A DNA stretch of 40,751 nt from Gemmataceae bacterium (GTDB lineage: Bacteria; Planctomycetota; Planctomycetia; Gemmatales; Gemmataceae), in assembly GCA_025055215.1 (NCBI GenBank), contig JANWYO010000172.1:1-40751 (forward strand), written 5' to 3'. This document shows positions 1-40,751 of this stretch, one piece after another. A model generated the notes under the pieces. It was not told the origin of the DNA. It did not search any database and saw only the letters and a list, made by a program, of their open reading frames with translations. The translations under genes and the position numbers were made by a program. Position 1 is the first letter of the stretch; every line of letters begins with the position of its first letter.

Positions 1-1
1 C

Positions 2-613
2 GTTCGCCGCTTGCGGATCATCCGGCGGTGCGTGGGTCGCTCCGTGGACATTCGCGTGGACGCCAACGAGGCATGGACCCCGACCGAGGCGGTGGAGCGC
101 ATTCGCGCCTTGCAGCCGTTCGGAATCAGTGCCGTGGAGCAGCCGGTGCCGCATGAGTTCCTCGGGGCGCTCCCCGAGATACGCCGACTCGTCTGCGTGC
201 CGATTATGCTGGACGAGTCGCTATGCAGTCGCCTCGACGCCGAAGACGCCATCGCCCGGGGGACGTGCGACCTGTTCAACATTCGGCTGTCGAAGTGTGG
301 CGGGTTTATCCCATCGCTTCGGCTCGCCCAGCTGGCCAGACAGCATGGACGCGGCTACCAGCTGGGATGCCAGATCGGCGAGACGGCCCTGTTGTCCGCG
401 GCGGGGCGGCACTTCGCCGCCAGCGTGGCCGGCCTTCGGGCCGTCGAAGGATCGTATGACCGGCACCTGGTCTGCGAACCGCTGGGCACCAGGGACTTGA
501 CTTTCGGCTGGGGCGGCTGGGCCCCGGCCCTGTCGGGACCGGGTCTCGGAGTGAGCGTGAACAGCGAAGCGCTTCGGCGCGTCCTCATTCGCCAGGAGAC
601 GATCCTTGGCTGA
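2..613 (+). CDS. Enolase-superfamily enzyme (muconate cycloisomerase / dipeptide epimerase type), 5'-truncated
   Basis: The reading frame is open from the window edge, so the N-terminal capping domain and the first catalytic K-x-K are missing; about 203 C-terminal residues are seen. The barrel metal ligands of the mandelate racemase/muconate lactonizing group are recognisable: Asp in VDANEAW, Glu in VEQP and Asp in LDES. They are followed by a Lys in IRLSKCGG at the second catalytic lysine position. Such enzymes abstract a proton alpha to a carboxylate using Mg2+. Substrate cannot be told from this fragment; dipeptide epimerase, o-succinylbenzoate synthase and muconate cycloisomerase remain possible. 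The stop codon overlaps the TTG start of the downstream hydrolase by 8 nt, so the two are probably translationally coupled. Confidence 0.85.
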   Translation, partial: VRRLRIIRRCVGRSVDIRVDANEAWTPTEAVERIRALQPFGISAVEQPVPHEFLGALPEIRRLVCVPIMLDESLCSRLDAEDAIARGTCDLFNIRLSKCGGFIPSLRLAQLARQHGRGYQLGCQIGETALLSAAGRHFAASVAGLRAVEGSYDRHLVCEPLGTRDLTFGWGGWAPALSGPGLGVSVNSEALRRVLIRQETILG

Positions 614-1487
614 ATCGCCATTCCAGATCAGGAGCTTCACGGCTGGCGACGGTTACGAATGGAAATACCGGCATTTTCAACCCGCCGGCACGCCCAAGGC
701 CCGCGTCGTCGGCATCCACGGCATCCAGAGCCACGGCGGTTGGTATACCTACTCTTGCCAACGTCTGTGCCAAGCCGGCTATGAGGTATTTTTCCTCGAC
801 CGGCGTGGCGCGGGCCTGAACGAACGGGAACGAGGGGATGTTCCCTACTGGCGTCGCCTGGTGGACGACATCGCCGAGTTTCTGCGGCATCTTCGCCAGA
901 CAGCCCGCTTGCCCACCTACCTGATCGCCATCTCGTGGGGCGGCAAGATTGGCACGGCGTTGCAACGCCGGCATCCCGGAGTCGTGCAGGGACTGGCACT
1001 CCTTTGCCCCGGTTTCTTTCCCCGTCTGCGGACCGCCTGGCTCAAGCGGCTGGTCATCCTCTTCTGCTGCAAGGCCTTTCCAGGGGCAATGTTCCAGATT
1101 CCGTTGAGCGACCCCGACTTGTTTACCGCCTCGCCACACTGGCAGAAGTTCATCGCGGAAGACCCGTGCATGCTCCGCCGGGCCACGGCCCGAATGGCGT
1201 ATGAAAACGGCCGGCTCGACGGCTACCTGCGTCTGTGGCCGCCTCAGATCACCATCCCGGTCCTGCTGATGTTGGCCGAGAAGGACCGAATCATCGACAA
1301 CGCCGCGACTCGGCATTATGTCGAGCAGATTGCCTTGGGACCGCGGGACATCATCGTCTATCCCGGGGCGCACCACACGCTCGAGTTTGAGCCGGACCCG
1401 GAAGTTTTCATCCGGGACTTGACCGCTTGGCTGGAGCGGTGCCTGGCCGCCGAACGGAGCAACGCCCCCTTGGGAAGCGCTCGGTGA
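606..1487 (+). CDS. Alpha/beta hydrolase (monoacylglycerol-lipase-like serine hydrolase)
   Basis: A 293-residue cytosolic alpha/beta hydrolase. The oxyanion-hole region is GIHGIQSHGG (about residues 36-45). The nucleophile elbow is ISWGG with Ser near 110, the acid is probably the Asp of LAEKDRIID, and the His lies in YPGAHHTLEFE near the end. The arrangement resembles the lysophospholipase/monoglyceride lipase branch. The start is TTG at 606, which overlaps the preceding gene by 8 nt; no better in-frame ATG lies close to the fold start. Because it follows an enolase-superfamily gene, a MenC-MenH-like pairing was considered, but the sequence looks more lipase-like than MenH-like and the substrate is unknown. 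Confidence 0.85.
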   Translation: MAESPFQIRSFTAGDGYEWKYRHFQPAGTPKARVVGIHGIQSHGGWYTYSCQRLCQAGYEVFFLDRRGAGLNERERGDVPYWRRLVDDIAEFLRHLRQTARLPTYLIAISWGGKIGTALQRRHPGVVQGLALLCPGFFPRLRTAWLKRLVILFCCKAFPGAMFQIPLSDPDLFTASPHWQKFIAEDPCMLRRATARMAYENGRLDGYLRLWPPQITIPVLLMLAEKDRIIDNAATRHYVEQIALGPRDIIVYPGAHHTLEFEPDPEVFIRDLTAWLERCLAAERSNAPLGSAR

Positions 1488-1737
1488 AGGCAGCACGGCC
1501 GGTGAGCCTCCTGGCCCGGCCCGCCGTGGTGACCTTGGCCGCGATGACGCGCAACGAGGGCCACAGCGACTCACGTCGATTCGCGAGATGTTGACGCAGT
1601 GCCCGTTTTCAGGCGGAGATTTAGAGACACAGGGCCGATTTTGCTTGGGTTTCAAGCCATGATGAAGGACAAAGCGATGAGTGCTAACGAAGGGAATGAG
1701 AGAGACTGATCCGGGGCGGGGCCTTGAGCCGAGCCGA
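1488..1737. other. Intergenic stretch with no gene seen
   Basis: Between the hydrolase stop and the terminator-like palindrome I see no convincing coding frame on either strand, no tRNA and no repeat copy. Confidence 0.5.
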
Positions 1738-1770
1738 CCGTGGCCGGCGTGCCGGCACCGCCGGCCACGG
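1738..1770. terminator. Perfect 12-bp palindrome between convergent genes (bidirectional terminator candidate)
   Basis: Arms CCGTGGCCGGCG (1738-1749) and CGCCGGCCACGG (1759-1770) are exact reverse complements around a 9-nt loop. The stem ends 23 nt beyond the HU stop and also lies beyond the hydrolase stop on the other strand. There is no U-tract on either side, so the terminator role is inferred from position and stem strength. Confidence 0.65.
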
Positions 1771-1793
1771 TGGAGTCCCTGGCCGAGTGGCGC

Positions 1794-2108
1794 TTACTTG
1801 ACCATTTCTTTGAGGCTCTTGAGAGGCTGGGCCTTGACGACATTGCGGGCGGGCTTGGCCTTGAAAATCACCTCTTCCTTGGTGAATGGATTGATGCCCT
1901 TGCGGGCCTTGGTCGCGGGCTTGCGGACCACTTTGAGCTTGAGCAGTCCGGGGACCGTGAAGACACCGGGCCCTTTCTTGCCGAGGTTCTGGCGAATGAG
2001 GTTGGCCAATTCCTCAAAGACGGAGCTGATCTGCTGACGGGTCAGGCCGGTGGCCGCCGCCAATGCCCGATACGTCTCCGACTTGGTGGCAGGTTTGACT
2101 CCAGCCAT
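1794..2108 (-). CDS. HU/IHF-family DNA-binding protein
   Basis: A 104-residue nucleoid protein; HU-family proteins bind and bend DNA as dimers. The N-terminal helical part carries KSETYRALAAATGL (residues 9-22). The beta-arm region follows as GINPFTKEEVIFKAKPARNV (71-90), matching the family's G-x-N-P-x-T-x-E...A-K pattern, and then a lysine-rich tail. The ATG at 2108 is preceded by AGGAG at good spacing; the open frame continues upstream, but that part resembles no protein. A consensus-like promoter lies upstream and a strong palindrome sits just after the stop, so it looks like a single-gene transcription unit. The sequence diverges from classical HU (basic tail, Lys-rich arm), as in many planctomycete HU paralogues. 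Confidence 0.93.
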   Translation of the reverse strand: MAGVKPATKSETYRALAAATGLTRQQISSVFEELANLIRQNLGKKGPGVFTVPGLLKLKVVRKPATKARKGINPFTKEEVIFKAKPARNVVKAQPLKSLKEMVK

Positions 2109-2162
2109 GGATGATCTCCTGTCGATCACGTTGGTGCTTTCGATCCTGCACGATAAGTGCGA

Positions 2163-2191
2163 AAAGTAGAAGCCGGCGAGTGAATTGTCAA
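2163..2191 (-). promoter_or_regulatory. Sigma70-like promoter of the HU gene
   Basis: On the minus strand TTGACA (2186-2191) is followed after 17 nt by TACTTT (2163-2168). The -35 box is a perfect consensus in a GC-rich background, and the -10 matches three of six. The HU start codon lies about 55 nt downstream of the -10. Confidence 0.6.
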
Positions 2192-2276
2192 TCGTTTCTT
2201 TCGGAAAAACAGGCATTTTCTGCATCTTGGGCCGAAAAAGTGCCGGAATTCTTGGGGTCGTGGAGGCCGGGCGTCG

Positions 2277-3260
2277 ATGAAAGCGGCGATCTTTGAGCGT
2301 TTCGGAGAGCCGGCCGAAGTCCTTCAGCTGCGCGAGGTTCCTCGGCCCGCGCCTGGCCCGGGCCAAGTCCGAGTCCGCATGCTGGCCAGCCCCATTAACC
2401 CCTCCGACCTCGCCATGATTCGCGGCGTTTACGGCCAACGGCCCAGGCTACCGGCGACGCCTGGCTTCGAGGGCGTGGGGGTCGTCACGGCTGCTGGCCC
2501 CGGTTGGCTCGGCCGGCTGCGCAAGGGCCGACGTGTCGCCGTCCTCAATGCCCAAGGCGGCAACTGGCAAGAGGAGGTCGTCGTCCCCGCTCGCCACGTC
2601 GTCCCGATTCCTACTGACATCCCGGACGAGCAGGCGGCGTGCTTTTTCGTGAATCCCGCCACGGCCGTGGTGATGGTGCGGCACGTGCTTCGGGTACCCC
2701 GCGGCGCCTGGCTTCTGCAAACCGCCGCCGCGAGCGCCCTCGGCCGGATGGTCGTCCGCCTGGGCCGACATGACGGCTTCCGCACCCTGAACGTCGTTCG
2801 CCGCCGCGAGCAAATTGACGAGTTGCTCCGGCTCGGGGCCGACGCGGTCGTCTGCACGGCCGACGAGATACTGCTGGATCGCGTCCGCGCCCTCACGGAT
2901 GGGGTGGGGGTCCCCTTCGCCATCGACCCCGTTGGTGGGCCGCTGACTGCTCAACTGATCGAGACCTTGGCCCGACATGGCCGACTGCTCGTTTTCGGTA
3001 CGCTCTCCGGCGAGCCGATGACGCTTTCGCCCCGCGACTTGATGGTCGGCCACAAAACCATCGAGGGTTTCTGGCTCTCGGAGTGGGCCCGCGATCAAGG
3101 ACCACTGACGATGCTCCGCCTGTTCCGTGGCATCGTGCGGCTGATGCGGCGCGGGGTGCTGACGACCGAGGTGGCGGCGATGTATCCGCTCGAGCAGCTG
3201 GCCGCCGCCGTGGCGGCGGCCAGCCAGGCGCGAGGCAAGGTGCTGCTGCGGTTTGCCTGA
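2277..3260 (+). CDS. MDR-superfamily NAD(P)H-dependent oxidoreductase (quinone / 2-enoyl thioester reductase type)
   Basis: A 327-residue medium-chain dehydrogenase/reductase. The N-terminal GroES-like domain includes INPSDLAMIRG and ATPGFEGVGVV. The cofactor domain starts around NPATAVVMV (about residue 125). GFEG replaces the GHE of zinc alcohol dehydrogenases and the structural zinc cysteines are absent, so a zinc-independent reductase of the quinone oxidoreductase or mitochondrial enoyl-reductase (MECR/ETR) branch is most likely. The glycine-rich nucleotide loop is atypical (AAASALGRMVVRLG). The ATG at 2277 has GGAGG ten bases upstream. The gene stands alone between HU (divergent) and lipA (same strand, over 120 nt away). 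The exact substrate is not evident. Confidence 0.88.
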   Translation: MKAAIFERFGEPAEVLQLREVPRPAPGPGQVRVRMLASPINPSDLAMIRGVYGQRPRLPATPGFEGVGVVTAAGPGWLGRLRKGRRVAVLNAQGGNWQEEVVVPARHVVPIPTDIPDEQAACFFVNPATAVVMVRHVLRVPRGAWLLQTAAASALGRMVVRLGRHDGFRTLNVVRRREQIDELLRLGADAVVCTADEILLDRVRALTDGVGVPFAIDPVGGPLTAQLIETLARHGRLLVFGTLSGEPMTLSPRDLMVGHKTIEGFWLSEWARDQGPLTMLRLFRGIVRLMRRGVLTTEVAAMYPLEQLAAAVAAASQARGKVLLRFA

Positions 3261-3379
3261 GCCAAGCCACGCTCTTGAGGTGGCATGCGCCACAGGAACT
3301 TGGGTTGGGCTGATCGGCACCGCATCTCGATGCTCCGTCGTGGCGCCCGCCCGCGCGTTCGCCTAGTCATCCGGGCGCC

Positions 3380-3385
3380 TATAAT
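3380..3385 (+). promoter_or_regulatory. TATAAT -10 box directly in front of lipA
   Basis: A perfect TATAAT ends one base before the first ATG (3387) and 7 nt before the second in-frame ATG (3393). Transcription from it would begin at about 3392-3393, giving a leaderless mRNA starting on the lipA ATG. No good -35 hexamer is visible at 16-18 nt; TTCGCC at 3358-3363 is the nearest. Confidence 0.4.
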
Positions 3386-3392
3386 CATGGAT

Positions 3393-4313
3393 ATGCGACC
3401 CCTGCCGCTGGTATCCACTGCCACCCACTTACGAACCGAGCCAAGGCGTCGACTGCCGCCGTGGCTGAAGCGTCCGCTGCCCCGAGGCAATGAGAATTTC
3501 TTCACGCAGCAACTTCTGCGGGACTTGCGGCTGGAGACGGTGTGCGAGAACGCCCGTTGCCCTAATCGGCCGGAGTGCTATGCCCGCCGCACGGCGACGT
3601 TCATGATTCTGGGGAATGTCTGTACTCGGCCCTGCGGCTTCTGTTCGGTGCCCCGGGGTCAGCCCGCGGCCGTGGCCGACGACGAACCAGAGCGCTTGGC
3701 CGAGGCGGCCGCCAGGCTGGGGTTGCGGCACGTGGTCATCACGTCGGTGACCCGGGACGACCTGCCCGATGGCGGAGCGGAGCATTTCTATCGCTGCATC
3801 CTAGCGGTTCGCCGCCGCACCGGCGCGACGGTGGAGGTATTGACGCCGGACTTTCGCGGCCACGCCGCGGCTATCGACCGGGTCGTCGAGGCCCGACCGG
3901 AAGTTTACAACCACAATCTGGAAACCGTGCCTCGACTGTACCGCAAGGTCCGCGGCCTGGCCGACTACCGCCGCAGCCTCGATCTTTTGGCCCGAGTCAA
4001 GCGGACCGATCCGAGCATCATCACGAAAAGCGGCTTGATGCTGGGGTTGGGAGAAACGATCGACGAGTTGTTCGATGTGTGGGCCGACCTGCGCGCCGTG
4101 GACTGCGATGTCTTAACCCTGGGCCAGTACTTGGCGCCGACGTTGAAGCACATCCCGGTGGTGCGCTATGTGCCTCCCGCGGAATTCGACCGCCTCGGCG
4201 ACTTGGCACGGTGCTTGGGGTTCCGGCAAGTCGCCAGCGGGCCGTTTGTCCGCTCCAGTTATCACGCCGAGGAGTTGCTACCTGACCATGCAGAGGGCCA
4301 TCGTCCTGCCTGA
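3393..4313 (+). CDS. lipA: Lipoyl synthase (radical SAM)
   Basis: LipA inserts two sulfurs into protein-bound octanoyl groups to make lipoyl cofactors. Both iron-sulfur sites are present: the auxiliary-cluster motif C-x4-C-x5-C ([12 protein letters not shown]) and the radical-SAM C-x3-C-x2-C (CTRPCGFC). The C-terminal R-S-S-Y signature that closes on the auxiliary cluster appears as [10 protein letters not shown]. Length is 306 residues with the ATG at 3393; an ATG two codons upstream (3387) is also possible, and the frame stays open back to 3285, but that part is not LipA-like. The 3' end overlaps the next small gene by 26 nt. No lipB or pyruvate dehydrogenase genes are in the window. Confidence 0.96.
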
Positions 4314-4539
4314 CCTCGGGGCCGGCCCGCTGCGGTTGAGCGTCTGGTTCGCCGACCCGGGGGACGCGGTTTACGAAGGCGATCGGCTGGTGGAAGTCGT
4401 TGGAGGCGGGGTGACGTTCGACGTCCCGGCACCCGCCACCGGCCGCTTGGCGGAGCAGTGCGCCCTCCCCGATGACCCCGTGGTCCCCGGTCAGGTCCTC
4501 GGCCTGATCCACGTCGATGAGGGGCCGATGCCGGGCTAG
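4288..4539 (+). CDS. Small lipoyl/biotinyl-domain-like protein without any lysine
   Basis: An 83-residue protein whose whole length matches a lipoyl/biotinyl beta-barrel: an opening strand AIVLPDLG, then [15 protein letters not shown], then V-P-A-P-A-T-G, and a final G-Q-V-L-G-L-I. In carrier domains the hairpin turn carries D-K-A or M-K with the modified lysine. Here the turn is [10 protein letters not shown], glycine stands in the lysine position, and there is no lysine anywhere in the protein. It therefore cannot be lipoylated or biotinylated in the normal way. It starts inside lipA (26-nt overlap, different frame), which implies translational coupling and a role near lipoyl synthesis, for example as a structural mimic or regulator; that role is inference. 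Confidence 0.75.
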
Positions 4540-5210
4540 CGGACGACCGGATAATAGGCGGCCAATCGGTCGGGTGGTATCCCGGCAGCCGCCAAGGCCG
4601 TCAGTGTCCAGTTCCGCAGCGTCTGGCGCACCAGTCCAATCCGCTGCCACCGGCGGGCCGAGACGTGAATGAGTGCTCGAGCCACAACGATTCGACCACA
4701 GCGGCGCAGCGTGCGGCTGAAGACCACGTCTTCCATAAATTTGACTGGCGGAAAGCCTCCCAGTCGCTCGAAGAGGAGACGGCGCAGGAACAAGCCCTGG
4801 TCGCCGTAGATCAAGCCGGTCAGGCGGACCCGCGCCGTGGCACAGGCATCGATGCAACGGTAGGGCCAACCATCGGCCTGGGTACGCATGGTGAAACAGC
4901 CGGCGGCGACATGGGGGCGACGCAGCCAATGTTCCATCTCGTCCAAGGCTCCGGGAGCGAGCATGCAGTCGGCATGAAGAAAGAGGAGGTTATCGCCGGT
5001 GGCGTGGGCCGCGCCTAAGTTCATCTGGCTGGCCCGCCCCCGCGGGCCAGTCAGGAGTCGGTCCGCCGCTGTCGCCAGCCGACACGTTGCGTCGTCGCTG
5101 CCCCCGTCCACGACGATGATCTCCCTGGGCCGCTGGGCGCGGAGATGGGCCAAGGTCGCCGCCAGGCAGCTTTCTTCGTTGAGAGTCGGTATGATGATCG
5201 AAACGCTCAC
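4536..5210 (-). CDS. Family 2 glycosyltransferase, TIGR04283-like
   Basis: A 224-residue GT-A fold transferase. It opens with VSIIIPTLNEESCLAATL, has VVDGGSDDAT as the nucleotide-sugar site and the metal-binding region as FLHADCMLAPGAL. Acceptor-side motifs follow as GDQGLFLRR and GGFPPVKFMEDVVFSRTLRRCGR, ending with a short C-terminal segment. This is the layout of the compact 'rSAM/selenodomain-associated transferase 2' family. The start is taken as GTG at 5210, which begins the conserved first strand; no ATG is available nearby and no Shine-Dalgarno is seen. Its stop codon overlaps that of the convergent lipoyl-like gene, and only 24 nt separate its start from the divergent YkgJ-type gene. 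Acceptor unknown. Confidence 0.88.
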   Translation of the reverse strand: MSVSIIIPTLNEESCLAATLAHLRAQRPREIIVVDGGSDDATCRLATAADRLLTGPRGRASQMNLGAAHATGDNLLFLHADCMLAPGALDEMEHWLRRPHVAAGCFTMRTQADGWPYRCIDACATARVRLTGLIYGDQGLFLRRLLFERLGGFPPVKFMEDVVFSRTLRRCGRIVVARALIHVSARRWQRIGLVRQTLRNWTLTALAAAGIPPDRLAAYYPVVR

Positions 5211-5234
5211 CGTTAGTTGTCCGGGGAGACTGCC

Positions 5235-5645
5235 ATGCCCGAGCCGTGGTACCACGCCGGCCTCCGCTTCCGTTGCACCCGCTGCGGCCACTGCTGCACC
5301 GGCACGCCTGGCGTCGTCTGGGTCAACGCCGAGGAGTTGGCGGCCATCGCCTCGTTTCGAGGCGAACCGCTCGACCAGACCACAGCCCTGTACAGTCGGC
5401 CGCTCCGCGGCAAACGCACGCTCCGCGAAAAGGCGAACGGGGATTGTATTTTTTACGACCCGAGCCAAGGCTGCACGATTTACCCGGTGCGGCCGCGGCA
5501 GTGCCGCACCTGGCCGTTTTGGGAAAGCAACCTCGCCACGCCGGCGGACTGGGAGCGGACCTGCCGCATCTGCCCCGGCTCGGGCCAGGGAGACCTGATT
5601 CCGGCGGAGGAGATTACCCGGCGGATGAAAGTGATTCGCTTGTGA
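5235..5645 (+). CDS. YkgJ-family cysteine-cluster protein (first of two)
   Basis: A 136-residue protein of the UPF0153/YkgJ (CxxCxxCC) family, thought to bind a metal or iron-sulfur centre. The N-terminal cluster is CTRCGHCC (about residues 14-21). It is followed by a C-x-F-Y...C-T-I-Y-P-V-R-P-x-Q-C-R-T-W-P-F block and a further CRIC pair near the end. The ATG at 5235 has GGGGAGA 5-11 nt upstream; an in-frame TTG at 5217 is less likely. A second, distinct cysteine-cluster gene follows 45 nt downstream, so the two probably form an operon that continues into the propeller gene. The biochemical role of this family is not established. Confidence 0.88.
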   Translation: MPEPWYHAGLRFRCTRCGHCCTGTPGVVWVNAEELAAIASFRGEPLDQTTALYSRPLRGKRTLREKANGDCIFYDPSQGCTIYPVRPRQCRTWPFWESNLATPADWERTCRICPGSGQGDLIPAEEITRRMKVIRL

Positions 5646-5690
5646 TCGCCTCCTGACCAAGGATTGCCCCGCGGGTTCGGCTTTGCGTCC

Positions 5691-6137
5691 ATGAGTGACG
5701 CCGTGTCCAACGTCCTGCGTCGTCAGGTGCTTGACCTTTACCGAGAGGTCGATGCCGAGGTGGCCGCCGCTGGGCCGGTCTGTCTCGCCAGCGGACGTTG
5801 CTGCCGGTTCAAGGAGTACGGACACGTGTTGTACCTCAGCAACCTCGAGGCCGAGGTGTTGCTCGCGGGCGCCCCTCCCTACGAGGCACCGGTTTCGCCC
5901 GACTTCTGTCCCTTTCAGCAGGGCCATCTCTGCACGGCCCGCGAGCCGCGACCCTTGGGCTGCCGCATTTTCTTCTGCGACCCGTCCTACCAGGAAACCG
6001 CCCACGCCCTCACCGAGAAGTACCTGTCCCGGTTGAAAAAGCTGGCCCGGGAGCGGGGCGTTGACTGGTGCTATGCCCCGTTGCATCATTTCCTCAACGA
6101 GGCGAAGGCCCCCAGACCTCGTGATGAGGATCAATGA
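5691..6137 (+). CDS. YkgJ-like cysteine-cluster protein (second, divergent)
   Basis: A 148-residue cytosolic protein with a reduced version of the YkgJ layout. It has C-L-A-S-G-R-C-C near residue 31, then FCPFQQGHLCTAREPRPLGCRI as the central Cys block, then FFCDP, and a Trp-Cys-Tyr near the C-terminus (DWCYAPLHHF). Compared with its neighbour the first C-x2-C is replaced by a C-x5-CC arrangement, so any cofactor would be ligated differently. The ATG at 5691 is chosen over an in-frame TTG at 5664. It ends one base before the ATG of the PQQ-propeller gene, which suggests coupling. Function unknown. Confidence 0.8.
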   Translation: MSDAVSNVLRRQVLDLYREVDAEVAAAGPVCLASGRCCRFKEYGHVLYLSNLEAEVLLAGAPPYEAPVSPDFCPFQQGHLCTAREPRPLGCRIFFCDPSYQETAHALTEKYLSRLKKLARERGVDWCYAPLHHFLNEAKAPRPRDEDQ

Positions 6138-6138
6138 C

Positions 6139-7368
6139 ATGCGTCGCTTGCGGTCGCTGGTGCTGATTGGTTGGGCGGCCATGACGGGCTTGGCAGCGGA
6201 TTGGCCGCAATGGCTCGGCCCTGCCCGCGATGGCTCCACCGTCGAGAAGGTCGTCCCGTGGACCGCACCGCCGAAAGTCGCCTGGCGGCTGCCGGTCGGC
6301 GAAGGGCACAGCTCGCCCGTCGTTGCCGACGGGCGAGTGATCGTCCACGTCAAGGTCCTTGACAAAGACGCCGAGGAGGTGCTCGCCGTCGATGCCGGCA
6401 CCGGCACCGTGCAGTGGCGGGTGGCCTACCCGCGCGGCAGCTTTACCAGCATTTTCGGCAACGGCCCGCGTTCCACCCCCATCATTTCCGGTCGGCGCGT
6501 CTATACCCTCGGCGTCACCGGCATCCTCACCTGCCTCGACGTGACCGATGGCAAACAGCTTTGGCAGGTGGATACCGCCAAAGAATTCAAACCGCCCAGC
6601 CTCACGTTCGGCGTCTCCTCGTCACCCCTGATCGAGGGCAACTTGCTGCTGGTAAACGTCGGCGCCAAGGGTGCGTCGGTGGTGGCGTTTGATAAGGACC
6701 AAGGCAGCGTCGTCTGGAAAGCCGGCGACGACCCCGCCAGTTACTCGTCGCCGATTGCTTTCGGCGAGGGGGACCGCCGCCAAGTCGTCTTCCTGACGCA
6801 GAAAGGCCTGCTGGCCCTCAAACCCGCCGACGGCTCCATCCTTTGGCAATTTCCCTTCGTGGACCTGCTCAGCGAAAGCTCCTCGACCCCGGTGCGCATC
6901 AACGACTTTCTCGTGGCCAGCTCGGTGACCCGCGGCAGCGTGGCCTTGAACCTGACGGAGCAGGACGGCAAGCCCAAGGTCGCGGAGAAGTGGACGGCAC
7001 CGACCCTGACGTGCTACTTCTCCACCCCGGTAGCCGTCGGCAAGGACCAGCTTTACATGGTCACCGGCACGGTCATTCCGCCGCCGTCCGCGACGCTCCG
7101 CTGCGTCGATCCGCAGACGGGCAAAGAACTGTGGAATAAGCCGCGCATTGGCCGCTACCACGCCGCCATGCTGCGCACCGCGGACTATCGGCTGCTGCTG
7201 CTGGATGATGACGGCCAATTGGTCCTGATCGACCCGGACCCGAAAGGCTACCGCGAACTCGCCCGGGCGAAAATCTGCGGCAAGACCTGGGCCCACCCTG
7301 CCTTGGCGAATGGCCGGCTCTTCGTCCGCGACGATCGGGAGCTGATCGCGGTGGACCTGGGTAAATGA
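6139..7368 (+). CDS. Secreted PQQ-binding-like beta-propeller repeat protein
   Basis: A 409-residue exported protein. The signal peptide MRRLRSLVLIGWAAMTGLA is followed directly by ADWPQWLGPARDG, the opening typical of planctomycete PQQ-like propellers. The blades carry repeats of the form V-x-A-x-D-x-x-T-G-x-x-x-W (VLAVDAGTGTVQWRV, LTCLDVTDGKQLWQV, LLALKPADGSILWQF, LRCVDPQTGKELWNK), a BamB/quinoprotein-type fold. No quinoprotein dehydrogenase active-site Cys pair is visible, so a structural or binding role is more likely than catalysis. ATG 6139 is preceded by AGGA; an in-frame ATG at 6124 would overlap the upstream gene. A perfect-looking palindrome follows the stop. Confidence 0.9.
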   Translation: MRRLRSLVLIGWAAMTGLAADWPQWLGPARDGSTVEKVVPWTAPPKVAWRLPVGEGHSSPVVADGRVIVHVKVLDKDAEEVLAVDAGTGTVQWRVAYPRGSFTSIFGNGPRSTPIISGRRVYTLGVTGILTCLDVTDGKQLWQVDTAKEFKPPSLTFGVSSSPLIEGNLLLVNVGAKGASVVAFDKDQGSVVWKAGDDPASYSSPIAFGEGDRRQVVFLTQKGLLALKPADGSILWQFPFVDLLSESSSTPVRINDFLVASSVTRGSVALNLTEQDGKPKVAEKWTAPTLTCYFSTPVAVGKDQLYMVTGTVIPPPSATLRCVDPQTGKELWNKPRIGRYHAAMLRTADYRLLLLDDDGQLVLIDPDPKGYRELARAKICGKTWAHPALANGRLFVRDDRELIAVDLGK

Positions 7369-7410
7369 CCGATCCTGGGGCAATTCCTGACGATCCCGGG
7401 TGTGGCCGGT

Positions 7411-7440
7411 CGCAGGCGAAGGCCATGGCCTTCACCTGCG
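7411..7440. terminator. 30-bp near-perfect palindrome between convergent genes
   Basis: CGCAGGCGAAGGCC and GGCCTTCACCTGCG form a stem with a single G-T mismatch around a CATG-type centre. It lies 43 nt after the propeller stop and 23 nt after the cyclophilin stop on the other strand. There is no U-tract; the bidirectional terminator role is inferred from position. Confidence 0.65.
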
Positions 7441-7462
7441 AGTCACCCTCTGGAGCGGCGAA

Positions 7463-10096
7463 TCAGGGGGCGATGAGCAATGTCACCAGCAAGTCGTCGT
7501 AATCGGCAGAAGTGCCGAAGAGTTGATCAAGGGCGTGGATGCGGATGGGCGAGTCAACGTCGGGGAGTGGCCGACTGATTCGCTCCGGGCTGTAGCTGCG
7601 GAAGTGCTCCCGGCCATTGTCGGGGTTTGCGGCGTCGAAGGAGAAGAAGGCCACGGGGCTGCCATTGACGGCGTTGGACGGGTTAGTGGCGAGGAAGTCG
7701 GCCGCGGAGCTGCCGGGGATGAGGTAGAAGCCGATCAACGTGCCGCCGGGGAGGGTGACGGTCTGGGTGGAGAGGGCGGGGGTGCCGAAGGCGAAGATCG
7801 CCGTGCGGGCCAAGAGAGCGGCCTGGGCATAACCTGCGTCGCCAGGGCTGAGGTCGCCGATGCGGCCGGTGGCATCGTCCACCCGGAAGAAGCCGAATTC
7901 GCCGGCGGCGGTTGGCCGTTGCAGCGTCGGGTTGGAGTTCAGCTGCGACGTCAAGGCCGTTTGCAGCTGGAACGACAGGGTCACGTCGCGGCCCGGACCT
8001 GCCGGGACGCGCAAGGCCTCGTCGGCCGCGGCGGCGGTCCCCGCCGTCCGCACCAGAATGACGTTGTCGTTGTAGTCACTGTCGCCTCCACCCGTCAGGT
8101 CTTCCCATCCGTAGATCACCCGCCCTTGGGTCGGGTCGCCCACGGCCTGAGCGTGGCGGACGCCGTCCGGGTTGGCGCCGATGAAGCTGAAAAATGCCAC
8201 CGGCCCGTTGCCCGCCAGCGAGTTCGTCGGATTGCCGGCGAGGAATTGGGCGGTGGTGCCATTCTGGATCAGGTAGAAGCCGAGGATCTGCCCACCTTGA
8301 AGGTTCATGCTCGCCGTCGCCCCCACCGGTGCGTTGCGGGCGACGAGGACTTGGCGGCTCGGGCTGCTGAGGGCCGCCTGCGCGTAACCGGGAGCGTTGG
8401 GCAGCAGGCCATTCACGCGGCCCTCGAAATCATCGACCACAAAAGCGCCAAGTTCGTTGCGGAAGGCCGACTCCGAGGAGACATGCTCGAAGGTGACGGT
8501 TTGCGGGGTGCCCGGTGCCCCAGGGACGACGTAGAAACTGAGCTGGCTCGGAGCATAGGTGAAGGTCATCGGACCGCCCACTGGTTCGCCGTTGGCGGTG
8601 GCCGTGATGACGTTGTGGCCGACCTGGACCTGGCCCGCCGGGAGTGTGACCCGGTATATACCGGGGCTGGTTTCGCTGGTGCCCAAGGCCGGGCCGCCGT
8701 TGACCTGGACCTGCACCGTCTGACCCGGCGGAGCGTAGATGGTGAAGCTTGGTGTCGAGTCGTTGGTGTAGTTGTCGTCGTTGAACAGGCCGGTGTCGCT
8801 ATCGGCGTCGAGGTCCACGGCGCCGGTGACCGTGAGCGTGACCCGCTGGGTGTCGAACTGGCTGCGGGCATTCAGGTCCGGGTTGCCGTCGCGCGGAATC
8901 TGGTCGCGGACGCCGACAAGCATTTCCACGGTGCCGACGAAGCCGGGATTCGGGGTGATCGTGGCACGGCGGGCCGTTTGGTTAATCGACACCGTGACAT
9001 TCGGCGGGTTGTTGGCGAAGTTGTTCGGATCGCGCACCACGAACGTCAGCGGGTCGTTCTCCAGGTCGGTGGCCGGCAGGTCGATGGTGACGGCAGTTCC
9101 CCGGGAGGTGGTCACGTCCGGGATGTGTCCCAGGAAGGGGCGGTCGTTGATGCCGTCGGCCACAACGTTGACGGTGAAGCTGCGACTGACGGGGCCGCTG
9201 GTATCGTCGGCAGTGACGGTGATGGTGGTGCTGCCTACGAACCCGGCCGGAGGCGAAATCCGCAAAACGCCGTTCTGATTGTCCACAAACACCGTGGCGC
9301 TTTGGATCGTCGGCGGCACCACCGGTCGGCTGACTTCGTTGTTAAACGGCGAATTCTGCGCCACCACCGGGGTGGCCAGCAATGCCTGAAACGTACTGAA
9401 GCCGCTCACCAGCTGGCCGAAGATCGTGTGGTTGAAGTTGAGGTGCTGGGCCATGCTCCCGAGGGGCACGTCGATGTCGGTGATGAAGAATTGCGAGTCG
9501 TTCGTGTCGTCGCCGGAGTTGGCCATCGCCAGCAGGCCGGGACTGGTGAAGGTCAGGCTGGCGTGGAACTCGTCGCGGAACTTGGTGCCGGTGCCCCCCG
9601 TGCCGTCGCCGTTGGGATCGCCACCCTGGGCCATGAAGTTGTCGATGATGCGGTGGAACGTCAGCGGAGCCGGGGTGGTGTAAAAGCCCGACTGGACCAG
9701 AAAAATGATCCGCGACGTCGTGACCGGCGCCAGATCCTCAAACAGCCGAAAGATCAGATGGCCCGAGAACCCATCGCCGGCGACCTCCAAGTCGAGGCTG
9801 CGGCCTCCGGTAACGATGCTGGCCGTCACTGCCGAGTTGCTGCTGGTGACAGTGAAATTGACCGCATTACCGACCAGATCGGTGCTGGCGGTCAGGGGGA
9901 TGAGGAGGTCTTTTCCGGCCGGGACGGTGAACGGCTGGCTGAAAAGAGTGGTGGGGTCGAGGAAGCTGACGGCAAGCAGGTCGCGGGACTCGAGAGCTTC
10001 TGCCGCAGGCCGGTATTGGCGCCGTGAGCGCGACCGGACCGGGCGACGCCGCAGGGCCTTCATCAGCCAACGCTTCACCCATTGCCGAAAGCGCAT
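7463..10096 (-). CDS. Large secreted cyclophilin-type peptidyl-prolyl isomerase with two DUF4114-like modules
   Basis: An 877-residue exported protein. The N-terminus is basic (W-V-K-R-W-L...R-R-R-P) and followed by EALESRDLLAV (33-43), the planctomycete L-E-x-R-x-L-L-A export-associated motif. Residues about 105-250 are a cyclophilin domain with active-site FHRII (Arg149), FMAQGGD, SQFFITD and FNHTIFG, so isomerase activity is likely. A cadherin/Ig-like stretch follows (about 265-515). Two repeated modules at about 520-685 and 705-877 share YAQAAL, GFYLI and VAFFSF(x)ANPD and acidic S/A-D-Y-x-D motifs; they look like DUF4114 calcium-binding domains. ATG 10096 has AGGAG upstream; the frame stays open to 10246 but that part looks non-coding. 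Confidence 0.9.
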   Translation of the reverse strand: MRFRQWVKRWLMKALRRRPVRSRSRRQYRPAAEALESRDLLAVSFLDPTTLFSQPFTVPAGKDLLIPLTASTDLVGNAVNFTVTSSNSAVTASIVTGGRSLDLEVAGDGFSGHLIFRLFEDLAPVTTSRIIFLVQSGFYTTPAPLTFHRIIDNFMAQGGDPNGDGTGGTGTKFRDEFHASLTFTSPGLLAMANSGDDTNDSQFFITDIDVPLGSMAQHLNFNHTIFGQLVSGFSTFQALLATPVVAQNSPFNNEVSRPVVPPTIQSATVFVDNQNGVLRISPPAGFVGSTTITVTADDTSGPVSRSFTVNVVADGINDRPFLGHIPDVTTSRGTAVTIDLPATDLENDPLTFVVRDPNNFANNPPNVTVSINQTARRATITPNPGFVGTVEMLVGVRDQIPRDGNPDLNARSQFDTQRVTLTVTGAVDLDADSDTGLFNDDNYTNDSTPSFTIYAPPGQTVQVQVNGGPALGTSETSPGIYRVTLPAGQVQVGHNVITATANGEPVGGPMTFTYAPSQLSFYVVPGAPGTPQTVTFEHVSSESAFRNELGAFVVDDFEGRVNGLLPNAPGYAQAALSSPSRQVLVARNAPVGATASMNLQGGQILGFYLIQNGTTAQFLAGNPTNSLAGNGPVAFFSFIGANPDGVRHAQAVGDPTQGRVIYGWEDLTGGGDSDYNDNVILVRTAGTAAAADEALRVPAGPGRDVTLSFQLQTALTSQLNSNPTLQRPTAAGEFGFFRVDDATGRIGDLSPGDAGYAQAALLARTAIFAFGTPALSTQTVTLPGGTLIGFYLIPGSSAADFLATNPSNAVNGSPVAFFSFDAANPDNGREHFRSYSPERISRPLPDVDSPIRIHALDQLFGTSADYDDLLVTLLIAP

Positions 10097-10398
10097 GGTG
10101 ACTCCTGGGAAAGAAAACCTTATCAAACGTCGATTGTGTTGCGAACGGCGCGACAGGGCTGCCGAGTCGCCAGCCCGTGCAGACGCGCTCCGTCTCTGTT
10201 CCATGTTTTTCTTTATCCAATTTGCCAGATCATTGCCAGAATGCAAGGCGGATCTTCAGACGCTGGACCCGACGGCCGGCGTCCCCCCCACGAGCTGCTG
10301 GGGCGTGGGATCCTGGATCGTTGGATTTGGAGATTGGAAGGGTGGAGCCAGCGCGAAACGCTGAATCGGTGTGCCGGATGAGAGTTTGAGGGTAAAAT
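10097..10398. other. Intergenic region upstream of the cyclophilin gene, no gene seen
   Basis: This stretch separates the divergent cyclophilin and DUF2330 genes together with the repeat copy that follows it. I see no supported small gene or RNA in it. It must hold the cyclophilin promoter, but I cannot point to convincing boxes. Confidence 0.4.
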
Positions 10399-10566
10399 AT
10401 CGGTCTGCGCTGGCTTGAGGATGGGAGACGCGTGCTGGGGACACAGGGAGATTTATTGGCTCGCGCTCGCCGCGTGCCCCGCGTGGGCGAAACAATGAAT
10501 CGGCGCGTTGGGGGAAAAACCGCCGCCTCGAGCGTAAAACCCCGTCCGAAGCGATGGGTGCATCCG
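10399..10566 (+). repeat. Interspersed repeat, copy C
   Basis: It follows the family order: ATCGGTCTGCGC, then GAGGATGGGAGACGCGTGCTGGGGAC, a middle part with extra bases, AATCGGCGCG, the A-rich-loop hairpin (GGGGGAAAAACCGCCG), then AAAACCCCGTCCGAAGCGATGGGTGCATCC. It lies between divergent genes, in the leader or promoter region of the DUF2330 gene. No G-rich leader is obvious in this copy. Confidence 0.6.
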
Positions 10567-10727
10567 TCGCCTTGACATGGGGTGCCGACAACTCCGTGCC
10601 CGAGTAGAATGCTGTCCGGAATAGACAGTCACAACTCGGATGATGATTCGGACCAATCCAGACTTGCCGCTCTATCGTCTCAGTAGGTGGGGTAGTGTAG
10701 GTCACTCTTCCTGAAAGGAGCCAGACC

Positions 10728-12125
10728 ATGCCCAAGATGCGGTTGTGTCCCTGGCTGGCGGCCGGCTTGGTGGCTGCGGTGTGCATCGGGGTCAGCCCGC
10801 CACCGGCGGATTCGGCGTGCTGCTACTTCTCCGCCAAGGAGAAGGACGTCCTTCAGCCAGGGCAGAAAGTGTTCATTACGTGGGATCCCGCTGCCAAGGT
10901 GGAGTCGTTCACCGTGCAGCCGAAGTTCGAGGGGAACGCTCTCGATTTCGGCATGGTGATTCCCACACCCAGCCGGCCGAAGCTCGACGAGATGCCGCGG
11001 GACTTCTTCAAGGAACTGGCGGTATTCACCATTCTAAAGCAGCGCAAGTTCCCGGAGTCCAAGCTGTTGCCGAGGCCGCTGTTTGCATCGCCCGCGAAGG
11101 CGGGTATTGCGGGCGACGGTCAGATCCTGAGAGACCGAGGCAGCACGGTGCGCGTGCTGGAGTCCGGCGTGGTTGGCTCGCTGGATTACAAAATCATCAC
11201 CGCCGAGCGGGCCGACGACTTGTACACCTGGCTGAAAGAGAACAAGTACCACTACGCCGGGGATGAGGCGACGCTCGACTTCTACGTGCAGAAAAAGTGG
11301 TTCTTCACGGTGATGAAGATCGACACGATGCAGATGAAGCGGGCCCCGGACGGCAGCTACGTCGGCGAGGTCACGCCAACGCGCTTCCGCTTCACCTCGG
11401 ACACGTTGATTTATCCGTTGAAGATCACGCAAATCAGCGTTCGGGACCAGACGGAGGCGCTGTTCTACGTGCAGGCGCCGTACAAGGTCGATCTCCCGGG
11501 CGACATGACGTACCAATACCAGTGGATCCCGATGCTGCAAAACGCCCGGGGCTGGTACAACAAGGGGACGTTTGGCTCGGACGATCTGCCCGGCAAGGCG
11601 GACCAGTGGCTGCGGGCGGCCGAGCCAGCCATCCCGGCGTTGTTGCAGCGCGGTCAGCAGTTGGGCTTCGGCTTTGTGAGCGGCCAGCGGCCCCAGCCCA
11701 ATCGCCAGGGACGGATCGCCACGACGCTGGAATGGGCCAAGAAGCTGACCAGCGACGACATCAAACTCCTGAAGGGTGAGGCGCCGTTCTCGGAAACCCT
11801 CCCCGATCCTGACCAAGGATTTACTGAGGCCGACATCCGCGACCCCAAGAAGGCTGAGGCGGTCTTTAAGGTCATCAATGAGCGACTGGAAAAGTACATG
11901 AAGGAGCGCCCGGCCGGCTATCTCGTCCGGTCGGCCCCTGAGGCGGACATCAAGCAGCTCAAGCTGTTACTCGGGCACCTTCAGGAAGGGCAGTTCGTCA
12001 CTAAGTTCCGCAAAATCTTCACCAAGGACGAAATGAACGACGACCTGCTCATCGTGCCGGCCAAGATCGGCAACGCCGAGGACTGGTCGGAGTACGAGGA
12101 GATCCTGCCGACGTCGCCCCCATGA
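10728..12125 (+). CDS. Secreted DUF2330 family protein
   Basis: A 465-residue exported protein. The signal peptide MPKMRLCPWLAAGLVAAVCIGVSPPPADS is followed by ACCYF and a long beta-rich domain. The stretch FEGNALDFGMVIPTPSRPKLDEMP is the hallmark of DUF2330, where F-x-W-V-(I/V)-P-x-P-x-x-P is typical. The C-terminal third is more helical and charged. No membrane anchor or sorting signal is visible at the C-terminus. The ATG at 10728 has AAAGGAG 9 nt upstream. DUF2330 has no agreed biochemical role; location in the envelope or outside is inferred from the signal peptide. A strong palindrome after the stop separates it from the convergent sulfotransferase-like gene. Confidence 0.88.
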   Translation: MPKMRLCPWLAAGLVAAVCIGVSPPPADSACCYFSAKEKDVLQPGQKVFITWDPAAKVESFTVQPKFEGNALDFGMVIPTPSRPKLDEMPRDFFKELAVFTILKQRKFPESKLLPRPLFASPAKAGIAGDGQILRDRGSTVRVLESGVVGSLDYKIITAERADDLYTWLKENKYHYAGDEATLDFYVQKKWFFTVMKIDTMQMKRAPDGSYVGEVTPTRFRFTSDTLIYPLKITQISVRDQTEALFYVQAPYKVDLPGDMTYQYQWIPMLQNARGWYNKGTFGSDDLPGKADQWLRAAEPAIPALLQRGQQLGFGFVSGQRPQPNRQGRIATTLEWAKKLTSDDIKLLKGEAPFSETLPDPDQGFTEADIRDPKKAEAVFKVINERLEKYMKERPAGYLVRSAPEADIKQLKLLLGHLQEGQFVTKFRKIFTKDEMNDDLLIVPAKIGNAEDWSEYEEILPTSPP

Positions 12126-12157
12126 GGCCCACGACCAGCTGCACAGCTTGTCTTTGC

Positions 12158-12187
12158 GCGGCGCCCGGCCTTCAGGCCGGGCGCCGC
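12158..12187. terminator. Perfect 13-bp hairpin between convergent genes
   Basis: GCGGCGCCCGGCC (12158-12170) and GGCCGGGCGCCGC (12175-12187) are exact complements around a TTCA loop. It lies 32 nt beyond the DUF2330 stop and 19 nt beyond the stop of the convergent gene. A short CTCTTT follows on the plus strand, a weak tail at best. Confidence 0.7.
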
Positions 12188-12206
12188 CTCTTTGCGGCAG
12201 CGGCGC

Positions 12207-13103
12207 TCACGCCGGGAGGAGCTTCTGCTGGTGCCGCAACCGATGATTCTCAGCTTTGAGGGCGGCTAATTCGGTGTTCAAGTCACGCAGGGCCGTCCGC
12301 AGCAGGCGGTGTTGCTGCAAGTCCGCCACCAATCCCGGCCAAGTCAATTCCCGCCAGCGTTCTTCGGCTCGGTTTTCGCTCAAGGTAGGGTCTGGGTCAC
12401 ACGTGTAACCCAATTGGGTCAGAGGCCCAGGATGAGCTGCGGCGATGGCTCGGGCCACCGCGGCCGGCAGCACCTGCCGCCACAAGCCGGGTTGCCCCTG
12501 CCAGAAATGATGCGCCGCCGGAGCGTGCAGCGCTCGGATCGTGTCAAGACCGTTGGCAGCGATCGCCTCGTTGATCGACCGCAGGGGCCTCACGCCAAGG
12601 GCTTCCACCAGGCGCTGTAACTCCGTCTCGGGATGAGCCACGAGGTCTTCGTAGCGGAGTTTCAGACCCTCGGCGCATACCCACCACGCCGGCGTGATCG
12701 ACAACAGGGCGGCCGCACGGGGGCCGGTCGCGTACTGCAAGAATGCCGCGCTGGTCGGCCCGACGCCGACGATGGCCTCCTCGTTGCCTCCCTGACCCAA
12801 TAGCCAGCGGTCGGTTGGCCCGTGCAGGACGAAGTGCAGGATCGACACCAGAACGTCCAGAGGGTGCCGGGCCAAAGTCAGCCAACGGAAGCCATGTTGC
12901 CGGAGTCGGCCACGGAGTTGCTCCTCCGGCCGCCAGTGGAGAATGAGCACGCAGCGTGGCGGCAGGGTGTGCCACGAGACATATGGGGGCGCGTTGGGGG
13001 CCAGCCGTTCGAGATGGTACAGGGCACTGAGGAGGTGCTGCACCCAGATGTTGCCGGAACGGGGCGTGCTCAGGATCGCCAAGCGAAGTGGGAGTTCCCT
13101 CAT
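12207..13103 (-). CDS. Sulfotransferase-domain protein
   Basis: A 298-residue protein with the PAPS-dependent sulfotransferase fold. The 5'-phosphosulfate loop appears as LSTPRSGNIWVQHLL (about residues 10-24), in place of the usual P-K-S-G-T-T-W. The 3'-phosphate site is LARHPLDVLVSILHF near residue 90. A later LKLRYEDLVAHPETELQRL block is typical of the family's C-terminal half. The last 35 residues look like a short coiled coil (LRDLNTELAALKAENHRLRHQ). The ATG at 13103 is chosen because the frame upstream starts at GTG in Pro-rich sequence. The loop substitutions Asn-Ile for Thr-Thr make activity less certain. Acceptor unknown. Confidence 0.85.
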   Translation of the reverse strand: MRELPLRLAILSTPRSGNIWVQHLLSALYHLERLAPNAPPYVSWHTLPPRCVLILHWRPEEQLRGRLRQHGFRWLTLARHPLDVLVSILHFVLHGPTDRWLLGQGGNEEAIVGVGPTSAAFLQYATGPRAAALLSITPAWWVCAEGLKLRYEDLVAHPETELQRLVEALGVRPLRSINEAIAANGLDTIRALHAPAAHHFWQGQPGLWRQVLPAAVARAIAAAHPGPLTQLGYTCDPDPTLSENRAEERWRELTWPGLVADLQQHRLLRTALRDLNTELAALKAENHRLRHQQKLLPA

Positions 13104-13133
13104 CGAGGCGTGCGCGGGTGAACGGGGAGGCCT

Positions 13134-13165
13134 GGGCACGAGGCGGCCTTGGCCGCCTCGTGCCC
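13134..13165 (-). terminator. Perfect 15-bp hairpin after the SpoVG-like gene
   Basis: GGGCACGAGGCGGCC (13134-13148) and GGCCGCCTCGTGCCC (13151-13165) pair fully around TT. In practice the innermost pairs would open to form a loop. It starts 21 nt past the spoVG stop and lies upstream of the sulfotransferase-like gene on the same strand, so it should split them into separate transcripts. No U-tract. Confidence 0.65.
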
Positions 13166-13186
13166 GCCGGGTATCGGCCAGGGACG

Positions 13187-13765
13187 TTACAGAATGCCCG
13201 CTCCGAACCCGGTGGAGCGGTCGTCCTCACTGGTGGCCACCGAACTGGACTTGGCGTGGGTGCCCCGCGGAGCGTGCGAGCCGTGGCTGCGGTAGTTGCC
13301 TCGGGTAGTGTTCAGCTCGCTGACGATCTGCGCGTAGCTGTCGTCATAGTCGGCGTCCAGATCGTCGTAGGTACAGACGTAGCCGGGCAGCTTGGCCCGC
13401 TCCTTTTCTTCGTGATAGGCCTTGATGACGGCGTTCTGGATGATTTCGCGGCAAGCGGAATTGATGGGGTGGGCGATGTCGGCGTGGAGCTTGGCTCGGC
13501 CGTCCGGGCCGCGGAGGGCGCGGTTTTCATCCAGGCGGGTGCCGCAGTGATTGCAGTTGCGCGCCCGCAGGTGGTTTTTCGTGCCGCATTGCGGGCAGCG
13601 ATCGGTCAGTTTGCGACTCGGCATGGCCACGAAATACCCCTTGGGGCCCTCGATGATTTTCAGATCGCGGACCACAAAGGCATTGTCGAAGGTGATCGAG
13701 CAGAAAGCCTGGAGGCGTTCGTTGTTCTCCTCGACCAGCTTGATGCGAACTTCGGTGATGACCAC
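13187..13765 (-). CDS. spoVG: SpoVG-family protein with an inserted zinc ribbon and long C-terminal tail
   Basis: A 192-residue protein; SpoVG proteins are normally about 85-100 residues and act as site-specific nucleic-acid-binding regulators. The SpoVG core is split. Residues 1-52 contain [30 protein letters not shown] and YFVAMPSRK. The second half resumes at [25 protein letters not shown] (about 96-120). Between them lies a zinc ribbon with CPQC (57-60) and CNHC (71-74). A 70-residue acidic then Ser/Gly/His-rich tail follows. The GTG at 13765 has AAGGAG 8 nt upstream, and the SpoVG core begins at its first residue. It follows ispE on the same strand, as ispE precedes spoVG in Bacillus with two genes between. 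Confidence 0.9.
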
Positions 13766-13849
13766 AGTTGTTCTCCTTTTCGTCTGTGGCACACTCCCAA
13801 TCGCCGAAGAAAAGGCGGGCCACGTGGCCAGCCGACTTTCCACGGCGAG

Positions 13850-14734
13850 TCACCAGCAACTTCGGACCACCCCGATGCGTGGCTGAACGTCCTCGTTCAG
13901 CATGGTGGCCACGGTTCGGGCCAAGCCGAGGGCCTCGCGCCGGCCCCGGCACAGAGCAAACAGACTGCTGCCGCTGCCGCTGAGCAACACCCCGGCCGGC
14001 TGCAACCGCGCCAGCCGGGCGTGCCAGTCCGCCACTAAGGGACAGAGCCGCTCCGCGGCCGGCTGCAAGCGATTGTGCAACAGTTGGCCGACGGCCGCGA
14101 TGTCGCCGTCGGCCACCGCCTGGCCTATCTCCTCGCCGGAGCGTGGTTCGCGTGGGACCTCCACCTGCCGATAGACCTCGGCCGTGCTCAGTCCCACCGG
14201 CGGGCAGACCAAGACGAAATGCAAAGGGCACCCCACAGGATGGGGAGTCACCCGTTCGCCTCGGCCGGTGCACCAGGCAGCCGGCGTGCTGAAGAAGAAC
14301 GCCACGTCACTGCCCAGTTCCGCGCCCAGATCGGCCAGTTCGTGGGCCGACAGGCCCAGTCCCCATAGCCGGTTCAGCCCGAGCAAGGTGGCCGCCGCGT
14401 CGCTTGAACCTCCGCCCAAACCTGCGGCCAGCGGGATGCGCTTCGTCAAGCGAATGTCAGCCCCGCCGGGATGGCCGATCCGTTGCCGCAGCCGGTCCGC
14501 CGCTCGGAGCACCAGGTTGTCCGGCCCAGCAGAGAGGGTCGGGTGATCGCACCTCAACCGAACCACCCCCGGCTCTCCTGGTTTGAACTCCAGCGTGTCG
14601 TACCAGCTGACCGCCAACATCAGCGTGGCGATCTCGTGGTAGCCATCATCCCGCTTGGCCAGCACTTCCAGGAAGAGATTGACTTTGGCCGGTGCCCAGA
14701 CCACCACGGCGTCAGCCTGCTGCTCGCTCACCAT
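13850..14734 (-). CDS. ispE: 4-diphosphocytidyl-2-C-methyl-D-erythritol kinase
   Basis: IspE phosphorylates CDP-ME in the non-mevalonate (MEP) isoprenoid pathway. This 294-residue protein has the N-terminal APAKVNLFLEVLAKRDDGYHEIAT substrate segment. The GHMP-kinase ATP loop is PLAAGLGGGSSDAAATL, and the C-terminal motif is GVLLSGSGSSLFAL. Length fits the family (about 280-310). The ATG at 14734 gives a short N-terminal extension before the first strand and has no clear Shine-Dalgarno. SpoVG follows 84 nt downstream on the same strand. No other MEP-pathway genes lie in the window. Confidence 0.95.
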   Translation of the reverse strand: MVSEQQADAVVVWAPAKVNLFLEVLAKRDDGYHEIATLMLAVSWYDTLEFKPGEPGVVRLRCDHPTLSAGPDNLVLRAADRLRQRIGHPGGADIRLTKRIPLAAGLGGGSSDAAATLLGLNRLWGLGLSAHELADLGAELGSDVAFFFSTPAAWCTGRGERVTPHPVGCPLHFVLVCPPVGLSTAEVYRQVEVPREPRSGEEIGQAVADGDIAAVGQLLHNRLQPAAERLCPLVADWHARLARLQPAGVLLSGSGSSLFALCRGRREALGLARTVATMLNEDVQPRIGVVRSCW

Positions 14735-15194
14735 GGCTGGGGCACGGTCGGCAAGAGAGGAACGTCATCCCATCCCTGGGGTCCAAGCGAGGTGTCCCAC
14801 ATACCCGTGAAAATCCTTTTCTGCGGGTGGGGCCCGGGACGAAGCCCGGCCCCGGCGTCCAAGGTGCAACTCAAAAGCTCGGGGGCGGATCATACCGCGA
14901 GGCCGGCCAAGACGTCAAGACGCTCTTCAGCTGACCACGCCAGCGCGGGTGTCATCGTCCTCTGGAGTCGGCGTCGCCCCAGCCGTCGCCGGGGTCTGCT
15001 GTGGCGTTTTCCGGCGCGACATGCCGTGCGATTTCGGCTCTCCTCCCTCCGTGGCGCAGCCGTCAACAAACGTTGTTCCGCTGGCCTGAGCATTTGCCCG
15101 CTTCGAGCGGAAATCCTGACTCGATCGGCGTCGGCGTCGCTATAATACCGGCGGCGCCGCGGAGGCTCTCCGCGCGGTTGACATCGATGACCGT
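14735..15194. other. 460-bp intergenic region between divergent units
   Basis: No supported gene on either strand; the short frames here are Arg-rich and look incidental. A GC hairpin lies at 14829-14853 (GGGGCCCGGG, loop ACGAAG, CCCGGCCCC, with one bulged C), upstream of ispE. It could be a leader structure for ispE or the end of an unrecognised minus-strand transcript. A TATAAT box at 15141 points the other way. Confidence 0.4.
15141..15146 (+). promoter_or_regulatory. TATAAT -10 box candidate upstream of the aldolase unit
   Basis: A perfect TATAAT in GC-rich surroundings. The best -35 is CTGACT at 15116-15121, with a long 19-nt spacer. A transcript from here would start near 15153 and cover the small Arg/Pro-rich ORF, the aldolase and the epimerase. 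Confidence 0.4.
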
Positions 15195-15212
15195 GTGCCC
15201 CTCGAGAACGTC

Positions 15213-15401
15213 ATGGAGCACCCTTCCGAGCCCGGCAAGCCGTTGCCCCGCCGATTTCAGGAATACGAAGACCCGCATTATCACGACGACCTCGACGTGG
15301 AACCGGACGATACTGCCGCGCGGGAGCGCGGCCGGCCGGCCCCCCGCCGCCAGCCGCCGCGGCGCCGGCCGCCGCCGCGGCGGCGCTACCCCGACGATTG
15401 A
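15213..15401 (+). CDS. Small Pro/Arg-rich ORF, possible gene
   Basis: A 62-residue frame starting EHPSEPGKPLPRRF, then an acidic His/Asp stretch (EDPHYHDDLDVEPDD), then an Arg/Pro-rich basic tail ending RRYPDD. The sharp split into acidic and basic halves is the kind of composition seen in small planctomycete hypotheticals, but low complexity at high GC also arises by chance. The ATG at 15213 or a GTG at 15195 could start it; neither has a good Shine-Dalgarno. It lies downstream of a TATAAT box and 43 nt ahead of the aldolase. I recognise no domain; a nucleic-acid-binding tail is only a guess. Confidence 0.35.
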   Translation: MEHPSEPGKPLPRRFQEYEDPHYHDDLDVEPDDTAARERGRPAPRRQPPRRRPPPRRRYPDD

Positions 15402-15444
15402 GTGCCTCGCCGGCCCGTCGCTCACCCCAATCTCGAGGCTGATT

Positions 15445-16242
15445 ATGCGTGTGAATGTTGTCAAACGCGCCTTGAAGGCCGGTCAACCAACCAGGGGTAC
15501 GTGGCTGTCGCTGGGGAGCATCCCCGTGGCGCGTTTCCTGGCGCGAAGCGGCTTGGCTTGGCTGACGGTGGACATCGAGCACAGCCTGGTGGACATGGAG
15601 ACGGCGACGCACATGTTCGCTTCGATCGCCGACGCCGGCTGCATTGCCCTGGCCCGGGTGCCGTCCAATCGTCACGACCACATCAAGCGCGTCCTTGACA
15701 ATGGGGCCCAAGGAATTGTCGTGCCCATGGTCAACAGTCGGCAGGAGGCGGAGGCCGCCGTCGCCGCCTGCCTCTATCCCCCGCGCGGCACCCGCAGCGT
15801 GGGCGGTTCGTTGCACGCCTTGAATTTCGATACCACCGGCCCGGATTATTTCGCCCACGCCGACGACGAAATCCTCATCGTCTTGCAGTGCGAACACATC
15901 AAGGCCGTGGAGGATGCCGACCGCATTTTCTCCGTCCCGGGAATCGACGCCATCTTCGTCGGACCGCACGACCTGGCGGCCAGCATGCGCGGCCCGGACG
16001 GCAAGCCTCCCAGTGGCGAGGCGACGGCCCAGGCCATGAAGCACATATTGGCCACCTGCCAAAAACATCGCGTCGCCGCCGGCCTCCACGTCTACTCCGC
16101 CGAGGAAGCCTTGGCCCGGATCGAAGAAGGTTGGCGGTTCATCGCCATCGGCAGCGACCTGCGCATGTTACTCGGCGCCGCCGACGACATCGTCCGCAAG
16201 CTTAACCTCAAGCGGTCGGCGGCCGAGATGGCCAAATACTGA
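15445..16242 (+). CDS. HpcH/HpaI-family class II aldolase
   Basis: A 265-residue TIM-barrel aldolase of the 2-dehydro-3-deoxyglucarate / 4-hydroxy-2-oxoheptanedioate type, which splits or forms 2-keto-acid aldols using a divalent metal and pyruvate. Family features are RGTWLSLGSIPVARFLARSG, VDIEHSLVDMET, ALARVPSNRHDHIKRVLDNGAQGIVVPMV, and VGPHDLAASM near the end. The ATG at 15445 has GAGG upstream and starts on a natural N-terminus; the frame upstream is non-coding. The next gene begins 25 nt downstream, so the two probably form an operon. The physiological substrate is not clear. Confidence 0.92.
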   Translation: MRVNVVKRALKAGQPTRGTWLSLGSIPVARFLARSGLAWLTVDIEHSLVDMETATHMFASIADAGCIALARVPSNRHDHIKRVLDNGAQGIVVPMVNSRQEAEAAVAACLYPPRGTRSVGGSLHALNFDTTGPDYFAHADDEILIVLQCEHIKAVEDADRIFSVPGIDAIFVGPHDLAASMRGPDGKPPSGEATAQAMKHILATCQKHRVAAGLHVYSAEEALARIEEGWRFIAIGSDLRMLLGAADDIVRKLNLKRSAAEMAKY

Positions 16243-16267
16243 GGGTCGGCACTACGGCGGAACGAGC

Positions 16268-17356
16268 ATGGCGGCTCCGATCGTGGTTACGGGAGGTGCC
16301 GGCTTCATCGGCAGTCACCTCGTCGCCCGGTTGCTGGAGCGGGGGGCACCGGTTCGCGTCCTGGAAAGACCAGGGGCGGCCATCGATCATCTGCCGCTGC
16401 ACCGGATCGATGTCGTCTTCGCCGACATCCGCCACCCGGAGGCCGTGCGTCGGGCCATGCGGGGATGTGCGGAGGTTTATCACCTGGCGGCCAATCCGCA
16501 GTTGTGGACGCATCCCCGCGGCCAATTTCGCCAAGTCAATTACCTGGGGACGATCCATGTCCTGGAAGCAGGTCTCGAGGCCGGGGCGCGGCGGGTGCTG
16601 CACACGAGCACGGAGAGCATCCTCACACATGTTCGTCAAACCGCTCCCATTTCCGAGGACCAGCAGGTTCCCATCGCAGACGTGTTGGGGCCATATTGCC
16701 GGTCGAAGTGGCTGGCGGAGCGCTTCGCCCTGCGGCTGGCCCGCCGCGGGGCTCCGGTGGTGGTCGTCAATCCAACTTTGCCCATCGGCCCGGGGGACCG
16801 CGGCCGCTCACCGCCGACGCAGATGCTCCTCGATTTCTGTCTTGGTAAGCGACGGGAATACCTCGATGCCGAGCTGAACCTGATCGATGTCCGCGACGTG
16901 GCCGACGGCATGGTGCGGGCGCTGGAGCGCGGCCGAACCGGCCGCCGTTATCTGCTAGGGCACGAGAACTTGTCGATCCGCACCCTGTTTGCTCATCTCG
17001 CCGCCTTGACCGGCTTGCCCGAGCCGCGCTGGCGCGTGCCGTACCCACTGGCCTTGGCAGCTGCCTACGTCAGCGAGTGGATCGCGGACGTCTGGACGCA
17101 CCGGGTACCGACGGCCACCGTCACCGGCGTCAAGTTGACGCGCCGCCGTATGCATTTCGATGCCCGCCGCAGCTTGGACGAACTGGGCCTGAAACCCCGA
17201 CCCATTGCCGTGTCCTTGGGCGAGACCGTCGCCTGGTTTGCGGCCATGGGCTGGCTGCCCGGGCCGCCCTGCCGCGGGATTGGCCCCGACACGCTGGGCA
17301 AGAGCATCATGCCGGCTGAAGGGTCACGAGGAGTTGGTCGGCATCGGGAAGGATGA
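16268..17356 (+). CDS. NAD-dependent sugar epimerase, HpnA-like
   Basis: A 362-residue short-chain dehydrogenase/epimerase. The NAD loop is TGGAGFIGSH (residues 8-17) and the catalytic Tyr-Lys pair is YCRSK near 143. Ser/Thr residues lie in LHTSTESIL. Several stretches match the hopanoid-associated epimerase HpnA pattern closely: AEVYHLAANPQLW, VVVVNPTLPIGPGD, LNLIDVRDVADGM and GRRYLLGHENLSI. HpnA is tied to hopanoid side-chain modification, but no other hopanoid gene is nearby, so the assignment is to the family only. The last 30-odd residues (after GWLPG) look non-conserved, and their codons run 50 nt into the convergent LarA-like gene, as if the stop had drifted. Confidence 0.85.
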   Translation: MAAPIVVTGGAGFIGSHLVARLLERGAPVRVLERPGAAIDHLPLHRIDVVFADIRHPEAVRRAMRGCAEVYHLAANPQLWTHPRGQFRQVNYLGTIHVLEAGLEAGARRVLHTSTESILTHVRQTAPISEDQQVPIADVLGPYCRSKWLAERFALRLARRGAPVVVVNPTLPIGPGDRGRSPPTQMLLDFCLGKRREYLDAELNLIDVRDVADGMVRALERGRTGRRYLLGHENLSIRTLFAHLAALTGLPEPRWRVPYPLALAAAYVSEWIADVWTHRVPTATVTGVKLTRRRMHFDARRSLDELGLKPRPIAVSLGETVAWFAAMGWLPGPPCRGIGPDTLGKSIMPAEGSRGVGRHREG

Positions 17357-18512
17357 GGACAAAGTCGTCGCGGCGGAAGAGCCGCTCGATTTGGCCCGCA
17401 TGCTGCAACGGGATGGCGAACAGCTCTTCGACGATTTCGGCCGGCCAATCGCTGAGGAGGTAAACCTGGGCCTTCTCAGCGGCGCTGATCCAGGCTTCGA
17501 CGGCGGCGTGGTCTGGGGGTGGCTGTTGCCGCAGCCGGGCCAGGGCCTCGGCCGGGTTGTCGGCCTCTCGCAGGAATTCGCCCACGGGGCCCAGCGCTGG
17601 GGCAGCCTGGCAAAGGAGGGCGATGCGGCCGCCGGGGCGAACTACCTCTGCCGCCGTGTGCAGGGCCCGCGCCAAGGTGGCGAAGTCGTGCCGCCGTCGG
17701 TTTCCCGTGAGCGTGGCAATAACCACGTCTGCCGGCCTTTCGACCGTTTTCCGCCACCGGGCGGCGAGGAGGCGGTCGCCGGCCGACCCCGAGTCGGCCA
17801 GGCCGCCGAGGACGTGAACGATGTCGTCTCCGCTGCCAGCGATGACCTGAACGAAGAACGGCGCGCCTAACAGCCAGGCGACCTCGGCGGCCTCCCGACG
17901 GGCGGAGGCCGACTCCACGCCAGCGCGTGGCCAGGAGCCGGTCAGGGCCGCCCGCGTGCTGCTGTCGCTGAAGGCGGGATACAACGCCCCCTCGCAGCCG
18001 GCGTGTCCTTGGGCGCCGGCGAATGTCCGCCGGGTCAAGACCACCAGCTGGTCAGCATCCACCAGGGTCCGATTGAGGTAGATGCGGCGTCCCTGGCGCG
18101 TGGTGGCCAGGTACGCCAGCCGACGCCGATCGCCAGGGTCGTGGACCTCGACCCGTACTTCCTGGTAGTCTTCGGGCAACTCCTCCAGCCAGTCTTGGGA
18201 CGAACTTGTGGGGGAACACAGAAGTGTTGTCGCCGACAGGGCCACCTGCGCTCGGCGAATATGCCGAAGGATCGGCAGGAGGAGTTCCGGCAGGCGGGGG
18301 AGGGACTCATCGACGACGATGGCCACGCGGTCGTCGGGTGTCAGCGCCTGCCGCAGGGACGGGAAGCCCAAGGGAGTTTCCAGGGCGGCGTCCACCGCCG
18401 CCGCTGGGTCGGCCAGCGCCGGGACGGCGGGCGTCCCGTGGAGGCTCAGCAGCCGTTGGTCGGCCACCTCGACCTCCACCTCGCGCTGACCGTATCGAAT
18501 GGCCACGCGCAT
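17307..18512 (-). CDS. LarA-like (DUF2088) protein lacking the usual catalytic residues
   Basis: A 401-residue protein with the two-domain layout of nickel-pincer lactate racemase LarA: an N-terminal DUF2088-type half (PDDRVAIVVDES, about 59-70) and a C-terminal half with GSGDDIVHVLGG and ADVVIATLTGN. In LarA the pincer cofactor is bound to a Lys in an A-G-x-x-G-G-x-K-x-x-x-P-G segment and two His act as bases. Here the corresponding segment is QGHAGCEGALYPAFSD (about 168-183), with one His but no Lys. The first catalytic His region (A-T-G-T-H-R in LarA) reads ATTLLCSPT. Racemase activity is therefore doubtful. ATG 18512 is chosen because the frame above it is not LarA-like. Divergent from the YfhO-like gene. 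Confidence 0.75.
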   Translation of the reverse strand: MRVAIRYGQREVEVEVADQRLLSLHGTPAVPALADPAAAVDAALETPLGFPSLRQALTPDDRVAIVVDESLPRLPELLLPILRHIRRAQVALSATTLLCSPTSSSQDWLEELPEDYQEVRVEVHDPGDRRRLAYLATTRQGRRIYLNRTLVDADQLVVLTRRTFAGAQGHAGCEGALYPAFSDSSTRAALTGSWPRAGVESASARREAAEVAWLLGAPFFVQVIAGSGDDIVHVLGGLADSGSAGDRLLAARWRKTVERPADVVIATLTGNRRRHDFATLARALHTAAEVVRPGGRIALLCQAAPALGPVGEFLREADNPAEALARLRQQPPPDHAAVEAWISAAEKAQVYLLSDWPAEIVEELFAIPLQHAGQIERLFRRDDFVLILPDADQLLVTLQPA

Positions 18513-18710
18513 CGAATCGCCCCGGATGCCCCTTATGTCGCCAATCTCCCTCCGTTCCCGAAATATACTCGTGCGACCGTGCGAAGGGAATGTGCGGCCG
18601 ACGGCCGCGAATTGCCCCGCCTGCCTTCTTGGGGCTGGGTCGATATTCCAGGCTATGGGCCGAGTCGCTCGGTCGGCCGGCACCAGGAATCCTGTCCGCG
18701 GAGTGGCACC

Positions 18711-21095
18711 GTGTGGAATCGGCTGCGGCCCTACGGAATCCTGACAGCTCTCCTGCTCGTCTTTTTCGCTCCCTTGCTCGGCCGGGCGGACGGCGTGCTG
18801 TATTCCGACCACTCCGATTTGCTGGCGATGCATCTGCCCGCCAAGCGGTTCTGGGTGCGGAGCGTGCGCGAAACGGGGGAATGGCCGTTGTGGTGCCCCG
18901 ACCGGTTCGCGGGGGCCCCGTTTGTCCACGACATCCAAGTAGGGATGTTCTATCCGCCGCATTGGCTTTTGCTGTTGCTGCCGCTGGATGTGCTGCCGGC
19001 TGGGGCGAGTTGGCTGGTGGTCGCGCAGCTGCTCGTTGGTGGCTGGGGCATGTACGCCTACGCCCGCCATCGAGGCCTTTCCGACTCCGGTGCCCTGACG
19101 GCAGCCATCGGCTTCATGTTCGCCGGAAGCTGGCTGGTTCCCGTGTTGATGGCAGGCCATACCGTCGCCCTTGGGCTGGCTTGGCTGCCGGTGGTCCTGC
19201 TCAAGCTGGAACGGGCAGTGGTCCAACGGAGCCTGTGGCAATCCACCTGCGCGGGCGTGGCCGGGGCCTTTCTCGCCCTGGGTACCCATCCGCAATGGAC
19301 CCTTTATGCCACCCTCTTCGTCTTCCTCTGGACGCTAGAGTTGCCACTACGAGACGCCGGGCTGATCGAGCCAGATCGTCCTGTTTCCGGGGGGCGGCTG
19401 GCGGCCGCCCTCGGCCGATGGCTCGGCCACGGACTTTGGGCGGGCATCGTGACGCTCGGGCTGACCGCGATCCAATGGTTGCCGACGATGGAAGCGGCCG
19501 CGGCCTCCAGCCGAAGCCTGGGGACGCCAACTGGCTCGCCGCTGTTCGCTGGCGTGCACCTGGTGTTGAACCTGGTCGGTCCGGCGCGAGTCCGGTACGC
19601 CTTTCCCCACGACACTCTGTACTGGGAAGGCCGCGGCAACCTCCCGTTGCTCTGGACCGCGTTGGCCATTCTGGCGCCCTGGCTGGGAGGCCGGCGGGAG
19701 CGCTTTCAAGCTTTCGCAGTGGCACTGCTGATGGCCTTCGCGTGCGGCGGTTGGTTCATCGTCCAGGATTGGCCTGTTTTCCGCTATTTCCGCGCCCCGG
19801 CGCGGATGCTGGTCGTCCTGGCGCTGCCGCTCGCCTTCATGGCCGGGCAGGTCAGCGAACGGCTACTTGACAACCTGGACGCTCGTCGGCATCGCCGCGC
19901 CGTCGCGGCGTGGCTCATGCTCCTGAGCGGCCTTGCGCTGTTGGTCGGCGGGCATACCCTCTTGCTCCGCAGCCAGCAAGTGCCCCTGGAAAGCCATCCC
20001 TACTGGTGGTCGCTTGTCGTGAGCGCGCCGCTCCTGACGGTGTTACTGGCTCTCCCCATCGGCCCGGCCCCCTGGCGCTCGTCGGCTTGGGTGGCGGTGG
20101 CGCTGGCCGACCTGTGGGCGTTGAGTTGGCCGTTGGTCCAGGTGCGGAACGCCGCCGACATCTATGCTCCCACCCGAAGCGTGGAGTATCTGCTCCAACA
20201 AGCACCGGCGTCAGGGCGCGTGCTGGAGCACAGCCATCCCGGCCTCCCGCCATCCGCCACGCCCTTGGGCCGGGGCGCGCCCTTGGCCCTGTGGTATGGC
20301 ATCCAGGCAGTGGGCGGCTACTCTCCTCTCGATGTCCGGCGCTTCAAGGAATACCTGCTATTGATGGCTGGCCGGGACCAGCCCCTGCGCTCCGACGAGG
20401 CTGGCCCCTTCAACTCGCCGGTGCTCGCCGATGTCCCCGTGCGCTGGCGTCGGCTCGCCGACCTTCTCGGCGTGGCCTATGTGATTCGCCCCAGCGACCA
20501 ACCGCTTGATCCGGCGGAAGGATGGCAGCCCGTCTTGCTGGATCTCCGGCCGGTAGTTTTTGACTTTGTAGGCGGCGGTCTCCGGACCCTGCCGCCGCAC
20601 ACGGTCTATCGCAACGAGCAAGTCTTGCCTCGGGCCTTTGTCGTTCCCCGCGCGGAGTCTTTGCCGACTGACCGCGCGGCGATCGTGGCCGCTCTCCGCG
20701 CGGCGGATTTTCGGCAAACGGTGTACTTGGAGGAGTGGGAGGCACGGAACGATGCGGTGTCGGACGGGCGCTTTCAGCCGGCGGAAATCGCGGACTATAG
20801 GCCAAACCGCGTCACACTTCGGGCTTGCGCCCGGGCTCCGAGTTACCTGGTCTTGACCGATGTCTGGTTTCCGGGGTGGGAGGCGACTGTCGACGGCAAG
20901 CCGGCACGGGTGTACCGGGCCAACCTCCTCTTCCGAGCAGTGATCCTCTCCGCCGGTGAACATGAGGTGGTATTTTCGTTCAATCCGGCGACGTACCTTT
21001 GGGGTCGAAGGGTCAGTCTGTTGACCTTGGCCGGCGTCGGGGTGGGGCTGGCCGTGGCCTGGGGGCGTCGGCACCGGGGCGCGGCCGGGGGCTGA
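18711..21095 (+). CDS. YfhO-like polytopic membrane protein
   Basis: A 794-residue integral membrane protein. About eleven to twelve hydrophobic segments lie between residues 8 and 480 (for example GILTALLLVFFAPLLG and WLLLLLPLDVLPAGASWLVV), plus a last one near the C-terminus. A soluble C-terminal part ends YLVLTDVWFPGWEATVDGKP...GEHEVVFSFNP, which is the YfhO signature. YfhO proteins have a GT-C glycosyltransferase-like fold and take part in sugar modification of envelope polymers. An early SDHSDLLAMHLP loop fits the acidic first loop of GT-C enzymes. The GTG at 18711 has GCGGAG upstream and starts immediately before the first membrane helix; the open frame upstream is antisense to the LarA-like gene. 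Confidence 0.85.
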   Translation: MWNRLRPYGILTALLLVFFAPLLGRADGVLYSDHSDLLAMHLPAKRFWVRSVRETGEWPLWCPDRFAGAPFVHDIQVGMFYPPHWLLLLLPLDVLPAGASWLVVAQLLVGGWGMYAYARHRGLSDSGALTAAIGFMFAGSWLVPVLMAGHTVALGLAWLPVVLLKLERAVVQRSLWQSTCAGVAGAFLALGTHPQWTLYATLFVFLWTLELPLRDAGLIEPDRPVSGGRLAAALGRWLGHGLWAGIVTLGLTAIQWLPTMEAAAASSRSLGTPTGSPLFAGVHLVLNLVGPARVRYAFPHDTLYWEGRGNLPLLWTALAILAPWLGGRRERFQAFAVALLMAFACGGWFIVQDWPVFRYFRAPARMLVVLALPLAFMAGQVSERLLDNLDARRHRRAVAAWLMLLSGLALLVGGHTLLLRSQQVPLESHPYWWSLVVSAPLLTVLLALPIGPAPWRSSAWVAVALADLWALSWPLVQVRNAADIYAPTRSVEYLLQQAPASGRVLEHSHPGLPPSATPLGRGAPLALWYGIQAVGGYSPLDVRRFKEYLLLMAGRDQPLRSDEAGPFNSPVLADVPVRWRRLADLLGVAYVIRPSDQPLDPAEGWQPVLLDLRPVVFDFVGGGLRTLPPHTVYRNEQVLPRAFVVPRAESLPTDRAAIVAALRAADFRQTVYLEEWEARNDAVSDGRFQPAEIADYRPNRVTLRACARAPSYLVLTDVWFPGWEATVDGKPARVYRANLLFRAVILSAGEHEVVFSFNPATYLWGRRVSLLTLAGVGVGLAVAWGRRHRGAAGG

Positions 21096-21109
21096 CCCGG
21101 CGACCGCGC

Positions 21110-22606
21110 TCACGGCTTGCGGGAGGTCGGACCGCCCGCTCCCAAGGTCTGACGGAACTTTCGCAGCGCTGCCTGACGCTGCGGATCATTTTCCGGATCG
21201 TCCAAGGGGAGAGGCTCTAGACTGGAACCGGGTCGGAGGGTGTGCAGTTGATACCACTCCTTGAGCTTACGGTTCAATTCCGGCGACAAGGGCATTTCGC
21301 ACCCGGGATCGGGACGGACCCCCCAATCGTCGCTCGGCTTGCTCTCCGGAAACCGATGCAGGGGCTTGCCATTGCCGCGGATAAAACTGCCGCTGGTCAC
21401 TTTCAGCTGAAGCTCGGGAATGGGAAGGTTCGGCAAGATTGTCTGGATAGTCCCCTTGCCGAAGGTGCGTTCGCCGAAAATGATTGCCCGCTGGTTGTCC
21501 TGCAAGGCGGCGGCGATGAGTTCGCCGCCGCCGGTGGTTTGGCCGCTGACCAGCGCCAGCAGAGGCACGTCTGCCAACGCGTTGTCTGCCGACGGTTGGA
21601 ACGGATCGGCGAGGGCATTTTTGTTGCGATATTGGGCCTTGGCGATCGGCCCGTCCGGAACAAATAGCCGGGCGATGTTGGCAGCCTCCTGAAGCGAGCC
21701 GCCGGGGCACCAGCGTAAATCGAGGATCACGCCACTCAGCCCCTCGGGCTTGAGGCGGAGCAACACGGTGCGCAGCTGATACGCCACGCCAGGTTCGAGG
21801 CTGCCGAAGCGCACATAAGCGATGCGCCGCCGCTCGTCCAAGTACCAGTTCCAGGTGTTGTCGAAGCGGCGGTTGACCCCGGCGATCCACTCGGGGTCAA
21901 ACGGCTCGCACGTCAAGACCGCCGTGCGGACGGAAGGGCCGCGTCGCACTGTCAGGGAGAAGCGCTGGGCACCTCGAGCGTCATCGAAGTCTTGCCGGAG
22001 TACCGCGGCACTGGCCGCGTTGACCGGCCGGCCTTCGATTTCAGTGATGACGTCGCCAGGCCGAAGGCCGGCCCGCTGCGCGGGGCTTCCGGGGATGACA
22101 TCGCGAATGGTGAGCGGGCCATTGCCGACACTCGGGGCGAACACCAGGCCCACGCCCAGCTCGCCCCTGGCGCGGCGCGACTCTTCCTCGGGGAGGAGCA
22201 TCGTGTGCGGGTCGAGCGCCCGGGCCACGGCCCGCAGGCTGACGATCAGGGCCTGATTGCCACTGAGTTCCTCGGCCGCGGCCAGGTTTCCATGCGCCCG
22301 GGTCAGGATGCTCATCAACTCCAACTGAGTACTGGCCTGGTCGATCTCCGCGAGCAGACGAGGCGGGACCGGCTGGCGGACCACTTCGTACAACCCGGCC
22401 ACCGCCGCCCTCACCAGGTCGGCCCGTTCGACGGGCCGCACGTAGACCTCCGCGATTTCGTTCAAAACGGTGAACAGGTCGCGGGCAAACTTGATGCTCT
22501 CGGCCGACGGTGCCACCGAGTGGTTCGGTCGCGAGGCAGGCGTCGTCGCTGCATCCAGGCTCGCGACCACTGCCAGGACTAGCGGAACAGCCAGCAGACG
22601 AGACAT
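21110..22606 (-). CDS. S41-family (C-terminal processing protease-like) protein with PDZ domain; nucleophile Ser replaced
   Basis: A 498-residue exported protein with signal peptide SRLLAVPLVLAVVASLDAA. A helical region is followed by a PDZ domain (about 148-223, GVGLVF...PGSPAQRAGLRPGDVITEI). The S41 core then follows, with RIAYVRFGSLEPG, GVILDLRWCPGGSL and RAIIFGERTFGKGTIQ. In CtpA/Prc the catalytic Ser lies 25 residues before the Lys of F-G-K-G, inside S-A-S-A-S-E. Here the Lys (384) is kept, but that position is Gly359 in SGQTTGGGE. Activity by the usual Ser/Lys dyad is not possible; a neighbouring Thr might substitute, or it may be a binding-only form. ATG 22606 gives the cleanest signal peptide; another at 22621 is possible. 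Confidence 0.88.
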   Translation of the reverse strand: MSRLLAVPLVLAVVASLDAATTPASRPNHSVAPSAESIKFARDLFTVLNEIAEVYVRPVERADLVRAAVAGLYEVVRQPVPPRLLAEIDQASTQLELMSILTRAHGNLAAAEELSGNQALIVSLRAVARALDPHTMLLPEEESRRARGELGVGLVFAPSVGNGPLTIRDVIPGSPAQRAGLRPGDVITEIEGRPVNAASAAVLRQDFDDARGAQRFSLTVRRGPSVRTAVLTCEPFDPEWIAGVNRRFDNTWNWYLDERRRIAYVRFGSLEPGVAYQLRTVLLRLKPEGLSGVILDLRWCPGGSLQEAANIARLFVPDGPIAKAQYRNKNALADPFQPSADNALADVPLLALVSGQTTGGGELIAAALQDNQRAIIFGERTFGKGTIQTILPNLPIPELQLKVTSGSFIRGNGKPLHRFPESKPSDDWGVRPDPGCEMPLSPELNRKLKEWYQLHTLRPGSSLEPLPLDDPENDPQRQAALRKFRQTLGAGGPTSRKP

Positions 22607-22644
22607 GGTTTTTCCCCGCATGAGTGGGCAAGCTCTGCCCAAGA

Positions 22645-22673
22645 ATCATAATTCAAAGCGCCGTCCGTCTAAA
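22645..22673 (-). promoter_or_regulatory. Promoter candidate for the S41-family gene
   Basis: On the minus strand TTTAGA (22668-22673) is followed after 17 nt by TATGAT (22645-22650). Matches to consensus are four of six and five of six. The -10 is about 38 nt from the ATG at 22606. Confidence 0.5.
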
Positions 22674-22707
22674 GACCAAAAGCAGGGAAGGTGTCCCTTC
22701 GTCGTCG

Positions 22708-22877
22708 GGGCAAAGGTGCGGCGACGGTGAAAAATTGATCGGTTCGCGCTCGCGCGAGGATGCGTGACCAGTGCGGGGCGCGCAGCGAGCGCCCATTCAG
22801 GAGGGTGAGTTGAGGTATCGGCGTGGCGCGGCGAAAAACCGCTTGCAGCGCTTCACCCGCCCCCCAAGTGGGTGCCC
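22708..22877 (+). repeat. Interspersed repeat, copy D
   Basis: It has the G-rich leader (GTCGGGGCAAAGGTGCGGCGACGG), then GATCGGTTCGCGCTCGCG and GAGGATG, GTGCGGGGCGCGCAGCGAGC, ATCGGCG, a GCGG-CGAAAAA-CCGC hairpin, and CAGCGCTTCACCCGCC...GTGGGTGCCC at its end. It lies upstream of the S41-family gene in the reverse direction and downstream of the minus-strand hypothetical. Confidence 0.6.
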
Positions 22878-23106
22878 CAGCGGGGGTCGGCTGCGTTATG
22901 ACCCGGCGATGCAATTCGTGTTATCCCGCGGCGTTGTCCCGAGCGATGCCGTGGACCCTGACTGCGGACGGCGCTACCGATGCCAAGACCGTGCAAGTTC
23001 CTGCGTCGAGACCGGCGAGTTCGCGGGGTTTCGCCTCGGCATCCGAGCGAAGATGCTGTCGGCACGCGAGTGCCACGGGAGCGGCGGCCCGGGGACGGCA
23101 AGTGGC
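22878..23106. other. Intergenic, nothing recognised
   Basis: Between repeat copy D and the hypothetical gene I see no RNA gene, no supported coding frame and no clear hairpin. Confidence 0.4.
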
Positions 23107-23457
23107 TTAGAGCCTGAACCGGCGGTTCTCATGTGACAGGATGTGGAGCATCAGCTCGCATGGGTCATGGACGGTGTTCGGCAATGGCCAGCTGAAGCGC
23201 TCCGTGGCGGCGAGTTGAACGGCGGCGGCCCGCTGCTGGCGGTGACACCACAGTTCCACGAATCGACCGAGGGCACGGGCCCGCCGGCACAGCGCCTGAG
23301 CCGCGTGCCACGCCGCCTGTTCCGAGGAAGACACTGCCACCAAGTCCTCAACCCGCTGGGCCAGCCATTCCATGAGAATGCGGGCCTCGGGGTCGCCTAG
23401 ACCCCGTGTCAGTGCCTCATCCCGAAGAACACGGCGCACTAACGGACCCGCCCTCAT
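23107..23457 (-). CDS. Hypothetical helical protein
   Basis: A 116-residue frame with protein-like composition: mostly amphipathic helices (EARILMEWLAQRVEDLVAV, EQAAWHAAQALCRRARALGRFVELW) and a C-terminal block TVHDPCELMLHILSHENRRFRL. Three cysteines and several Trp are spaced as in a folded protein rather than a shadow frame. I recognise no family. Starts available are ATG 23457 or GTG 23463; AGGGGGG upstream fits either. It is flanked on both sides by copies of the interspersed repeat (D downstream, F upstream), so it is either a small cargo-like gene between repeats or an ordinary orphan gene. Confidence 0.55.
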   Translation of the reverse strand: MRAGPLVRRVLRDEALTRGLGDPEARILMEWLAQRVEDLVAVSSSEQAAWHAAQALCRRARALGRFVELWCHRQQRAAAVQLAATERFSWPLPNTVHDPCELMLHILSHENRRFRL

Positions 23458-23633
23458 AAGCACCCGTTCCCCCCTGGCCCGATCACCGCTCTCAGATCGG
23501 ATTCGCGGGCGGTGTCCCCCCGGGCCGACAACGAGTTCTGAGTCCTTCCTTCAGGAGAGCGGGGCTTATAGCGGCCCGAATGGTGAAGAGCAACACCAGT
23601 TCTTCACAGGGGATCCCTTCCGGATTTCGGCGT

Positions 23634-23805
23634 GGGTGGGGCGGCGGAGACCGATTGATTAATCGGTTCGCGCCCGCAGGAGGGTGTCAGACGCACGCTG
23701 GGCACCACCCAGCGAACGCGGAACGAGCAATCGGAAGTGCCAAGCGGGCAATCGGCGGGAAGCGGGGAAAACGGTTGCCTCGAACGCGTGACTCTGCCGC
23801 AAACG
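23634..23805 (+). repeat. Interspersed repeat, copy F
   Basis: Leader GGTGGGGCGGCGGAGACC, then AATCGGTTCGCGCCCGCAGG and AGGGTG, CGCTGGGCACCACCCAGCG (a local 7-bp hairpin), CGGAACGAGCAA, CAATCGGCGGGAAGCGGGGAAAACGG, and a more diverged 3' end. It lies in the leader region of the acyltransferase/ligase gene, about 0.8 kb from copy D in the same orientation. Confidence 0.55.
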
Positions 23806-23959
23806 CCATAGATGCAGCGTCTTGACAGGGGGCTCGCGCCGGCAAGACGGGAAAAGGCGGGTTAGGGCCTGGCCCGCCTTGACGCTACTGGTTGCGGGAA
23901 GTACCTTGCCTCACGGCGCCGCCGAAGCATGGCGGGGCCGCCCCTGCGGAGGACAGGCA

Positions 23960-26224
23960 GTGACCGAGCTGTGGTTGGTTGTCGTGCTGAGTGCCTTGGG
24001 CGGACTCGGCGTGATTTGCTGGCGCTGGCACCAGCAGGCAGCCCGAGCCGTCGGACGCTTCCTCGCTCAGACCGTCTTTCGCCTGCGGGTTGCTGGCCTG
24101 GAACACATCCCCGACACCGGGCCTGCCGTGCTCGTCGGCAACGGCGGCAGTTACCTCGATTGGCTGCTCGTGATGGCGGCCCTGCGACGTCCCATTCGCG
24201 TGGTCCTGGGCACACCCCTTGTCCGCGTCCGGGGCTTGTCGCTCCTGCTCCGTTGGCTGGGCGTGACCACCGTGGACAGCTCGCACCCGACGGTCACCCC
24301 CGGTGATGCGATGCGAGAGGCGAGCCAAGCCCTGGTGGCGGGTGAACTCGTCGGTATCTTTGATGCGGAACCGGCCGGTGCGGGCGGTCCCGCGCTGAAT
24401 CACTGCTTCCAGCAACTCCTGCCACGCTGCCCGGCACCAATCGTCCCGGTGTTCGTGGACCACGTCGGGCGAAGCGTCTTCAACTATCAACTCGGCAGGT
24501 GGCTGCGGACATGGCCATTCCTGCCGCATCCCGTGTCTGTAGCTTTCGGCCCCAGCCTGCCGCCGCGCGTTCTTCCCGGCGAGGTCCGTCTGGCGATTCA
24601 GAAGCTGTCGGCCGACTGCGCGATCGCGCGGGCCCCGTGGCGTCGGCCGGTGCATTGCCAGTTTGTCCGCATGGCCGCCCGCTACCCCTGGCGTCCTTGC
24701 CTGGTCGATGCCACCGCGGCCCGCTCCTTCCGCTACGCCGAGGCACTGGCCGCCTGCCTGATCTTGCGTCAGCGGCTGGCGCCCATCCTTGTGGACGAAG
24801 CCATGGTCGGGGTCTGGCTGCCCCCCAGCGCCGCGGGGGCCTTCGCCAACATCGCCCTGGCGTTGATGCGGAAAACGTCGGTCAATCTGAATTACACCGC
24901 CTCGGCCGATGGCGTCCGCTCGGCCATCCGACAGTGCGGCATCCGCCACGTCCTGACTTCTCGCCGGTTCACGGCGCGCGTACCGCTCGAGTCAGGGCCC
25001 GGCGTGGAGCTGGTTTATCTGGAAGACATCGCCTCGCAAGTCGGCCGCTTCGAGCGATTGCGCGCGTTTTTCAGTGTCTGGCTCTCGCCGGGCTGGTGGT
25101 TGGAGCGGCGGCTGGGGCTCCACCAGCACTCGCTGGACGATCTGGCAACCGTGATCTTTTCCAGCGGCAGCACCGGCGACCCGAAAGGCGTGATGCTCAC
25201 CCACGGCAACATCGCCGCGAATGCCGAGTCCTTGATCCAGGCCTTTGAACTCCGGCGCGGCGACCGCATCCTGGGCGTGTTGCCGTTTTTCCACAGCTTC
25301 GGTTACACCGTGACCCTGTGGGCACCGCTCCAGGTGGGGATGTCGACGGTGTTTTACGCCGACCCGCGGCAGGCGAAGGAGATCGGCGAATTGTGCAAGG
25401 CCCACGGCTGCACGATTTTCGTCACCACGCCCACCTTCCTGCGCTTCTGCCTTCGCCGGTGCCAACCCGACGACTTCCGCACCCTGCGAATTCTCGTCTG
25501 CGGTGCGGAAAAACTCCCTGTGAGCCTCGCCCAGGAGTTCGAGGAACGCTTCGGCGTCCGGCCTTTGGAAGGTTACGGCTGCACCGAATTGTCGCCGGCG
25601 GCGGCCAGTAACGTTCCCGACGACGGGGAGGGCGGCATGCGTCGGACGGGGAACAAGCCCGGGACCATCGGCCGACCGCTCCCCGGCATTGCAAGCCAGG
25701 TTGTTCAGGTCGAGACCTTGGAGCCATTGCCTCCGGGGCAGGAGGGATTGCTGCTTGTGTATGGCCCGAATGTCATGAAGGGCTACCTGGGTAAAGACGA
25801 CCTCACTCGCCAAGTCATCCGCGACGGCTGGTATGTCACCGGCGACATGGCCCGCATTGACGACGACGGCTTTATCACCCTCACCGGGCGGCTCTTTCGC
25901 TTCGCCAAGATCGGTGGCGAAATGGTCCCGCTGGAAAAAATCGAAGAGGAGCTGCACGACATCTTCGGCACCAACGAGCGCGTCTGTGCCGTGGCAGCCG
26001 TCCCAGACGACAAACGCGGCGAACGGCTCGTCGTCTTGCATCTCCCAAAACAGGACCTCGATGTCCGCCACGTCTGCACGCAGCTCTCGGCCCGCGGCCT
26101 GCCCAACCTTTGGATCCCAGGCGAGCGCGATTTCGTGGAAATTCCCGAGTTACCGATCCTGGGCAGCGGCAAGCTCGACCTGAGACGGCTCAAGGAGATG
26201 GCCTGCGAGCTGACGCGGACTTGA
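23960..26224 (+). CDS. Fused PlsC-like acyltransferase and acyl-CoA/ACP synthetase (Aas-like), acyltransferase motif degenerate
   Basis: A 754-residue protein, membrane-associated through an N-terminal helix (LWLVVVLSALGGLGVICW). Residues about 40-230 align with 1-acylglycerol-phosphate acyltransferases. Residues about 270-750 are an AMP-forming ligase with phosphate loop FSSGSTGDPKG (about 399-409), YGCTELSP, WYVTGDMARIDDDGF and catalytic Lys in GSGKLDLRRL. The ligase is intact. The acyltransferase is not: the H-x4-D motif reads NGGSYLD (His62 is Gly), and the F-P-E-G block is IFDAEPAGAGG. The layout is that of E. coli Aas (2-acyl-GPE acyltransferase/acyl-ACP synthetase), but acyl transfer looks lost. 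GTG 23960 has GGAGGA 6 nt upstream. Its 3' end overlaps ribE by 35 nt. Confidence 0.85.
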   Translation: MTELWLVVVLSALGGLGVICWRWHQQAARAVGRFLAQTVFRLRVAGLEHIPDTGPAVLVGNGGSYLDWLLVMAALRRPIRVVLGTPLVRVRGLSLLLRWLGVTTVDSSHPTVTPGDAMREASQALVAGELVGIFDAEPAGAGGPALNHCFQQLLPRCPAPIVPVFVDHVGRSVFNYQLGRWLRTWPFLPHPVSVAFGPSLPPRVLPGEVRLAIQKLSADCAIARAPWRRPVHCQFVRMAARYPWRPCLVDATAARSFRYAEALAACLILRQRLAPILVDEAMVGVWLPPSAAGAFANIALALMRKTSVNLNYTASADGVRSAIRQCGIRHVLTSRRFTARVPLESGPGVELVYLEDIASQVGRFERLRAFFSVWLSPGWWLERRLGLHQHSLDDLATVIFSSGSTGDPKGVMLTHGNIAANAESLIQAFELRRGDRILGVLPFFHSFGYTVTLWAPLQVGMSTVFYADPRQAKEIGELCKAHGCTIFVTTPTFLRFCLRRCQPDDFRTLRILVCGAEKLPVSLAQEFEERFGVRPLEGYGCTELSPAAASNVPDDGEGGMRRTGNKPGTIGRPLPGIASQVVQVETLEPLPPGQEGLLLVYGPNVMKGYLGKDDLTRQVIRDGWYVTGDMARIDDDGFITLTGRLFRFAKIGGEMVPLEKIEEELHDIFGTNERVCAVAAVPDDKRGERLVVLHLPKQDLDVRHVCTQLSARGLPNLWIPGERDFVEIPELPILGSGKLDLRRLKEMACELTRT

Positions 26225-26855
26225 GGGCCGCCCACGGGTCAGCTCCGGAGGCGGCGGGACCGGCGACGAGAGTATCCAAGTACTTGGCCACGTATTTGGC
26301 GAAAAGGTCGGTCTCCAGGTTCACCAGCGCGCCAATCACCTTGTGGCCCAAAGTCGTGACTGCGAGGGTGTGCGGTATTAAGGCCACACTGAAGCGATCA
26401 GACTTCACGTCCACCAGCGTCAAGCTGACGCCATCGACGGCAATCGATCCTTTGGGCACCATCTGGCGCGTCAGAGGGGGCGGGCAGCGGAACCAAACAA
26501 GGTGCCAGTCACCGTGGACGATCCGCTCGGCGATGTGGCCGACGCCATCGACGTGCCCTTGGACCAGGTGGCCGCCGAGACGGTCGCCCAAACGTAGCGA
26601 GCGCTCGAGGTTGACCCGGTCGCCCGGTCGCAAGTCGCCGAGGTTGCTGCGGCGCAGGGTTTCAGGGCCAGCCTGAAAACGGAACGTCTCGGGGCCTCGC
26701 TCGACGACGGTGAGGCAGACCCCATTGACCGCCACGCTCTCGCCGACGACCAGCGCCGGGGCTAACACCGGTTCAGCGACGACGAGGGTGCGCCCCGCCC
26801 CCTCGTCGGCGACGGCGCAAATCGTGCCCAGTGATTCGACGATCCCGGTGAACAT
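26190..26855 (-). CDS. ribE: Riboflavin synthase alpha subunit
   Basis: This enzyme dismutates two 6,7-dimethyl-8-ribityllumazine molecules to riboflavin. The protein has 221 residues with two internally similar lumazine-binding barrels: MFTGIVE...VAVNGVCLTVV in the first and LVQGHVDGVGHI...IAVDGVSLTLVDV in the second. The C-terminal segment includes NLETDLFAKYVAKYL, the trimerisation helix region. The last 20 or so residues are extra and fall in the stretch overlapping the convergent acyl ligase gene. ATG 26855 is the natural start, since MFTGIVE is the conserved N-terminus. Upstream on the same strand lies an unrelated ABC ATPase gene 85 nt away. No other rib genes are here. The subunit is called ribE in many genomes and ribC in others. 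Confidence 0.95.
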   Translation of the reverse strand: MFTGIVESLGTICAVADEGAGRTLVVAEPVLAPALVVGESVAVNGVCLTVVERGPETFRFQAGPETLRRSNLGDLRPGDRVNLERSLRLGDRLGGHLVQGHVDGVGHIAERIVHGDWHLVWFRCPPPLTRQMVPKGSIAVDGVSLTLVDVKSDRFSVALIPHTLAVTTLGHKVIGALVNLETDLFAKYVAKYLDTLVAGPAASGADPWAALKSASARRPSP

Positions 26856-26940
26856 CCGGTCTTTTTCCCGAGTTTCGGGGCCCAGGCCCGCTGGCAAGCG
26901 AGCGGTTCGTCGCTGCTGTTTAGGCGCCGCGCTTCGATGC

Positions 26941-27657
26941 TCAGGGGACCGCCGACACGGCCGTGGCCGAAGCGGGTTCGCGGAGCCCGGAGTCGGCGTC
27001 GATGCGACCGTCGCGGATGTGGATGATGCGATCGCCAATGGCTGCCGCCGCGGCGTCGTGCGTGACCATCACCACCGCCCGCCGGCCCGGCTCGGGCAGG
27101 CGGCGCAAGAGGCGGAGGACTTCCGCACTGTGCGCCGAGTCGAGGTTGCCGGTTGGCTCGTCGCACAAGACCGCATCGGGATCGCCGACCAAGGCCCGGG
27201 CGATGGCCACCCGCTGCATCTCGCCGCCGGAAAGCTCGTCTGGCAGATGGCTCCGCCTCCCTCCCAGGCCCACCGCCTCGAGGGCCGCCTCCGCCCGCGC
27301 CTCCGCCTGTCGGCGGCCCACGCCACCCAGAAGGAGCGGCAGGGCCACGTTTTCCACGGCCGTCAGGGTGGGCAGCAGGTTGAAAAACTGAAACACGAAG
27401 CCAATCTTGGTCCGCCGCAGCACCGAGCGCTCGCGGTCGGACATTTCCTGGAGGTCACGGCCTTGGAACAGCGCCCGGCCGGTCGTCGGCGTGTCGAGGG
27501 CCCCGAGCAGATGGAGCAGGGTCGATTTCCCCGAACCGCTGGGCCCCATGATGACCACAAATTCGCCGGCTGAGATCCGCAGGCTGACGTCGCGCACGGC
27601 ATGCACCACGCGGCGGCCTTGGGCGTAGACTTTGGAGACGGCCTCCAGTTCCAACAT
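26941..27657 (-). CDS. ABC transporter ATP-binding protein, MacB/LolD type, without a permease nearby
   Basis: A 238-residue nucleotide-binding subunit. Walker A is GPSGSGKSTLLHLLGALD (about 39-56), the signature motif LSGGEMQRVAIARAL, and Walker B VLCDEPTGNLDS, followed by the switch His in MVTHD. The spacing, and T-G-R-A-L-F-Q-G-R-D-L in the middle, fit the MacB/LolD group that works with FtsX-like permeases in lipoprotein release or macrolide and peptide export. No permease gene adjoins it: the neighbours are ribE and ettA, so its partner must be elsewhere. The ATG at 27657 begins the conserved strand LELEAVSKVYAQG. Confidence 0.92.
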   Translation of the reverse strand: MLELEAVSKVYAQGRRVVHAVRDVSLRISAGEFVVIMGPSGSGKSTLLHLLGALDTPTTGRALFQGRDLQEMSDRERSVLRRTKIGFVFQFFNLLPTLTAVENVALPLLLGGVGRRQAEARAEAALEAVGLGGRRSHLPDELSGGEMQRVAIARALVGDPDAVLCDEPTGNLDSAHSAEVLRLLRRLPEPGRRAVVMVTHDAAAAAIGDRIIHIRDGRIDADSGLREPASATAVSAVP

Positions 27658-27716
27658 CGGATGTTTCCTGTCGCCATACGACCATCGGGGCCATCGGCCG
27701 CCACCAGGCCGGGCCT

Positions 27717-29387
<1,671 letters not shown>

Positions 29388-29508
29388 GACTTTTGCGAGG
29401 TTTGGAGCCGCACCGACCGGTTCGCTGCAGCGGTTCGATGGCGACAAGTCCGTTCACTCCATGTTAGCGATTGGTCGCGGAAATGGCGATCAGGTTTAGC
29501 CGGTCGGC

Positions 29509-29680
29509 CTAGCGCCCGAGCAGGGTTTGAGCGGTTCAGGCGGTGCTTCCCGGCCCTCGCCGGTTCTTTGTGTTACCGCTGACGATTTATCGTGTGGCGC
29601 TTCCTGTGCGCCCATGACACTTGGTCCACCTCGCGCGGACGCGAACCGATGACTCCGCCTCCGCCAGTGCCCCCTCGCCC
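29509..29680 (-). repeat. Interspersed repeat, copy E
   Basis: Read on the minus strand it runs: GGGCGAGGGGGCACTGGCGG, ATCGGTTCGCGTCCGCGCGAGG, GGGCGCACAGGAAGCGCC (a local hairpin), ACACGATAAATCGTCAGCG, AAGAACCGGCGAGGG...CACCGCC, CCGCTCAAACCCTGCTCGGGCGC. It lies between the divergent ettA gene and the tRNA-Gly promoter. Confidence 0.6.
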
Positions 29681-29687
29681 TGCCGCA

Positions 29688-29750
29688 CATCGAGAGAGGC
29701 ACCCCGTTTGGCCGCGGAATGGCCCACGGCCGGGGTGCTTGCCGTCGATG
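29688..29750. other. 63-nt two-tier hairpin upstream of tRNA-Gly
   Basis: Three paired blocks nest: CATCGA (29688-29693) with TCGATG (29745-29750), GCACCCC (29699-29705) with GGGGTGC (29732-29738), and GGCCG (29710-29714) with CGGCC (29727-29731), around a 12-nt loop. It adjoins repeat copy E and sits about 57 nt before a promoter. It may be a terminator, a structured RNA, or an extension of the repeat. Confidence 0.5.
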
Positions 29751-29807
29751 GGAAGCGAGCGGCCGGTTCGAGTGCAGAAAAACTGCTGCGGCCCTGAGTC
29801 GGACCAC

Positions 29808-29835
29808 TTGAAATCGCCTTGGTCGGTTTTATAAT
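29808..29835 (+). promoter_or_regulatory. Sigma70-like promoter of tRNA-Gly
   Basis: TTGAAA (29808-29813), 16-nt spacer, TATAAT (29830-29835). A start near 29842 would give a leader of about 48 nt before the tRNA. This is the best consensus promoter seen in the window. Confidence 0.75.
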
Positions 29836-29889
29836 TTTTCATGCAGGTCGACCCGTTGGCGGAAACGTTGCGGGCCGACCACCGGTTGC

Positions 29890-29961
29890 GCGGGTGTAGC
29901 TCAGTGGTAGAGCACCACGTTGCCAACGTGGGTGTCGTGGGTTCAATCCCCATCACCCGCT
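29890..29961 (+). tRNA. tRNA-Gly (anticodon GCC)
   Basis: The full cloverleaf can be drawn. The acceptor GCGGGTG pairs with CACCCGC, the D-arm is GCTC/GAGC, and the anticodon stem CCACG/CGTGG encloses TTGCCAA with GCC at 29922-29924. The T-arm is GTGGG-TTCAATC-CCCAT with a G-T pair. The CCA end is not encoded. The trigger factor gene starts about 90 nt downstream. Confidence 0.96.
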
Positions 29962-30053
29962 TTCACAGCCGAGAGGGCTTGGGGACGCTTGCCCCGAGGG
30001 CGGCGCGGCCCAGGTCTTCTCGGCTTTCTTGACTTTCGGCGGGAGCGACGCGC

Positions 30054-31628
30054 ATGACCGAGGAAACAAACCACCCAACGACCGAAGCCAGCACCGTCGC
30101 GGAGGTTCCGCCAGCAGACCAAGGAGCGGACGAACGGGCCGGCGACGACCTGACGCCAACGACGGCGGAAACGAAGAAAAAACTCCGGCAGACGGTGGAG
30201 ATGCGAGACGTCGGGCCGTGTCGGAAGCACATCAAGGTCACCGTGTCGCGCGACGACATCGATGAGCGGATGAGCGAAAAATTCAAGGAGCTGGTCTTGG
30301 GGGCGGAGACGCCGATCGTGCCCGGCTTCCGCCCCGGCAAGGCCCCGCGCAAGATCATCGAGCGCCGCTACCGCAAGGACGTGACCGAACAGGTGCGTGG
30401 CGAGATCATGCTGGCCAGCCTGGAGCAAGTGGCGGAAGACCAGAAGCTGACGCCCCTCAGCCCGCCCGACCTCGACCCGAGCAAGATTGAGATCCCCGAG
30501 GAAGGGCCTCTCGTCTACGAATTCGAAGTCGAGGTCATGCCGGAGTTCGAGTTGCCCAACTACAAGGGGCTGAAACTCCCCGCACCGGTTCGCGAATTCA
30601 CTGAGGAAGAGATCAACCGGGAAGAAAAGCGGCTCCTGAGGCGTTACGGCCAAGTGGTCCCCAAGCCGGACGACCGAGCGTATGTGGAGCTGGGTGACCG
30701 CATCGTGGCCAACATGACCACGTATTTCAATGGTCAGCAGGTCAGCCAATCGGAGCGGGCGACCTTCGATGTCCACCCGGCGCTGGCCTTTAAGGACGGC
30801 GTGGCGGAGCGCTTCGGCGAGGCCCTCCAAGGCGCCCGCGTCGGTGAGTCGCGGACGGTCGAGATCGTCTTGTCGGACGCGGTCGCCAACCCGTCGATGC
30901 GGGGGCAGAAGGTCGAGGCGCGTCTGGAGATCCAGGACATCAAGGCGGTGCAAGTGCCGGAGCCGACGCCCGAGATCCTCAAAGACCTAGGCGTCCGCAA
31001 CCGCGAACTCCTCCGCGAGTTGCTGCGGGTCGTCCTGGAGCGTCGGATGCGCTACCTGCAACGGCAGGAGGCCCGCCGGCAACTGATGCAGCAGGTGGCC
31101 TCGGCGGCTGAGTGGGACCTGCCGCGCGACCTGCTCATCCGCCAGGCGCGGGTGGCTTTCTACCGCCGCATCATGGAGATGCGCGCGGCCGGTATGAGCG
31201 AGCAAGAGATCACCGCCCAGCAGCGTCTCCTGGAACGGGACGTCATCGAGCACACCGCGCGGTCGCTGCGCGAGCACTTCGTGCTCCAGAAAATCGCCGA
31301 GCAGGAGAAGATCGAAGTCTCCGACGACGACATCGAGGAGGAAATCGAGCGCATCGCCGCCCGGAACGACGAGTCGCCCCGGCGGGTGCGGGCCCGGCTG
31401 GAGCGGGAGGACATGCTCGATGCTCTGGCCGCGGAGATCCTCGAGCGCAAGACGCTCGACTTCATCCTCGAGCATGCCCAGTTTGAGGACGTTCCCTTGG
31501 CACAGCTGCATGAGGGTCGCGTCGGCACGGTCGAAGAACAGGCGGTGCCTGGCGAGTTGCAGGACCCGACCGCGCAGCCTCCGGCTGAGGCCGAACCCCA
31601 GGATTCCTCGTCACCCCCGGCGAGCTGA
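30054..31628 (+). CDS. tig: Trigger factor, extended at both ends
   Basis: A ribosome-associated chaperone and peptidyl-prolyl isomerase that meets nascent chains. The protein has 524 residues, against about 430 in E. coli. A 45-residue acidic, Thr-rich N-terminal extension precedes the ribosome-binding domain, whose loop is VPGFRPGKAPRKIIERRY (about 89-106). An FKBP-like domain follows (about 215-300, GDRIVANMTTYFNG...VGESRTVEIVL), then the long helical C-terminal arms. A Pro/Glu-rich tail of about 40 residues (PTAQPPAEAEPQ) closes it. It begins a run of protein quality-control genes on the same strand: two clpP genes follow after about 100 nt, the common bacterial tig-clpP order. No clpX is in the window. 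Confidence 0.95.
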   Translation: MTEETNHPTTEASTVAEVPPADQGADERAGDDLTPTTAETKKKLRQTVEMRDVGPCRKHIKVTVSRDDIDERMSEKFKELVLGAETPIVPGFRPGKAPRKIIERRYRKDVTEQVRGEIMLASLEQVAEDQKLTPLSPPDLDPSKIEIPEEGPLVYEFEVEVMPEFELPNYKGLKLPAPVREFTEEEINREEKRLLRRYGQVVPKPDDRAYVELGDRIVANMTTYFNGQQVSQSERATFDVHPALAFKDGVAERFGEALQGARVGESRTVEIVLSDAVANPSMRGQKVEARLEIQDIKAVQVPEPTPEILKDLGVRNRELLRELLRVVLERRMRYLQRQEARRQLMQQVASAAEWDLPRDLLIRQARVAFYRRIMEMRAAGMSEQEITAQQRLLERDVIEHTARSLREHFVLQKIAEQEKIEVSDDDIEEEIERIAARNDESPRRVRARLEREDMLDALAAEILERKTLDFILEHAQFEDVPLAQLHEGRVGTVEEQAVPGELQDPTAQPPAEAEPQDSSSPPAS

Positions 31629-31732
31629 GCGCCGCTCCGTGGCTTGGCCTCCAGCGGCCGTGCCGGGGCGTTGAGCGAAACTCCAGCCCGGCAACAAGCG
31701 TGTGAGCCTCCCTCCCGTCGTGAGGATGACCT

Positions 31733-32389
31733 ATGTGGGAATTGCAAGCGGGCCCCGGCCCCCTGATCCCAAACCTCCAACGCTTCCGGGATTATGCCCG
31801 GCAGCGGCAAATGACACTCGGCGACCTGTTGCTGGAGAACCGCATTGTGTTTCTCGGCAGCTCGCCCGAGACCGGCGGTAACCCGGCCATCACCGACTAC
31901 ATGGCCAACATCACCATCCAGAAACTGCTCTTTCTTCAATACGAGAGCCGCAACCAGGAAATCCACCTCTACATCAACTGCCCGGGGGGATCAGTGACGG
32001 CCACCTTGGCGATCTATGACACCATGCAGTTTTTGGACTGCCCGATCTCGACTTACTGCATGGGGTTGGCGGCCAGCGGCGCCGCCATTATCCTCGCGGC
32101 GGGCACCAAAGGGAAGCGTTATGCCCTGCCGCACTCCAAGATCATGGTCCACCAGCCCTGGGGGCAGGTGGGCGGTCAAGTGTCCGACATCGAAATCCAG
32201 GCCAACGAAATCATGAAGGATCGCCGCCGCCTGAACGAAATCCTGGCCAAGCATACCGGCCAGCCGATCAGTGTCATCGAACAGGAGACGGAGCGCGACC
32301 GCTACTTCAACGCCGAGGAGGGCAAGGCGTTCGGCCTGGTGGACGACGTGCTCATAAGAATGGCCGAGGACAAGTCGGCCAAGCGTTAA
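31733..32389 (+). CDS. clpP: ATP-dependent Clp protease proteolytic subunit, copy 1
   Basis: A 218-residue ClpP-family serine peptidase with the triad in place: Ser115 in GLAASGAA, His140 in KIMVHQP and Asp189 in ETERDRYF. Two departures from the standard form are visible: the family's S-P-G-G-S is CPGGS here, and the nucleophile segment is GLAASGA rather than G-x-A-A-S-M-G. The N-terminus (about residues 1-30) is longer and different from copy 2, so axial-pore contacts probably differ. GAGGAT lies shortly before the ATG. The second clpP begins 130 nt downstream on the same strand, and mixed two-subunit ClpP rings are known in other bacteria, so a hetero-oligomer is possible here. Confidence 0.93.
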
Positions 32390-32519
32390 GCCTTGCTTGT
32401 TCCGCGCGACCCGGCGACAACCGGGCGCGTCAACCCTCAAACCCATGGGAATCCCTACGAATCGCGGGCGCCGGCTGCCGATGTGGACCACGGGGCCAGG
32501 CTCGCTCGGAGGACCTGCC

Positions 32520-33128
32520 ATGCCCCTCGTTCCCTACGTGGTGGAACGCAGCGGCCGGGAAGAACGTGTCTACGACATCTACAGCCGGCTGCTCAAGGAC
32601 CGGATTATCTTCCTCCAGGGGGTCATCGACGACGCTACGGCCAACTTGGTCGTTGCTCAGATGCTGTTTCTGCAATTCGATGACCCCAAGGCCGACATCC
32701 ACTTGTACATTAACTCGCCCGGCGGGTCGGTGTCGGCGGGGCTGGGGATTTACGACACCATGCAGTACGTCAGTTGTGACGTCGCCACGTACTGCATCGG
32801 TCAGTGTGCCAGCATGGGAGCGGTGTTGTTGTGCGCCGGCACCAAGGGAAAGCGCAACGCCCTGCCGCACTCCCGGGTGATGATCCACCAGCCGCTCGCC
32901 GGCACCGAGGGAACCACGACGGAAATCCTGATCCACGCCAAGGAGTTTATCCGACTGAAGCGCGAGCTGAACGACATCCTGGTGAAACACACCGGGCAAA
33001 CGCTCGAACGCGTCGAGCGTGAGACCGACCGCGATAAGTTCATGTCCGCCCTGGAGGCCCGGGACTACGGCATCGTCGATAACATTCTCGAACGCATGCC
33101 GCTTCCTCCACCGCCGCCGACCTCCTGA
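32520..33128 (+). CDS. clpP: ATP-dependent Clp protease proteolytic subunit, copy 2
   Basis: A 202-residue ClpP of canonical form, starting [29 protein letters not shown]. That segment carries the axial-loop and ClpX-contact residues. SPGGS is standard, and the triad is Ser98 in QCASMGA, His123 in VMIHQP and Asp172 in [10 protein letters not shown]. The tail is proline-rich (PLPPPPPTS). The ATG at 32520 has GGAGG 7 nt upstream and gives the expected N-terminus; the frame continues upstream to 32397 without resembling ClpP. This is the likelier housekeeping subunit. The lipoprotein gene follows after 27 nt. Confidence 0.96.
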
Positions 33129-33155
33129 CCGCGGGCAGCTGCTTCGAGACGCACC

Positions 33156-34025
33156 ATGGACGGACGCCGGACACCGCCCCACCTCGACTTGACGCCCCCG
33201 TCCCGTCCGCGGTGCCCGCGTGCGTCGCCCGAGGAACACCCCTTCGCAGCCAGGCGAGGGTTGGCGCTGGTTATCGCGGGATTGCTGATTTCAGGCTGTC
33301 AGAATAAGTGCGGCTTGGTCGAACGGGAGCTGCACGCCCGCGAAAACGAGGTCCGCGAACTCCGCGAAGAATTGTCCAAGGCGGAATGGTACAACGAAGC
33401 CCTGCTCCGCGAACTGAGCGAGGTGCGGGCCGGTACCTCCGCCAAACTCTCCCCGGAATTGTGCTCCCAGGTCCACACCGTCAAGGAAATCGTGCTGGGT
33501 CGGCAAACCGGTGGCTATGACCAGGACCGCTGCCCCGGTGACGATGCCCTCCAGGTGGTGGTCGAGCCCCGCGATCCCGACGGGCACGCCCTCAAGGCGC
33601 CGGGGGAACTGCACGTCACCCTGCTCCAAGTCGATGCCGGCGGGGTTAAAACGCCGATCTCCTCCTGGGACGTGCCTCCGGACCAGCTGCGCCGCACGTG
33701 GCGGCAGGGACTGCTGAGCACCGGCTACCACGTCATTCTTCCCTGGAAAGTCCCACCGACGACCTCCAAGATGCGCGTCGTGGTCCAGTTCATTCTCGCC
33801 GATGGCCGTGTTTTTGAGGCCGACAAGGACTTCACGATCCGTCTGCCGCCGGGGACCGAGCCGAGGGGTCCGGCGCTGCCGACGTTGCCGAGCGAGCCGG
33901 TCGAACCCCTGCCGCTGCCCCGTAAGGCGGAGCCATCCACCGGCCCGTCGGTCAGCGCGAAGCCGACTGCCGTGAGGGGTCCGGCAACGATCTTACGGCC
34001 AGTGCCCGCGGGCACGGTTCCCTGA
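33156..34025 (+). CDS. Putative lipoprotein with coiled coil
   Basis: A 289-residue exported protein. An unusually long basic N-terminal region (about 34 residues) leads into LALVIAGLLISGCQNKC, a lipobox with Cys near residue 48. A strongly predicted coiled coil follows (LVERELHARENEVRELREELSKAEWYNEALLRELSEV). Next comes a beta-rich domain (LQVVVEPRDPDGHALKAPGELHVTLL, WDVPPDQLRRTWRQGLLSTGYHVILPW) and a Pro-rich tail. This is a recurrent planctomycete layout without a named family. It trails the clp genes by 27 nt, so it may be co-transcribed with them. The start might be internal to give a normal signal peptide, but no in-frame ATG or GTG is well placed. Confidence 0.8.
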   Translation: MDGRRTPPHLDLTPPSRPRCPRASPEEHPFAARRGLALVIAGLLISGCQNKCGLVERELHARENEVRELREELSKAEWYNEALLRELSEVRAGTSAKLSPELCSQVHTVKEIVLGRQTGGYDQDRCPGDDALQVVVEPRDPDGHALKAPGELHVTLLQVDAGGVKTPISSWDVPPDQLRRTWRQGLLSTGYHVILPWKVPPTTSKMRVVVQFILADGRVFEADKDFTIRLPPGTEPRGPALPTLPSEPVEPLPLPRKAEPSTGPSVSAKPTAVRGPATILRPVPAGTVP

Positions 34026-34163
34026 CGTTGAGTTGACGGCAGCCAGTTGGGCCTGGCCCGGCTTCGTCCCATGGTTCCGCTCCGATCGCCGGTCCGGTGC
34101 CCCTTCAGCCAACCGAGGCGTCGGCGCGCCGGGCGCCGTAAGATAAAACACAGCTAAATGCTT

Positions 34164-34249
34164 GGCCGCGTGGTGGAATTGGTAGACACAAGGGACTTAA
34201 AATCCCTCGCCCCGCAAGGGGCGTGCGGGTTCGAATCCCGCCGCGGCCA
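34164..34249 (+). tRNA. tRNA-Leu (anticodon TAA)
   Basis: A class II tRNA of 86 nt. The acceptor GGCCGCG pairs with CGCGGCC, the anticodon stem AGGGA/TCCCT encloses CTTAAAA with TAA at 34198-34200, and the variable arm is a CGCCCCGCAAGGGGCG-type stem. The T-arm is GCGGG-TTCGAAT-CCCGC. CCA is not encoded. An AT-rich TAAGATAAAACA lies about 20-25 nt upstream and may hold the -10. Confidence 0.96.
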
Positions 34250-34335
34250 CTGAGCGTCGGCGGGTGGCGGTTCCCCGTCCGAGTCTCCCCCGCGCCGGTG
34301 GCGCCGGCCGCCGCAGTTTTGTTGGAGCGTCTTGC

Positions 34336-35526
34336 ATGCCCGACGGCCCGTTTCGTGACGTTGTGGTGATCGACCTGACACGCGTCTTGGCCGGCCCTTT
34401 CTCGACGATGCTCCTGGGTGAACTGGGCGCCCGGGTCATCAAGGTCGAAAACCCGGCTGGCGGCGACGACACCCGCCAGTTCGTCCCGTTCTGGAATGGA
34501 CAATCCGCCTATTATCTTTCCCTAAACCGGGGCAAGGAGAGCATCGCGCTGAACCTGAAGGATCCGGACGACCGGCAGGTCTTCCGGGGCCTGATCCGTC
34601 GCGGCGATGTGCTGGTGGAGAATTACCGTCCTGGGACGCTGGAAAGACTGGGCTTCGACTGGGCCACCCTCCAGCAGCTGAACCCTCGGCTGATTTATGC
34701 CAGTGTCTCGGGATTCGGCCAAACCGGGCCTTGGAAACACAAGCCGGCTTACGACATGATCATCCAAGCGCTGGGCGGGCTGATGAGCCTGACCGGCTTT
34801 CCGGGGTGGCCGCCGGTCAAAGCCGGCACCTCGATCGCCGACTTGGCCGCAGGGCTGTTCACCGTCATCGGCATCGCCAGCGCCCTGTACCACCGCGAGC
34901 GGACGGGCCGCGGCCTGCGCGTCGACGTGGCCATGCTCGACAGCCTGATCTCCTTGCTGGAGCACGCCGTCATGCGCTATGCCGTCACCGGCGAAGCCCC
35001 CGGGCCGATCGGTAACCGCCACCCGTCGATCGCTCCGTTTGAAGTGTACGACACCGCCGACCGACCAATGGTCATCGCCGCGGGCAACGACGCCATCTTC
35101 CACCGGCTCTGCGAGGCGTTGGGGCTGGAGCGCCTGGCTGAGGATCCGCGCTATCGCTCCAACCAGCTGCGGGTCCAGTACGCCGACGACCTCAAGACAG
35201 ACCTGGAGGCGGTGTTGCGCACGAACAAGGCCGACCATTGGCTGGCGATCTTGGACCGGGCTGGCGTGCCCGCCAGCCCGGTCCAGAGCGTCGCGGAGGC
35301 CGTCGAGCATCCGCAGGTCCAGGCACGCCAGATGATCGTCCGGGCAGGTGAGTTGCGGATGGTCGGCAATCCGATCAAGATGGACGCCTTTCCGGACCAG
35401 CCGACTCGTCGGCCGGCGCCCGAACTGGGTGCCGACGGCGAGGGCATTCGCCGCGAGTTCCTGACCGGCGAAGGGTGTTCCTCTGGACCTCGGCGGGGCG
35501 ATAATGTGCCGGCGGAGGAGGATTGA
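34336..35526 (+). CDS. CaiB/BaiF-family CoA-transferase
   Basis: A class III CoA-transferase of 396 residues, which moves CoA between acyl groups by an aspartyl-CoA thioester. It opens with VVVIDLTRVLAGPFSTMLLGELGARVIKVE. The catalytic Asp lies in KPAYDMIIQALGGLMSLTG, and GNRHPSIAPFEVY and VPASPVQSVAEAVEHPQVQAR match the large domain. The family usually ends near the ELGADGE..R segment; here about 18 further residues follow, and their codons lie in or next to an interspersed repeat copy. ATG 34336 is the conserved start. No partner acyl-CoA genes adjoin, so substrates are unknown. Confidence 0.93.
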   Translation: MPDGPFRDVVVIDLTRVLAGPFSTMLLGELGARVIKVENPAGGDDTRQFVPFWNGQSAYYLSLNRGKESIALNLKDPDDRQVFRGLIRRGDVLVENYRPGTLERLGFDWATLQQLNPRLIYASVSGFGQTGPWKHKPAYDMIIQALGGLMSLTGFPGWPPVKAGTSIADLAAGLFTVIGIASALYHRERTGRGLRVDVAMLDSLISLLEHAVMRYAVTGEAPGPIGNRHPSIAPFEVYDTADRPMVIAAGNDAIFHRLCEALGLERLAEDPRYRSNQLRVQYADDLKTDLEAVLRTNKADHWLAILDRAGVPASPVQSVAEAVEHPQVQARQMIVRAGELRMVGNPIKMDAFPDQPTRRPAPELGADGEGIRREFLTGEGCSSGPRRGDNVPAEED

Positions 35527-35682
35527 TCGGTTGACGTTTGCGCGAGGATGAAGAACGCGTGCTGCGGACGCAGGGAACGCGAAACGATCAATTGTGAGCG
35601 CTGACCGAGGAATCAGCATGACTTGGCGGAAAACTGCCGCCCGGAGCGCTCAACCCCGTCCGAAACGACAGGCGCAGCCGCG
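35491..35682 (+). repeat. Interspersed repeat, copy A
   Basis: Leader GGCGGGGCGATAATGTGCCGG, then GATCGGTTGACGTTTGCGC and GAGGATG, ACGCGTGCTGCGGACGCAGGG, GCGAAACGATCAATTGTGAGCG, CGAGGAATCAG, a GGCGG-AAAACTG-CCGCC hairpin, and GGAGCGCTCAACCCCGTCCG, AAACGACAGGCGCAGCC at the end. The first 36 bases are the last codons of the CoA-transferase. The rest is intergenic. Confidence 0.65.
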
Positions 35683-35807
35683 GCGCATGACGCTTTGATT
35701 TTCGCCATGCTTTCTGGCATCCTGAAAAAACAGGGCAGTGGTGCCACCGACCCTGTTTGGTGGCCCATCCAAAAGGCTGATCGCAGTTCCGCAAGGTGGC
35801 TGGCACC

Positions 35808-37016
35808 GTGGACCGTGAGTTGATCTGTCGCTGGCTCGGCCTGAAGCCGGAGCCGTGGCCGCCGGACCACTACTCCTTGCTCGGTCTGCAACCGGGGGAG
35901 AGCGACCTGGCGCGAATCGAGCAAAAGGCGCACGAGCGGTACGAGCAGTTGAAGCGCTACCAGTTGACGCACCCTGATCTGGTCACGGAAGCGATGAACC
36001 GTGTGGCCCAGGCGCTGGATTGCCTCAGCCATCCGGAGTCGAAACGGGCCTACGACCTCGAACACTTCCCGGAAATCACGACGGCAGGGCGGTCGGTTGC
36101 GGACGGAGAGCCGACCGGCGAGCCGCGGGAAGCCGCGGACCCCTTGACCTGGTTGTTTGGGCCGTGGCAGGGAGTGGCGACGACGGCGGGGCAAAGCGTG
36201 CGGCTGTTGGAGTGGTCGGAAGCCCCGCCGCCGCCCGCCTGGGCGGCGGCGGACGCCACGCCCCCATCGAAACAACCGACACCGCGCGAGGCCCTGGCGC
36301 CCGTAACCGCTCAGGCACCAGGGGCGATCCGCGCCAGCCCGACCGCGCCTCCAGCGCCTCCCGTCCCAATCCGCCTTAGTACCCCTTCCGCCGTTTGCCG
36401 CCATGTCCGTCAGACGCGGCAGTTGCTGCTGGCCTGGAGCCAACTCGAATCATTCCTCGGTCAAACCGAACGCCGACTGAATCGCAGATCAGAGGCCATC
36501 GAGCTGGTACGGCAACTGACGGCCGTTCGCCAGCTGCTGCACGATTTCCCGCCTTTGCTCGGTCAGGCCGGCCAGCCCGGCTATCTCGTGGTGACGCTGG
36601 CGCGACAGTCGGCCATCGTACAAACCTTCCGGGACCTGGAGCCAGCCCAGCGCGAGGCCCTGCGCCGCGACTGGCAGGCCGGTCGAGACCTCCTCCTCCA
36701 GCACCGGCGTTTTCTGCGACTGGAGTTGCGCCACCTCCGCCGCGCCAACTGGTGGACCCGAGCCAGCAGGGCCTTTCGGCTGACCCTGGTCAATCACCCC
36801 GGTCTGAGTCTGTTGCCCTTGGCGATCGCAGCGGTCAACCTCGCGTTTCCTGCCGTCCGCGCAGCCTGGGCGTTGCAGCTGCTGATCCTCGTCGCTGGAG
36901 CAACGCTCTTTTGGGTCCTTCACGACCAACGACGGCGACCGTGGCTCGATCGAGTTCCACGGCCGCGGACTTCAACGACACCCCGCTCGCTGGAGGGGAG
37001 CCGGGCTCGTCCCTGA
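35808..37016 (+). CDS. J-domain-like membrane protein
   Basis: A 402-residue protein. Residues about 20-90 resemble a DnaJ J-domain in planctomycete form: HYSLLGLQPGESDLARIEQKAHERYEQLKRYQLTHPD, then AMNRVAQALDCLSHPESKRAYDLEHFPE. A THPD tripeptide is present, but it sits at the end of a different helix context from the classical K-Y-H-P-D. The middle is Ala/Pro-rich linker. The C-terminal third is helical, ending in two membrane helices (LSLLPLAIAAVNLAF and AAWALQLLILVAGATLFWVL), so it may be membrane-anchored with the J-like head in the cytoplasm. GTG 35808 has AAGGTGG upstream; an in-frame GTG at 35796 is an alternative. The role as a DnaK co-chaperone is not shown. Confidence 0.75.
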   Translation: MDRELICRWLGLKPEPWPPDHYSLLGLQPGESDLARIEQKAHERYEQLKRYQLTHPDLVTEAMNRVAQALDCLSHPESKRAYDLEHFPEITTAGRSVADGEPTGEPREAADPLTWLFGPWQGVATTAGQSVRLLEWSEAPPPPAWAAADATPPSKQPTPREALAPVTAQAPGAIRASPTAPPAPPVPIRLSTPSAVCRHVRQTRQLLLAWSQLESFLGQTERRLNRRSEAIELVRQLTAVRQLLHDFPPLLGQAGQPGYLVVTLARQSAIVQTFRDLEPAQREALRRDWQAGRDLLLQHRRFLRLELRHLRRANWWTRASRAFRLTLVNHPGLSLLPLAIAAVNLAFPAVRAAWALQLLILVAGATLFWVLHDQRRRPWLDRVPRPRTSTTPRSLEGSRARP

Positions 37017-37167
37017 ACGGGTCCCGCTGGAAACCGACCCCGTCGGGACCTCCGACCCAACCAGCCAGTGAGCCCCTGTCCGCTCTGGGCCGGCCTTACC
37101 GACGCGATTTGTGGCGACGAGGCAGATTAATTCACGGTAGTCCGATTTCGCACGCTTCGATGTGGCG

Positions 37168-37187
37168 CCCCGGGAGAGATCCCGGGG
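37168..37187. terminator. 8-bp hairpin with GAGA tetraloop
   Basis: CCCCGGGA and TCCCGGGG pair fully around GAGA, a GNRA-type loop. It is flanked by TTCGA and TCGAA, which can extend the structure, and TCGAAAA follows. It lies 152 nt after the J-domain-like gene and before lpxA, so it may be its terminator. Confidence 0.45.
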
Positions 37188-37236
37188 TCGAAAACTGCTC
37201 TGGCATCCAACCCGGGAAAGGCGTATAGAGTGCAAC

Positions 37237-37263
37237 GCTGCGAGGCCCGATCGGCCTCGCAGC
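37237..37263. terminator. 11-bp hairpin before lpxA
   Basis: GCTGCGAGGCC (37237-37247) and GGCCTCGCAGC (37253-37263) pair exactly around CGATC. It is about 52 nt upstream of the lpxA ATG, so if lpxA is transcribed through it, it would be a leader structure rather than a terminator. Confidence 0.45.
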
Positions 37264-37315
37264 CCACGGGACTGCTGGGCGTGGCTTCCTCGCCTTTACC
37301 GGAACGGGGGCTCTT

Positions 37316-38128
37316 ATGCCAATTTCGCCGTCGGCTCGCGTCCACCCCACCGCCATCGTTTCTCCAGAGGCCGAGTTGGGGGACGGTGTGGAGGTCGGGG
37401 CCATGGCGATCATCGAGGGACCGGTTCGTATCGGACCTCGGTGTGTCCTACGACCGCGCTCGATGATCTGTGGCCCGCTGACCATGGGAGAAGGCAACGT
37501 CGTCTTCTCCGGCGCCGTCTTGGGCGAACGCCCGCAACATCTCCGCTTCACGGATGCACCCACCGGCGTGTGGATCGGCGATTACAACATCTTCCGCGAA
37601 AACGTGACCGTTCACGGCGGCACGACCTACCCCTGGAGCACCCGCATCGGTCACCATAACCTCTTCATGGCCGGAAGCCACGTCGCCCACGATTGCCAGA
37701 TCGGCAATCGCTGCATCCTCGCCAACGGCTCGCTCGTAGCCGGCCATTGCGTCCTGGAGGATAACGTCTACCTCTCCGGCAACAGTGCCGTTCATCAGTT
37801 CGTCCGCATCGGCCGCCTGGCCCTGTTGAGTGGCTGTTCCGGAACCAGCAAAGACATCCCGCCGTTCATCGTCCAGCACGGCCTGGACAATGTTTCCGGC
37901 ATCAACGTCGTCGGCATGCGGCGGGCAGGGATGAGTCCCGCCCAGATCAACGCCGTTCGTCAGGCCTTCCGTGTCATCTTCCGTCAAGGCCTGAGCCTCC
38001 CCGCTGCCGTGGATCGCCTGGAAAGCGACCTGGGCCACATCGACGTCGTGGCGGAGATGATCGCCTTCCTGCGGAAAAGTCGACGCGGGGTCTGCCCCAT
38101 GCGGGACCAGCGTCGGAGGGCAGCCTGA
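37316..38128 (+). CDS. lpxA: Acyl-ACP--UDP-N-acetylglucosamine O-acyltransferase
   Basis: LpxA makes the first acylation step in lipid A synthesis. The 270-residue protein is a left-handed beta-helix of hexapeptide repeats: ARVHPTAIVSPEAELGDGVEVGAMAIIEG, then IGDYNIFRENVTVHGGT and IGNRCILANGSLVAGHCVLED. A helical C-terminus follows (AGMSPAQINAVRQAFRVIFRQG), ending in a basic tail. The catalytic His is His125 in AGSHVAHDCQIG, the same number as in E. coli. NVVGMRRAGMS matches the LpxA substrate-selectivity region. No lpxD, fabZ or lpxB adjoin, so it is an isolated copy here; planctomycetes do carry lipid A genes. Two hairpins lie in the 300 nt upstream. Confidence 0.95.
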   Translation: MPISPSARVHPTAIVSPEAELGDGVEVGAMAIIEGPVRIGPRCVLRPRSMICGPLTMGEGNVVFSGAVLGERPQHLRFTDAPTGVWIGDYNIFRENVTVHGGTTYPWSTRIGHHNLFMAGSHVAHDCQIGNRCILANGSLVAGHCVLEDNVYLSGNSAVHQFVRIGRLALLSGCSGTSKDIPPFIVQHGLDNVSGINVVGMRRAGMSPAQINAVRQAFRVIFRQGLSLPAAVDRLESDLGHIDVVAEMIAFLRKSRRGVCPMRDQRRRAA

Positions 38129-38192
38129 TCCCACACCACCGGTCATCGAGAATTTCTCGGAGTGCGGACCCCATGCCCGAAGTGCAACGGTC

Positions 38193-38378
38193 GGGGTGCG
38201 CCCGTTGTTTCGGGCGGGGTTGAGCGCTTCGGACGGCGGTTTTTCTCCCGCCGATTCCTCGTTTTGCGCTCAGGATGGATCGTGCCGCGCTCCCTGCGTG
38301 CCCAGCACGCCTCTCTCAACCTCCCGCGGGCGCGAACCGATCCATGCCCCGCCGCCGCGGCCTCCTCGCCCCGCCCAA
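38193..38378 (-). repeat. Interspersed repeat, copy B
   Basis: Read on the minus strand: GGGCGGGGCGAGGAGGCCGC leader, ATGGATCGGTTCGCGCCCGC, GGGAGGTTG, GGCGTGCTGGGCACGCAGGG, GCGCGGCACGATCCATCCTG, GCGCAAAACGAGGAATCGGC, a CGGCGG-GAGAAAAA-CCGCCG hairpin, GAAGCGCTCAACCCCGCCCG, AAACAACGGGCGCACC. With copy A it is the best-conserved pair. It lies between lpxA and tRNA-Lys, opposite to both. Confidence 0.65.
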
Positions 38379-38409
38379 ATCCCGACGGACACCCAAACCT
38401 CGGCCTCCC

Positions 38410-38438
38410 TTGCCAAGGGGCAACTTGCCCGCTAGCAT
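38410..38438 (+). promoter_or_regulatory. Promoter candidate for tRNA-Lys
   Basis: TTGCCA (38410-38415), 17-nt spacer, TAGCAT (38433-38438). The -35 matches five of six and the -10 four of six. The tRNA begins 37 nt after the -10. Confidence 0.5.
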
Positions 38439-38474
38439 GAAATTCTGCCGGGTCAGAAACGACCGACCGGTCAC

Positions 38475-38548
<74 letters not shown>

Positions 38549-38882
38549 CCTGTACGCGCATCCCACCGATGGCGAAACCTGTGTTTCCGGAGCGGCGTTG
38601 GGGATGCGGGTGGATCGTCCCATCGTCTTTTGAAATGCCGTCTCTGGTCCCTTCGTGGTCTTCGTCCGTGTGGGCAAGGGACTTTCAGTAATCATCCTCC
38701 GCCACCACGCACCGCGAAATCGTTGGTTGCCCAGCTGAACGATCCCCGCCGCCAACCGCGGACCTGTCGCGCCCCTGCCGCTCCATAGCCGACGGTATCT
38801 TGGGTTTGGAGGTATTTGGAGCATGAGCAGTGGGCGGCATGGCGCCGCGTACGCGTCATGGCACAAGGAGGGCCCGGGTGGT
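38549..38882. other. Intergenic region after tRNA-Lys, no gene seen
   Basis: No supported gene. CGCATCCC (38557-38564) and GGGATGCG (38601-38608) form an 8-bp inverted repeat with a 36-nt loop just after the tRNA and may help end its transcript. No palindrome comparable to those at the other gene ends was noticed near the FG-GAP gene stop. Confidence 0.35.
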
Positions 38883-40694
38883 TCAGCCAACGAAGACGCC
38901 GGCGGCGAAGGTGGAGTGGAAGGCGTAGAAGTCGTCGAGGATGGCCAGCGACAAAGCGTCGCGGGAGATGATGCGGGAGTTGAGGTTGGCTCCCGGGGCG
39001 GTGACGATGTCGAGTCGGCCGTCGCCGTTGGTATCGGCGACGGCAACGCGGACACCACCGGAGTAGGTGGAGGCGTAGGCGTGGAATGAGGTCCAGAGGG
39101 TGCCGTCGGTGCCGTTGAAGACTTTGGTATTGGGACCTGCGCCGGGGCCGGCGCCGGTGATGATGTCAGGAATGCCGTCGCCGTTCACGTCACCGGCAGC
39201 GACGAAGGCGCCACCGGTGAAGCCCGGGGCATAGGCCAGAAAGCTCCCGAGGGGCCCAGGAAGGAGGTTGCCGTTGGTGGCGCCGCTAAAGACTTTAATT
39301 TGAGCGGTGCCGCCGGGGCCGGCGGCGGCGACGATGTCGGCGAAGCCATCGCGGTTGAAGTCGGCGACGGCGACGCGGACGCCACCGGTAAAGGTGGCGT
39401 CGAAGGCCAGGAAGCTGCGGAGGACGGTGCCATCGGCGCCGCTGAAGGCGCGGATGTGCGTGTTGCCTCCGGCGCCGGCACCGACCACGACGTCGTCAAA
39501 GCCGTCGCCGTTCACATCACCACTGGCGACGAAGACGCCGCCGGCAAAGTTCTGGTTAAAGGCCAGGAAGCTGCCGATCAGTCCCGGGAGTTGCTGGCCG
39601 GTGAGGCCGTTGAATACGCGGACCTGGGGCGTGCTGCCGGCGCCGGCCGCGGTGATGATGTCGGGAATGCCGTCGCCGTTGACGTCGCCGCTGGCGACGC
39701 GGACGCCGCCGGTAAAGCTGGCGGCGAAGGGTTGGAGGTTGAACTTCTGAGCACCGGAGACGGCATCCACGACTCGTACCGTCGGTGGCTGGCCCGCGTC
39801 TGCGCCGAACACCAGGATGCCGGAATGAGACACGGCGATGTCACGGGTGGTGTCGGCGCCGGTGCCGATCAAGCCAACGAGGGTGGCGGCCCCCGTGCCC
39901 AGGTTGATTCGATAAAACCCGGTCCCTGACGGGGAACGAATCATGGCGAAGGCAGCCCCGTCGGCACGGATGTCGAGTCCGAGATTCCGGAACGATTGAC
40001 TGGCCACACCCGAGGGACCCACAGTGTAGACCAGGCCCGTGGTTGGCGAGACCGGGGCACCGCCGACCGAGCCGATCCTGACGAGCGCGTTGCGTGCGGC
40101 GTCGTAGCCGTAGTAGGTAGTTGAGGTGGCCCCCAAGTAGTTGTTGGAATAAGCGAGGCTGACGATGCGCGGGGTCTGGCCGGCGTTGGCGTCGCTGGCG
40201 GCGAAGGTGAAGTTGCTATTCGTCACCCGGCTGCCGTCGATGGGGCTAAGGCTGAAGTTGCTCCCAGTGTCATCGGCCACGCGGATGCGGTCGGTGACGG
40301 GGTTGAAGTCGAAGGCAAAGCCCGTCGCGTCGGCTCGAATGGCGAAAGGCTGGCCGACGGGAGTGGCTTGGCCGAACTTGGGATTAATGACGTACAGCTG
40401 GCCCAAACCGTTCAGGCGCTGGACGGCGAGGCCGTAAAGTTGGCCTGTGGCCGGCCGCACATCGATGGCTTCAAGGGTCTCGCCGCTCTGGAGTCCCTGG
40501 ATGGCGATCGGTGCGCTGACGAGGTGCGGCGTGGCCGCGTTGAAGGTAAACAGGCCGTTGCTGGTCGTAAGTCCGTAAACTTTACTAAGGACGGTCCGGA
40601 CTTCGAGGGTCTCCAGCGTGGGGCGGAAGCGGTGGCCGCAGTTGCGGGTCGAACAACGACTGGGACGAAGCCACTGACGTAGCGATGACAACAT
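38883..40694 (-). CDS. Secreted DUF4394 / FG-GAP (VCBS) repeat protein
   Basis: A 603-residue exported protein. The basic N-terminus leads to LETLEVRTVLS (27-37), the same planctomycete motif type as on the cyclophilin protein. Residues about 38-290 match DUF4394 (YGLTTSNGLFTFNA, FAFDFNPVTDRIRV, PTTGLVYTVGP, GLDIRADGAAFA). From about 300 to the end come five to six FG-GAP-like blades with calcium-binding DVNGDGIPDIITAAG-type loops (DVNGDGFDDVV, DFNRDGFADIV, DVNGDGIPDII, DTNGDGRLDIV), forming a partial or complete propeller. The last repeat ends at the stop with no anchor. ATG 40694 has AGGAG 7 nt upstream. Its task outside the cell is unknown. Confidence 0.92.
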   Translation of the reverse strand: MLSSLRQWLRPSRCSTRNCGHRFRPTLETLEVRTVLSKVYGLTTSNGLFTFNAATPHLVSAPIAIQGLQSGETLEAIDVRPATGQLYGLAVQRLNGLGQLYVINPKFGQATPVGQPFAIRADATGFAFDFNPVTDRIRVADDTGSNFSLSPIDGSRVTNSNFTFAASDANAGQTPRIVSLAYSNNYLGATSTTYYGYDAARNALVRIGSVGGAPVSPTTGLVYTVGPSGVASQSFRNLGLDIRADGAAFAMIRSPSGTGFYRINLGTGAATLVGLIGTGADTTRDIAVSHSGILVFGADAGQPPTVRVVDAVSGAQKFNLQPFAASFTGGVRVASGDVNGDGIPDIITAAGAGSTPQVRVFNGLTGQQLPGLIGSFLAFNQNFAGGVFVASGDVNGDGFDDVVVGAGAGGNTHIRAFSGADGTVLRSFLAFDATFTGGVRVAVADFNRDGFADIVAAAGPGGTAQIKVFSGATNGNLLPGPLGSFLAYAPGFTGGAFVAAGDVNGDGIPDIITGAGPGAGPNTKVFNGTDGTLWTSFHAYASTYSGGVRVAVADTNGDGRLDIVTAPGANLNSRIISRDALSLAILDDFYAFHSTFAAGVFVG

Positions 40695-40751
40695 GGGGTC
40701 ACTCCTGGGCCGCGCGGCGGCCAGCGCTGGCGGCGTGGCGGGCGCCCCCCC

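Follow-up and report, generated by a model that had tools for sequence, protein, structure and literature searches.

The window analysed here is a stretch of 40,751 nucleotides from a Gemmataceae bacterium, and the gene of interest, spoVG, occupies positions 13187..13765 on its reverse strand. The gene begins with a GTG codon at 13765, encodes a protein of 192 amino acids and is preceded by a ribosome-binding site (AAGGAG) that can be read at 13773..13778 on the same strand. Residues 1–119 of the protein match the Pfam SpoVG family (PF04026) over model positions 1–82, at 1.2e-27 and with 96.3 bits against a cut-off of 29.6. Against the stricter equivalog PRK13259 (NF009749) the score is 94.9 bits, below the cut-off of 108, with the match split in two by an insert. 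The protein is a member of the SpoVG family that lies outside this strict equivalog, and no other SpoVG turned up in the genome.

Directly upstream of spoVG lies ispE (13850..14734, reverse strand; TIGR00154 at 2.9e-61, above cut-off), its stop codon separated from the spoVG start by 84 bases. This arrangement is widely shared: 77 of 80 named planctomycete loci have a same-strand ispE upstream of spoVG. In the Firmicutes, the gene order is ispE-purR-yabJ-spoVG. Overlapping spoVG and ispE frames excepted, no further conserved neighbour was found in more than eight of the 80 planctomycete loci. Directly downstream of spoVG in the window is a sulfotransferase-like gene (12207–13139, reverse strand), which is not prominent among the recurring spoVG neighbours in related genomes.

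In SpoVG proteins of solved structure, two conserved sequence blocks, VAMPS(K/R)(K/R) and DI(A/T)HPIN, align about seven residues apart. In the window protein the VAMPSRK block ends at residue 52 and the DIAHPIN block begins at residue 96, leaving 43 residues between them against seven in Bacillus subtilis SpoVG. This inserted segment (residues 53–95; 13481..13609, reverse strand) stands in place of the short loop of ordinary SpoVG and comprises a zinc ribbon followed by a basic return arm. The ribbon core (residues 55–78; 13532..13603, reverse strand) has the pattern C57-x2-C60-x3-N64-x6-C71-x2-C74-G75 and was recognised through a match to the DZR family, the invariance of its key residues and structural matches. 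The DZR match (PF12773) covers residues 57–78 with a score of 27.5 bits, barely over the cut-off of 27.3. An earlier note on this DNA had proposed that a zinc ribbon splits the two halves of SpoVG, and the paired SpoVG and DZR matches and the widened spacing bear this out; the added tail of about 70 residues that it described is also present, 73 residues following the SpoVG domain.

Conservation across the Planctomycetota and in viral contigs

Of 59 relatives, 53 yielded a SpoVG, as did 172 of 294 genomes sampled from the phylum, and nearly all of the strong full-length matches listed span approximately 340–378 bases for a model of 246 bases, that is, they include the insert. Across 119 SpoVGs sampled phylum-wide, C57, C60, N64, C71, C74 and G75 are invariant, as is R51, with K63 retained in 118 and K52 in 117; the ribbon spacing C-x2-C-x3-N-x6-C-x2-C is kept in 118. 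In a second set of 66 aligned proteins, consisting of named records, viral contigs and the window protein and including members of the Gemmataceae, Isosphaeraceae, Pirellulaceae, Phycisphaerae, Sedimentisphaerales, Brocadia and Scalindua, every protein matches both SpoVG and DZR (the latter at E ≤ 0.01). With all four cysteines retained in every one of the 119 proteins and a DZR match in 66 of 66, the ribbon is far beyond chance, and the concern raised in the earlier note that the cysteines might vary among orthologues can be set aside. Nor is the ribbon peculiar to the window protein: it is a fixed trait of the phylum, which rules out a one-genome peculiarity or an assembly error, and the insertion itself was published in 2012 (PMC3444138).

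Gupta et al. (2012) identified an insert of 32–36 amino acids in the SpoVG of all planctomycetes then sequenced and in none outside the phylum (PMC3444138). This planctomycete signature indel is the same insertion, used there as a phylogenetic marker, and the words zinc and cysteine are absent from the paper. The insertion was therefore already known, but it appears not to have been described there as a zinc ribbon.

The only planctomycete SpoVGs seen to lack the insert are short divergent paralogues. Some planctomycetes encode such extra SpoVG-like proteins (L082, L083, L125 to L129, L131 to L133 and L138; one type reads GLLGWAS...FPxRxDRxG), which have neither the ribbon nor the VAMPSRK and DIAHPIN blocks. 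There are also diverged second copies of the ribbon type (L134, L136, L137 and L139), which keep all four cysteines and in some of which the basic doublet formed by residues 51 and 52 is partly lost. In the genome collection, sampled through the best 80 of at least 595 relatives, one candidate ribbon SpoVG outside the phylum came to light, on a contig titled Bacteroidales bacterium (L147, JAIXLE010000258.1). Both its SpoVG and its ispE are Gemmataceae-like and its SpoVG nests among those of the Gemmataceae; the contig probably comes from a metagenome assembly that is mislabelled or contaminated, and it was set aside.

Ribbon-containing SpoVGs are also encoded on nine IMG/VR viral contigs (L225–L233). 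In L227 the gene (3001–3432) comes after genes for the portal and for head morphogenesis; in L233 (2995–3450) a gene for the terminase large subunit lies about 1.4 kb upstream. The spoVG gene of L233 is adjoined by genes for TIGR02996 proteins; the model name of this family, rpt_mate_G_obs, alludes to Gemmata obscuriglobus, and these neighbours suggest planctomycete hosts for phages of this type. No recognisable ispE lies near the viral ribbon spoVG genes within the stretches examined. In a tree of 133 short sequences that holds no cellular ordinary SpoVG and gives little resolution of the inner order, the ribbon proteins cluster together (80/80), apart from the ordinary SpoVGs of phages, with modest support. 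Within this cluster, the viral ribbon SpoVGs fall in at least two places among the host sequences, again weakly supported, which suggests that phages of planctomycetes took up the ribbon spoVG, possibly more than once. Other viral contigs (L234–L248) encode an ordinary SpoVG lacking the insert; many of these contigs are large, several of L234–L245 measuring 150–470 kb. In phage and plasmid collections, no further match is longer than an ordinary SpoVG.

Predicted structure, nucleic-acid-binding surface and tail

An AlphaFold2 model of the window protein, built with 65 homologues, has a mean pLDDT of 76, rising to 88 over residues 61–70 and 93 over residues 71–80, and is poor in the tail. The model matches B. 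subtilis SpoVG (2IA9) with a Z-score of 12.8 over 86 residues at 2.9 Å, and its residues 49–79 superpose on the RanBP2-type finger 2GQE at 1.5 Å over 31 residues. A second model, of a Brocadia homologue (pLDDT 84, from a smaller alignment that overlaps that of the window model), gives a SpoVG match with a Z-score of 13.3 and superposes on 2GQE at 1.8 Å over 31 residues. Further matches to the ribbon are mostly RanBP2-type fingers and the ribbons of archaeal ribosomal proteins, at about 1 Å over 25–26 residues. The zinc-finger matches have Z-scores of about 3 only, owing to the small size of the module (about 30 residues), and, searched by itself, the ribbon gives Foldseek E-values close to 1 or higher. 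The small deviations cover all of the ligand positions, which argues that the four cysteine ligands come together in the modelled fold; the possibility that they lie far apart, also raised in the earlier note, finds no support in either model, both of which superpose on solved zinc fingers.

The location of the ribbon within SpoVG can be related to residues mapped in other species. DNA binding requires a basic doublet, K50-R51 in Staphylococcus aureus SpoVG and R53-R54 in that of Borrelia burgdorferi, and in both proteins six residues at the start of a helix set the DNA sequence preference (PMC3688583). Alignment to solved SpoVG places the equivalent of the doublet at R51-K52 (13610..13615, reverse strand); the six residues correspond to 103–108 (13442..13459, reverse strand), at the start of a helix that runs from residue 103 to residue 124 in the window model. 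The insert is thus placed exactly between the equivalents of the mapped nucleic-acid contacts. It is also basic: the net charge averages +4.7 over 62 non-redundant homologues, 94% of which reach +3 or more, with basic positions in the ribbon and return arm at K63, R67, R/K77, R82, R90 and K/R92, among which K63, R67, R90 and K92 are conserved across homologues.

The tail (residues 125–192; 13190..13393, reverse strand) is modelled mostly with low confidence. Beyond residue 130 the tails of the 62 non-redundant homologues are variable and acidic, with a mean net charge of −7.3, and the window protein ends in the peptide FGAGIL (13190..13207, reverse strand). Half of the distinct chromosomal homologues (96 of 192) carry the corresponding pattern, F-[GSA]-x-G-[ILVMF], within their last ten residues, whereas shuffled tails would give 0.1; among 9,892 internal tail residues it turns up just twice. 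A search of the genome for codons specifying FGxGI, a hydrophobic residue and a stop found a single occurrence, at spoVG, and no other protein with this ending. In its sequence, the terminal peptide looks like a docking peptide, and the tail may engage a partner or shield the basic finger. The tail of SSB is likewise an acidic linker with a hydrophobic tip.

What the ribbon might do

The reading that we favour, at a probability of roughly 0.6, is that the insert is a structural zinc ribbon that extends the nucleic-acid-binding surface of SpoVG, with both zinc occupancy and nucleic-acid contact being part of what we infer. The ribbon would have been inserted early in the history of the phylum, between the strand bearing the doublet and the recognition helix, and kept since. 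Its four cysteines would coordinate a single zinc ion and keep a small basic finger beside the nucleic-acid-binding surface, so that one subunit could grip RNA or single-stranded DNA over a greater length, or in another shape, than an ordinary SpoVG does. The acidic tail and terminal FGxGI peptide would form a separate element, probably for docking or self-masking. We favour surface extension because the insert is basic and lies between mapped contacts, because SpoVG binds RNA in Listeria, where DNA is bound weakly and non-specifically (PMC4959528), and because diverged paralogues (L134, L136 and L137) keep the four cysteines despite partial loss of the doublet.

Basic charge and position alone are not proof of contact with nucleic acid, and ribbons of the same spacing also bind proteins. 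The ribbon might instead be a docking module, akin to the fingers of Nup153 or RYBP, that recruits SpoVG to the ribosome, RNA polymerase or an RNase. Several of the closest structural matches are indeed RanBP2-type fingers that bind proteins, in complexes with Ran or ubiquitin, and the residue after N64 is mostly histidine (88/119 homologues) where RNA-binding RanBP2 fingers have an aromatic residue (PMC6384913). That the insert is strongly and consistently basic, and sits between two mapped nucleic-acid contacts, makes docking doubtful. A plainer role, as a mere brace for the SpoVG fold or its dimer or tetramer interface, would fit the invariance of the ligands, N64 and G75, as a structural zinc site requires, and the replacement of a loop in the domain core. 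Ordinary SpoVGs (2IA9, 2I9X and 2I9Z) fold without a ribbon, however, and the conservation of K63, R67, R90 and K92 goes beyond the needs of a brace, which we consider improbable.

The earlier note spoke of a second binding or redox-sensing module, and its two halves have fared differently: the ribbon adjoins known nucleic-acid-binding residues, and binding seems the better reading. Pairs of CxxC can form disulfides, which would suit a switch that senses redox state or zinc and controls SpoVG binding, but the motif matches an ordinary structural ribbon and the four cysteines are as invariant in the strict anaerobes Brocadia (L176) and Scalindua (L193) and in phages as they are in aerobes. Redox sensing is unlikely as a shared role, and we give the sensor very little credence. 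Taking surface extension further, planctomycete SpoVG could be a two-part RNA regulator whose ribbon reads a short RNA motif of its own, a post-transcriptional regulator found throughout the phylum and repeatedly acquired by planctomycete phages to steer host or phage RNA; as a whole, this scenario is speculative and rather unlikely.

For SpoVG, a global regulator, it is still debated whether DNA or RNA is the molecular target, and DNA or RNA binding has been demonstrated for the Borrelia, Staphylococcus and Listeria proteins (PMC3688583, PMC4959528). A phylum of unusual cell biology has built a conserved second module into the loop between the two known contact sites of this protein, and the ribbon makes a direct test of its nucleic-acid target possible. 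What served in 2012 as a phylogenetic marker becomes a functional hypothesis, with phages added as carriers.

Comparison with known SpoVG proteins and zinc ribbons

A search of the papers covered found no relevant one linking SpoVG to a zinc ribbon, and no zinc-, RNA- or DNA-binding experiment on planctomycete SpoVG. What is new here is the identity of the insert as a basic zinc ribbon, its invariance across the phylum, its presence in phages, its place between mapped contacts and the conserved C-terminal peptide. In its fold, its VAMPSRK and DIAHPIN blocks, its basic doublet, its recognition helix and its linkage to ispE, the window protein resembles the SpoVG family (PF04026) as represented by the B. 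subtilis (2IA9) and Staphylococcus epidermidis (2I9X, 2I9Z) structures; it differs in having a 43-residue zinc-ribbon segment in place of a seven-residue loop, and in its long acidic tail with FGAGIL at the end.

The insert shares the pattern CPxCG...N...A.FCN.CG with DZR and related bacterial zinc ribbons (PF12773, PF13240, PF13248), but is a single ribbon, corresponding to the first half of DZR, nested within another domain. Several RanBP2-type fingers bind single-stranded RNA. With this family (PF00641: ZRANB2, RBM5, Nup153) the insert shares the Cys-x2-Cys-x3-Asn-x6-Cys-x2-Cys spacing and a backbone that agrees to 1.5–1.8 Å over 31 residues, whilst the window protein scores 12.5 bits against a PF00641 cut-off of 27. 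Measured against the published finger consensus (PMC6384913), the planctomycete ribbon lacks the tryptophan two residues before the first cysteine (residue 55 is aspartate in 86 of 119 homologues, and tryptophan is found there neither in the window protein nor among the residues tabulated) and mostly lacks the aromatic residue after the asparagine. For these two reasons its sequence places it outside the RanBP2 type, and recognition of GGU is not predicted.
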